A stretch of 42,639 nt of DNA, taken from positions 1-42,639 of the IMG/VR virus record IMGVR_UViG_3300037069_002054. One strand, written 5' to 3'. The position numbers and the translations under genes were made by a program. This document shows positions 1-42,639 of this stretch, in pieces; positions within the stretch are counted from its first letter, which is position 1, and each line of letters opens with the position of its first letter. The notes under the pieces were generated by a model that did no database searches, was not told where the DNA came from, and saw only the letters and a list, made by a program, of their open reading frames with translations. This DNA is from a virus.

Positions 1-115
1 AGACAACACTTCTTCTAACTTTATTTTTTCCTTCAATTACTTGAATTATTTTAAAGCTAAAATTAGATTCGTCAATTTCAACAAACACATTCGGATATTT
101 AGTTTCTATTTTCAT
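1..115 (-). CDS. 5' part of a hypothetical gene, continued at 42428-42639
   Basis: The gene starts at ATG 115 and is open to the window edge (38 codons plus one base). The left-over base, T, completes codon 39 with the two bases TA read at the other end of the window, and the frame then stays open for 70 codons to a TAA at 42430-42428. The joined product would be 108 aa. No function is recognised. The start overlaps the stop of the preceding gene as TAATG, which is typical of translational coupling. The junction is an inference: a one-in-three frame match supports it but does not prove it. Confidence 0.7.
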   Translation of the reverse strand, partial: MKIETKYPNVFVEIDESNFSFKIIQVIEGKNKVRRSVV

Positions 116-258
116 TATTTCTTTTTTTTGCGTTTTGGTATATAAATCGGATTATTTGCCGGTCGATACCATGAAAATAAATTCGGGTCTGTCTGATTAG
201 AGTCACGCTGTATTTGTTCTTTTTTGTCTCTATGAAATTTATAATCTGCTTTTTTCAT
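115..258 (-). CDS. small basic hypothetical protein, 47 aa
   Basis: ATG at 258, TAA overlapping the ATG of the next gene. The protein is hydrophilic, begins MKKADYKFHRDKK and ends in a very basic tail (PKRKKKK), as expected for a small nucleic-acid-binding or accessory phage peptide, but no family is recognised. It sits 12 bases after the stop-side neighbour in the leftward early run, so it is probably co-transcribed with it. Confidence 0.6.
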   Translation of the reverse strand: MKKADYKFHRDKKEQIQRDSNQTDPNLFSWYRPANNPIYIPKRKKKK

Positions 259-270
259 AATTTCTATTTT

Positions 271-501
271 CTAAATTTCAAAAACACTTCTCAAATCAAA
301 CCCCAAAGCAACAGTTATTTTATCCAGTGTTTCAACTGAAAAATTTCCCATTTTGCCCCTTTCTATTTTAGAAATAACGGTGTGATAATTTGGATGCCCA
401 AAAGCCAGTTCTGACAATCCTACTAAAGTAAGATTTTGTTCTTTCCTATGATGATGAATAAATAAACCTATTTCATCTTGTAGTTTTTTTTCTAATTCCA
501 T
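271..501 (-). CDS. XRE-type helix-turn-helix regulator, 76 aa
   Basis: A single helix-turn-helix domain of the Cro/C1 (XRE) type fills residues about 15-72. Visible signatures are the helix RKEQNLTLVGLSELA, the recognition-helix part YHTVISKIERGK and the C-terminal SVETLDKITVALGFD. The length matches stand-alone XRE regulators. It probably binds DNA as a dimer and regulates phage or host promoters. It lies inside the leftward early run rather than opposite a divergent promoter, so it is not placed like a classical lysogeny repressor. DNA target unknown. Confidence 0.85.
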   Translation of the reverse strand: MELEKKLQDEIGLFIHHHRKEQNLTLVGLSELAFGHPNYHTVISKIERGKMGNFSVETLDKITVALGFDLRSVFEI

Positions 502-531
502 TTTTTAATTTTTTAGTAAGTATTTAATTTT

Positions 532-645
532 TTAATTTTCTGAATTTCTACTTTTTGAAATTTCAATCGCTTTTGATTTTGAAACTTTTATTTCCTCAAA
601 AATCGAAATTCGGTTTTCTATTGGTTTTCTTGAATGGTGATTCAT
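532..645 (-). CDS. small hypothetical protein, 37 aa
   Basis: ATG 645 to TAA 532. The product is charged and rich in Lys, Ser, Ile and Glu (IFEEIKVSKSKAIEIS), with no membrane segment and no recognised domain. It lies 4 bases downstream of the preceding gene's stop and in the same direction, which supports it as a member of the leftward early run. Short and of simple composition, so it could be a chance reading frame. Confidence 0.45.
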   Translation of the reverse strand: MNHHSRKPIENRISIFEEIKVSKSKAIEISKSRNSEN

Positions 646-649
646 AGCG

Positions 650-913
650 TTAGTTTATTTGGTATAATACTTTTTTTCTATCCTTAGAACTTCTTATTTG
701 AAGCGAATAATTATATTTTATAAATAAATCCGCTTGACTATTAGCCCAATTTTTTAAAGTTTCTAATTTTTCAAAAGGAATTAAACAGGCATACATTAAG
801 TTTGGCGCAAAAGTTAAATTTTGCAAACTTGATAAAGGTTCAAATTTATTTTTAGTTTTCACATAAACCATTAAATTGCAATCCTCAAATTTTATTTTTT
901 TAAGATTTTCCAT
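650..913 (-). CDS. hypothetical protein, 87 aa
   Basis: Cytoplasmic-looking protein without signal or membrane segment and without a recognised domain. It has a short beta-rich start (KKIKFEDCNLMVYVK) and a basic C-terminus (SLQIRSSKDRKKVLYQIN). Closely packed between neighbours of the leftward early run (10 bases from the upstream gene), so probably co-transcribed from the promoter at 2943-2972. Function unknown. Confidence 0.65.
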   Translation of the reverse strand: MENLKKIKFEDCNLMVYVKTKNKFEPLSSLQNLTFAPNLMYACLIPFEKLETLKNWANSQADLFIKYNYSLQIRSSKDRKKVLYQIN

Positions 914-923
914 TATACTAATT

Positions 924-1208
924 TTAAAATTTTACAAAACGTTTTTGTATTCCAGTAAATTTTTTAGCAATAGGGCGATTAAGTTTATCGATTTTCAAAA
1001 ACTGCCCTACGTTTAAAGTAATTTCGCTTTTATCCCAAAATTTAAAAGTTGTAGAATTAAAAGCGGAACAGATGAAACTTTTAATTTCCTCTTTTGTAGT
1101 TTCGTTAATTAAAACTAAATCATGTGTATCGTTATTTACATACATTCTAAATTTTTCATTTGTCCAAAACTCGTTATAAGTTCGAGGCGAAGCGGTTAAA
1201 TTTCCCAT
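924..1208 (-). CDS. hypothetical protein, 94 aa
   Basis: Soluble protein with no recognised family. The sequence alternates hydrophobic and polar residues in the middle, suggesting beta structure, and ends in a basic stretch (KKFTGIQKRFVKF). Start ATG 1208 lies 4 bases after the stop of the small gene 1213-1347, consistent with one transcript. Function unknown. Confidence 0.65.
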   Translation of the reverse strand: MGNLTASPRTYNEFWTNEKFRMYVNNDTHDLVLINETTKEEIKSFICSAFNSTTFKFWDKSEITLNVGQFLKIDKLNRPIAKKFTGIQKRFVKF

Positions 1209-1212
1209 GATT

Positions 1213-1347
1213 TTAATTTTTTTGAATTTCTAAATTTATTTTCGCTAAAAATGATAACAATTCCCACATAGTGAAAAAATGCCTTTCATGTGTTCCGCAA
1301 TCCACAGTGTAAAAATGGAATTTCGCTTTTGATGGTTCTATTAACAT
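1213..1347 (-). CDS. small hypothetical protein, 44 aa
   Basis: ATG 1347 to TAA 1213. The peptide contains Tyr, Cys, His and Trp residues rather than only the Lys/Asn/Ile of random AT-rich frames (FHFYTVDCGTHERHFF), which argues that it is real. The stop lies 4 bases before the next start. It also overlaps a plus-strand reading frame at 1290-1511 that I regard as noncoding. The gene follows the hairpin cluster at 1380-1433, about 30 bases upstream of its start. Function unknown. Confidence 0.6.
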   Translation of the reverse strand: MLIEPSKAKFHFYTVDCGTHERHFFTMWELLSFLAKINLEIQKN

Positions 1348-1379
1348 TATTTTTCGTTTTATTAGTTTTTTTGTTACCC

Positions 1380-1433
1380 GCCCCGAAGGGCAACGCTTTG
1401 GACTTAAAACGGTTTAAAGTCCTCCAAAGGACT
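1380..1433 (-). other. intercistronic hairpin cluster, one with a UUCG loop
   Basis: Three inverted repeats are packed in the 98-base gap between two leftward genes. In the leftward RNA, GCCC-UUCG-GGGC (1391-1380) forms a very stable tetraloop hairpin. AGTCC at 1433-1429 can pair with GGACT at 1422-1418, while the same GGACTT block can instead pair with AAGTCC at 1405-1400, so the two stems exclude each other. No U-run follows, so it is not an ordinary intrinsic terminator. It may stabilise, process or attenuate the transcript; that is inference. Confidence 0.5.
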
Positions 1434-1445
1434 ATTTATTTAAGA

Positions 1446-1838
1446 TTATCCGATTATATTAATAGTTCCGTTGTAATAATATTCGAAAGTTTTTTCTTTG
1501 CCACAAACTAAATAAATAGGTAACATATTCTTATTGCCGTATCGCCCAGCATCATAATAACCAACAAAATAAAACCTTTCAAAAGTTTCTAAAACATCTA
1601 TTTCTCTATAACCAAAAGGATTATTAATACGTTCTTTTCCTTTTGGAGTTTTCCACGCATTAAGCAAAAATTTAATACCTTTTGCGGTTTGTTCCTCGCT
1701 TATAGTTATCTCATTATTATAGATAATTGAAAGGTCAATTTCTTCACCTTTATTCATTCTATTTTTCAAAAGCAAAATTTCATTCTCTTGAATGACTTTA
1801 GTTTGCTCAATTTTACTTAAAAGGGCTTGTGTTTTCAT
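1446..1838 (-). CDS. hypothetical protein, 130 aa
   Basis: N-terminal helical part (residues about 1-35, KIEQTKVIQENEILLLK) followed by a mixed alpha/beta region rich in aromatic residues (ETFERFYFVGYYDAG, then KTFEYYYNGTINIIG). No signal, membrane segment or known motif. Proteins of this look are frequent among small early genes of flavobacterial phages, but no function is attached to them as far as I know. Member of the leftward early run. Confidence 0.65.
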   Translation of the reverse strand: MKTQALLSKIEQTKVIQENEILLLKNRMNKGEEIDLSIIYNNEITISEEQTAKGIKFLLNAWKTPKGKERINNPFGYREIDVLETFERFYFVGYYDAGRYGNKNMLPIYLVCGKEKTFEYYYNGTINIIG

Positions 1839-1856
1839 GGCAAGTATATTTTATGG

Positions 1857-2159
1857 TTAATTTACTAAGTTTTTTAAATCTCTTTTTAGGCAGTTTTTAC
1901 GATTTGACAACCTCAATATAATATTATTGTCTTTGCAATAGCTTTGTAAATGGTCATTCAATTTTTCAGGCAAAAAACCGTTTTCTTTTAAAGCTTTTAC
2001 GGATTCATACTCAAACTGATTGCCATAACCATACTGAAAAGGTAATTTAATTTCCTTTTCGTTTTCTGTTCCAAAATCAACTGTAATTAAGGCACTGAAA
2101 TAACTATTTCCGTTTACTTTGTCAAACCATGTTAAAGCCTGTATGTCTAATGTTTTCAT
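1857..2159 (-). CDS. hypothetical protein, 100 aa
   Basis: Soluble protein, no recognised family. Residues about 7-45 look beta-rich (SYFSALITVDFGTENEKEI), followed by a helix and a basic Lys/Arg/Asn-rich C-terminus (NRKNCLKRDLKNLVN). The gap to the next gene downstream is 18 bases. Probably an accessory early protein. Confidence 0.65.
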   Translation of the reverse strand: MKTLDIQALTWFDKVNGNSYFSALITVDFGTENEKEIKLPFQYGYGNQFEYESVKALKENGFLPEKLNDHLQSYCKDNNIILRLSNRKNCLKRDLKNLVN

Positions 2160-2190
2160 GATAATATATTTTATAAGTTGTTATTATTTT

Positions 2191-2289
2191 TTAAAGATTC
2201 CAAACGATTGCATATAATAATACAAAAGCTAAAAAAGTGTAGAAATAAAACATTCCTACACTTGCATTTTTATTTGTTGATTTTTTCAT
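2191..2289 (-). CDS. tiny single-pass membrane protein, 32 aa
   Basis: ATG 2289 to TAA 2191. A short basic polar N-terminus (MKKSTNKNASVG) precedes one hydrophobic segment of about 19 residues (MFYFYTFLAFVLLYAIVWNL), so it should insert in the inner membrane. It starts 7 bases after the stop of the upstream exported protein. Similar tiny membrane peptides are found at 32888-32995 and 29255-29350. Function unknown. Confidence 0.6.
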   Translation of the reverse strand: MKKSTNKNASVGMFYFYTFLAFVLLYAIVWNL

Positions 2290-2296
2290 AACAAAA

Positions 2297-2566
2297 TTAT
2301 TTAACGTTATAGTATTTAATAATAACATCTATATCAGCAATCGCTACAAAATAGCCGTTCACCTTGATATATTTAGCATTACAAACGTGTTGAACTTTAC
2401 CAGTAACAACATAAGCCGAACTTTTAGAACCTGCCTTTATTTTAACCGTATCGCCTTTTTTAAAGGTTTGTGTTATTCCTTTGTTATTCCAAAGTTTTGG
2501 AGGATTCGAAGCCAAAGCCGAAAAAGAAAGTAAAAGAACTGCCGAAGTAAGTATAAGTTTTTTCAT
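2297..2566 (-). CDS. small exported protein with signal peptide, 89 aa
   Basis: A classical Sec signal peptide is visible: MKKLILTSAVLLLSFSALAS, with cleavage predicted after ALA-S. The mature part of about 70 residues is basic and beta-rich, with a KGDTVKIKAG segment reminiscent of small SH3-like beta barrels, and holds a single Cys (VQHVCNAKY). It would be secreted to the periplasm or beyond. Possible roles include envelope interaction or superinfection exclusion, but neither can be shown from the sequence. Confidence 0.7.
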   Translation of the reverse strand: MKKLILTSAVLLLSFSALASNPPKLWNNKGITQTFKKGDTVKIKAGSKSSAYVVTGKVQHVCNAKYIKVNGYFVAIADIDVIIKYYNVK

Positions 2567-2587
2567 GATGTGAGTTTTTAAATATTG

Positions 2588-2749
2588 TTATTGTTTTTGT
2601 TCAGTTATTGAAAAATAGTTTTTACCGTTAATTCTTAAATACTCATCTTTAGAAAATTTTTCGGCTTCTGTTTTAGTTGTAAATTCTTTTTTAGTTCCTA
2701 AAACACAATAATCGTGATGAATGTTAGTTTGATATACAATTGTTTTCAT
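2588..2749 (-). CDS. hypothetical protein, 53 aa, first gene after the ribozyme leader
   Basis: ATG 2749 to TAA 2588. Begins MKTIVYQTNIHHDYCVLG and contains KKEFTTKTEAEKFSKDEY; no domain recognised. It is the promoter-proximal gene of the leftward early run: its start lies 26 bases beyond the 3' end of the hammerhead ribozyme and about 190 bases from the expected transcription start. Cleavage by the ribozyme would leave this gene with a leader of about 72 bases. Confidence 0.65.
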   Translation of the reverse strand: MKTIVYQTNIHHDYCVLGTKKEFTTKTEAEKFSKDEYLRINGKNYFSITEQKQ

Positions 2750-2775
2750 AATAATAAGTATTGAAATTAATAATT

Positions 2776-2828
2776 AACAGTTTCGTTCTTTTGAACTCAT
2801 CAGGGAAAGCGCACACTTTCCGACTGTT
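2776..2828 (-). ncRNA. type III hammerhead self-cleaving ribozyme
   Basis: All invariant hammerhead positions are present in the leftward RNA, in order. Stem III 5' strand AACAGU (2828-2823). Cleavage-site nucleotide C17 (2822), preceded by GU, giving the preferred GUC triplet. Stem I GGAAAG (2821-2816), loop UGUGCG, CUUUCC (2809-2804). Core CUGAUGA (2803-2797). Stem II GUUC, loop AAAA, GAAC (2796-2785). Core GAA (2784-2782). Stem III 3' strand ACUGUU (2781-2776). Stems I and II are closed by loops and stem III is open, which defines type III. Every base pair is Watson-Crick. Cleavage is expected between 2822 and 2821. It lies between the early promoter and the first leftward gene. Confidence 0.93.
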
Positions 2829-2942
2829 TGTGAAGTGAATGCCTTTCGACCTTAACACTATTCCGAGAACTCAACACGAACCCGAACCGCTTAACTATTT
2901 TACTGCTTTATTGAAGCGTTAATCTCTAACCTTTCAACACTT

Positions 2943-2972
2943 CAAAGATAGTTAATAACAACTATTAAACAA
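2943..2972 (-). promoter_or_regulatory. leftward early promoter, TTG-N19-TATCTTTG
   Basis: Read leftward, TTG at 2972-2970 is followed after 19 bases by TATCTTTG at 2950-2943. This fits the Bacteroidota housekeeping promoter (TTG at -33, TAnnTTTG at -7) closely, including the spacing. Transcription should start near 2937-2940 and run through the ribozyme into the early genes, and across the presumed circle junction. The stretch 2750-3180 otherwise has no genes. Confidence 0.8.
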
Positions 2973-3151
2973 TGCATTAATATGTTAAAATAATGTTAAA
3001 ATTATATAAAAATAACTAATACAAAATAAAGCTATTTAAAGAGTCGTAAAAGAAAAGTGAATACAATAGACTCAAACTAAAAAATCGTTAATCCTGAACA
3101 GCGCAGGAAAGCCAAAACAAAGAAAACAGCCCAGCATAATAATAAATTATA

Positions 3152-3159
3152 TAACTTTG
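3152..3159 (+). promoter_or_regulatory. rightward promoter -7 box TAACTTTG
   Basis: TAACTTTG matches TAnnTTTG and lies 21 bases before the ATG at 3181. No TTG stands at the usual -33 distance. A TTG codon within the box could extend the small terminase frame upstream, but it would overlap the promoter, so ATG 3181 is the better start. Confidence 0.55.
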
Positions 3160-3180
3160 TTGAAACAAAACCCAAATAAT

Positions 3181-3675
3181 ATGGAACTAACAGAAGTAAA
3201 CGAAAGAAACCCTATAACATTAAAAAAAGGTATATTCATAACCTACGAAGAACAGGACAACATATTTTGCGAAATACTCGACCGAGTAATACAAGGCGAA
3301 ACAATTAACGCAATGCTAACAGGCGAAGCAATGCCTAATCCTGCAATGTTCTTTAAATGGTTAACGGAAAACCCCACATTAGGTAAGCAGTACGCTTACG
3401 CACGTGAAGTAAGAAGCCATGCCTTATTTGATGATTTGCTAATAATTGCCAATGGTGACAAGGCTAATGATAGTATTTGTCAAGTTCAGCGGGATAGATT
3501 AAGAGCCGATACAATTAAGTTTTATATTAGCAAGATACTGCCTAAAGTGTACGGTGAGAAGATAGATGTAACTTCTAATGGTGAGGCTATTAATATAATT
3601 AGTTTGGGTACTGGAATAGCCCCGCCTTCACTTGATAAGCCCAGCATAGATACAGAGTACATAGATGTATCGTAG
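3181..3675 (+). CDS. terminase small subunit
   Basis: 164 aa DNA-recognition subunit of the packaging motor. Typical pattern: an N-terminal helix-turn-helix-like region (FCEILDRVIQGETINAML), then the conserved segment YAYAREVRSHALFDDLL and the characteristic end RDRLRADTIKFYISKILPK followed by VYGEK, shared by many phage small terminases. It would bind the packaging start site and present DNA to the large subunit, which here lies 2.7 kb downstream rather than adjacent. Codon and base composition from here to about 4350 look somewhat richer in G+C than the neighbours, suggesting a separately acquired block. Confidence 0.85.
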   Translation: MELTEVNERNPITLKKGIFITYEEQDNIFCEILDRVIQGETINAMLTGEAMPNPAMFFKWLTENPTLGKQYAYAREVRSHALFDDLLIIANGDKANDSICQVQRDRLRADTIKFYISKILPKVYGEKIDVTSNGEAINIISLGTGIAPPSLDKPSIDTEYIDVS

Positions 3676-3688
3676 TGATAAGGTATGT

Positions 3689-3805
3689 GTATATACGCTA
3701 AGAGGGTACTGTATATACGTAATAGCTTGATAATAGGTAATAACGTATATACGTATATACGGAATAAGTAGTATATTTGTGTCTTATCTAATCAACTGTA
3801 TATAC
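3689..3805 (+). repeat. five GTATATAC palindromes, probable operators
   Basis: The perfect 8-base palindrome GTATATAC occurs at 3689-3696, 3711-3718, 3745-3752, 3753-3760 (back to back) and 3798-3805; the first four are followed by G. They surround the -7 box at 3772-3779, with two copies just upstream and one in the leader directly before the ATG at 3809. This arrangement suits binding sites of a dimeric repressor, possibly the product of the downstream gene. An origin-type iteron array is the main alternative. Confidence 0.7.
3772..3779 (+). promoter_or_regulatory. rightward promoter -7 box TATATTTG
   Basis: TATATTTG fits the -7 consensus; the start of transcription would fall near 3783-3786, 23 or so bases before ATG 3809. 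It is embedded among the GTATATAC palindromes, so transcription from it is probably repressible. Confidence 0.65.
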
Positions 3806-3808
3806 ACT

Positions 3809-4066
3809 ATGTCAAATGCAAGCAAGTACATTAGACTACCTATTGAGAGCTATCAGGAAGTAAGGCACGCAATCAACGAACTATTAAGAGCCTACGAGAT
3901 AGTACAGGAGCAACCAAGACAAGAAGCCCCTAAGTTAGTTAAGAAGTCAAGCGTTAAGCCGTTATTAACAGGTAAGCCTATAGTGTATCAATGCGGTTGT
4001 ATCATAGAAGGCGGATTGATTAAAAGGGCTAAAGGCTGTAAGCTTGGAAAGGTTGAACACATATAA
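3809..4066 (+). CDS. putative ribbon-helix-helix-like small protein, 85 aa
   Basis: The start is placed at ATG 3809, because an upstream in-frame GTG at 3779 lies inside the -7 box. The N-terminus SKYIRLPIESYQEVRHAIN looks like the strand and first helix of a ribbon-helix-helix (Arc/CopG) DNA-binding protein; this is a weak, by-eye resemblance. A Pro/Lys linker follows, then a Cys-containing tail (YQCGCIIEGG, then KGCKLGK) that might bind metal. Given the five palindromes at its promoter, autoregulation is plausible. The gene has a base composition like small terminase and unlike the late genes. Confidence 0.6.
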   Translation: MSNASKYIRLPIESYQEVRHAINELLRAYEIVQEQPRQEAPKLVKKSSVKPLLTGKPIVYQCGCIIEGGLIKRAKGCKLGKVEHI

Positions 4067-4083
4067 CTATATACCCCCTTTAA

Positions 4084-4347
4084 ATGCTACAGCAAGCACC
4101 CCAGACCCCCCCCCCTGAGACAGAAAGGCAATCGGGGTCTATATCCCTTCACAGTAATTTTACATTCTATTTTAAGTTGCCTTGCAGTGCGGAGAAGGAA
4201 ATGATTATTGTGGCGATGAGTAGGTTTTTTTCTAATCGTGTTGTAGAGTTTAGGAGTGATTGATGGATTGTACTGCTTTATGGATTATCGTTCATTGTAG
4301 GGGCTGTGTTTTACTCATTACAATCGTTAAAAAGCCGAAAAAAATAG
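4084..4347 (+). pseudogene. small membrane protein gene interrupted by in-frame TGA, with C10 tract
   Basis: ATG 4084 opens 59 codons ending at TGA 4261-4263. The frame then continues with WIVLLYGLSFIVGAVF, a clear transmembrane segment, and SLQSLKSRKK, to TAG 4345-4347. Read through, this is an 87-codon product: a Pro-rich start (QTPPPETE), a soluble middle (SISLHSNFTFYFKLPC), a short helix and a C-terminal membrane anchor with a basic tail. The C10 run at 4106-4115 encodes the prolines and could slip. Either a nonsense mutation (TGG or CGA to TGA), readthrough, or two separate peptides. An ATG overlapping the TGA gives only a poor alternative frame. Confidence 0.55.
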
Positions 4348-4392
4348 AATGAAAAGATGTTGTTTTTATTGTTACTAACTAAAATTAAAAAT

Positions 4393-4926
4393 ATGAAAAA
4401 AGTTTTTCAAACTATTATTGATAAGGGAAATGGGAATTGTATGCAATCGGTGGTTGCGAGTTTATTTGATTTAGAATTGAGTGATGTTCCTCATTTCTTA
4501 GAACATGACAATCCGAATGGCTTACTAACTCAATTTTTTCTTGATAGGAGTTATGGTTCGTGTTTTTTTGAAAACAGGGAGTCAACTGAATTTTTATGGC
4601 ATATGTCCCATAGACCTCCAATAGATGAATTGAATAAGCATGTTGAAGAATCTATTGCTAAAAATGAAGCAATGCGAACTAATCAACCTACTTTTAAAGA
4701 AGTTGCGAAATATGATGGTGGTGTTAATGGATATTTTTATGCAGTTGTGAAGTCTCAAACATTTGAAGATACTACTCACGCGGTTATTTGTGATTTGGAT
4801 TTAAATATTATCCATGACCCGAACCCGAATGGTAATGCATTGAAGTTGAAAGAATGTGATATTTTAAGAATTATGCTGACAAAAGATTTTTACATTGACT
4901 TTGATGGAAAATTTATCGCATACTAA
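4393..4926 (+). CDS. papain-like (C39-type) fold protein, 177 aa
   Basis: The start is set at ATG 4393 (MKKVFQTIID), preceded by a typical A-rich leader, rather than the in-frame ATG 4357. The pattern GNGNCMQSVVASLF with Cys16 and a following VPHF, then DTTHAVICD with His129 and IIHDPNPN with Asp142, is the arrangement seen in papain-like/C39-type phage proteins (Cys near the N-terminus, His before a strand, Asp or Asn in HDPxP). It may be a cysteine peptidase or amidase, or an inactive relative. It has no signal peptide, so it would act in the cytoplasm. Substrate unknown. Confidence 0.6.
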   Translation: MKKVFQTIIDKGNGNCMQSVVASLFDLELSDVPHFLEHDNPNGLLTQFFLDRSYGSCFFENRESTEFLWHMSHRPPIDELNKHVEESIAKNEAMRTNQPTFKEVAKYDGGVNGYFYAVVKSQTFEDTTHAVICDLDLNIIHDPNPNGNALKLKECDILRIMLTKDFYIDFDGKFIAY

Positions 4927-4968
4927 AATCGTAGAAGTTGCGTTTTACTAATATTAACTTTAAAAACG

Positions 4969-5142
4969 ATGAAACCAAAAGAACAGCAAATTATCAAAAT
5001 AGAAATGTTTTATGATGCTAAATGCAAACATTGTAAGTTTTTTGATAGATATTCAAAAGGTAAACAAGTAAAGCATAAATGCAAATTAACCAATCATAGC
5101 CTTACATTAAAAAGTAGAGTGTGTGATAAATTTGAACTATAA
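4969..5142 (+). CDS. small Cys-rich protein, 57 aa
   Basis: ATG 4969 to TAA 5142. Contains CKHCKFFDRY, then KHKCKLTNHS and RVCDKF: four Cys spaced like a small zinc ribbon. Compact metal-binding peptides like this are common in phages as protein or DNA adaptors. A comparable, independent Cys-rich protein lies at 32073-32288. Role unknown. Confidence 0.65.
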   Translation: MKPKEQQIIKIEMFYDAKCKHCKFFDRYSKGKQVKHKCKLTNHSLTLKSRVCDKFEL

Positions 5143-5156
5143 ATAATTAAAAAACT

Positions 5157-5351
5157 ATGACAGAAAAAGAAATAAAAGCAAGAGAGATTGTTATTAAAAT
5201 GCAGTTTCAGAAAGAGCCTTTGATGTTTGAGCAAGCAAAACAATGTGCTTTAATTTGTGTTGACGAAATATTATCATCGTTTCAATTCAACAAATGCGAT
5301 AGTGAATACGACTATTACTTGGATGTGAAAACAGAAATCGAAAAACTATGA
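5157..5351 (+). CDS. hypothetical protein, 64 aa
   Basis: Mostly helical, with the segment MFEQAKQCALICVDEIL that recurs in many short flavobacterial phage proteins of unknown role. Its TGA stop overlaps the next ATG (ATGA), indicating coupled translation with 5348-5680. Confidence 0.7.
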   Translation: MTEKEIKAREIVIKMQFQKEPLMFEQAKQCALICVDEILSSFQFNKCDSEYDYYLDVKTEIEKL

Positions 5352-5680
5352 GAAAAATGACAGAGCGTAGAGTTGTTGCGCAAAATTGGTACAGTAATGA
5401 AAAATTTCCATTAATTCCTTTGTTAAGAATTAAAAAAGGAGATAAATATAATACAAATAATTTTACTTTTAAATGGTTGTTTTTTACTATTTGGAGTTTA
5501 GATTCTTTTTGTTTTGAGGCTTCTTTAAATATCGATACTCATTGGGGAATAGGATTTACAGGATTGTTACCTTATCTTAGAATTATTGTTGCTATTCCTT
5601 GTCCTGATAAAATTGGATTTTGGATTGATAAACATTTGAATCGCCATCCTGATTTTAATAAATATAATAATGATTATTAA
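5348..5680 (+). CDS. hypothetical protein with aromatic core, 110 aa
   Basis: Begins MRKMTERRVVAQNWY. The middle is strongly hydrophobic and aromatic (TFKWLFFTIWSLDSF and GIGFTGLLPYLRIIVAIP) but interrupted by polar residues, more like a compact beta/alpha domain or membrane-associated protein than a clear transmembrane helix. Of a type often found in Bacteroidota phages; function unknown. Translationally coupled to the gene before it. Confidence 0.7.
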   Translation: MRKMTERRVVAQNWYSNEKFPLIPLLRIKKGDKYNTNNFTFKWLFFTIWSLDSFCFEASLNIDTHWGIGFTGLLPYLRIIVAIPCPDKIGFWIDKHLNRHPDFNKYNNDY

Positions 5681-5696
5681 TTAAAAACGAAAATTT

Positions 5697-5957
5697 ATGA
5701 TGTCAATTAATTTCGAAGGAGCGAATATTGTTTTGGGAAAACCATCTGATATGACAGACGAACAATGCTTTAGTATTAATGCTGAAAAAAATATCGATTC
5801 GCAGGGATTCCCATATTTTCTAACAGCGTGGATTCCGAATAAAGAAGATTTGGATGCTTTAAATGCAGGCAGACCATTGTTTCTTAAAATGGTTGGAGTA
5901 GGATTTCAACCAGTTGCTTTGTTTACTTGTGATGAAAATGGAGAAGGGAATTTCTAA
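5697..5957 (+). CDS. hypothetical protein, 86 aa
   Basis: Two ATG codons in a row (5697 and 5700); either could start. Contains GKPSDMTDEQCFSINA and a C-terminal hydrophobic stretch PLFLKMVGVGFQPVALF. Soluble, no recognised enzyme motif. This kind of short protein recurs in phages of this host group without an assigned role. Confidence 0.7.
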   Translation: MMSINFEGANIVLGKPSDMTDEQCFSINAEKNIDSQGFPYFLTAWIPNKEDLDALNAGRPLFLKMVGVGFQPVALFTCDENGEGNF

Positions 5958-5966
5958 ATAATTGCA

Positions 5967-6149
5967 ATGGCTAAAAAAACATCATTTATAGGCGGTCTGC
6001 CCGATGGAACGCCTTTGGATATTGTTCGTGTTTCTAAATCAGGTGAAGTTATTAAAAAGGAAATGACTTATCGGGAATGGAGAGGATTAAAAAAGCAAAC
6101 TGGTTATATTTATTTGGCGTATCAAAAAAACTTTTCTCAATTCAATTAA
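5967..6149 (+). CDS. small basic hypothetical protein, 60 aa
   Basis: MAKKTSFIGGLPDGTPLDIV, then a basic middle and KKQTGYIYLAYQKNF. Ends 2 bases before the late-type promoter of the tRNA gene. No known family. Confidence 0.65.
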   Translation: MAKKTSFIGGLPDGTPLDIVRVSKSGEVIKKEMTYREWRGLKKQTGYIYLAYQKNFSQFN

Positions 6150-6150
6150 T

Positions 6151-6162
6151 TTTATATATTTG
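6151..6162 (+). promoter_or_regulatory. late promoter core TTTATATATTTG before the tRNA
   Basis: The 12-mer contains the -7 box TATATTTG (6155-6162). The tRNA begins at 6166, only three bases beyond the box, so the RNA start should nearly coincide with the mature tRNA 5' end. The same 12-mer precedes large terminase, capsid and 22238. Confidence 0.75.
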
Positions 6163-6165
6163 TAC

Positions 6166-6237
6166 CGTGAGGTAGAGAAGTGGTATCTCGTGTGGCTCAT
6201 AACCATAAGGTCGTAGGTTCGAGTCCTACTCTCGCAA
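6166..6237 (+). tRNA. tRNA-Met(CAT), initiator-like
   Basis: A complete cloverleaf: acceptor CGTGAGG with TCTCGCA, D stem GAGA/TCTC, anticodon stem TGTGG/CCATA around loop CTCATAA (anticodon CAT), variable AGGTC, T arm GTAGG-TTCGAGT-CCTAC, discriminator A. The first acceptor pair is C1 against A72, a mismatch diagnostic of bacterial initiator tRNA, and A11:T24 is also initiator-like. The anticodon stem has two of the three initiator G:C pairs. CCA is not encoded (CAA follows). A tRNA-Ile charged after C34 lysidine modification is less likely given the C1 x A72 mismatch. Confidence 0.9.
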
Positions 6238-6267
6238 CAAATATTTTTAGTTATTAGTTAGTTAATC

Positions 6268-6310
6268 AAAACCCGAACTCCCGATAAAAAGGAGAGATTT
6301 GGGTTTTTTT
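6268..6310 (+). terminator. intrinsic terminator after the tRNA
   Basis: AAAACCC (6268-6274) pairs with GGGTTTT (6301-6307), with an inner CTCC/GGAG stem, and runs into a T tract to 6310. It separates the left accessory genes and tRNA from the packaging operon, whose promoter begins in the same T run. Confidence 0.85.
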
Positions 6311-6320
6311 TATATATTTG
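6309..6320 (+). promoter_or_regulatory. late promoter core TTTATATATTTG before large terminase
   Basis: -7 box TATATTTG at 6313-6320, 15 bases before ATG 6336, giving a leader of only about 10-12 bases. Overlaps the end of the terminator. No TTG at -33. Confidence 0.8.
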
Positions 6321-6335
6321 TTTCAAATTTTATGT

Positions 6336-7658
6336 ATGGAACTTACTACGAAACAAAATCATGCAATCTACTATCTGAATGATAAAGTTACCAAAATGGT
6401 TCTTTTTGGAGGTTCGGCTGGTGGAGGAAAGTCGGTTATCGGCTGTTTGTGGTTGATGGAAATGTGCCAAAAATACCCAAAGACAAGGTGGCTTATGGGA
6501 CGAAGCAAACTAAAGGCTTTGAAAGAAACAACCCTAAATACCTTTTTTCAATTATCCCAAGATTTGGGAATATCAAACCAATATAAATTCAACTCTCAAA
6601 CAAATATTATCACTTGGAACAACGGAAGCGAAATTTTACTTAAAGACTTGTTTTTGTTTCCATCAGACCCTAATTTCGATTCATTAGGAAGTTTAGAGAT
6701 TACAGGTGGATTTATTGACGAGGCTGGACAATGTACATGGAAAGCAATTCAGATAGTGCAATCACGTATGCGTTACAAATTAAAAGAATATAATCTTATC
6801 CCGAAATTATTTATGAGTACCAATCCGCAAAAGAATTGGGCTTACTCAGAATTTTATATGCCGAACAAAGAAGGTACCATTACCGAGGATAAAAAATTCG
6901 TTCAGGCTTTAGCAATGGATAATCCTCACCTTCCTGATAGTTATATTGAAACATTAAAAACATTAGACCATGCCAGTAAAGAAAGACTTCTTTACGGAAA
7001 TTGGGATTATGAGGATAACCCTTATGCTCTTTTCGAATATGCTGATATTTTAGGTATGTTCACAAGTGAATGGGTAAAACCAACTCAGGATAGATTTATT
7101 ACTGCGGATATTGCTTATACTGGTTCTGATAAATTTGTTATTGTTGTTTGGGCGGGACTTGTGGCAGAGAAAATAATTGCAATCGATAAGATTGACGATA
7201 CGATGATTTCAAAAAAACTGAACGAATTAAGGATTCAGTATAGGGTGCCAATCAAAAATGTGATTTATGATGCTGATGGATTACAGACATTCACAAGATA
7301 TTCAGCAAGTTTTGGAGCATTATCAGGAGCCACAGGATTTAGAAATAATGGCAGACCTATAAAAGTTTCAGGTAAAACGGAGAATTTTAAAAATCTAAAA
7401 GCCCAATGTTATTTTTATTTTGCCGATTTGGTAAAAGATGGAAAGGTTCTGATTCAAGATAAAACATTCAACAAGCAGATAATCGAAGAATTTGAACAGA
7501 TAAACAGAAAACCATTGTCCGATGATGCATTGATTGCTATGGAAAAGAAAGATGATGTAAGGGAAAGACTAAAACGAAGTCCTGATTTTGCCGATGCTAT
7601 TATGATGCGAGCCTATGCCGAAATAAAAGGAAAAACTCGACCAAGAATTTTATGGTAA
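6336..7658 (+). CDS. terL: terminase large subunit
   Basis: 440 aa packaging motor that pumps DNA into the procapsid and cuts it. The ATPase domain shows Walker A GGSAGGGKS (residues 25-33) and Walker B GGFIDEAG (about 124-131) with the catalytic Glu. The C-terminal RNase H-like nuclease shows TADIAYTGSD, VIYDADGL and PDFADAIMM with the expected acidic residues. Length is normal for the family. ATG 6336 is chosen since the in-frame TTG at 6318 lies in the promoter box. Heads the packaging and head gene block. Confidence 0.95.
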   Translation: MELTTKQNHAIYYLNDKVTKMVLFGGSAGGGKSVIGCLWLMEMCQKYPKTRWLMGRSKLKALKETTLNTFFQLSQDLGISNQYKFNSQTNIITWNNGSEILLKDLFLFPSDPNFDSLGSLEITGGFIDEAGQCTWKAIQIVQSRMRYKLKEYNLIPKLFMSTNPQKNWAYSEFYMPNKEGTITEDKKFVQALAMDNPHLPDSYIETLKTLDHASKERLLYGNWDYEDNPYALFEYADILGMFTSEWVKPTQDRFITADIAYTGSDKFVIVVWAGLVAEKIIAIDKIDDTMISKKLNELRIQYRVPIKNVIYDADGLQTFTRYSASFGALSGATGFRNNGRPIKVSGKTENFKNLKAQCYFYFADLVKDGKVLIQDKTFNKQIIEEFEQINRKPLSDDALIAMEKKDDVRERLKRSPDFADAIMMRAYAEIKGKTRPRILW

Positions 7659-7678
7659 ATGATTATTGGTTAATTTTT

Positions 7679-7710
7679 TTGTTATTTGGAAAATTTTTTA
7701 TATAAATTTG
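7679..7710 (+). promoter_or_regulatory. promoter TTG-N21-TAAATTTG before portal
   Basis: TTG at 7679-7681 and TAAATTTG at 7703-7710 with 21 bases between fit the Bacteroidota consensus. ATG 7728 follows 17 bases later. It would give portal its own start point within the late block. Confidence 0.65.
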
Positions 7711-7727
7711 TAAATTAAATCCTCAAA

Positions 7728-9362
7728 ATGATATTTAAAGACGATAACGAAGCAATCGAAGCTATTAAGAAACATGAAAAACTTTCTACTCAGTTTCAAA
7801 AAATGCGTGATGATTCTAAAGAACTCAAAGCACTTGTGAATGGAGAAGGATTCACAGATGAGCTATTGGATAGAATAGAATTTATAGAAAGTGATTTGAA
7901 GGCGAAGGCGAGGATGAAATTCTCTCGAAATATAAAAGATACTTATGCAAGGATATTTCAGCCAATAGATAATATATATTATGCTACTGGCGGTGTGAAA
8001 GAATATGAAATTGAAAATAAAGAGCTTAAGAAAAAATATCTTTCCAAGATAGCTTCTATCAGGGATGGAAAATCATTATCTGAATGGGTGCAAAACAAAG
8101 GAGTTCAAATATTAAATACTGACCCTAATGCATTAATATTTTTAGAGTACACTACTAAATCTAAAAAAGATATTTATCCAACATATAAAAGCATTAATTC
8201 TATTCGTTATTATGAGTCAAGAGGGCAAGCTGTTGAGTTTGTTTTATTCGAGCCATTTATTAAAGATGAAAAATTCTACTATAGAATCGTAGATGATGAA
8301 TGGGATAGGACTTTTCAAAAAGAAGGAAATGATTTTATCTTACAAAATGAACTTTCTTTCAAACATCCTTTCGGTCAATGCCCTGCAATAGTTGGTTCCA
8401 ATGTTTCAAATGTTGGAGAAAGTACAAAACTTCCTGCAATTCATAATATCGTTGACCTTTCTAAAGAGTTAGCAAGAGACCAATCTATTCTTACACTTTT
8501 TAAAATATTTAAAGGTCTGCCATTATTTTGGAAAGTAGTTCAGATGTGCGGTGATTGCTATGGAACAGGCAAAACAGGTGAAACAAAATGCAATACTTGT
8601 GATGGTCATGGTAAGTATAAAGGGAAAAATGATGTAACGGATGTTATTGAGGTTCCATTGCCAGAAGGAGACGAAAAACTGCTTACTGGAGATAATATAG
8701 GAGGTTATCTTTCACCTGAATTGGAAACTTGGACAAAATTAGAAGAAACAATAACCATTTTGGAGGAAAAAATGTATAAATCACATTGGGGTACCTCTTT
8801 TGGAATGCGTGTAAACGGTAATGTTGAGAAAACAGCAACTGAGGTTATTTTTGATAAACAGCCTTTCGAAAATCAATTAAACAAATATGCCGATTACGTG
8901 GAGTATGTTGAGTGGAAACTATCCGAATGGATTTTGAATTTCTACGATACTACAAAAACAGATAAAACCGAAAGCAAAGTAACTATAAATTTAGGTCGTA
9001 GATATATAATCGAGAGTTATGATGTTTTGCTGACACGTTATGAGTTAGCAGTAAAAGCCCAAAGTAACAATACAATATTGGATAAACTTTTTGAAGAATT
9101 TTTGCATTCAAAATTCAGAAATAATCCAATCGATTTACGCACCAGTTTAATCAAAGCATCAATCGAACCTTATCTACATACTACACTGGATAAAACTTTA
9201 GAAATATTTGGAAATGAGGAAGCCCAAAGAAAAGTTTTATTTCAGAAATTTTGGCAAACTGTTACGAATTATTCCGATTCTGAAAAACTAAATCAAGAGT
9301 TCGAAACTTGGTTTGAAAATAATAAAGTAACTATTCCGACAAAAATAGTACCTTTGAATTAA
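7728..9362 (+). CDS. portal protein with embedded zinc motif
   Basis: 544 aa, directly downstream of terL and of usual portal size. It would form the dodecameric ring at one capsid vertex through which DNA passes. Portal-like features are the helical middle, GNVEKTATEVIF and the long C-terminal helical part. Unusually, residues 274-295 carry two CxxCxGxG units (CGDCYGTG and CNTCDGHG; Cys274, 277, 288, 291), the signature of DnaJ-type zinc fingers, apparently inserted in the stem or clip region. Identity rests on position, size and general pattern. Confidence 0.82.
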   Translation: MIFKDDNEAIEAIKKHEKLSTQFQKMRDDSKELKALVNGEGFTDELLDRIEFIESDLKAKARMKFSRNIKDTYARIFQPIDNIYYATGGVKEYEIENKELKKKYLSKIASIRDGKSLSEWVQNKGVQILNTDPNALIFLEYTTKSKKDIYPTYKSINSIRYYESRGQAVEFVLFEPFIKDEKFYYRIVDDEWDRTFQKEGNDFILQNELSFKHPFGQCPAIVGSNVSNVGESTKLPAIHNIVDLSKELARDQSILTLFKIFKGLPLFWKVVQMCGDCYGTGKTGETKCNTCDGHGKYKGKNDVTDVIEVPLPEGDEKLLTGDNIGGYLSPELETWTKLEETITILEEKMYKSHWGTSFGMRVNGNVEKTATEVIFDKQPFENQLNKYADYVEYVEWKLSEWILNFYDTTKTDKTESKVTINLGRRYIIESYDVLLTRYELAVKAQSNNTILDKLFEEFLHSKFRNNPIDLRTSLIKASIEPYLHTTLDKTLEIFGNEEAQRKVLFQKFWQTVTNYSDSEKLNQEFETWFENNKVTIPTKIVPLN

Positions 9363-9388
9363 TCTAATTTTAATTAAACAAACATATT

Positions 9389-9739
9389 ATGGAACAAACA
9401 AGGCTGGTAAACGTTTATAGACTATATAAACTTTCAAAAGGAGTGGGAAATACTTTCTCAAATGAATTTAAAAAATTGGAACGTGATTTGCACGTTGTTA
9501 CCAATGATTATGCTGAACTAATTAACCGACATTCAGTAATTAATGGTTCACTTTACGAAATTGATGAAAAAGCATCTGAACTTTATTGGAAAAAATTGCC
9601 TTTCGATGGTGTTATTGCTGAAAAAGTTACAGAATCTCCGAAAGAGGAAGTTGTAGCACCTGAAATTACACAGGAAAAAGTAGAAAAAGTAGCAGAAGAA
9701 AAACCTCCTGTTGCTAAAAAATTAGGATTTAAAAAATAA
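9389..9739 (+). CDS. hypothetical head-region protein, 116 aa
   Basis: Helical N-terminal half (KLSKGVGNTFSNEFKKLE) and a disordered, charged tail rich in Glu, Lys, Val and Pro (EKVEKVAEEKPPVAKK). Between portal and the scaffold-like gene, so probably a virion or assembly factor. No family recognised. Confidence 0.65.
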   Translation: MEQTRLVNVYRLYKLSKGVGNTFSNEFKKLERDLHVVTNDYAELINRHSVINGSLYEIDEKASELYWKKLPFDGVIAEKVTESPKEEVVAPEITQEKVEKVAEEKPPVAKKLGFKK

Positions 9740-9769
9740 TAATCTAAAACAACCTTAAATTAAACTATT

Positions 9770-10573
9770 ATGGCTTTAGAAAATATAACTGAAATTGAAC
9801 AAGCATTTGGGCTTGAAGAAGGGAAACTTTCTGAAATGATAACATCGGAGGAAAAACACTCTATTGATTTGTCAACATTACTGATTGAACCAAAAGCAAT
9901 CTACGAAGAACGAATTGCCAATATTAAAACAAGTTCTTCTGCAATGGCTAAAGAAGTTGCTATCAAAAAAATCAAAACTACTTTAGGATTAGATTTTGAA
10001 GGTAAAACTGAGGAAAATCTTGTGGAAGCGTTAACAAAGAAATTTGAAACGATAAAAGAAGAAGTAATCAAAGACCCTGAACAAAGATATGTTGCTCTTA
10101 AAACGGATTTTGAGAAATTGCAAGGAAATTTGCAAGCAGAAATTAATAAACGAACTCAACTCGAAGTAAGTTTCGAAAATGATAGAAAAATTGCAAAAAT
10201 TCAAAATGATGTTTTCAAACACATTCCTGAAAACACATTAGTTTCCAAAAACACAATTCTTATTGAAGCTAATCAAAAAGGCTTCACTTTTGAAGTAGAG
10301 GATGGTAGCACAGTAATCAAAGATTCTAAAGGAGAAATTATAAAAGATGAAAAAACCTTTTCTCCTATTCAATTGGATTCATGGATGAAATCTTTTATTA
10401 CTCCATACATCAAACCAGTAGAAGGCGGTGGCGGTGGCGGTGATGATACACACCCAAATAGAGCTGGAAGTTTTGAGGCTTTTGAAAAAGAAGCTGATAA
10501 AAATGACTGGAGCCATGAAAAGAAAAATTCTGAAATGGCGAAAAGAATCAAAGACGGAACCTTAACTTTATAA
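9770..10573 (+). CDS. scaffold-like capsid assembly protein, 267 aa
   Basis: Placed between portal and major capsid, as scaffolding proteins are. Highly charged and helical, with coiled-coil character around residues 85-150 (ALKTDFEKLQGNLQAEINK). A run of six Gly and two Asp near residue 220, encoded by three copies of GGCGGT, links to a short C-terminal helical part that would contact the capsid protein. No protease motif is visible in it. Scaffold role is inferred from position and composition. Confidence 0.65.
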   Translation: MALENITEIEQAFGLEEGKLSEMITSEEKHSIDLSTLLIEPKAIYEERIANIKTSSSAMAKEVAIKKIKTTLGLDFEGKTEENLVEALTKKFETIKEEVIKDPEQRYVALKTDFEKLQGNLQAEINKRTQLEVSFENDRKIAKIQNDVFKHIPENTLVSKNTILIEANQKGFTFEVEDGSTVIKDSKGEIIKDEKTFSPIQLDSWMKSFITPYIKPVEGGGGGGDDTHPNRAGSFEAFEKEADKNDWSHEKKNSEMAKRIKDGTLTL

Positions 10574-10575
10574 GC

Positions 10576-10749
10576 ATGAGATTTATAGAATGGTTTTTCG
10601 GACTGTTCTTGGGTAAAAAAGCAAAAATCATAAAACAGGAAGCAATTTTAGAAAGACAAAAATCAATCATAGATTATGAAAAAGCTAAAGCCGAGAACAA
10701 AAAATATCTAAAAAAATACACGAGTAAAGGACGTAGATTCGTTAAATAA
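10576..10749 (+). CDS. small basic protein with amphipathic N-terminus, 57 aa
   Basis: ATG 10576, two bases after the scaffold gene stop. Starts MRFIEWFFGLFLGKKAK, a short hydrophobic or amphipathic segment that may bind membrane, followed by a Lys-rich helix (EILERQKSIIDYEKAKAE-like). Last gene before the terminator at 10754. Function unknown. Confidence 0.65.
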   Translation: MRFIEWFFGLFLGKKAKIIKQEAILERQKSIIDYEKAKAENKKYLKKYTSKGRRFVK

Positions 10750-10753
10750 TATT

Positions 10754-10784
10754 AGCCCCCAAAAAAAAACTTGGGGGCTTTTTA
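10754..10784 (+). terminator. strong intrinsic terminator before the capsid operon
   Basis: AGCCCCC (10754-10760) and GGGGGCT (10773-10779) form a G:C-rich stem around an A-rich loop, followed by T5. It closes the terL-scaffold transcript just before the capsid promoter. Confidence 0.92.
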
Positions 10785-10800
10785 ATTTTATAAGGTTAAT

Positions 10801-10812
10801 TTTATATATTTG
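10801..10812 (+). promoter_or_regulatory. late promoter core TTTATATATTTG before capsid
   Basis: -7 box TATATTTG at 10805-10812. The RNA should start near 10816-10819, leaving a leader of almost 80 bases before ATG 10896, much longer than at the other late promoters. Confidence 0.8.
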
Positions 10813-10814
10813 CC

Positions 10815-10879
10815 TTGAATTGCGGTAATGTTAATTCGGATTCGGGCGGTATAGCCTAAACTTCAAGACGAATATTAAC
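10815..10879 (+). other. structured leader of the major capsid mRNA
   Basis: GTTAATTCG (10830-10838) can pair with CGAATATTAAC (10869-10879) with a two-base bulge, enclosing a small GGC/GCC hairpin (10845-10856). TTGAA (10815-10819) and TTCAA (10862-10866) offer an alternative pairing. A stable 5' stem before the most abundant virion protein could protect the mRNA or tune translation; this is inference. Confidence 0.5.
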
Positions 10880-10895
10880 AATAAAAATTATCACA

Positions 10896-11927
10896 ATGGC
10901 AAATCGCACGACTGCAAACCTTGTGAAAGCGCAAGCAAAATTACTTGGTGCTTTCCAATCATCTGAATTGAGATTCAGAACTCCAGCTACATATTTGGCT
11001 TTAAAAGAAATGTCAGCAATCATGTTCCCTAACTATAATGAACTTCGTGTTAGAGAGGACAGAACAATCGAAACCAACTACGCAAAACGTTCTGCAAGAG
11101 CATTGGGTACTGGTGGAAGAACACACAATCATACTGGTACACATGGAGATACTGCGGTACTTACTCCTACTTGGATTACTTATGATGATAAATTTGCAAT
11201 GTCATTAAAACAAGCTGATAATAGCCTTTACAATGCGCAAGAGCAAATGAATCAAGAAGTAAGTGATATTATCGCTAACTTCATGGAAGGTTATGAAACA
11301 TTAGCTACGGCTTATTTGTTCAATAACCGTTCTACTGTAAATGTTGCTACATATAATGGGACTTTAGATGCAGTTGACAAAGTATTTGAAATTCCAGTAA
11401 TCAACGAAACATTAGCGGTTCAGACTACTGAAATAGCTTTGGATGCCAATAAATATCCAAAAGGAGCAACTGTTTTCTGTGATTCTGTTTCTTATGGTAA
11501 ATTTCTTTATCAAAGAAATCAAGGAGGTGGAAATAGTGCTAATCTTGGTTATCAGTTTGAAATGAATGGATTAACATTTGTTCACTCTATTGGTTTAGGA
11601 GCATTAGCTGGAGCATTAGTTTCTGCTTATTCTAAAGGTTTTTGGTTGGTAGTTCCTAATGGTACTGTTGCAACATTGCCTTGGATTCCTAAACAAAACC
11701 GTATCGGTGTTTCAACAAAAGAGAATGAGTACACAAATATTCTTAATCCTATAGATGGAGAAGCATATGCTGTTCACTCTTATGAAACAAGAGTTGATGG
11801 TTCATTAACAAACGGATTTACTCAGGATGTTATGTCTGAATATCAATTCTCTCAGGATATTTCTTTCTCCAAAGCACCGTTATCTACGGCAAACGAAACA
11901 ACTATTTTAGCTTTTGGTATAGTATAA
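10896..11927 (+). CDS. major capsid protein
   Basis: 343 aa shell subunit, after portal and scaffold, with its own terminator-promoter pair upstream, as expected for the most expressed gene. The N-terminus is helical and polar (ANLVKAQAKLLGAFQ). The middle is alpha/beta (VSDIIANFMEGYETLATAY and PKGATVFCDSVSYGKF), compatible with an HK97-type fold without a large N-terminal delta domain. The fold is not provable by eye; the call rests on position, size and composition. Confidence 0.82.
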   Translation: MANRTTANLVKAQAKLLGAFQSSELRFRTPATYLALKEMSAIMFPNYNELRVREDRTIETNYAKRSARALGTGGRTHNHTGTHGDTAVLTPTWITYDDKFAMSLKQADNSLYNAQEQMNQEVSDIIANFMEGYETLATAYLFNNRSTVNVATYNGTLDAVDKVFEIPVINETLAVQTTEIALDANKYPKGATVFCDSVSYGKFLYQRNQGGGNSANLGYQFEMNGLTFVHSIGLGALAGALVSAYSKGFWLVVPNGTVATLPWIPKQNRIGVSTKENEYTNILNPIDGEAYAVHSYETRVDGSLTNGFTQDVMSEYQFSQDISFSKAPLSTANETTILAFGIV

Positions 11928-11928
11928 T

Positions 11929-13002
11929 ATGCTAAACATTAACAAAATACAAACAGCTTTATCGGGATTAGTGGGGTTTAAAAACCCCTACAATCCTGAT
12001 TATGCTATTGTAGATGCGACTAATGTTTTAAGTGAAAGCGGATATTTTGTAACCGACAATTCTTTTGCGAAAATCGAATACATCAAGGATAATCAAGATT
12101 ACCTTAAAATATCGGACGTGGATTTCAACAAACTGTTGACAGATATAAAGAAATCAGCAATATCAAATGTTTGTAATCGAGTATTTTCGGAATATGACTT
12201 CTTAGATAGAAATGTCATGTATAAAAATGCCAGCAATAAAATAAATACTGAGGGACTTCCTTTGGGATTCGTTGGGTATAAAATTGAAGTTGGAGCCGAA
12301 AAGAATATTGCATTTAAGATTAACCGTGTTTTATTGGATTTTGATGGTATAGGTGAAATTAAATTGTTGTTGTGGAATACAGCTAAAAAAGCAGTATTAC
12401 TTCAAAAAACAATTGAGATAACCTCAGACCATCAAGAAGTTGTTTTAGAATGGACAATCGACAATACATTGACCACTTACAAGGGAGATTATTATATTGG
12501 GTACAACACAACGGATATTACAGTAGTTCCTTTCAAGAGAGAATTAGGAAATTCGGATGTAATATCTACTATAAAATATCTTTGTTTTCAAAAGGTTTTT
12601 GTTTCAAATCATGCTACAGAAGAATTATTCGATATTAATAAAATCGAAGGATTATCAACTGCTACTGGATTGAATTTCGATATTTCTGTTTTTGATGATT
12701 TTACTGATTTCGTAATAAACAATAAAATGCTTTTTGCTAAAGCCATACAACTTGATTGCATCATTCAATGTCTTCAAATTTACATGACTTCGCTACGAAG
12801 CAATGCTAATCAATCAAATTCCAATCAAATGTATGAAAAGATTATGATTGATTTAGAAGGTACATCATCAGAAAGTTTGGTGAAGGTTAATGGATTAAGA
12901 AACCAATTATTAGGTGAGATTACCACCATTAAGGAGGAAATTAAAAAAATGAAAGTTGGGTTTTCAAAAAGCAGACAATTTATGGTTAATACCCTTCAAT
13001 AA
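11929..13002 (+). CDS. virion structural protein, probable head-tail connector with beta-sandwich insert, 357 aa
   Basis: Starts one base after the capsid stop. The N-terminal segment (residues about 30-90, KISDVDFNKLLTDIKKSAI) is helical, like connector or adaptor proteins. Residues about 115-205 look like a beta-sandwich module (GEIKLLLWNT, EVVLEWTIDN and KGDYYIGY) similar in feel to carbohydrate-binding or jelly-roll domains. The C-terminus is helical (GLRNQLLGEITTIKEEIKK). Head completion or neck decoration is inferred from position. Confidence 0.6.
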   Translation: MLNINKIQTALSGLVGFKNPYNPDYAIVDATNVLSESGYFVTDNSFAKIEYIKDNQDYLKISDVDFNKLLTDIKKSAISNVCNRVFSEYDFLDRNVMYKNASNKINTEGLPLGFVGYKIEVGAEKNIAFKINRVLLDFDGIGEIKLLLWNTAKKAVLLQKTIEITSDHQEVVLEWTIDNTLTTYKGDYYIGYNTTDITVVPFKRELGNSDVISTIKYLCFQKVFVSNHATEELFDINKIEGLSTATGLNFDISVFDDFTDFVINNKMLFAKAIQLDCIIQCLQIYMTSLRSNANQSNSNQMYEKIMIDLEGTSSESLVKVNGLRNQLLGEITTIKEEIKKMKVGFSKSRQFMVNTLQ

Positions 13003-13557
13003 ATGAATCATGTAAAAACAAAACCTACTGGGCTTGATGCCATAATTCACGATATACAGAAAGAAATCTATCCTATTTCTTCTGATTGGAATATAGTTAT
13101 GGATGGTTATCCAAGATGTTATATTCTAAACAAAGAAAATGGACAAACGGTAGAAGCATATATCGGAGATAAGGAATACAGTAAGCCACTGAGTTTTGCC
13201 GAGGGAAATAAGTTTTTCTTTGTTGCGCCAAACGACATTGTGAACGTTTCTCCAAAATATTTCAAAACAGATATTGAATTGTATTTCATATTGAACCTAA
13301 CAGAATGTAAGCCCGATATTTTGCATAGAGCAGATGAGGAAGTAAGACAGGATGTGATTAATTTGCTGGAAAAATGTTCATCTGTTCGGATTGTTAGAAT
13401 TGTTTGGCAGATTGATAAAGTTTTTAACAGGTTTAGAAACAAGCAAAGCCGAAGTTATGATTATGATACCGCAACCGACATTCATCCATATCATGCATTC
13501 AAAGTAGAATTGGAATTATTGCCTTATAACATCAACAAACAAATTTGTAACATTTAA
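13003..13557 (+). CDS. probable tail terminator or head-tail joining protein, 184 aa
   Basis: Start abuts the preceding stop. Alpha/beta protein with EVRQDVINLLEK and a C-terminal beta strand pair (HAFKVELELLPYN). It sits immediately before the tail tube gene, the usual slot of the tail terminator/completion protein of siphoviruses. No decisive motif; assignment is positional. Confidence 0.55.
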   Translation: MNHVKTKPTGLDAIIHDIQKEIYPISSDWNIVMDGYPRCYILNKENGQTVEAYIGDKEYSKPLSFAEGNKFFFVAPNDIVNVSPKYFKTDIELYFILNLTECKPDILHRADEEVRQDVINLLEKCSSVRIVRIVWQIDKVFNRFRNKQSRSYDYDTATDIHPYHAFKVELELLPYNINKQICNI

Positions 13558-13569
13558 AATTAAAAAATT

Positions 13570-14523
13570 ATGCCAGTAAAAATAAATGATTTCGGCAATT
13601 GCCAACAAACAGTAAAAGGGACAGGTACAACAAACTGCGATTTCGAAACTGTTGGTGATTATTTAGGGCAAGGACTTCTTCAAAAAGGAGTTACATTTCC
13701 AATTACATCAGGTTCAGTTGCTATTGATGAAACTATCATGGATGGATTAATTCAAGATAGAAAACTTCACCAATTAATTGACCGTTTAGGATTCACACAA
13801 GATACTCCTGATAATGAGGTATTTACTGATGGAACAGGACTTGAAAGTTCAGTAAGAACAGGAAAAACAAAATTCACAACTCAATATGCAAGAGGCTTAG
13901 AAAATGCTAAAGCAATCCACTCTTTGAAAGGACAAAACAGATGGGACACTATTCTTTATTTCACAGAAGGAATTGTATTAACTGTAAATCCTGATGGAAC
14001 TTCTGCTAAAGGTCTTGATATTGGGCGTTTTGATGTAACTACAATAAAATTCTTATCAGGTACAGATAAACAACAAGTTTCAACTATCATGCAGTTAACC
14101 AGACCTGATGAATTAAATGACAGAGCATTATTTATTCCTTATGATAAATTAGGATTTGATGCTTCTTTGAAAGATGGTGTTATTGACGCTACTATTATAG
14201 TAGTTAGCCCACCAACAACAACAGGAGGTGGCGCATCAAAAATGTCAGTAAAGCTAACATCAGCCTCTAATACAGGAAATGTTTTGTTAGGATTTGATGA
14301 TATTTTGCATTGGGCTACTGGAGGTGTTCAAACAACTCCAAAACCAGCTCCAACAGCAATAGCGTATAATTCTTCAACAGGATTATATGATTTGACATTT
14401 GGAAGTCCATTTATAGCGGGAGATACATATCAACCGAGATTACGAGACTTATCAAAAGATGTTGCTAAAGATTCGTTAGGTAAATTCTACGCAGGTCGTT
14501 CAGCATCAGGAACAGTAGTTTAA
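13570..14523 (+). CDS. major tail (tube) protein
   Basis: 317 aa, beta-rich, rich in Thr, Gly and Asp, followed directly by a strong terminator, fitting an abundant tube subunit. Residues 1-205 would form the tube barrel. After a Thr/Gly linker (SPPTTTGGGAS) lies a C-terminal domain of about 100 residues (MSVKLTSASNTGNV) that resembles the Ig-like surface domains often fused to siphovirus tube proteins. The order (connector, this gene, tape measure) supports the call. Confidence 0.75.
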   Translation: MPVKINDFGNCQQTVKGTGTTNCDFETVGDYLGQGLLQKGVTFPITSGSVAIDETIMDGLIQDRKLHQLIDRLGFTQDTPDNEVFTDGTGLESSVRTGKTKFTTQYARGLENAKAIHSLKGQNRWDTILYFTEGIVLTVNPDGTSAKGLDIGRFDVTTIKFLSGTDKQQVSTIMQLTRPDELNDRALFIPYDKLGFDASLKDGVIDATIIVVSPPTTTGGGASKMSVKLTSASNTGNVLLGFDDILHWATGGVQTTPKPAPTAIAYNSSTGLYDLTFGSPFIAGDTYQPRLRDLSKDVAKDSLGKFYAGRSASGTVV

Positions 14524-14542
14524 TTAGGTTAGTTTTTAATGT

Positions 14543-14577
14543 AAAGCCTTGTCTTGTAATAAAGGCAAGGCTTTTTT
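14543..14577 (+). terminator. intrinsic terminator after the tail tube gene
   Basis: AAAGCCTTG (14543-14551) pairs with CAAGGCTTT (14566-14574) and continues in a T6 tract to 14577. Read-through must still supply the tape measure genes, since no good promoter is seen downstream; it may set a high tube to low tail-tip ratio. Confidence 0.9.
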
Positions 14578-14590
14578 AATTATATATGAT

Positions 14591-14833
14591 ATGAAAATAG
14601 ATTGCAAATTATTTAATATACGGATTAATAATTATAAACAAAGTCAAATATTTGTATTTGAATTACGCACTAAATATAAATATTTATATAATTCCTTTAT
14701 TTATAAAAAATGCTTACATACTAATATAAAAAGGAAAATATATCAATCAATGAAACTTGATAATTATAATAAAAAACTTATTGATTTAGGAAGATTACAA
14801 ATTCATTATCTTGATTATAAAAAAATAATTTAA
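14591..14833 (+). CDS. hypothetical AT-rich gene, 80 aa
   Basis: ATG 14591 is chosen, since the upstream in-frame TTG lies in the terminator stem. Product rich in Lys, Asn, Tyr and Ile (RTKYKYLYNSFIYKK), very basic, no domain. Its composition is more AT-rich than its neighbours, which fits a late insertion such as the remains of a homing endonuclease, or a weakly constrained gene. Confidence 0.45.
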   Translation: MKIDCKLFNIRINNYKQSQIFVFELRTKYKYLYNSFIYKKCLHTNIKRKIYQSMKLDNYNKKLIDLGRLQIHYLDYKKII

Positions 14834-14843
14834 ATACAATAAT

Positions 14844-15074
14844 ATGAAAATAGTAGGTATATCGATAGATGAAAATAATTTACCAACAAGGGAACAAGTT
14901 TTTGAATTATCCATAAATTCAATAGAATATTCAGCCAATCCTTTTAGAGAAAAGGAAATAAATGATATTTTGGATAAAAGTGAACTTTGGGATAAAAAAG
15001 AACAAGCAATAAATCAAGAAGATGGACTACATACAATTATTGCAAAACAACATAAAAAATTTAAGCGAGAATGA
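14844..15074 (+). CDS. hypothetical protein between tail tube and tape measure, 76 aa
   Basis: Acidic, helical (REKEINDILDKSELWDKKEQ). Its last 53 bases overlap the start of the next gene in another frame. Located where siphoviruses carry tail assembly chaperones, but far shorter than usual; no family recognised. Confidence 0.6.
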   Translation: MKIVGISIDENNLPTREQVFELSINSIEYSANPFREKEINDILDKSELWDKKEQAINQEDGLHTIIAKQHKKFKRE

Positions 15075-15513
15075 GATAAACAATCTATTATTCGATGAAT
15101 TTTTTAAACTTGAAGATGAAATTTCAGATCTGAATTTAAAACAAATTGAACAAAGTAAAGGTTTTGATTATCAGGAATTGGACAGTAATACTTATAATGG
15201 TACCTACAGTGAGAATACTCAGGCTTACGCTGATTTAGGTAATCCATATCCTTCGTTGACAAGAAAGCCAAAAGGAGAGAAATATAATTTTCTTTGGTCG
15301 GGTAATTTTGCAAAAGGATTTGGAATACGAAAAGAAGGTGATGGAATAGAAACTTATAGTAATGGAGCATATAGTACTACAACATTTGGTAAAACTGCAT
15401 TTTTTCAGAGTTACAACAATATGTTTGGACTTAACGAAAAAAATACTATTACCATAGAATCCGAAGTTATGTATTATGTGTTAGAAAAAATAATTCTAAA
15501 AATATACAAATGA
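15022..15513 (+). CDS. hypothetical protein, 163 aa
   Basis: Helical, acidic start (NNLLFDEFFKLEDEI) and a Gly/Tyr/Thr-rich beta part (NFLWSGNFAKGFGIRKEG) followed by FFQSYNNMFGL. A pattern of this type occurs in tail-region genes of Bacteroidota phages with no known function. It overlaps the preceding gene by 53 bases; a stop shortly before its ATG in the same frame excludes simple frameshift fusion. It ends in an ATGA overlap with the next gene. Confidence 0.65.
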   Translation: MDYIQLLQNNIKNLSENEINNLLFDEFFKLEDEISDLNLKQIEQSKGFDYQELDSNTYNGTYSENTQAYADLGNPYPSLTRKPKGEKYNFLWSGNFAKGFGIRKEGDGIETYSNGAYSTTTFGKTAFFQSYNNMFGLNEKNTITIESEVMYYVLEKIILKIYK

Positions 15514-15743
15514 GCCAATGTTTTTCATGCGGTCAAGATTTTACACAAAATGTAAATGCTCTTTTAAGTGCTTATAAGGAACAATATGAAAAGCTCGGTA
15601 TAATTCGCTATTTTTACAAAAAAGAAACAAATGGAGCAATCTATATATGCAAAGCCTCATCTTTTGCCACAATTTATGAATCGGATATTAAACCGAACTT
15701 CGATAAAGGTGCTGAATATTCCCATATCAAAGAATACCCATGA
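15510..15743 (+). CDS. small CxxC protein, 77 aa
   Basis: Starts MSQCFSCGQDFTQNVNALL with a CxxC pair, one more Cys at AIYICKAS, and ends GAEYSHIKEYP. Possibly a half zinc site or a redox/adaptor peptide. Recurs as a small tail-region gene in phages of this group as far as I recall. Coupled by ATGA to the gene before it. Confidence 0.65.
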   Translation: MSQCFSCGQDFTQNVNALLSAYKEQYEKLGIIRYFYKKETNGAIYICKASSFATIYESDIKPNFDKGAEYSHIKEYP

Positions 15744-15780
15744 TATAAACAGTTTGAAATGGGTTACATTTTTAGAAATA

Positions 15781-16392
15781 ATGAAATCTGAAAAGTATGA
15801 ATTATTAGACTTGGGTTATTCAGAAAAAAATAAATATTCAGAAAAAGAATTATCTTTTTTCAAAGAGGCTTGGATAAAAGTTCAAGATGATGCTTATGTA
15901 ATAGAGGATAATTTTGAAGCATCGGCATTGCTTAAAAAAAGTTTTGAAAGATTAGTATTGGAACAAAGAGTGAAATTGATTCAAGAAGATGCAAATTTAT
16001 TATTATGGTTTATTGATAAAAGAGATATTTATCAGTACGAAGATAAATTGTATGATTTTGAAAGAGGTGTTCAGAGTATTTATGCCATGATTAGAAATCA
16101 CGACCCAAGAATAAAATTGGATTGCTTCGGGGATATTGAAGATAATTTCAAAGTTTTGGAAAGAGCAGTTTTATCAATGGTAAATGAATATAATACTAAG
16201 TTCAAAGATATTGAGCAAAAAGTAAAAAAAGCAACTACTTCTTTATTCTATAATGTTCTGCAAGTGAATAGAATTACAGGCTTACAATTAAACGCAATGA
16301 CAATGGTTATTGCGGAATGGTTAGAAGCTAAAAAGATTGCTTTAGAAATTAACAAATCTAATACGGAAAAAAATGAGCGACTTTCAAAGTAA
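15781..16392 (+). CDS. helical protein upstream of tape measure, chaperone position, 203 aa
   Basis: The frame is open from 15631, but that would overlap the previous gene by more than 100 bases, so ATG 15781 (MKSEKYELLDLGYSEKN) is preferred. All-helical, charged, with LLWFIDKRDIYQYEDKLYDFE and a C-terminal helix. Its stop overlaps the tape measure start by 20 bases. By position a tail assembly chaperone candidate; no sequence motif confirms it. Confidence 0.6.
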   Translation: MKSEKYELLDLGYSEKNKYSEKELSFFKEAWIKVQDDAYVIEDNFEASALLKKSFERLVLEQRVKLIQEDANLLLWFIDKRDIYQYEDKLYDFERGVQSIYAMIRNHDPRIKLDCFGDIEDNFKVLERAVLSMVNEYNTKFKDIEQKVKKATTSLFYNVLQVNRITGLQLNAMTMVIAEWLEAKKIALEINKSNTEKNERLSK

Positions 16393-19300
16393 GATAATTG
16401 AAGTAAAAAAACTTGTAGAAGAAGTAAATGATTTATTTAAAACGCAAATAGAGGTTTTAGATAGCCTTAATGCTTCTATTAAAAAATATGGCACATCGGC
16501 AAAAGGAGTTCCAAGTGATTTTAGTAAGGCGCAAAATGATATAAAAGCACAAGCAGAAGAACAAATAAAAATAGAAAAGGCTAAATTAGCCATGATTGCC
16601 TCATTGAATAAACAAAGGTATCAAGAGGAAGAAAAATTACGTAATGATGCAGAAAAAGCAATGTTACATGGCAATCAAGAAGAAATAAAGCAAATAAAAG
16701 CGAGACAAGCCATGATTGCTTCTTTAGGAAAACAAAGAAAGCAAGAAGAAGAACAAATAAAAAAAGAAGCATTAGCAAATGAACATTTAAGTCGTGCTTA
16801 TGTTCAATTGACTGGTAAAAGAAATGAAGCTAAAAATAAACTTCAAGATTTAATTGCTTCTGAAAAAGCCTCTACATCTGAGATAAAAAAAGCCCAAAAA
16901 GAATTTGACATTTTAAATAAAAAAGTAGCACAAGCTGATAATGCTATTGGAAAATTAAGCCAAGCAAATGGAGGTTTAAAAAACCTAACAAGTAGTGTGT
17001 CCAGTTTGATGGGGGCATTTGGTATTGCGACAGGATTATTTCTTGCAGTTGATATTGCTAAAAATATTTACGAAACTACCAAGCAACTTCAAAGTTTAGA
17101 TTTGGCTTTAAAAATGGTTTCGGGAACACAGGAGGAATTTGCATCAAATCAGGCTTTCATATCTGGAGTTGCCGAAAAATGGGGTATTGAAATTAAAGGT
17201 CTTACTGAACAATATACTCAATTTTATACAGCATCTAAAGGAATACTATCTACTGCTAAAATAAAAGAAGTATTTGAGAGTATCGCTAAGTCAGGTGCAT
17301 TAATGGGATTAAGCGTAGAAAAGCAAAATAATGCATTCTATGCTTTCGAGCAAATGATGTCTAAGGGGGTTGTTTCTTCGGAAGAATTGAAAAAACAATT
17401 AGGTAATGCAATGCCTGGGGCAATGAAAGCGGCAGGAATGGCTTATATGGAATTACACCCTAAAATTAAGTCTATTCAAGAAGCCGAAGGAGCATTGATG
17501 AAAGAAATGAAAAAGGGAGCAATTGATTCTGCTACTTATGTTCCTTTAATCGTTAAAAATTTAGAAAAACTATACGGTATTGAAATGGTTGATAAAGTGG
17601 AAACTTTACAAGCATCGCAAGAAAGATTTATGAATAGTTGGACTAATTTAGTTCGACACATGAATGAAAGCCCAACTTCTGGATTAGGTAGTTTCTTTAA
17701 TTTTTTAATGGATGGACTTACGAATGCAACAAAAGCATTAGATAAATTCCTGAGTAGTTGGGACACAATTCAAAAAGAAGCAAAAATAAGTGGAACAGCA
17801 GAAGGTTCTAAAATGTTTAAACAAGCTATTGCAGGGAAAGATGCGGAAGAAGCAAAAGCCGAAGCATTATACCAACAAGTGCAAGCGAGAGAGATTTTGT
17901 TAGGATTGCTTAAAGAAGAAGAAAAAGTTGTAAAAAAAGTAACTGAATGGAGAAAATTAGGCGGAACAACCGTTGGTAGCGAGGCTTCCGAAGAAGAATT
18001 GAGAAAATTAAAATACAATATTGGTATTTATGCCTCGATATTACGAGAGAGTAAAACTTTCCTACAGCCAGTAGCAGTTGTTAAAGCAGGAGGTGGAACA
18101 TCTGAAAAAGAAACAGATGAAGAAAAAAAAGCAAGATTAGCAAGAGAAAAAGCACAAGAAGATATGCTAAAGGCTATCTATGAAGCCAACAAAAAAGAGA
18201 TTGAATTAAAGATTGCCAAAAATGAAGTTATTTTAAATAATGAAAATTCATCATTTGAACAACAACAAAAAGCTTTAGAGGAAAATTTAGCATATAGAAT
18301 GATGCTATTAAAAATGGATTATAATGAGCAAGTTCGTTTAGCAAAAGGAAATGATGCTAAAATAAAATCAGCAAATTATGATTTTCAAATTGCAGTTATA
18401 AAACAAACAGAAGATTTTAATAAAAAATTAAAAGAAATCCGAGAAAAGGATAGAAAAGAACGTGCAGACGAAATTAAAGATGTTCAAAAAGACCAAGATA
18501 CTGCAAATGAAAGTGCAAAAACACAAGAAGAAGAAAAAACAAAAATAATTGTAGCGGGATTTAATGCTATTGATGAAGCAGAGGAAAAAAGATTAAAAAA
18601 ACAAAAAGAAATACAAAAAGCAAGGATAAAATTATTCAATGAATATATTGGTGAATTTGCTTATAAATCAGGATTTGGACAATCTTTTGATTTCTTTACT
18701 GAATTAGACAAGAATGGAAAAACTATGTGGGAAAAACTCATAGAAGATGCAAAGGACGGAAAAATGGAGTTTGAGGATGTTTTTATGGGTATTACCACTA
18801 TTGCGCAGGATTCTTTTAATCTTATATCGGGAGCAAGCGAACAACATTTTGCAAGAGAATACGCTCGATTAGAAAAACAACATGATGATGCTATTGAGTT
18901 TGCTGGAGATAGTGATTCTGCTAAAAAACAGATTGAGAAGGATTATGAAAAAAGACGAAAAGAAATAGAAAAAAGAGAGTTTGAATCAAAACAACACCAA
19001 GCCTCAGTTAATATAGCTATTGATACAGCACAAGCTATTATGCAGATTTGGGCGCACTCTCCTGACCCAACAGGAATAAGTCAAGGTATTATGACAGGTA
19101 TTATTGCTACATTAGGATTAGCACAAATTGGAATTGTTGAAGGTAAAAAATTTCAAGAATATTATACAGGAACCGATAATGCACAAGAAGGACTTGCTTA
19201 TACCCAAGAGCGTGGAGCCGAGATAATAACCGACAAAAAAGGGAATATTAAAGATTTCGGAGATAACAGAGGAGCAAGGTTGACAAAAATGAGTGCTGGA

Positions 19301-19576
19301 GATAAAGTGTTTACTGCGGAACAAACTAAACGATTAATGTTTCAAAATGACTATCATGAATTGTTATCATCAAATGGTATTTTGGAGCCAAAAATTGTAA
19401 TTGACAATGGAATTACCTATCAACAAATGGATGAAGTCTTAGGTAAACATTTTGGAAATATGGAAGATAAAGGAATTATCTTTGACGATGGGAACTTCAA
19501 AGAATATGTTTCCAAAGGACATAGTAGGACTATTAATATCGATAAAAGAGTTTCAGGTCGAGGCAATAAAGTATAA
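16373..19576 (+). CDS. tail tape measure protein
   Basis: 1067 aa, longest gene in the window. It sets tail length and threads the tube. Residues about 5-205 are coiled coil (KQRYQEEEKLRNDAEKAM). Then a hydrophobic segment (MGAFGIATGLFLAVDIA) and the conserved tape-measure domain with FYAFEQMMSKGVVSSEELK and QLGNAMPGAMKAA. More coiled coil around 590-740 and 830-880 precedes a hydrophobic IAIDTAQAIMQIWAH and a soluble C-terminus. At roughly 0.15 nm per residue, the tail would be near 160 nm, a siphovirus value. Confidence 0.95.
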   Translation: MSDFQSKIIEVKKLVEEVNDLFKTQIEVLDSLNASIKKYGTSAKGVPSDFSKAQNDIKAQAEEQIKIEKAKLAMIASLNKQRYQEEEKLRNDAEKAMLHGNQEEIKQIKARQAMIASLGKQRKQEEEQIKKEALANEHLSRAYVQLTGKRNEAKNKLQDLIASEKASTSEIKKAQKEFDILNKKVAQADNAIGKLSQANGGLKNLTSSVSSLMGAFGIATGLFLAVDIAKNIYETTKQLQSLDLALKMVSGTQEEFASNQAFISGVAEKWGIEIKGLTEQYTQFYTASKGILSTAKIKEVFESIAKSGALMGLSVEKQNNAFYAFEQMMSKGVVSSEELKKQLGNAMPGAMKAAGMAYMELHPKIKSIQEAEGALMKEMKKGAIDSATYVPLIVKNLEKLYGIEMVDKVETLQASQERFMNSWTNLVRHMNESPTSGLGSFFNFLMDGLTNATKALDKFLSSWDTIQKEAKISGTAEGSKMFKQAIAGKDAEEAKAEALYQQVQAREILLGLLKEEEKVVKKVTEWRKLGGTTVGSEASEEELRKLKYNIGIYASILRESKTFLQPVAVVKAGGGTSEKETDEEKKARLAREKAQEDMLKAIYEANKKEIELKIAKNEVILNNENSSFEQQQKALEENLAYRMMLLKMDYNEQVRLAKGNDAKIKSANYDFQIAVIKQTEDFNKKLKEIREKDRKERADEIKDVQKDQDTANESAKTQEEEKTKIIVAGFNAIDEAEEKRLKKQKEIQKARIKLFNEYIGEFAYKSGFGQSFDFFTELDKNGKTMWEKLIEDAKDGKMEFEDVFMGITTIAQDSFNLISGASEQHFAREYARLEKQHDDAIEFAGDSDSAKKQIEKDYEKRRKEIEKREFESKQHQASVNIAIDTAQAIMQIWAHSPDPTGISQGIMTGIIATLGLAQIGIVEGKKFQEYYTGTDNAQEGLAYTQERGAEIITDKKGNIKDFGDNRGARLTKMSAGDKVFTAEQTKRLMFQNDYHELLSSNGILEPKIVIDNGITYQQMDEVLGKHFGNMEDKGIIFDDGNFKEYVSKGHSRTINIDKRVSGRGNKV

Positions 19577-19578
19577 TC

Positions 19579-22188
19579 ATGGGAGAAGAATTTTATTTAG
19601 AGTTCATTAGTGATGGATTAGGCAAGGTTCAAGTTGACGAGCCAAGTGGGTATAATGCCACTTCTTTTGAATTAAAACAAAAAGAGAAGGGTTATGCTCG
19701 TGATATATTTTTCGGTGGCGCAGAAATCCCTTATGAGTTTAGTTACTACAAAAATCATTATATTCAAAAACTAATTTATTATAATAATACCTTTGGCTTT
19801 GAGGCAAAGGTAAATTTTATAATAAAAAAAGCAGGCATAGAAAATATTGTAGGTGAAATTGATTTTGCAACAGCAATTACAGATGATTATCAATATTTTA
19901 AATGTAAAGTAATCCAAAATGGTAGTTATCAAATTATTAATAGAAGAAGGGAAGTAAAAGTTGACTTATTAAGCGATAAAGATATAGATGGGAACCCAAT
20001 AACACCTCTTGTTCCTAAAAATATGCTATTATTAAGCAAGCCTATTTATCAGGAAAGTTTGTGGGAGCAATCAACAGTTTTTGATAAGAGAATTGAAACT
20101 AAAGACAGTAGAATATATACAATTAATCCTTGCCAAAACCTAAAAAAGTTTGACATAGAAGATTCTCTTACTTTTTTTAGTAATGAATCAAACAACTTTG
20201 AGGATTTCAAAATTATAACAGCAAAAGACAATATTAAAGAACTTAAGTTGTCTATTAATAATTGTTCAGGAATACTAAATACAGGAGCATTTAATGGTGG
20301 GAATGGATATTTAGATTTTAATCTTGTGCTTAGATGGGGAGCAATAACAGGAGATGGAATTACATCTTTGTATGATACAGAAAATAAAATCGTTTTGCTC
20401 TCAAAACACATGACAGATACTGATGCTGATTGGTCTTTTGATAAGAGTTTTAATGTTCAAATAAATGAACTTAAACGAGGAGAAACAGCTTATTTATGTT
20501 ATGAGTTTTTCTTACGACAATCAGCAATAACAGGAACATTTACTTGTAATACTATTTTGAATTTAAAAAGTATTAAAGCCTCGGCTGTATCATCATCTTA
20601 TAATTCAGTTACAAAAACATATCGCCTTTATGATGTTCTTAGTCAAGTAGTAAAATCAATTTCGGGTTTGAATATTATTGCCCCAAGATTTGAATATGGA
20701 GGTGAATTTTACGATAATAGAATTTTTAGTGGTAATTTTTTAAGAAACATTATTGATAAGGGGTTTAAAATAAGTCTTGAAGATATTGAAAAGTCCTTAA
20801 TGGAAATTAATTGTGATTATAAAATTACATTTGATGGTAGGATATTTTTTGGAAATGAAAAAGATTATTATCAATCTATTGAATGTGGTTTTTTTGATAA
20901 CACTCAGTTTTCAAAAATGAATAAAATTGCTAATCCAAGATTTACGGTAAATGAATTTTGGTTCAAATATAATCAGTATCAATCATTGAAGGAAAATGAG
21001 GAGCCAAATAGTTCCGATGAAATTCATGGAGAAAGTAGGATTGTTTTTTTTAATAAAAATGTAGAGAACAAAAAAGAAGTAGAGGTTGAATGGATAAGAA
21101 GCGCATTTGTTATTGAGGAAAATAGAAGAAAGGCTTTAGAAATATCCGAGGCAACATCTTCTCAAAATGATGATGATATTTTTATAATAGATTCTGTTAA
21201 TACTGAAAATGATATTGTTTTTAGTGAATTTACTAATCTACAGCATACTTATATTGAATCTACAAAACTATCATTAAAAACGAATGGTGATGTAAATTTT
21301 GAGTTAATGGGTATATATGTAGGTTCCGTTTTTATCATACAAGCTCCAGATAATAATTCAAGAAATTATACTGTTTACGAGGTTAATAATAATGAAATAA
21401 AATTGAATAAAACTTCTGGTGCTGACCTTAATCCATCAGATAATGGAATCCGTGTAACACCATATACTTATACCATACATAAATCAGATGTTCCATTTAC
21501 TAATTATACCAATCAAAATATTACCGCATTTAACATCAATGCATCAGATAGTTATTCAAACCTTAGATATTCAATAGGGCAAAATATTTGGAATTATTGG
21601 AAGGAATATTTAGCAACTGTTAATAATTATTGGAAATCAAAACCAATAAAAAATACGTGGTATAAAAATAATCCAAAATGCACTATTGTATATAATGGGA
21701 AAACTATAGAAGAAGGAGCCGATATTATTACAACAGATGTAGTGCCGTTATTATCCCCATTTATCTACAAAGATATTATTTTTAAAAATGTTGAGTTTGA
21801 TGAATTTATGGAATTAGTTAAGGAATTAAGAACAAAAGAAGGTTATGTTAGAGGAATTGATAATAACGAAAGAGTCTTAAAGGTTTTTCCTATAAGTGTT
21901 AAATGGGAAGTTTTAGAAAAAAGCCTAACAATAGTAGGAGAAGAAAAGTTCGAACCATTTTTTATGACATTGGAAACGGCAGGATTATTTACTACAATAA
22001 ATAGTGAAACAAGAACACGTTACCTGAAATGGAAAATTGAGGATGATAAATTAGCTATTTTTGATATTAATAGACAAAGATTATATAATCCTATTTATTG
22101 GAATACGGTTAGCGTAAACGGAGCAATACCTATTACTATTCCTCAATTAAAAGAATGGATGCGATTAATAGGTGAAGAAATCGTCTAA
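19579..22188 (+). CDS. large tail-tip or baseplate protein, 869 aa
   Basis: Starts two bases after the tape measure stop. Beta-rich with many Asn, Tyr and Asp residues; N-terminus MGEEFYLEFISDGLGKVQVD. The place and size suit a distal tail/tail-associated hub protein of a siphovirus. No lysin motif is visible. Function assigned by position only. Confidence 0.65.
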   Translation: MGEEFYLEFISDGLGKVQVDEPSGYNATSFELKQKEKGYARDIFFGGAEIPYEFSYYKNHYIQKLIYYNNTFGFEAKVNFIIKKAGIENIVGEIDFATAITDDYQYFKCKVIQNGSYQIINRRREVKVDLLSDKDIDGNPITPLVPKNMLLLSKPIYQESLWEQSTVFDKRIETKDSRIYTINPCQNLKKFDIEDSLTFFSNESNNFEDFKIITAKDNIKELKLSINNCSGILNTGAFNGGNGYLDFNLVLRWGAITGDGITSLYDTENKIVLLSKHMTDTDADWSFDKSFNVQINELKRGETAYLCYEFFLRQSAITGTFTCNTILNLKSIKASAVSSSYNSVTKTYRLYDVLSQVVKSISGLNIIAPRFEYGGEFYDNRIFSGNFLRNIIDKGFKISLEDIEKSLMEINCDYKITFDGRIFFGNEKDYYQSIECGFFDNTQFSKMNKIANPRFTVNEFWFKYNQYQSLKENEEPNSSDEIHGESRIVFFNKNVENKKEVEVEWIRSAFVIEENRRKALEISEATSSQNDDDIFIIDSVNTENDIVFSEFTNLQHTYIESTKLSLKTNGDVNFELMGIYVGSVFIIQAPDNNSRNYTVYEVNNNEIKLNKTSGADLNPSDNGIRVTPYTYTIHKSDVPFTNYTNQNITAFNINASDSYSNLRYSIGQNIWNYWKEYLATVNNYWKSKPIKNTWYKNNPKCTIVYNGKTIEEGADIITTDVVPLLSPFIYKDIIFKNVEFDEFMELVKELRTKEGYVRGIDNNERVLKVFPISVKWEVLEKSLTIVGEEKFEPFFMTLETAGLFTTINSETRTRYLKWKIEDDKLAIFDINRQRLYNPIYWNTVSVNGAIPITIPQLKEWMRLIGEEIV

Positions 22189-22206
22189 ACGATAGTATTG
22201 AAAAAA

Positions 22207-22218
22207 TTTATATATTTG
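22207..22218 (+). promoter_or_regulatory. late promoter core TTTATATATTTG before the fibre genes
   Basis: -7 box TATATTTG at 22211-22218, 19 bases before ATG 22238. Just upstream, ATCGT-CTAA-ACGAT (22180-22193) forms a small hairpin holding the stop codon of the previous gene; no T tract follows it. Confidence 0.78.
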
Positions 22219-22237
22219 TTTAAAATATAATATTAAT

Positions 22238-23065
22238 ATGGTTAATCCTTTAATAAAACTCAAAAGAACTTACCAAGAGGCTATTTCCTTTATTGATAGC
22301 CCTGTAAATCGATTCTATATATTGTCAGGAGTTCAATTATTACCTAATAACCATACTAAATATGTTCAGATCACCGACATTGAGGATGGAATGCATTTAG
22401 AGGATTGGACAGTTAATGCGGTGAATTTTTATACTGGAATAAAAACAGATATTACTGAATATTTTAATGTTGATAGCTTAACTAATTCCATAAACGGAAA
22501 TCCGCAATTATATTGGAGCCTTACTCATGTTCCATTTGATTTTGGTTTTGATTTTATTTATTTAGAAATAACGCAAATATTTGGAGAAACATTTTATTCT
22601 ACCCCTTTTTTATTAACCAGTATAAACAGCGATAGAACGACTCAGTTTCATTATAAGTCAACTAAAAACGATGTGATGCAATCTATAGGAATACAATCAT
22701 GGTTCAGACAAAAACAACGAAGTGAGGAGTTAACTCAGTATTATGAAGTTTCAACAAAGACAACAACAACCAATTCCCAAAAGTTAAACAAACTATTCAA
22801 ATACAGTACGGAGTTAATGCCTTTAGATACTATGGATTTATTTATGGATATTTTATCAAGTCCATATCTTTACATGGAAAAAGTAAGGTCTTTCTTATTT
22901 GAGGTACCTAAAATGCCTGATATGATTGGAGAAGAAAATTTTGGGAAATTTGATTATTTAGTTTCGCAAAGAGCAGATATTAATTACAAAGAGCCAGAGC
23001 CATCAAAAGGTGATTGGTTGTCAACAGACTGGTTATCAACAGATTGGTTAATTTATAATCCATAA
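22238..23065 (+). CDS. tail protein with DWLST repeat at the C-terminus, 275 aa
   Basis: Beta-rich virion-type protein (FYILSGVQLLPNN, EDGMHLEDWTVNAVNF) with a helical region around 200-245. The last 16 residues repeat a unit, DWLSTDWLSTDWLIYNP, just before the collar-like fibre gene, which starts 5 bases later. The repeat may be a docking peptide for the fibre. Family not recognised. Confidence 0.65.
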   Translation: MVNPLIKLKRTYQEAISFIDSPVNRFYILSGVQLLPNNHTKYVQITDIEDGMHLEDWTVNAVNFYTGIKTDITEYFNVDSLTNSINGNPQLYWSLTHVPFDFGFDFIYLEITQIFGETFYSTPFLLTSINSDRTTQFHYKSTKNDVMQSIGIQSWFRQKQRSEELTQYYEVSTKTTTTNSQKLNKLFKYSTELMPLDTMDLFMDILSSPYLYMEKVRSFLFEVPKMPDMIGEENFGKFDYLVSQRADINYKEPEPSKGDWLSTDWLSTDWLIYNP

Positions 23066-23069
23066 TAAC

Positions 23070-23570
23070 ATGGCTACAAGAGCAGAAAAAATCGCAATGA
23101 TTAATGGTATTGGTACAGGAGAACCGAATACAGCAGAAGAAATAAGAAACATATTAATGGAGTTATTAGACCCTCCAGCTAAAACGATAGTTATTAAGGA
23201 TGTTTCAAATTCATACATAACAGCTAATTTTGATGGAACTGGATTAGGAGTAAATGAAGAAGAAGGATATGCGATATGCAATGGTGCTAACGGTACAAGA
23301 AATTGGGCTGAAAGAGTGCCTTTGGCTTATGGTGGAGCATTCCTTATAATGGGTGCTACTGGTGGAAGTGCCGATTCAGTAGTTGTAGCGCATGACCATA
23401 CATTTGCAAATACATTAACTGGTAAAGGAAGTGGCGGAATAGGAGATTTTGCATCTACTGCAAGTAATACAGATTATTCCGATAATATAAAAACAGAATC
23501 AACAGGAGTATCAGGAGCTGGTAAAAATTATCAGCCATATATTGTTACTTTGGTAACGATGAAACTTTAA
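23070..23570 (+). CDS. short tail fibre / collar-domain protein, 166 aa
   Basis: The pattern GYAICNGANGTRNWAERVPL, then HDHTF, and the C-terminal NYQPYIVTLVTMKL is that of phage collar-type fibre tips: a YxxCNGxNGTxN motif, a His-x-His pair that binds metal or shapes the trimer, and a PY..I..KL ending. It would be a trimeric appendage at the tail tip, likely in host contact. Promoter-proximal N-terminal helix (EEIRNILMELLDPP) probably for attachment. Confidence 0.78.
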   Translation: MATRAEKIAMINGIGTGEPNTAEEIRNILMELLDPPAKTIVIKDVSNSYITANFDGTGLGVNEEEGYAICNGANGTRNWAERVPLAYGGAFLIMGATGGSADSVVVAHDHTFANTLTGKGSGGIGDFASTASNTDYSDNIKTESTGVSGAGKNYQPYIVTLVTMKL

Positions 23571-23588
23571 TCACGAAATTATTTTATT

Positions 23589-26438
23589 ATGGCTAATTCG
23601 CTATTAATTGAAAAAGAAACTGGGGGTTACTTCGGATTTACGGTATCGGTAGATGGTATTCCGCAACCAAAAGTTCGTAATGTAAGAAATGATGCGTTTT
23701 CAGTAGGAGATATTTGCCATTTTAAAACGGCTACTGGAGCAAACATTGTAATGCAACAGAATATAAATGTTACTGATATTACTCTTATAGCAAGTGGTAC
23801 TTTTACATTTACAGATATTGATGTTTTTCTTAATAAACTTATTGAGGTAGGATATTATGATTGGCTTACAGAAGGTGGCGGTAGTGGTGGAGCAAATAGA
23901 TTCGATGAATTAGACGATACATTTGATTATTTTGGAAAGGATGGACAATGTGTAATTGTAAATGAATCGGAATTAAAACTTATCACCGTTCCATTATATA
24001 ATTATCGGAATTTTACAGATTTAGAAGATACTCCTGATGTTTTAGTTGCTAATAAAATGCTAATAGTTAGTTCGGATGGCTTACGAGTTGAATTAAAAGA
24101 CCAACCTCCTGCTCCTGAACAATTTTTAAACTCCGTAGGATTCTTTGTATATGATGATTTAGCTACACGAACAACTCCGTTATCATTTTTATCAGGTGTA
24201 GAAAAAAAATTAACTAATGATACGATAGGAGCCTTTACAAATCTCGCATATCCTCCTTATGGAGTTAGCCGACTTTGGAATAGCACTACAAATCAAATAG
24301 ATTTTACTCAATTAGGATTAGGAGATATTGTAACACTTAGATTAGCTATAGAACCTACTACTTCTACGGCAAATCAAAATTGGGAAATAATATTAAAATT
24401 AGGAATTGGCTCATCTGAACCGCTGAATATGGTTATTTTTAATCATAATACTAAACCAGCGGGATTAGAACCACAAACATTTGATATTGAATTTGGAATT
24501 GGTAATAATAATATTAAAAATTTTCCAGCAGAATTGTATATTTTATCAGATGGAAATGGTACAATAACAACTGGAGTATTTTATTTTAGTGTATTACGAA
24601 AAAACATAAATATAATAGATATTAATGTAGATGCAAATTATCATATTGCGCCTGAGAAAATAACAATAGTTGATAATGATGAAATAGCTGGTCAAAATAG
24701 TGCATTAAGTTATGCATCAATGAAATTTAAAGCAATTTCATTATGGAATTATATAAAAACAAAAGCTGATGCAAGATATGCTCTTATTGCAGATTTAACC
24801 AATTATTATACAAAAACTGAAGTAGATACCGCTGATACCAATACTCTTAATTCTGCAAAAACATACGCTGACGGATTGGTTATTGGATTGTTAGATGATC
24901 GAGGTAATTATAATCCAACTACAAATAGTAATTTATATCCAACAACAGGAGGAAGTGGAACATCAGGAGCTATTTTAAAAGGTGATTTATGGTCTATTAA
25001 TGGGTTGGGTTCAGGAGTATCTACAGCTATTGGTGGCAAAACAGTAACTGATGGAGATGTTGTAAGAGCATTAATTAATACTCCTGGTAATACAGATGCA
25101 AATTGGGTAATCACTGAAAATAACTTTGGATATGTAGCTGAGAACTTAGCGAATAAACAAGATTCTCTTGACGCAGATGGCACAGGAAAAAAATACCCAA
25201 CTACTGACGTATTAAACGCATTAAGCACTGCCAATAATTTAAGTAGGTATTTAGACGCTAAAGTAGTGGAGGAGGGGAATGATTTAGCTAGAATTAAAAT
25301 AGGTCAGGCAACATTATCTATTAATACAGCAGTTACTTTAGGCACAATGAAAACTGTTAATATTAAAAAATACGAAGATAAATTTAAATTAATGGCAGGC
25401 AGAAAATATAAGCTTACAGGATTATTAAGACCTAGTCTATCCAATAATACAAGTTTTACTACTTTTTGTTTTTATGACGAATCAAGAGCTGTTTATATAG
25501 ATAAAGATTATCCTTATAATGGTTTTGGTAACTTAAGCTTAAATTACGGAACTTCATCTGCTTCAAATAACCAAGCAATTGAAGCTACAACTGCGGTTAT
25601 TATTCCAGAACAAAATATATACGTTTCATTAAAAATGAATGCAATTACTGGAACAACTACAGATTTTGATGTCGCAAAAGTGTATTCACATATTACTATT
25701 GAAGAATTAGGAATTGAAAAAATAAATGTATTAGTAAATATTCCTACATCATTTGTAGAACATGCACAGGGAACAGTTTATACTACTGACTATCCAGACG
25801 TGTTCTTTGCGAGCATAACAGATAGGATTGTAAAAGTCGATATTCACACAGGGGCTATTTTAGCAACTTATTCAGGGGTATCACATATAGGAGGAATTTG
25901 TTATCTAAACGGTAAAATTTACGCAGGATACACTCCAATTGCAAACTTCAATACTCCAAGCCCTGCTTCACAAATTTTAGAAATAAATCCTGTAGGAATG
26001 ACGTTGATAAGAGCTGTTAATAATACAGGAATAAATGCTTTTGGGTGCATTGGCACTGACGGCACTAAATTATATGTTGGATACGGAAGTAGCTCGCTTA
26101 CGGATGGTAAAATACAAGAAATAAATACAACTACGTTGTTGCTTACGGGGTCTGTAACTACAATTACTGGTGCGTTTAGTACAGGTATACAAACTATAGA
26201 TTATTTCAATGGGCAATGGTATTTTGGAGTGCATACAGGAGTGGCATCTCCTGGAACGGGCGGAGGGCTTATAATTTTAAATAATTCTTTTGTAATACAA
26301 AATACATACATAGTTGCTGGGGATTTTTCGGACGGGTACGGAAATGGATTAATTCAATATAAGGGTAATATTTATTTCATGCAACCAGTACCGGTAGAGA
26401 GCCCTTACACGCATAGATTAAGGCTTTTGAAGTTATAG
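23589..26438 (+). CDS. tail fibre / receptor-binding protein with propeller-like C-terminus, 949 aa
   Basis: A modular fibre. The N-terminal part (1-115) would attach to the tail. TKADARYALIADL and NYYTKTEVDT are fibre-shaft motifs typical of trimerising fibres. GLLDDRGNYNPTTN to ANWVITENN (about residues 435-520) is a module widespread in flavobacterial fibres. From about residue 720 the chain shows repeated strand units (DRIVKVDIHTGAILATY, GGICYLNGKIYAGY, DGTKLYVGYGS, DYFNGQWYFGV, QYKGNIYFM) like the blades of a beta-propeller, probably the receptor-binding end. Confidence 0.75.
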   Translation: MANSLLIEKETGGYFGFTVSVDGIPQPKVRNVRNDAFSVGDICHFKTATGANIVMQQNINVTDITLIASGTFTFTDIDVFLNKLIEVGYYDWLTEGGGSGGANRFDELDDTFDYFGKDGQCVIVNESELKLITVPLYNYRNFTDLEDTPDVLVANKMLIVSSDGLRVELKDQPPAPEQFLNSVGFFVYDDLATRTTPLSFLSGVEKKLTNDTIGAFTNLAYPPYGVSRLWNSTTNQIDFTQLGLGDIVTLRLAIEPTTSTANQNWEIILKLGIGSSEPLNMVIFNHNTKPAGLEPQTFDIEFGIGNNNIKNFPAELYILSDGNGTITTGVFYFSVLRKNINIIDINVDANYHIAPEKITIVDNDEIAGQNSALSYASMKFKAISLWNYIKTKADARYALIADLTNYYTKTEVDTADTNTLNSAKTYADGLVIGLLDDRGNYNPTTNSNLYPTTGGSGTSGAILKGDLWSINGLGSGVSTAIGGKTVTDGDVVRALINTPGNTDANWVITENNFGYVAENLANKQDSLDADGTGKKYPTTDVLNALSTANNLSRYLDAKVVEEGNDLARIKIGQATLSINTAVTLGTMKTVNIKKYEDKFKLMAGRKYKLTGLLRPSLSNNTSFTTFCFYDESRAVYIDKDYPYNGFGNLSLNYGTSSASNNQAIEATTAVIIPEQNIYVSLKMNAITGTTTDFDVAKVYSHITIEELGIEKINVLVNIPTSFVEHAQGTVYTTDYPDVFFASITDRIVKVDIHTGAILATYSGVSHIGGICYLNGKIYAGYTPIANFNTPSPASQILEINPVGMTLIRAVNNTGINAFGCIGTDGTKLYVGYGSSSLTDGKIQEINTTTLLLTGSVTTITGAFSTGIQTIDYFNGQWYFGVHTGVASPGTGGGLIILNNSFVIQNTYIVAGDFSDGYGNGLIQYKGNIYFMQPVPVESPYTHRLRLLKL

Positions 26439-26503
26439 TTTATTAATGATTTTTTTACCTATTGTAATTACCTTAAATCAATCAATAATTAAAAACAACA
26501 AAT

Positions 26504-26554
26504 ATGAAAACATTTACATTAGAATTATTCGGAACAATAGATTTACCAATTTAA
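26504..26554 (+). CDS. possible micropeptide, 16 aa
   Basis: ATG 26504, preceded by an A-rich leader like those of real genes here (AAAAACAACAAAT), encodes MKTFTLELFGTIDLPI and stops with TAA 19 bases before the holin-like gene. Could be a leader peptide setting translation of the lysis genes, or chance. Confidence 0.3.
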   Translation: MKTFTLELFGTIDLPI

Positions 26555-26573
26555 ACTATAAACATAAATAAAC

Positions 26574-26822
26574 ATGAAACAATCAAATTTTTTTAGCCTT
26601 AATTGGAGAGATTTTTTAAGGGGGTGGATTATGGCTATAGGCACACCTGCTTTATATTTGTTACAGGAAATGATTCCAGGATTTGACATTCACTCAATGT
26701 ATAAAATAGCTATTTCTGCAAGCGTTACATACTTGCTTAAAAACTTTTTTACCAAACCTGATACAAAATTATATTCCGAAGAAATAGGAGGAGGAGGAAT
26801 TCAGAACCCGCCAAAGACATGA
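26574..26822 (+). CDS. holin-like membrane protein, 82 aa
   Basis: Two hydrophobic segments: GWIMAIGTPALYLLQEMI (about 17-34) and MYKIAISASVTYLLKNFF (about 42-60), with a short loop and a polar tail. Size, two membrane helices and the place at the head of the lysis block suit a class II-like holin; the family is frequent in Bacteroidota phages at this spot. Overlaps the next gene by ATGA. Confidence 0.65.
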   Translation: MKQSNFFSLNWRDFLRGWIMAIGTPALYLLQEMIPGFDIHSMYKIAISASVTYLLKNFFTKPDTKLYSEEIGGGGIQNPPKT

Positions 26823-27154
26823 GATTTTTTTTAAAAGAAACAATTTACTTACTCCCTATTTTTCTTATGGGAGTAAGTTTTTTGTCAATAATTTTAGATT
26901 TGAATTTTGTTATTTGGGGAAATATTGCTGGTTTTTCTTTAGTTACGGATGTTTTATTTTTTTATGTTTTTTTTTACGGACGATATTGTTTACTTACAAA
27001 AATGCTTCCTGTTGGAATGTTCTTTATTAATATTGTAAACATAATTGGATACTATACTCCCAATTACTACGAAAATTGGTACGAGATTGTAATATTTTGT
27101 GTAATTTTATCCTCAACAATTATTTACGAACTAAATAAGCGATTGAATCGATGA
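26819..27154 (+). CDS. multi-pass membrane protein of the lysis block, 111 aa
   Basis: Three to four hydrophobic segments (TIYLLPIFLMGVSFLSIIL, SLVTDVLFFYVFFYG, MFFINIVNIIGYY and IVIFCVILSSTIIY). May act as second holin, antiholin or a modulator. Coupled by overlap on both sides. Confidence 0.6.
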   Translation: MRFFLKETIYLLPIFLMGVSFLSIILDLNFVIWGNIAGFSLVTDVLFFYVFFYGRYCLLTKMLPVGMFFINIVNIIGYYTPNYYENWYEIVIFCVILSSTIIYELNKRLNR

Positions 27155-27393
27155 TTAAATTACAGATACCCCTATCAAAAGAATTACTTAGTACTACGGA
27201 TGCAACAACAACAGGTGTTTTAATAGTAGGTATTATTGCCCTTAGTGCCGTTGTAGTTTTTTTGTTTAGAGAATATAAAATTCTAAATTCTGAGTTTAAA
27301 GAATACATGAAGGCTTCTAATGAAACTTTAGTGAAGATGAATAATTCTTATAACCAATTCGTGTCAAATATGATTGAGTTGAAAAAGAGATAA
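27151..27393 (+). CDS. membrane-anchored coiled-coil protein, spanin- or holin-associated, 80 aa
   Basis: The segment STTDATTTGVLIVGIIALS leads a single transmembrane helix (about 20-40); then a polar helical tail (EFKEYMKASNETLVKMNNS). The layout is that of an inner-membrane i-spanin-like or holin-modulating protein. Seen in similar order in other Bacteroidota phages. Overlaps the previous gene by 4 bases. Confidence 0.6.
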   Translation: MIKLQIPLSKELLSTTDATTTGVLIVGIIALSAVVVFLFREYKILNSEFKEYMKASNETLVKMNNSYNQFVSNMIELKKR

Positions 27394-27534
27394 ATGATGT
27401 GTGAAGATATTCTACATACGGAAGAAAAACACTGTTTAGAACAAACAATAAAAACAGTTTTAAAATCCATCGAAAGAGGAGAGAAAAAACTACGTAAATT
27501 ATTTAAAGAAGAAGAACCTAAAAAAGATAAATAA
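27394..27534 (+). CDS. small charged helical protein, 46 aa
   Basis: ATG 27394 directly after the previous stop; TAA overlaps the endolysin ATG as TAATG. Two Cys near the start (MMCEDI, EEKHCLEQ) and a highly charged helix (SIERGEKKLRKLFKEEE). Fully embedded in a chain of coupled genes, which supports it despite the short length. Confidence 0.65.
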   Translation: MMCEDILHTEEKHCLEQTIKTVLKSIERGEKKLRKLFKEEEPKKDK

Positions 27535-28118
27535 TGATACAATTGCATAAAAAATACAAATCATTATTAGATAAATATGGAGTCAATACGCATTTGCGAT
27601 TGGCTCATTTTTTTTCTCAAACAGAGCATGAGTCAGGATTAAAACCTATTAGTGAAAAACTTAATTATAGCGCAAAAAGAATGTTGGAGATATTCAAATC
27701 AGATTTTGATACGAATAGAGACAAATGGCTTAGTCCACAAGAAAAAGAAAAAGTACTATCTTTAATAGGGCATCCTGATAAAATTGCAAATTTTGTTTAT
27801 GCTAATCAAAATGGAAATGGAAATGAAAATAGCGGTGATGGGTGGAAATACAGAGGACGTGGATTTATTCAAATAACAGGAAAAGAAAACTATTCTAAAT
27901 TATCTAAAGATACAGGAATTGATTGTTTGAAAAATCCTGATTTATTATTAGAAGAATCCAATGCAATGATTTCTGCTTTATGGTTTTGGAAAATCAAAGG
28001 ATTAAATGCTTTATCTGATAAAAATGACATTATCGGAATCACAAAAAAAATCAACGGTGGTACTAACGGACTTTTAGAACGAAAATCATTATTTACAAAA
28101 TATCAGAAAGAATTATGA
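27534..28118 (+). CDS. endolysin, glycoside hydrolase family 19 (chitinase/lysozyme type)
   Basis: 194 aa. Cuts the peptidoglycan glycan chain at lysis. The catalytic acid motif HFFSQTEHESG (Glu31/Glu33) and the conserved GWKYRGRGFIQITGKENY are diagnostic of GH19. No signal peptide, so it relies on the holin for release. Length matches a single catalytic domain without wall-binding module. Coupled to both neighbours by start-stop overlap. Confidence 0.93.
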   Translation: MIQLHKKYKSLLDKYGVNTHLRLAHFFSQTEHESGLKPISEKLNYSAKRMLEIFKSDFDTNRDKWLSPQEKEKVLSLIGHPDKIANFVYANQNGNGNENSGDGWKYRGRGFIQITGKENYSKLSKDTGIDCLKNPDLLLEESNAMISALWFWKIKGLNALSDKNDIIGITKKINGGTNGLLERKSLFTKYQKEL

Positions 28119-28723
28119 CAGGTATTTACAAAATAACCAGCCCATCAGGTAAGGTTTATATAGGTTCAAGTAAAAACATTGAAAGAAGAATTAAATATTA
28201 TAGTTCAATAAGTTGTATTGGACAAACAAAATTATATAATTCTATAAAAAAATATGGTTGGAATAATCATATATTAGAAATAATTAAAGAATGTTCTTTT
28301 GATGAACTTTATTCACAAGAAAGATATTATGGAGAAATGTATGATGTTTTAGGCATAAATGGATTGAATTTAATATTACCTAAAGCTGGAGAAAATAAAA
28401 TAGGAGTTTCCAATGAAACAAGATTAAAAATGTCGTTATCAAAATCAGGCGATAAAAACACCTTTTTTGGTAAAAAACACAGCAATAATGCTAAAGAAAA
28501 AATAAGGTTATTTCAAACAGGAAGAACTCATACAACAGAACACAGAAAAAAAGTTTCAGATAATAATGCTAAAAATTTATCAAAAATAGTTTTAGATTTA
28601 AATACTGGTGTTTTTTATGAAAGTGCAAAAGAATTATCTGATTTATATTGTATAAAACACTCTACTATTAGGGCAAGACTCAATGGAACCAATAAAAATA
28701 AAACGCAATTTATATATTGTTAA
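28115..28723 (+). CDS. GIY-YIG homing endonuclease with NUMOD modules
   Basis: 202 aa free-standing homing endonuclease of the SegA/Bmo type. Residues 3-20 carry GIYKITSPSGKVYIGSS with the GIY and YIG motifs; Arg24/Arg25 and Glu74 follow. The middle KSGDKNTFFGKKHSNNAK fits NUMOD3 repeats, and the end VLDLNTGVFYESAKELSD fits a NUMOD1 DNA-binding helix-turn-helix. It sits between endolysin and spanin, a likely intrusion at a conserved site, and overlaps the endolysin stop (ATGA). Spreads by cutting related phages that lack it. Confidence 0.92.
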   Translation: MTGIYKITSPSGKVYIGSSKNIERRIKYYSSISCIGQTKLYNSIKKYGWNNHILEIIKECSFDELYSQERYYGEMYDVLGINGLNLILPKAGENKIGVSNETRLKMSLSKSGDKNTFFGKKHSNNAKEKIRLFQTGRTHTTEHRKKVSDNNAKNLSKIVLDLNTGVFYESAKELSDLYCIKHSTIRARLNGTNKNKTQFIYC

Positions 28724-28734
28724 TGTAATTATTT

Positions 28735-29232
28735 ATGAAAAACTTATTCAGAATATTATGTATTTCGTTGTTATTGGCATTAGCGATGCTTTTATTTAAT
28801 TCTTGCGATATTTATAAAAAAGCATCCAAAGAGAAAACAGATATTGACTTTAATGAGAAAATAGAGACTAAAACTTACAGAAAAGGCGATACTGTTGTTT
28901 ATGTTCCAAATATAAAGTATAAAGATACTACGATATATACGTATAATCGACAAGGAACCACTTTAAAGACAGTTTATGACAAAACTGGCAGTGTAGCTAA
29001 GATTGATTGTTATTCTGCCGAAATAGAGACTCTAATTAACGAAACTCGTAGATTACAGGATAATTCAAAATCAAAAGAGTCTGAAAAGAAAGAAGAAGTT
29101 AATACAACGTGGATTTTATATTTATTCGGGGCTTTTATGATTATAATTTGTTTTGCGTTGTTTTTGTTTTTTATCTATATAAAAGGGCAGACAAAAACTT
29201 TTACTTCAATACTGGAGAAAGTATCAAAATAG
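28735..29232 (+). CDS. unimolecular spanin (u-spanin), 165 aa
   Basis: A lipoprotein signal with lipobox LFNSC (Cys24) at the N-terminus places that end in the outer membrane; WILYLFGAFMIIICFALF (about 126-150) near the C-terminus spans the inner membrane. The periplasmic part is about 100 residues with beta strands and a short helix (ETLINETRRLQDN). This outer-lipid plus inner-helix layout defines u-spanins, which fuse the two membranes in the last lysis step. Confidence 0.82.
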   Translation: MKNLFRILCISLLLALAMLLFNSCDIYKKASKEKTDIDFNEKIETKTYRKGDTVVYVPNIKYKDTTIYTYNRQGTTLKTVYDKTGSVAKIDCYSAEIETLINETRRLQDNSKSKESEKKEEVNTTWILYLFGAFMIIICFALFLFFIYIKGQTKTFTSILEKVSK

Positions 29233-29254
29233 TTTAATTCTAAAAATTAAAATT

Positions 29255-29350
29255 ATGAATAATATAGAAACAAACAACCAAAGAAGAAATCATATTATAT
29301 TTTGGATTGTCGTAAGTATCGCATCAGCTTTACTTGTTTTTGGCTTGTAG
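29255..29350 (+). CDS. tiny single-pass membrane protein, 31 aa
   Basis: ATG 29255 to TAG 29350. A polar start (MNNIETNNQRRNH) and one membrane helix (IIFWIVVSIASALLVFGL) running to the end. Last gene before the terminator, in the lysis block, so possibly a lysis modulator. Confidence 0.55.
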   Translation: MNNIETNNQRRNHIIFWIVVSIASALLVFGL

Positions 29351-29380
29351 CTATTGTCATATATTCAAGCAATAATATTC

Positions 29381-29412
29381 ACCCCGTTAGAGATAGCGGG
29401 GTTTTCTTTTTA
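29381..29412 (+). terminator. intrinsic terminator closing the lysis block
   Basis: ACCCCG (29381-29386) pairs with CGGGGT (29397-29402), then TTTTCTTTTT. It lies between the last rightward lysis gene and the 3' end of the leftward regulator at 29410. Confidence 0.85.
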
Positions 29413-29667
29413 TTCCTCGAACAATGTCCATATATTGACATCAAGGGCTTGTGAAATTTTCACTAAAGTATATATTGATACTCCAACTTTCTTGCAGTTC
29501 TCTAAATTGCAAATCATACTTTCAGTAGTTTTAGCATAAAACGCTAAATCTGTTCTACTCATTTCCTGATTTATTCTTTCCTTTTTGAGATTTCTACCAA
29601 AAGAATCCATTAATATATGGGTTCTAAAAGCAATCTCTTTTTCTGAAACCTCCGAACTTTTCTTCAT
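29410..29667 (-). CDS. XRE-type helix-turn-helix regulator, 85 aa
   Basis: XRE domain over residues about 24-80: FGRNLKKERINQEMSRTDLA, recognition part TTESMICNLENCKK, then YTLVKISQALDVNIWTLFE. It is a lone leftward gene between rightward late genes and faces the glycine-rich gene across a 131-base gap with promoter boxes in both directions, as local repressors do. Could control its own gene and 29799-30518. Confidence 0.87.
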   Translation of the reverse strand: MKKSSEVSEKEIAFRTHILMDSFGRNLKKERINQEMSRTDLAFYAKTTESMICNLENCKKVGVSIYTLVKISQALDVNIWTLFEE

Positions 29668-29711
29668 TGCATAGTTGAGTTATAAAGTTAGACATATCCA
29701 ATTGGTTATGA

Positions 29712-29719
29712 CAAATTTA
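29712..29719 (-). promoter_or_regulatory. leftward -7 box TAAATTTG for the regulator
   Basis: Reads TAAATTTG leftward (CAAATTTA on the plus strand), about 45 bases before ATG 29667. No TTG at the -33 distance. Palindromic ATTGGTTATG-like and TATAAAGTTAGAC sequences next to it may bind the regulator. Confidence 0.45.
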
Positions 29720-29759
29720 GCAATGTAAACACTATAATAGTATATCATTTTATGCAATC

Positions 29760-29767
29760 TAATTTTG
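29760..29767 (+). promoter_or_regulatory. rightward -7 box TAATTTTG
   Basis: Fits TAnnTTTG, 31 bases before ATG 29799. The distance between this box and the leftward box is about 40 bases, so one bound regulator could cover both. Confidence 0.5.
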
Positions 29768-29798
29768 AAGTATTATTAACAATTAAAACTTTAAAATT

Positions 29799-30518
29799 AT
29801 GATTAACACAGGAGGAAATGAACTCGTTGGCGGTGCTGGCGGTTTAGGATTTGGAGGCTTCGGAGGTGGAGGCGGTATTATAGAAGGTCTTATTTTAGGA
29901 GCAATCCTAAATAGAGGTCGAGGTGGTTTATTTGGAGGTGAAGGAGGCGATGCTTCTTTATCTGCCGATGGAATCGCTTCGAAAACAGCTCTTTTGGTAA
30001 ATCAAAATGCAGACCAAAATGCTATTTTGGCGGGAATAGCTAACGTAAAAGATAATATTTGCGATAGTGAAAAAACTACATTACAACAATTTTATGCGAG
30101 TGCTATCCAAGCATCTAACCTTGCGCAAAGCATTAAAGACCAAAATACAGCATTTGCTATTGTTGCCGACAAACGCTTTGATGATTTGACTTTACAATCA
30201 AGCCAACAAACTACAGCAATTTTAAGCAAGATTGACCAAGTTGAAAATCAATCTTTGAGAGACCAATTATTTCTTGAAAGACGTAGAGGTGACTTCAAAG
30301 AGCATGAATTGAACATTGTGAACACAAATACAAATGTGAACAATCAATTTCAACAACAACAACAAAGACAAGACCAAAGAGATTTCGAACACAATCGTAA
30401 ATTTGATGCCTTGTTTAATGCGTTCAATCAAGTAAATAGAACGGCACAAGACATTGTAAATTTAGGAACCATGAATGCTTCTGGAACACAAGCAACAAGT
30501 GCTACTAATATAAAGTAG
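29799..30518 (+). CDS. glycine-rich, coiled-coil protein with Gln tract, 239 aa
   Basis: The first 50 residues are almost only Gly plus hydrophobic residues (GGAGGLGFGGFGGGGGIIEG), with a short possible membrane-inserting patch (GLILGAILN). A helical coiled-coil region follows (about 60-175), then a Gln stretch (QFQQQQQRQDQ) from CAA repeats, and a helical end. It has its own promoter and terminator, suggesting strong, separate expression, perhaps as a virion or cell-surface protein. No family recognised. Confidence 0.65.
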   Translation: MINTGGNELVGGAGGLGFGGFGGGGGIIEGLILGAILNRGRGGLFGGEGGDASLSADGIASKTALLVNQNADQNAILAGIANVKDNICDSEKTTLQQFYASAIQASNLAQSIKDQNTAFAIVADKRFDDLTLQSSQQTTAILSKIDQVENQSLRDQLFLERRRGDFKEHELNIVNTNTNVNNQFQQQQQRQDQRDFEHNRKFDALFNAFNQVNRTAQDIVNLGTMNASGTQATSATNIK

Positions 30519-30528
30519 TAGAAGAATC

Positions 30529-30558
30529 AACGCCTAAATTATTATGGTTTAGGCGTTT
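30529..30558 (+). terminator. intrinsic terminator after the glycine-rich gene
   Basis: AACGCCTAAA (30529-30538) and TTTAGGCGTT (30548-30557) form a perfect 10-base-pair stem with a 9-base loop, followed by a T-rich stretch. Confidence 0.9.
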
Positions 30559-30584
30559 ATTTTCATTCTTAAAAACGAAAAGCT

Positions 30585-30869
30585 ATGAGTTATTACGACG
30601 ATTTATTGAAGCCATATACAGATAAATTATATCCTCAAAAAACGCCTCAACAGATAACTGATGAACAAAAAATACAAGCTTATCAAATATTTATCAGTAC
30701 TAAAGAGGGAATACAAGCATTGAACGAGGTTAATGCTAAATTTAATTTGTGGTATGATGAAAATTATGGAGTAAAAAATTCAAATCAATCAAATGAAGTT
30801 AAAGAATTAAAAGAGTTAGTTCTTAAAATGGCTTCTCAAATTGAAAGTTTAACAACACAATTTAAATAG
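30585..30869 (+). CDS. hypothetical protein with C-terminal coiled coil, 94 aa
   Basis: Starts MSYYDDLLKPYTDKLYP, has QAYQIFISTKEGIQALNEV, and ends in a heptad-like helix (ELKELVLKMASQIESL). Often found at the end of late operons in related phages; role unknown. Confidence 0.7.
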   Translation: MSYYDDLLKPYTDKLYPQKTPQQITDEQKIQAYQIFISTKEGIQALNEVNAKFNLWYDENYGVKNSNQSNEVKELKELVLKMASQIESLTTQFK

Positions 30870-30877
30870 TAGAAATT

Positions 30878-31081
30878 ATGGATTTTAGCGCAATATTACT
30901 GAAATATCCACCTTCTGAAATGTCAGAAATGACAGTTATTAAGGAGATACATAAAGCGGTTGAAACCGCACAGCATTGTCTTAAAAAAGACAAAAAAGGA
31001 GATTCCCATTTGCCTTATTTAATTAAAGCTTATGATATGTTGGAAGAATATTTTAATGTAAAAGGAATTACACCTGAATAA
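30878..31081 (+). CDS. small helical hypothetical protein, 67 aa
   Basis: Two helices (TVIKEIHKAVETAQHCL and LIKAYDMLEEYF). Eight bases after the preceding gene and ended by a terminator; last rightward gene of the arm. Function unknown. Confidence 0.7.
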   Translation: MDFSAILLKYPPSEMSEMTVIKEIHKAVETAQHCLKKDKKGDSHLPYLIKAYDMLEEYFNVKGITPE

Positions 31082-31086
31082 AATTT

Positions 31087-31113
31087 AAGCCCCTATGAGC
31101 AGGGGCTTTTTTT
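31087..31113 (+). terminator. intrinsic terminator between convergent arms
   Basis: AAGCCCC (31087-31093) pairs with GGGGCTT (31102-31108) and continues in T7. It stops rightward transcription against the leftward early arm, whose last gene ends at 31112. Confidence 0.92.
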
Positions 31114-31831
31114 ATTTTAATTCTTTAAGTTTTTCTTGATAATATTTTCTCATTTCTTCAAGTTCTACTCTATCCCAGTGATAATCATTTTTTTTATATG
31201 ATTTTGCTTTTTCATCGAGATAGTTTAAATGTTCAATTCCAAGTCGTTGAATAACACCTGTTCGATAGCCACTTTCATTTCCTTCTTTTCGTAAGTTACA
31301 TGATTGGCATTGTCCATTTATATTCTTTTCGTCAAACTTTAGATTAGAATATAACTCAGCCTTATATAAATGACCTGCATGAAAATCAGGCAAATACGGA
31401 ATACCACAACTTATACATGGTTTTCCTTTATCTCTTAGTCTAATAAATTCATGGCAAGAATTTCTAACATTAATAAGCAATGTATTAAGTTTAGTTCTGT
31501 TTTTTCTTTCATCAAATGCTTTTTCAAGTTCAACTCGTGGTGATGTAACAGAAAGTGTAATTCTTTTTAATTTAGCAGAACCTTCTGGAGTTACTAAAAG
31601 CCATTTTGAATAACACTTACATTTTATTCCCAATCCGTTGATGCGTTCTTGTTGTGGAGTTCCGCATCCATGACCAATAGCAGTTGATGTCCCTTTGCAT
31701 TTAGGAATTGATTTTGGTTTGACTTTTGAAGATTCAATAGATTTGGCACAAGACATTGAGCATGAAGTTTCAGTTGTTCTGTACTTCGGAGTAAATAATT
31801 CCCCACAGTTTTTACATTTTTTCGGATTCAT
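31112..31831 (-). CDS. ninG: NinG/Rap-type recombination nuclease, 239 aa
   Basis: A zinc-binding N-terminus (KCKNCGELF, then CSMSCAKS) and the C-terminal core RDKGKPCISCG, FHAGHLYKAELY and NINGQCQSCNLRKEGN match lambda NinG (Rap), a structure-specific endonuclease acting on recombination intermediates such as Holliday junctions and D-loops. The helical YLDEKAKSYKKNDYHW close is also typical. Distal gene of the leftward recombination-replication arm that includes the annealing protein and exonuclease. Confidence 0.9.
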   Translation of the reverse strand: MNPKKCKNCGELFTPKYRTTETSCSMSCAKSIESSKVKPKSIPKCKGTSTAIGHGCGTPQQERINGLGIKCKCYSKWLLVTPEGSAKLKRITLSVTSPRVELEKAFDERKNRTKLNTLLINVRNSCHEFIRLRDKGKPCISCGIPYLPDFHAGHLYKAELYSNLKFDEKNINGQCQSCNLRKEGNESGYRTGVIQRLGIEHLNYLDEKAKSYKKNDYHWDRVELEEMRKYYQEKLKELK

Positions 31832-32069
31832 TTTCTGGAATATTTTGAGATTTTAAAATTTCAACCAATAATTCAAGAGTGCTTGCGCTTATATTTTTGT
31901 TCTTTCGCAAATTACCAATGCAGAAATTAAAACCCTGATGGTAGTATGGGTAAATCTGCCTAATAAAAGAAAGTCTGTTTAGAATAAGTTTTTTATATCC
32001 TTCACTTGATTTGTAAGTTTCAGATTTTTTTACTGCGGTTGCGAAATCATGTATATCGTACATTTTCAT
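31812..32069 (-). CDS. hypothetical protein, 85 aa
   Basis: Helical soluble protein (DFATAVKKSETYKSSEGYK, ASTLELLVEILKSQ). Overlaps the NinG start by 20 bases, so translation is probably coupled. No known domain. Confidence 0.65.
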   Translation of the reverse strand: MKMYDIHDFATAVKKSETYKSSEGYKKLILNRLSFIRQIYPYYHQGFNFCIGNLRKNKNISASTLELLVEILKSQNIPENESEKM

Positions 32070-32072
32070 AGT

Positions 32073-32288
32073 TTATTTAGTTTTATGATTAATTGTTTCG
32101 AATAGAGGACAAGCAAAATCTTTACATTTTATTTTTAAAAGACCATTATTTGTGCGATTAGATTTTCTTACTCCACAATATTGAAAAACTTTTGAATTAC
32201 ATTCCCATCTTTGGCGGTGTTCACAATCTTTGCACGTATTTACGTTTGTAGTTTCTTCGATGTCAAATAATTTGTTCATAATTTTCAA
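32073..32288 (-). CDS. Cys-rich zinc-ribbon-like protein, 71 aa
   Basis: NTCKDCEHRQRWECN, VFQYCGVRKSN and KIKCKDFACPLFE give six Cys arranged as a probable zinc site. This small protein type recurs in the recombination region of many Flavobacterium-group phages. May be a DNA- or protein-binding adaptor. Overlaps the next start by 4 bases at 32285-32288. Confidence 0.7.
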   Translation of the reverse strand: MKIMNKLFDIEETTNVNTCKDCEHRQRWECNSKVFQYCGVRKSNRTNNGLLKIKCKDFACPLFETINHKTK

Positions 32289-32476
32289 GTTTTGTTTTGA
32301 ACCAAATTAATCCATTCGTCAACTTTGTGTGCTGGAATTTGCCTAATATCTACAGTAATTCCTATTGGCTGTAATCTTTTGAACTCGATGTTATTTTCGG
32401 ATAGCCATTTAGCTACAGATGAATAATACTTACGGAGTTCAGGAGTTGGTTTTACTTTTTCGATTGATTTTTTCAT
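32285..32476 (-). CDS. hypothetical protein, 63 aa
   Basis: Basic, alpha/beta (RKYYSSVAKWLSENNIEFK, GITVDIRQIPAHKVDEW). Could be a small DNA-binding or anti-host protein, with no recognised family. Linked by ATGA overlaps on both sides. Confidence 0.65.
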   Translation of the reverse strand: MKKSIEKVKPTPELRKYYSSVAKWLSENNIEFKRLQPIGITVDIRQIPAHKVDEWINLVQNKT

Positions 32477-32646
32477 TGTACAAAAGTATCATTATTAAAA
32501 TCTTCTCCAAGTTCAGATAAATAATCTTCAATTTCTTGTAAATCTAAAATTCTATCTTCAAATTCAGTACCATATTCATAATCAGGATGTGCCATCATGC
32601 ACAATTTAACTGATTTAATTTTGCGTAACATTTCTTCTGTTTTCAT
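32473..32646 (-). CDS. acidic small protein, 57 aa
   Basis: ATG 32646 to TGA 32473. Starts MKTEEMLRKIKSVKLCMM and is strongly acidic after residue 22 (FEDRILDLQEIEDYLSEL). Acidic small phage proteins sometimes act as DNA mimics, but nothing proves it here. ATGA overlaps with the neighbours show tight coupling. Confidence 0.6.
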   Translation of the reverse strand: MKTEEMLRKIKSVKLCMMAHPDYEYGTEFEDRILDLQEIEDYLSELGEDFNNDTFVQ

Positions 32647-32882
32647 ATCTCTATTTTTATTTCTTTGTTGTCCTTAAATCCGTAGAAAATCCAATATCGA
32701 GTCATATCCTGAACAAAAACATAATCTTTATATTTCAATCCTGCTTTCATTCGGGCTATTTCAATATTGGAATACTTTTTTGCATATCCTCATCCAACTC
32801 CTTTCATACCTAAAGAATCTACTAAAGAACGAATTTCGTTGGGAGTTTTTTTTAGGTATTTGCAAATCTCAACTGTACTCAT
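32643..32882 (-). pseudogene. small HTH-like gene interrupted by in-frame TGA
   Basis: ATG 32882 opens 30 codons (MSTVEICKYLKKTPNEIRS to MKGVG), then TGA at 32792-32790, then the frame continues GYAKKYSNIEIARMKAG to a TGA at 32645-32643 that overlaps the next ATG exactly as intact neighbours do. The 79-residue read-through product looks like one protein with an N-terminal helix-turn-helix and a beta-rich end (RYWIFYGFKDN). One base change (TGG, CGA or GGA to TGA) would explain it; readthrough or sequence error are alternatives. Confidence 0.55.
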
Positions 32883-32887
32883 ATTTT

Positions 32888-32995
32888 TTATCTGCTTCCA
32901 ATTTTACATCCCATTACCAATCCGACAAACCAGCCAATAATAAAACATATTCCTAACAATCCAAACATCTGAAATTCTGATAATACGTAGTTCAT
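32888..32995 (-). CDS. tiny single-pass membrane protein, 35 aa
   Basis: ATG 32995 to TAA 32888. Short start MNYVLSEFQ, then GLLGICFIIGWFVGLVMG, a clear membrane helix with small residues in a GxxxG-like spacing, and a basic end (CKIGSR). Membrane peptides in early phage operons may block superinfection or alter the host envelope. Confidence 0.55.
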   Translation of the reverse strand: MNYVLSEFQMFGLLGICFIIGWFVGLVMGCKIGSR

Positions 32996-33000
32996 AGTGT

Positions 33001-33210
33001 TTAATTTTTAGGTTTTTCTACTGTCAAAAGAACTTCTACTAAAAATATTTCGTCTTTTGCTTTCCATTGTTTAATGCCATATTGATTCAAAACTTTTATC
33101 CAAACTCCTGATGGTGAAATTTCAAGTATTTTAAATTCTTCAACCATTATTTTTCCATGTTGTTGTCCTTTTAAAAGAACTCTTTTACCTATTAATTCGT
33201 TTACTTCCAT
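33001..33210 (-). CDS. small beta-barrel-like hypothetical protein, 69 aa
   Basis: Strand-rich (GKRVLLKGQQHGKIMVEEF, GVWIKVLNQYG), reminiscent of an SH3- or Tudor-like barrel. No assigned role. Six bases after its upstream neighbour's start-side gap, in the leftward run. Confidence 0.65.
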   Translation of the reverse strand: MEVNELIGKRVLLKGQQHGKIMVEEFKILEISPSGVWIKVLNQYGIKQWKAKDEIFLVEVLLTVEKPKN

Positions 33211-33214
33211 AATA

Positions 33215-33472
33215 TTATTGTTTATTTAAAATTATTAATCGTTGATATAATTCGATTGGCGATTCGTATTCTCCATCAGGAGTAGGTTTTCCGAAATTCA
33301 ATTCAAAGCAATAATGTTCAATTTCGCAAAATCCGTTTTCATCCACTGGAAATGATTTTCTAATCTCCTTCAATATTCCTCGGATATGAGGAACTTTTCT
33401 ATCATCATCAACCAAAGTCAAAAGGAATTGTATGTAGTTGATATACTGGCAGAATTTTTCTTCGGTAATCAT
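33215..33472 (-). CDS. hypothetical protein, 85 aa
   Basis: Helical first half (KFCQYINYIQFLLTLVDDD) and a polar second half (FCEIEHYCFELNFGKPTPD). No known family. Its start overlaps the stop of the gene upstream by 4 bases. Confidence 0.65.
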   Translation of the reverse strand: MITEEKFCQYINYIQFLLTLVDDDRKVPHIRGILKEIRKSFPVDENGFCEIEHYCFELNFGKPTPDGEYESPIELYQRLIILNKQ

Positions 33473-33732
33473 AGCGTTATATTCAATCGTTTTGCTAAAA
33501 TTGTAATTTCATCGCTTTCGTATTTGGCAACACCTCTCAAAAGCCTTTTTAATCTATCGTATGGGATGTAGGTCGATTTAGCTAAATCCTCCAAATTAAT
33601 TCCTATAAAGCCAATTTCATGCATTAAATCTTTGCTAAATGCTTTGTGGTCGAATCCAATTTCTGAATGATAAACTTCAAATTGTTCGAGAACACATTTA
33701 TTCATCTTTGATTCTAATATTTCATATTCCAT
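33469..33732 (-). CDS. helix-turn-helix protein, 87 aa
   Basis: The C-terminal half (about 47-87) shows an XRE-like helix-turn-helix: INLEDLAKSTYIPYDRLKRL and ESDEITILAKRLNI. The N-terminal half is helical. Probably a DNA-binding regulator within the replication arm. Confidence 0.65.
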   Translation of the reverse strand: MEYEILESKMNKCVLEQFEVYHSEIGFDHKAFSKDLMHEIGFIGINLEDLAKSTYIPYDRLKRLLRGVAKYESDEITILAKRLNITL

Positions 33733-33734
33733 AA

Positions 33735-33923
33735 TTATTCAAGGTTAGAGTATTTAAATATTAAACCAGTGTTGGTTTTTACATTAAATTTATCTTTTAA
33801 TAATCCAAGTCGAGTTGTAAGGGTACTTTTTGGAATGCCTAATAAAATATACACTTCTTTTATTTGGTAATCCAAACACATAGAGTCTAATATTAAAAGG
33901 TCTAATGTATCTAATTCAATCAT
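33735..33923 (-). CDS. winged-helix or LuxR-like HTH protein, 62 aa
   Basis: The whole protein looks like a single HTH: LDLLILDSMCLDYQIKEV, then YILLGIPKSTLTTRLGLL and a short end. The pattern (helix, helix, PKSTLTTR recognition helix) is like the DNA-binding domains of LuxR/sigma-4 type. Overlaps the upstream gene by 4 bases. Confidence 0.6.
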   Translation of the reverse strand: MIELDTLDLLILDSMCLDYQIKEVYILLGIPKSTLTTRLGLLKDKFNVKTNTGLIFKYSNLE

Positions 33924-34297
33924 AATGTGTTTTTATCAATTGCTAAATTCTTTTCAATAAGTCCGTGAATATCAAAATGCCATTCGTATAAATATTGCAT
34001 CATGTTGTGTGATATGGATTTTACCTGATTGTATTCTAAGCATTGTTCATCATAATATCCGTATAATTGCAGTCTGTCAACAGGCACAAACTTCTCCATA
34101 TTAACCTCAATTTCTTTTGTAAGGTCGGATAATGGGCGTAAGATTGGAGTAAGTACAAAACTTCCATGACTGTATTCCGATAATTCTTTTATTGAAAGAG
34201 TATAAATATGTTCCCATTTTGGGTAAACAGTTCTTTCTATTTTAACCTTAACGTTATAAGGCAAATACCCAACTAAATGTTTTAATTCTAATTTCAT
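33920..34297 (-). CDS. conserved phage hypothetical protein, 125 aa
   Basis: Recognisable landmarks LKHLVGYLPYNVKVK, PILRPLSDLTKEIE and YLYEWHFDIHGLIEKNLAI recur in a hypothetical family very common next to replication genes of Bacteroidota phages. No biochemical role is known to me. Located directly after the DnaC-like gene. Confidence 0.75.
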   Translation of the reverse strand: MKLELKHLVGYLPYNVKVKIERTVYPKWEHIYTLSIKELSEYSHGSFVLTPILRPLSDLTKEIEVNMEKFVPVDRLQLYGYYDEQCLEYNQVKSISHNMMQYLYEWHFDIHGLIEKNLAIDKNTL

Positions 34298-34307
34298 AAT
34301 TTCTAAT

Positions 34308-35147
34308 TTATTTACGGAATGACTTCCCTTTAAACTCTATCACATTAAACATTTCAAATAAACGGTCATAAACTCGTTCTCCATATTTTTCCTCAAATTC
34401 TCCTAATGCTTCATCAAAATCATCAGGAAAGTTTGTTTTAAAATTACAAGTGCAAAACGTTTTTGATTTACGGTTATATCTTTCCTCTAAAATTTCTTTA
34501 AAAATATTAACCTTTCCAAAATTCGAGGCGATTCGTTCAGTTTTAACATCATCGAAATACCGAATACCATTAAACATCAAACGCTCAAATTCGCTTCGTA
34601 GAGCATCTGAATTATCTCCAGTACACTTCTCGAACATAGTAACTGTTTCATTAGCTGAAAAGCCCTTAAAACCGATTCCTTTGATACCTTTAAACATTTG
34701 TTCGAAAACTTTCATCGTGGATGTTTTTCCATTGCCAAAATTACCGATTATCAAAAGACCTTTATCAAAACTTGGTTCCGAATATTCTTTTCTTAAATTT
34801 TCGCATTGAAAAAAACGTTCGTCTTTGGCAAAATAATAAATTAAAGGTTCTAAATTTTTTATTGTTATATTCTCGATTTTAATAAACGGACGATTATTTA
34901 ATACTGGAAAAATAGATTTAAACACAACCCAAAGTTCTTTTGCTGTAACAGAAAAAGGCTGTTCGGGTTGGTCGGTCATAATTCGTTGGAAATATTCAGT
35001 CTGTTTTTGCTTTTGTTCTTCGGATTGAGAAACGTTCTTTTTCTCGTAAATATCAATCTGTTCTTTTTGTTGTTCGGATAAATCATCAAATTTTAAACTT
35101 TTCAGATATTCATATTTTCTTATCCCGATAATATTATATTGTGTCAT
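34308..35147 (-). CDS. DnaC/IstB-like replication ATPase, 279 aa
   Basis: AAA+ ATPase: Walker A GNFGNGKT (residues 135-142), Walker B IRYFDDVKT (about 195-203), and an arginine-rich end (GERVYDRLFEMFN) with sensor features. The first 125 residues are helical and probably bind a helicase or initiator. Likely loads the host replicative helicase on the phage origin together with the product of 35144-35842, whose stop overlaps this start. Confidence 0.82.
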   Translation of the reverse strand: MTQYNIIGIRKYEYLKSLKFDDLSEQQKEQIDIYEKKNVSQSEEQKQKQTEYFQRIMTDQPEQPFSVTAKELWVVFKSIFPVLNNRPFIKIENITIKNLEPLIYYFAKDERFFQCENLRKEYSEPSFDKGLLIIGNFGNGKTSTMKVFEQMFKGIKGIGFKGFSANETVTMFEKCTGDNSDALRSEFERLMFNGIRYFDDVKTERIASNFGKVNIFKEILEERYNRKSKTFCTCNFKTNFPDDFDEALGEFEEKYGERVYDRLFEMFNVIEFKGKSFRK

Positions 35148-35842
35148 GGTCTATTTCTTGTTTTTTTAGGTTCAGGATTTATTTTTTTAAAATCTGATTG
35201 TGGATTTAAGAGCCATTGATATTCAAAACTTTTCCAATCCTTTCCAATAATAAATTCTAATATTATATTTTTATCTTCGGTTGCTTTCTCAATTTCTTTA
35301 ATGAATTTATTAAAAATTGTTTCCGTATCAGTAGCTTTCTTATTTTTTCTAATCAAAATCCAATCGTTCACAAGTTTTTCATGAAAACCATAATCGAGAA
35401 GTTTTTTTCTAAAATTGAACTTAGGAGTTAACTTAAATAAATTATCATCTTTAATATCAATTATATTTTCATTTACATTTTCATCTTCCATATGTTCATC
35501 ATATGATGTTTCGCTTTTAATGTCAGTTATTTTACTTTTTATTCCTTTTTTTCTATTATTAGAACGACTTTCGGAATATTTTTTCCTTTTATCGATTTCT
35601 GTTTTCAATCGTGAATTTTCCAGTAAATTTGTTTCGATATTCAAAATGAACTTACTTTTGATTAAGTTATGTATATCATTTGATTGACATATGATTGACA
35701 TATGTTTTTCAGAAATTCCATTTTTTGAGGCTTGAATACATAAACACTTGATATATGCACCTACTTCTTCATTTGTCATATCTGAAACTCCTGTAAAAAA
35801 ATCTTGATGATAGAATAGAAATGCTGGGTCTTTAGACATCAT
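35144..35842 (-). CDS. replication initiator-like protein, 232 aa
   Basis: The N-terminus KDPAFLFYHQDFFTGVSDMT followed by EEVGAYIKCLCIQA is typical of DUF1376/phage replisome-organiser winged helices. A basic, disordered linker (RSNNRKKGIKSK) leads to a C-terminal domain ending in IIGKDWKSFEYQWL, as in DnaD-like or related initiator proteins. Pairs with the adjacent DnaC-like ATPase. Confidence 0.75.
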   Translation of the reverse strand: MMSKDPAFLFYHQDFFTGVSDMTNEEVGAYIKCLCIQASKNGISEKHMSIICQSNDIHNLIKSKFILNIETNLLENSRLKTEIDKRKKYSESRSNNRKKGIKSKITDIKSETSYDEHMEDENVNENIIDIKDDNLFKLTPKFNFRKKLLDYGFHEKLVNDWILIRKNKKATDTETIFNKFIKEIEKATEDKNIILEFIIGKDWKSFEYQWLLNPQSDFKKINPEPKKTRNRP

Positions 35843-36161
35843 CCACCTCTCTTTCTTTCTTTTTCATATATTCCCAATCTGTGAGTAATTTATTTACCAT
35901 CATATCTTCAAACGTACTATTTAAAAAAGAACCTTTAATAAATAAAGACATAAATCGTATAATCGCATTTTCGGCAATTAAAGCGTCCTGCTTATTGTCA
36001 TATATTTTTATAACAAGAACATAATCGAATGTTTTAATTTTACGATGTTGTTTTTCTCTTTTGTTTAAATCCATAGTACATCCAACATAAATTGGTTTAT
36101 AGTCCAACATTAAAGCATAAACAGTATGTTGTTCTTTGTTGTTTTTTAAGGTTCTTGCCAT
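35832..36161 (-). CDS. small GIY-YIG nuclease, 109 aa
   Basis: The second ATG (36161) is chosen over 36194; it lies right after an A/T leader. The pattern VYALMLDYKPIYVGCTMDL with KREKQH and later ENAIIRF fits a stand-alone GIY-YIG domain of the UvrC/Slx1 type, without DNA-binding extension. May be a homing enzyme or a DNA-processing nuclease. First gene after the promoter at 36282 and its structured leader. Confidence 0.75.
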   Translation of the reverse strand: MARTLKNNKEQHTVYALMLDYKPIYVGCTMDLNKREKQHRKIKTFDYVLVIKIYDNKQDALIAENAIIRFMSLFIKGSFLNSTFEDMMVNKLLTDWEYMKKKEREVDDV

Positions 36162-36204
36162 AATTAAAAGGTTGTTAAAAACAAAAACTCCCATAATTCA
36201 AAAC

Positions 36205-36270
36205 GCTTCTCACTTCGTTTATCCTTATAGGAGTTGTGTAATTCGGTTAAGTTGGTATGGTGTGAGAAGC
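36205..36270 (-). promoter_or_regulatory. leader with long-range 9-bp stem, possible attenuator
   Basis: In the leftward RNA, GCTTCTCAC (36270-36262) and GTGAGAAGC (36213-36205) are perfect complements separated by 48 bases. A competing short hairpin, GTTGG (36274-36270) with CCAAC (36255-36251), shares a base with the long stem. Inside the loop, TCCTTATAGGA is a further small palindrome. Sits between promoter and first gene. May sense a ligand or protein, or guard the mRNA end; inference. Confidence 0.5.
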
Positions 36271-36281
36271 CAACTACGATG

Positions 36282-36289
36282 CAAATATA
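36282..36289 (-). promoter_or_regulatory. leftward promoter -7 box TATATTTG
   Basis: CAAATATA on the plus strand. Starts the replication operon 36161-31112 with a leader of about 115 bases. No clear TTG at -33. Confidence 0.65.
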
Positions 36290-36312
36290 ATATTTTTTTT
36301 AATACAATAGAA

Positions 36313-36456
36313 CTAATTTAATAGTTCATCGATTTGTTTTTTGCAATCCTCAATCGTTTCTCCATGTCCTGATATTATTTCAGATTCTGGAGTGTAAAAA
36401 TCAAAATTTACATATCCTGTTAAATTTGGCGCAATAATATATCCTTGATATTCCAT
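36313..36456 (-). CDS. small hypothetical protein, 47 aa
   Basis: ATG 36456 to TAG 36313. Contains MEYQGYIIAPNLTGYVNFDF and DCKKQIDELLN; compact alpha/beta with no known motif. Begins 2 bases after the nucleotidyltransferase-fold gene stop and ends just before the promoter at 36282. Probably coupled to the gene before it. Confidence 0.65.
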   Translation of the reverse strand: MEYQGYIIAPNLTGYVNFDFYTPESEIISGHGETIEDCKKQIDELLN

Positions 36457-36458
36457 GA

Positions 36459-37397
36459 TTATTCTGTTTCGTCTGAATCGTTAAATACTCGGTCTATAAT
36501 TTCGGCAATGTAATTATAAGTCAATTTTTCAGGTTCCACATTTTGCAATGATTCTAAAAGAAGCGAGAAGTAAGCGACATCAACTCCGATTAATTGTTCT
36601 TGCAATACAACAGGATTTTTCAAATCCAATTCAGCAACTTGCCATAATATTTTTAAATAAGTTCCAGCGGTAATCGAGAAACCTCGTAATAAAAACTTTT
36701 TAGTTCTGATTACAGAAGTTAAAGGATATTTGGAACCAATGTAGATTAATTCTTTGGTAAGTAAAGCTTTTAGAGCTATTTCATTACATACTAATTTTGG
36801 CTTATCTCCTGAATAATGAAAATAGTTTGTGGCATGAGCAAAATCATAATTTTTATGAATTGTTTCGTGGTCACCAAAAAATCTAACAACCAACTGAACT
36901 TGATTAGAAAGTGTTATTGCGTTCTCGGATAAATAAACAGGTTCGTATTTTAATTCTTCTTGATTTTCATCAGGCAAATCATCTGACCTTCTCCAATAAC
37001 CAATATGAGGAATATAAATTTTAACCCTATCTTCTTCCGATTCTTTTAATCCTTTCACGAAAAAACTCCATTTGTCAAAATCTTTAGTTTGCTCAGTATA
37101 ATCTTTAGTGGGAATATTCAAACTATCTACAACATCAATAATAGAATCAGAAATATTGTTTTTGTAAATGGAAGCAATTTTATCTACATAATATTTGGAT
37201 ATTTTTAAAACCGTAGATTTAGTTTTGAAATATAAATCAAAATCATTTACATTTTCTTTTAAAAACATGGAAGCAATGCAACCACCAGTTACAATTAAAT
37301 CTCTTTTCGCTTCTTTTCTTAATCCTTCATCTGTAATGGATTCGAGCCATTCAGTGATTTTTTTGTCAATGACAGTAGTAATTGTTTTAGTTTTCAT
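36459..37397 (-). CDS. nucleotidyltransferase-fold protein, 312 aa
   Basis: The N-terminal part shows the nucleotidyltransferase signature: VTGGCIASMFL (Gly38-Gly39) followed by NDFDLYF (Asp52, Asp54), as in pol-beta/CCA-adding head domains. The C-terminal part (FAHATNYFHYSG, YIGSKYPLTSVIRTKKF, GVDVAYF) matches a hypothetical family found in many phages. It might modify RNA, protein or small molecules; target unknown. Confidence 0.7.
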   Translation of the reverse strand: MKTKTITTVIDKKITEWLESITDEGLRKEAKRDLIVTGGCIASMFLKENVNDFDLYFKTKSTVLKISKYYVDKIASIYKNNISDSIIDVVDSLNIPTKDYTEQTKDFDKWSFFVKGLKESEEDRVKIYIPHIGYWRRSDDLPDENQEELKYEPVYLSENAITLSNQVQLVVRFFGDHETIHKNYDFAHATNYFHYSGDKPKLVCNEIALKALLTKELIYIGSKYPLTSVIRTKKFLLRGFSITAGTYLKILWQVAELDLKNPVVLQEQLIGVDVAYFSLLLESLQNVEPEKLTYNYIAEIIDRVFNDSDETE

Positions 37398-37412
37398 AGA
37401 TAATTTTTTAAG

Positions 37413-37583
37413 TTATTTTTTTTCTTTACATTCTATGCATTCACCATCAATATTAACATTGTGGATTATTTCTGTTTTATTACTAAAATCGGTATATTCT
37501 TTAAAATCTCCAATTTCTCTACTTACTATATATTTTTCAGCAAGTTCACTTCTTTTTTTATAATATTCAGTACAGGTTTTCAT
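37413..37583 (-). CDS. small hypothetical protein with CxxC, 56 aa
   Basis: ATG 37583 to TAA 37413. Starts MKTCTEYYKKRSELAEKY and ends DGECIECKEKK, with a CxxC pair and one more Cys. Overlapped at its start by the stop of the gene before (ATGA), supporting expression. Function unknown. Confidence 0.6.
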   Translation of the reverse strand: MKTCTEYYKKRSELAEKYIVSREIGDFKEYTDFSNKTEIIHNVNIDGECIECKEKK

Positions 37584-37690
37584 CTTCTAAAGTTTTTTGG
37601 AGGTTTGTTAATATATTTTGATTTTGGCTCGTTGTTGTTTTGTTGGGGTATATATTTAGGTTCTTGCTTTAATGGTTTAGACTCTTTCAT
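37580..37690 (-). CDS. tiny Pro/Asn/Lys-rich protein, 36 aa
   Basis: ATG 37690 to TGA 37580, the stop overlapping the next ATG. MKESKPLKQEPKYIP followed by QQNNNEPKSK: disordered and basic. Real mainly by virtue of the coupled overlap. Confidence 0.5.
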   Translation of the reverse strand: MKESKPLKQEPKYIPQQNNNEPKSKYINKPPKNFRR

Positions 37691-37698
37691 ACAAAAAA

Positions 37699-37992
37699 TT
37701 AATATTTAATTGGTTCATGTAAAATAGGGTCATTAACAATCATATTCATAATATCTGAATATTTAGGAAGGTAACCGTTAATGAGTTTGTATTCTTTTTC
37801 GTGATATATTTCTCTTTCTCGAAGTATTTTATGAAATTGGCTCTCTAAAGCATCAAAAATTTCAGTTGAATGCTTTGTACTACTTTTAAGTAAAAGATAC
37901 TTTAAAATGGACTTTGCTTCTGTTTCAGGGGTTAATTTACTGTTTGTGTAATGATTTATATACTTGATAAGTAACATTAGTATTTTATTCAT
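37699..37992 (-). CDS. helical hypothetical protein, 97 aa
   Basis: ATG 37992 is chosen; the longer frame from 38058 would begin before the terminator stem. Starts MNKILMLLIKYINHYTNS, then helical with EREIYHEKEYKLINGYLPK. No known domain. First gene after the terminator. Confidence 0.6.
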   Translation of the reverse strand: MNKILMLLIKYINHYTNSKLTPETEAKSILKYLLLKSSTKHSTEIFDALESQFHKILREREIYHEKEYKLINGYLPKYSDIMNMIVNDPILHEPIKY

Positions 37993-38015
37993 GATTTTAG
38001 TTTTTAGGTTAAAAT

Positions 38016-38041
38016 AAGCCGACATATTTCTATATCGGCTT
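38016..38041 (-). terminator. hairpin terminator inside the leftward arm
   Basis: AAGCCGA (38041-38035 read leftward) pairs with TCGGCTT (38022-38016), with an inner ATAT/ATAT pairing, then a T-rich run TTATTTT. Separates the recombination genes (42639-38124) from the next block. The plus direction also has a T5 run, so it is bidirectional. The rest of the gap 37993-38123 shows nothing else certain. Confidence 0.75.
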
Positions 38042-38123
38042 TTTAAAATCCAATTCAACTGCTCCCTAAATCAAAGTAACTAATTGTAATTAAAGGGTTG
38101 TTTGCTCGTTTGGATATTTGTTA

Positions 38124-38867
38124 TTACTGCTCAATAATGGCAATATCAGGACAAATTTCTCTGATTTTAGTCAATTCTTCGTCAATCACTTTATCTCTAA
38201 TATCCTCGATTGTCTGATTTGCAGATGGGGATAAAAGAACAAATGAAACATCCCTTCCATTTACCTGAGCAAAAGTCTCTATCTCTAAAGTTTCGGCTTG
38301 TGTTCCTTTGAAAATTGGAATTGTAAGAGTAAACGAGGCGGGAAGATTACTATTTACAACTTGTGAAAAATTGTCTGTTCTATCTCCATTTTCTTTTACG
38401 GAACGGTCAATGCTATTATTTACCTTTGCGGTAAAGTTCATCAACTCAGTAACCAATTTCATATTTTCTGTCTTATCAGGAAAGAAAGCACGATTCATTT
38501 TAAAGAATAATCCTAATTCTGTTGGTGTCCAAACTTTTGCCGAATTAATTCCAAACTTTTTAAAACTTGGATGTTCTTCTAATTTACCACCTATGAAGTT
38601 AGTCAGGTAACTATCATTTTCATTTGTAACAAGTACTATGCTTATATTCTCACGGTTAACAAGTACATGGCATCGTTTTTGGTTTATTTGGTCTAATTGA
38701 TCGTTTCTTTTGTTTAGAAACTCAGCAACTGTACCAATAACCCCTACAATATCTAATTTCAAAGGCTCTCTAACTTTTAGTTCGTTAACTTCTGATACTT
38801 CACGAATTACTAATTCTCCTTTTGTAAATCCTTCCGCAAATGTCATTTGCAATTTTTCGTTTTTCAT
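38124..38867 (-). CDS. conserved phage hypothetical protein of the recombination operon, 247 aa
   Basis: N-terminal part FTKGELVIREVSEVNEL and a region KVREPLKLDIVGVIG lead to FFKMNRAFFPDK, LMNFTAKVNNSIDRSV, NLPASFTLTIPIFKG and VNGRDVSFVL. This family regularly lies next to single-strand annealing proteins and exonucleases in Bacteroidota phages, resembling DUF2303-type proteins in size, but I cannot name its role. Possibly a recombination or host-takeover factor. Confidence 0.7.
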   Translation of the reverse strand: MKNEKLQMTFAEGFTKGELVIREVSEVNELKVREPLKLDIVGVIGTVAEFLNKRNDQLDQINQKRCHVLVNRENISIVLVTNENDSYLTNFIGGKLEEHPSFKKFGINSAKVWTPTELGLFFKMNRAFFPDKTENMKLVTELMNFTAKVNNSIDRSVKENGDRTDNFSQVVNSNLPASFTLTIPIFKGTQAETLEIETFAQVNGRDVSFVLLSPSANQTIEDIRDKVIDEELTKIREICPDIAIIEQ

Positions 38868-38887
38868 AATGTTGTTTAGTTTTTAAA

Positions 38888-39319
38888 TTATTCTTCTGTT
38901 CCAGTTTTTCTAATAGACTGAAAAATATTCCCTTGTAGTTCATCTGCATAAGCTGGACGGCTTTCAATCAATTCTCCGTTCTCGTTGTAAAATCCAACTT
39001 CCCTACTTTCTGCATCTACAAATTTAAAACAACGCTCTGTAACATTTTCTGCTTTGTTTTTTAAACCTACTAAGATTTCTTTCTTTTCTACTATCAAAGG
39101 TTTTAGCGTATCACTAAATTCTTTTACAGTTTCTTTCTTCTGAACTTCGAGGTCATTAATTTGAATTGACAACTCAGAAAGAGATTCTTTCTTTTTCAGT
39201 ATTTGGTCGGGTGTAAACCGCTTCATGTAGCTTTTTTGTTCTACTGTGTCGCAGTTGTCGTTCAGAAAATTAATTCTGTCTTGTGGACTTAAAATGTCCT
39301 TACCTAATTCTCTTTGCAT
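38888..39319 (-). CDS. coiled-coil hypothetical protein, 143 aa
   Basis: Residues about 40-95 form a long coiled coil (SELSIQINDLEVQKKETVK). The C-terminus has FVDAESREVGFYNENGEL. May help assemble the recombination proteins around it; no known family. Confidence 0.65.
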   Translation of the reverse strand: MQRELGKDILSPQDRINFLNDNCDTVEQKSYMKRFTPDQILKKKESLSELSIQINDLEVQKKETVKEFSDTLKPLIVEKKEILVGLKNKAENVTERCFKFVDAESREVGFYNENGELIESRPAYADELQGNIFQSIRKTGTEE

Positions 39320-39348
39320 AAAAAATGGATTTATACCCTATTGGGCGG

Positions 39349-39714
39349 TTAAAAAATACTTGTTTGATTTTTGTTTTTAATAGAATTAGATTGTTGCTTA
39401 AGTCTAAATTCCATTGAAATCCATGACCTCATAGGGCGGGCATGGCATATAGGGTTTTTTGAATATGTCCAATCCTGCTTAAATATCAATCCTGCTTTTG
39501 AAAGCTTAAAGAATATGGAGCCAAAAATTCGTGGTTCGTGCGGAGGTTTATTGCCAGCATCATAATATGCTTTTTTAAAATCTTCCGAAGTAAAAGCCTT
39601 AAATTGAGTTTTTACCCACCCACAAGCGAATAGAAAACAATCATCATGATAACTCTGATTGTTTTCTTCCACTTGCTCGATTGCTTTTTTCATGGAATCG
39701 AATTGGCTTTTCAT
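39349..39714 (-). CDS. hypothetical protein, winged-helix-like, 121 aa
   Basis: The core FACGWVKTQFKAFTSEDFK, AYYDAGNKPPHEPRIFG and FFKLSKAGLIFK is of a type common beside phage exonucleases. The helix-helix-strand order resembles a winged helix that binds DNA. The C-terminal Asn/Lys tail is disordered. Role unknown. Confidence 0.65.
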   Translation of the reverse strand: MKSQFDSMKKAIEQVEENNQSYHDDCFLFACGWVKTQFKAFTSEDFKKAYYDAGNKPPHEPRIFGSIFFKLSKAGLIFKQDWTYSKNPICHARPMRSWISMEFRLKQQSNSIKNKNQTSIF

Positions 39715-39715
39715 A

Positions 39716-40492
39716 TTACATGATTATTATACCAAATCTTCCAAAAGCTTCTTCTTTTGAAATCGCAGGTAAAATTTCAGCCCAATCGCCATTTCGGAAA
39801 ACATCAAATCCAAAATTCAAAGCACCATCAATATCCAATACTTTTCGGCTTGTTAATAAACAAGGTTTCCCATCATCAAGTCCTTTTATGTAAATACCTT
39901 CTTTATAACCTCTTTTCTCAGCCTCAGAAATCATAAAAGGCTCAACATCTTTAAGAGAAGCTCTAATGTCATCTTTTGTTATTGAAACAGGAACAAATAA
40001 TTCTCGATATGATTTTGTCAATGGTGTAAAACCATAACACGAAAAGCCGAATACCTCTTTGTCGAATTTTTCTTTAGGACAATAAAATCCACCCATTGGA
40101 GTTTTCATCCATTGTCCGATTTCTAATTTAGGCTCAAGGACTTTCGGAAACCATTCTTTAAGAAGGTAATCGATTCTTTCTTTGTGAAGGGTGTTTTTAA
40201 GTTCTAATATTTGTTCTTTGGTGATTTCAAACTTTTCATCAACTTTAATATCACAAGCTTCCAAAAATACACGTTCGTCCCATGTTTCGTGGATTTCATC
40301 AATACCTTCCCATGCGAACTTAAACCCATATTTAGCGATTGATTCTATAGAAAAGTCTTGACCAGTATAATTTATTAAATAAGGGTATGTATCAAAATTT
40401 GAGAGGTTTTTAGTTTTTATGATACTTCCAGCCAACTTCTGCTTAATCATTTCAAACTGTTTTTGTGTGCATTTCATTGCGATTGCTTTCAT
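39716..40492 (-). CDS. hypothetical protein, 258 aa
   Basis: Alpha/beta protein without a recognised family: MKAIAMKCTQKQFEMIKQK, GIDEIHETWDERVF, FGFSCYGFTPLTKSYREL. It lies between the exonuclease and the winged-helix-like gene and could be an accessory of recombination. The stop abuts the next start by one base. Confidence 0.65.
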   Translation of the reverse strand: MKAIAMKCTQKQFEMIKQKLAGSIIKTKNLSNFDTYPYLINYTGQDFSIESIAKYGFKFAWEGIDEIHETWDERVFLEACDIKVDEKFEITKEQILELKNTLHKERIDYLLKEWFPKVLEPKLEIGQWMKTPMGGFYCPKEKFDKEVFGFSCYGFTPLTKSYRELFVPVSITKDDIRASLKDVEPFMISEAEKRGYKEGIYIKGLDDGKPCLLTSRKVLDIDGALNFGFDVFRNGDWAEILPAISKEEAFGRFGIIIM

Positions 40493-40512
40493 AGTTTTTT
40501 TTGTTAAAGTTA

Positions 40513-41391
40513 TTATTTAATCATGTTTAAAGAAATAGTTTTATAGTATTCCAATCCTAATTTTGCTTTGGAAACTAATTTTTGGTATTTCTCTTTATCC
40601 CTATAAAAAACAAATGTTTTAATACATTCTTCTCTTTTTATTTTAGGATTATTTGAGTAAACTAAATTTTGTTCAATTTGGTCATAAATAGGTTCCATTG
40701 CTCTTTCAAACGCATCCAATTCTTCGGGATTCATATCTCCTGAATAGTACTTCCATTTTTCCAAATCTTTTTCTCTTTGTACTAAATGTTCAGGAGTATC
40801 AACTAAACAAAACTTTAAATGAAACTCATCTGCATCCCATTGTTCCATATAAACAACACCTTGTATTTCATTATCCAATGATGGTTTTGCGTTTATAAAT
40901 GTTTCAGCATCCCAACAAGTTTTAGTATCGATAACAATCTTTTTAAGACCAAAGTCTTTAAAAATATCACATTCTCCAGTAAAGAACTCATTTTCTCGTC
41001 TTTCTTCATTTTTTGAATAGGCGATGTTTTCAACTTCGGTCAGTAAAGTTATTGATTCTTCTTCCTGAAATAAACCTTTGTCTAAGAATTTTGATTTAAT
41101 GCTTTTGACAATTCCTTTTTCATATTTAAGCCAAACTCTTTTAATGTAGTTTTTTGCTGTATCAGAAAGTTCAGGAGTAGCATCACGTTTAGTAATTAAT
41201 TCCTCCAATTCAGAAGGTTTTAAAGTGCCTTCCCATTTTACTTTATTTCCATTTTTGTTTATTCCAGTATCACGTTCAGAAATTAATTCTTCAACTCTTA
41301 ATTTATTTACTTCTGTAAATTCAGTTCCTTTTTTTTCAGTCATTAAAGAACCTGCTGAACTGGCATTGAATAATATTTTTTTTGCTTCCAT
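40513..41391 (-). CDS. PD-(D/E)XK exonuclease (YqaJ/RecE type), 292 aa
   Basis: The PD-(D/E)XK core is visible: FFTGECDIF (Asp142) and KIVIDTKTCWD (Asp155-x-Lys157), with a downstream EIQGVVYMEQW helix like the Q-containing motif of the YqaJ/Cas4-like family. The first 100 residues are helical. It would resect DNA ends for the annealing protein encoded upstream (41394-42119), the classic lambda Red/RecET pair. Adjacent, 2 bases apart. Confidence 0.82.
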   Translation of the reverse strand: MEAKKILFNASSAGSLMTEKKGTEFTEVNKLRVEELISERDTGINKNGNKVKWEGTLKPSELEELITKRDATPELSDTAKNYIKRVWLKYEKGIVKSIKSKFLDKGLFQEEESITLLTEVENIAYSKNEERRENEFFTGECDIFKDFGLKKIVIDTKTCWDAETFINAKPSLDNEIQGVVYMEQWDADEFHLKFCLVDTPEHLVQREKDLEKWKYYSGDMNPEELDAFERAMEPIYDQIEQNLVYSNNPKIKREECIKTFVFYRDKEKYQKLVSKAKLGLEYYKTISLNMIK

Positions 41392-41393
41392 TT

Positions 41394-42119
41394 TTAAAGT
41401 TTTTCTAAGTAGTCAATAAATCGTTTATAGGCTTTTACTTGTTTATTATCTATTACAGATTGAATAGTTTTAAAGTCGTGGGATTGGATTTTAGCCTCTT
41501 TTTCAGAAAACAACTTAGTTAGTAATTTCAAATTAAATTCGTCCTTATTAACCACCTTTTCGCTAAAAACTAAAATATCCTCTAAATCTTCATCCCTGTT
41601 TATATTAGCACCAAATAAATTACCCAACCTTTTAGCACCGTTTTTAATCGCTCTTGAGTAAGCACTACCTACAGCTAATTCTAAACCGTTGAATTTCATT
41701 GTAGAATTGAAAGTGTCAATAGATGCTCCTTTATCCTGTTGGATTGCTTTGGCACCAATTCCGTCAACTTCTTTGTTTTCTAAAGTAATCGGACATTTAT
41801 ATCGTATCGTAGCAATAACAATAAAACTATTCAAATCTCGATAAGAATTTTTAATAGAAAAACTCACCTGTTGAAAAAACATTTGCCTTAATGATTCCTC
41901 TACAATACCAATTGGGATGTAGTTATAATCCGTTCCAAATCCAGCATTTTGACCTTTTGCAAGTAATTCAGCCTTCATGTTTTTAATCATAATAGGCTCC
42001 TGATTCAAAGCATCATTTAAAATTTTTACTTTTTTCTGTAAAGTTTCGGCTTTTTCTATTTTAGATAAAAAACTAATTCCGTCAAACTCTACTACTGTGA
42101 TTTCTTGATTTTCTTCCAT
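41394..42119 (-). CDS. single-strand annealing protein, Rad52-like
   Basis: 241 aa. YIPIGIVEESLRQMFF, then LNSFIVIATIRYKCP and LAVGSAYSRAIKNGAKRL suggest the Rad52/Sak-like superfamily of single-strand annealing proteins: a beta-beta-beta-alpha core with a conserved AYSRAIKN helix. It pairs complementary strands after resection by the adjacent exonuclease. An ERF-type protein is the near alternative; either gives the same role. Confidence 0.75.
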   Translation of the reverse strand: MEENQEITVVEFDGISFLSKIEKAETLQKKVKILNDALNQEPIMIKNMKAELLAKGQNAGFGTDYNYIPIGIVEESLRQMFFQQVSFSIKNSYRDLNSFIVIATIRYKCPITLENKEVDGIGAKAIQQDKGASIDTFNSTMKFNGLELAVGSAYSRAIKNGAKRLGNLFGANINRDEDLEDILVFSEKVVNKDEFNLKLLTKLFSEKEAKIQSHDFKTIQSVIDNKQVKAYKRFIDYLEKL

Positions 42120-42136
42120 TTTATTTGTGTTGTTAA

Positions 42137-42358
42137 TTAAAAAGGGTTTTTTTGTTTTTGTATTATTTCAATATGATTATTAATATCTGATTTTTTATAA
42201 AATTTAGCAGCGATAAAATAACCGACCGAACCTCCATTTTTAGTACATTTTATAATTCTACCAGTTTGGCAGTTTATTACTTTTTTACAAGTACTTATTT
42301 TATAATAAGGATAATCTTTGAACTGCCATTTTACTGTAAAATTTACCTGTACAATCAT
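42137..42358 (-). CDS. conserved hypothetical protein, 73 aa
   Basis: VNFTVKWQFKDYPYYKISTCK, KVINCQTGRIIKCTKNG and VGYFIAAKFYKK are typical of a small family common in flavobacterial phages, resembling the NUMOD4-like DNA-binding fold of homing enzymes only in part. Possibly DNA binding. Confidence 0.7.
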   Translation of the reverse strand: MIVQVNFTVKWQFKDYPYYKISTCKKVINCQTGRIIKCTKNGGSVGYFIAAKFYKKSDINNHIEIIQKQKNPF

Positions 42359-42427
42359 ATTCTAAAGTATTGATTTCTAATTGTTTAAAATATACTAAAA
42401 TAGCTTGTAGCCAATAGTTACCAGTAA

Positions 42428-42639
42428 TTATTCAGAAACTTTATCGTAATCAGAATATTCTTCATTGATAACGTCTATTTCAGGTAATTCAAAAACTTCA
42501 AACGAGTTTTGTCCGCCTTCACGCCAAGAGAATTTATTATCGCATTTTTCAGCAATCAATTCCGCTTTTTCTTTGTTTTCAAATACTCCTACAATATTTG
42601 AAGATACACCACATTCGATGCAACCAATGTTTACTACTA
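42428..42639 (-). CDS. 3' part of the junction-spanning gene
   Basis: The minus-strand frame is open from the window end to TAA 42430-42428. It reads VVNIGCIECGVSSNIVGVF, then KEKAELIAEKC, SWREGGQNSFEVFELP and a short acidic tail; a small conserved-looking alpha/beta protein with CxxC. Frame and position fit continuation of the gene cut at base 1. The 69-base gap up to 42358 holds no gene or clear signal. Confidence 0.7.
   Translation of the reverse strand, partial: VVNIGCIECGVSSNIVGVFENKEKAELIAEKCDNKFSWREGGQNSFEVFELPEIDVINEEYSDYDKVSE

Follow-up and report, generated by a model that had tools for sequence, protein, structure and literature searches.

The DNA analyzed here (the window; IMG/VR virus record, 42,639 bases) carries a type III hammerhead ribozyme on its minus strand, at positions 2828 to 2776. 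It lies downstream of a Bacteroidota-type early promoter and upstream of the gene that opens a leftward early operon. From the sequence evidence, we consider it probable (roughly 60%) that this hammerhead acts as a processing site separating an early non-coding leader RNA from the early mRNA. The model is based on the structure of the ribozyme, its covarying conservation, its position, the structured leader and the repeated pairing of leader and hammerhead. What hammerheads do for bacteria and phages can here be put as a testable claim, namely that the ribozyme releases a conserved early phage RNA. If true, this would explain why a ribozyme is retained between promoter and first gene, and it would point to new phage regulatory RNAs.

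The hammerhead and its genomic setting

Read on the minus strand, positions 2828 to 2776 are AACAGU-C^GGAAAG(UGUGCG)CUUUCC-CUGAUGA-GUUC(AAAA)GAAC-GAA-ACUGUU. The core nucleotides CUGAUGA (2803 to 2797) and GAA (2784 to 2782) are present together with a GUC triplet with C17 at position 2822, in agreement with the core of Rfam family RF00008 (CUGANGA, GAA and an NUH cleavage triplet), and the three stems (I to III, with 6, 4 and 6 bp) are paired throughout. Since stems I and II are closed and stem III is open, the ribozyme is of type III, and its helices also show compensatory changes (see below). Cleavage is predicted between C2822 and G2821. The initial annotation had given all of these features, from the core, stems and loops to the coordinates and the cleavage site, and they stand as described, as does its statement that a random origin is very unlikely: a loose scan for core and stems found one match in the window, the hammerhead itself, against 0.05 matches in shuffled windows, and shuffled windows gave none under strict stems. 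The covariance search that it had proposed gave a more qualified result, since the end-to-end match to RF00008 (Hammerhead_3) has an E value of 1.5e-7 for the entire window (1e-9 for 301 nt), but its 47.7 bits fall just below the gathering score of 48.5. Judged by its sequence and its covariation in relatives, the hammerhead is real.

Two close relatives, L007 and L002, had the leader available. In L007, whose terminase is 98% identical to that of the window over the part present, the hammerhead carries two compensatory changes in stem I (GGAAAG/CUUUCC to GGCAAA/UUUGCC) and scores 49.7 bits on RF00008, above the gathering score. In L002, with a terminase 99% identical, the hammerhead stands at the same site with its three stems and the triplet (GUA) changed and the core intact; it scores 34.9 bits (E = 2e-5), and it was passed over by the genome-scale RF00008 scan, being found by reading the sequence and scored afterwards. 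The compensatory changes in L007 and the changed stems around an intact core in L002 indicate that the ribozyme has been kept under selection. A core not conserved in related phages had been named beforehand as evidence against the ribozyme, and it is kept in both. In an alignment of 11 sequences, 98.2% of the positions forming the 15 pairs are paired, with double-sided changes at 11 pairs and a covariation score reached by none of 500 shuffles; most of its rows come from a scan that itself requires pairing, but the window, L007 and L002 were not chosen in this way. By terminase DNA, the closest phage in culture is Cellulophaga phage phi10:1, and no hammerhead was found in the 50 kb read of it, nor in the stretches read of terminase relatives in Flavobacterium genomes (43 to 56% identical); a scan of nine further loci at the Rfam gathering score gave no ribozyme except a Pistol in L002.

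A consensus match to the Bacteroidota promoter, TTG-N19-TATCTTTG, lies at positions 2972 to 2943 on the minus strand, and its -7 box TATCTTTG is found at the same place in L007 and L002. The -7 box of flavobacterial sigmaA, TAnnTTTG, spans -12 to -5 (PMC9723704), which puts the predicted transcription start near 2938. The putative 5' leader of the processed early mRNA (2821 to 2750, minus strand) consists of the stem I hairpin, the core, the stem II hairpin and 26 nt of AU-rich sequence up to the start codon of the first gene, an ORF of 53 aa (2749 to 2588, minus strand) of unknown function and with no PHROG match. The initial annotation was right in placing the ribozyme between such a promoter and the first leftward early gene. 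The second gene, identified by ORF and homology (89 aa, 2566 to 2297, minus strand), has a homologue in L007 and L002 that is the first gene behind the hammerhead. The promoter-proximal part of this operon (2749 to 1, minus strand), supported by alignment to the relative L061 and by PHROGs, holds small ORFs of unknown function followed by an HTH regulator (271 to 501), and the operon runs across the window ends to 42358 to 31112, where PHROGs identify an exonuclease, replication proteins and NinG. Since window positions 39319 to 42422 and 253 to 1368 align in order in L061, this order joins the window ends, giving a hammerhead-led operon of about 14 kb. Genes for terminase, portal and tail are found in the rightward direction. 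The host assignment is based on the promoter type and on the Flavobacterium genomes with a related terminase mentioned above, which are the nearest bacterial relatives by this gene.

The loops of the window hammerhead, UGUGCG and AAAA, candidates for the tertiary contact that makes cleavage fast, fit a combination of loop I UGNGYG with loop II NAAA that recurs in type III hammerheads of at least 119 viral contigs, as found in an IMG/VR scan with unconstrained context whose pattern constrained stem II in part and left stem I free. Among the matches listed, stems I and II were fully paired in all 81 unique copies, cleavage would fall 50 to 85 nt 5' of the nearest open-frame ATG in 77 of them versus 17% of random positions (median, 67 nt; 72 nt in the window), and a strong hairpin lay within 40 nt upstream in 70 of them versus 17% of random 40-mers, the 81 copies being related to one another and the counts not equivalent to independent events. 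The usual order in this subfamily is stop codon, hairpin, hammerhead and start codon; the window copy keeps the normal distance to the start codon but has no upstream gene. An exact-pattern search for the subfamily gave no match in 396 sampled Bacteroidota genomes, and a hammerhead covariance model (R1) gave none among the 14 to 15 candidates scored per genome in 400 Flavobacterium and 396 Bacteroidota genomes, too few to be informative. Most of the intergenic type III hammerheads (L034, L038 and L079 to L152) adjoin a strong upstream hairpin, often without a U-run in the printed sequences, and once cleavage has occurred the mRNA from upstream would have this hairpin as its 3' end.

Leader RNA families in front of the ribozyme

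The region from the predicted start to the cleavage site (2938 to 2822, minus strand; about 117 nt) has no ATG between the start and the ribozyme and is, as its covariation supports, a structured non-coding RNA, here called family A, whose 3' end would be set at the hammerhead cleavage site. Between the window and L007 this leader is 92.4% identical, compared with 76.7 to 82.1% in the flanking regions. It contains a conserved core, AAGCAGUAAAAUAGUUA (2908 to 2892, minus strand), common to L007, L144, L150 and L193 to L196, and a conserved hairpin, AGUGUUAAGGUC-GAAA-GGCAUUCACU (2859 to 2834, minus strand), with a UU bulge, a G.A mismatch and a GNRA loop; core and hairpin together are common to six phages besides L007. 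The nine pairs of the hairpin are 100% paired in seven distinct sequences from eight phages, double-sided changes occur at five of them, and none of 500 shuffles reached the covariation score. GCAGUAAAAUARUYA and a UU-bulged, GNRA-looped hairpin are shared by the leaders of other promoter-proximal hammerheads. A further long hairpin abuts the hammerhead in six family A phages, and the window leader is without it.

Scanning by the leader sequence alone, we recovered L144, L150 and four new contigs of family A, three of which have a hammerhead at the same place; that of L196 has a mismatched first pair in stem II, as in phage PaP3. The fourth new locus, L194, has the leader and another structured element in place of the hammerhead. 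The leader of L002 is unrelated to family A and defines a second family, B. A scan by its sequence gave eight loci, seven of them with a canonical type III hammerhead 57 to 63 nt downstream and the eighth (L198) with a hammerhead that has a one-base core insertion. Since L002 has a terminase 99% identical to that of the window and yet carries a family B leader with a hammerhead at the same place, near-identical phages appear to swap the leader family and keep the hammerhead. A GUGUUSAAA-like stretch right behind the promoter begins most leaders of both families. Neither the window leader nor any of the seven scanned loci with a leader matched an Rfam family.

L198, on the same contig as L003, belongs to a phage with a terminase 86% identical to that of the window, and in the hammerhead that follows its family B leader the extra base stands between core and stem II (CUGAAGA-U-GGCUA). 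The element of L194 (2572 to 2620, plus strand) is a conserved three-way-junction RNA (AAAAAAGCCGUUCGCCUGGAGCGUGGUUAUUUGAUUAACAAACGGCAC) that occupies the slot of the hammerhead behind the family A leader; it recurs in another phage, at L204 (around 12240 to 12285, plus strand), where a stop codon precedes it and the next ATG follows. The L194 element had no Rfam match, and we regard this RNA as a candidate for an unknown ribozyme or processing site.

Possible functions of leader and ribozyme

In the reading that we prefer, host RNA polymerase would start near 2938 and first make the folded non-coding leader (about 117 nt), after which the type III hammerhead would fold and cleave itself between 2822 and 2821. 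The freed leader RNA would then end in a 2',3'-cyclic phosphate, and the early mRNA would begin with a 5'-hydroxyl and have, ahead of its first AUG, the hairpins of stems I and II and then an open AU-rich stretch. Both the 5'-hydroxyl and a stem I hairpin at the 5' terminus had already been proposed in the initial annotation, and they follow from known hammerhead chemistry. The leader would be the conserved RNA product, with the ribozyme setting both its 3' end and a fixed, structured 5' end of the mRNA. We infer cleavage, its co-transcriptional timing and a stable, functional leader RNA, which might act in trans or, on RNA polymerase, as an antiterminator in cis. Release of a leader cannot be the function of the whole subfamily, since most of its hammerheads are intergenic and without such a leader. 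The mispairing of the window leader with the hammerhead core in a thermodynamic model (see below), its missing long hairpin and the L194 leader with no hammerhead behind it speak against the reading. The leaders may instead matter only as 5' untranslated regions or cis antiterminators.

The alternative that survives best, which we nevertheless think unlikely, is that the ribozyme standardizes the 5' end of the mRNA as a natural insulator of the RiboJ kind, with the leader as a by-product. The fixed, hairpin-protected 5'-hydroxyl end would resist decay that depends on a 5' phosphate, and the start region would stay open. The distance from cleavage to start codon described above (50 to 85 nt in 77 of 81 among the matches listed, versus 17% at random) favors it, as this spacing is found with a gene or a leader upstream alike. 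It would also suit flavobacterial translation, which works without Shine-Dalgarno sequences and is tuned by mRNA structure (PMC6847099), and the engineered RiboJ acts in this way and raises expression (PMC6206723). However, the feature that the window shares with such an insulator is its position, a ribozyme between promoter and gene, and the leader covaries, is more conserved than its surroundings and belongs to one of two families that recur with a hammerhead. A mere by-product should not be conserved, and the conservation of the leader therefore weakens the idea that it is waste.

A smaller probability, which makes it a clearly doubtful option, goes to a leader that would fold on RNA polymerase and let it read through terminators along the roughly 14-kb operon; the only task of the hammerhead would then be to sever the mRNA from the leader bound to the polymerase. 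The put RNA of HK022 is a cis-acting leader that makes RNA polymerase resist terminators. The position of a structured leader right at the head of a long early operon, and unrelated leader families filling the same slot, are consistent with such antitermination, but the argument is purely inferential, and the scan of the window leader and the seven other loci gave no match to any Rfam family.

It is very improbable that the ribozyme is inactive or held off, its core paired with the leader as a gene-control switch until released. In the predicted minimum-energy fold of the window leader, both the core and stem II are engaged by UUGAGUUC/UCGG, and in a thermodynamic model the leader can mispair with the hammerhead core, the mean pair probability being 0.32 in the full leader versus 0.85 without it. 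However, shuffled leaders mispair with the core as often (21% at or below the native value), the leader of L002 leaves the hammerhead folded (probability, 0.83), the compensatory changes show selection on the hammerhead fold itself, and the energy model does not include loop-loop contacts. We rejected control of the ribozyme through leader-induced misfolding on the same grounds, as interference at least as strong was given by 21% of shuffled leaders and was absent in L002. A pairing between the 5' end of the leader and the start region, also seen in a predicted fold, was likewise discarded, since covariation between two sequences is too weak and the pairing is broken in L002. That the hammerhead is a non-functional or chance sequence, for which a score slightly under the Rfam cut-off could be cited, is negligible in view of the E value of 1.5e-7, the covariation and the strict positional conservation.

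Known systems and other phage ribozymes

Neither the class of ribozyme nor the layout in its broad form is new. The initial annotation took a hammerhead between the main early promoter and the first early gene as a layout not yet described, and this part failed, as the HF1/HF2 haloviruses carry a hammerhead ahead of the first ORF, within the 5' leader of an early polycistronic transcript, and PaP3-like phages are similar. The mapped mRNA 5' end lies at most 3 nucleotides from the cleavage site of the HF1/HF2 hammerhead, HHphage (Perreault et al. 2011, PMC3088659). The haloviruses differ from the window in being archaeal viruses with core insertions and a start codon 13 nt away, and no structured leader has been reported for them. 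The same paper lists the hammerhead of Pseudomonas phage PaP3 (Bruynoghevirus) as one of the active hammerheads whose cores vary. This hammerhead is of type III and has the loop pair found in the window (UGUGUG with UAAA or AAAA), and in PaP3-like phages the hammerhead lies directly 5' of the outermost leftward gene, gp71/orf71. In DL54 (L191; PaP3 is L192), it follows two sigma70-like promoters, and about 390 nt of unannotated leader separate the nearer promoter from the ribozyme. Unlike in the window, the first pair of stem II in PaP3 is a U-U mismatch and the start codon follows 1 to 6 nt behind the ribozyme; the leader sequence of PaP3-like phages is unrelated as far as seen, and their hosts belong to another phylum.

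Clusters of hammerheads in phages and prophages likewise place self-cleaving ribozymes between phage genes; they flank single genes and have been proposed to cut long transcripts into mRNAs of operon or gene length (PMC3088659). The window copy, in contrast, is promoter-proximal and would end a non-coding RNA rather than lie between two genes. RiboJ, which is derived from a type III hammerhead, is likewise placed between promoter and gene and removes the leader (PMC6206723), but it is engineered, has an extra hairpin behind the ribozyme and follows an arbitrary leader, whereas that of the window is conserved.

Coupling of a hammerhead to conserved structured leaders, with exchange of the leader, was not reported in the literature searched, which included few subscription journals and is not proof of novelty. 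We give about even odds to the idea that Bacteroidota tailed phages, and perhaps PaP3-like phages, have a new class of early non-coding RNA, in which unrelated families would occupy one slot behind the early promoter, would have a 3' end made by a hammerhead and would be swapped between near-identical phages. The comparison spans two unrelated leader families and many phages, and PaP3-like phages on PAO1 offer a similar layout that is workable now. As a whole, the initial annotation holds for the hammerhead and its position and does not hold for the novelty of the layout, and it overlooked the leader RNA, a second ribozyme that the operon contains and the broader subfamily of phage hammerheads.

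This second ribozyme is a Pistol at positions 1433 to 1372 on the minus strand, between ORF 1446-1838 and ORF 1213-1347. It scores 37.2 bits on RF02679 (gathering score, 34.5) and has the pseudoknot strands UUUGGA/UCCAAA and the GCGU...GGU core. A Pistol of 68.8 bits is found in L002 (6197 to 6261, minus strand) ahead of a different gene, and both would cleave about 30 nt upstream of the next ATG. Like the hammerhead, the window Pistol is predicted to cleave itself and is part of the same operon, but it is of an unrelated class and intergenic rather than in the leader. Pistol RNAs are known near phage genes (PMC4604425). Homology between the window and L002 ends beside the Pistol of the window.

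Several hammerheads were found together on other contigs, among them IMGVR_UViG_3300042884_000166 (G030, with L062 and L063) and IMGVR_UViG_3300021134_000001 (G031, with L064 to L067). One phage contig of 39.8 kb has 15 hammerheads on a single strand (14 of type I and 1 of type III), each 10 to 75 nt before an ORF start, and a second contig has 9. This looks like ribozyme punctuation of whole operons, far beyond the reported clusters of two to three copies. In 24 of the 28 type I copies, which come from five phages, the upstream frame has its stop codon within stem I or beside it.
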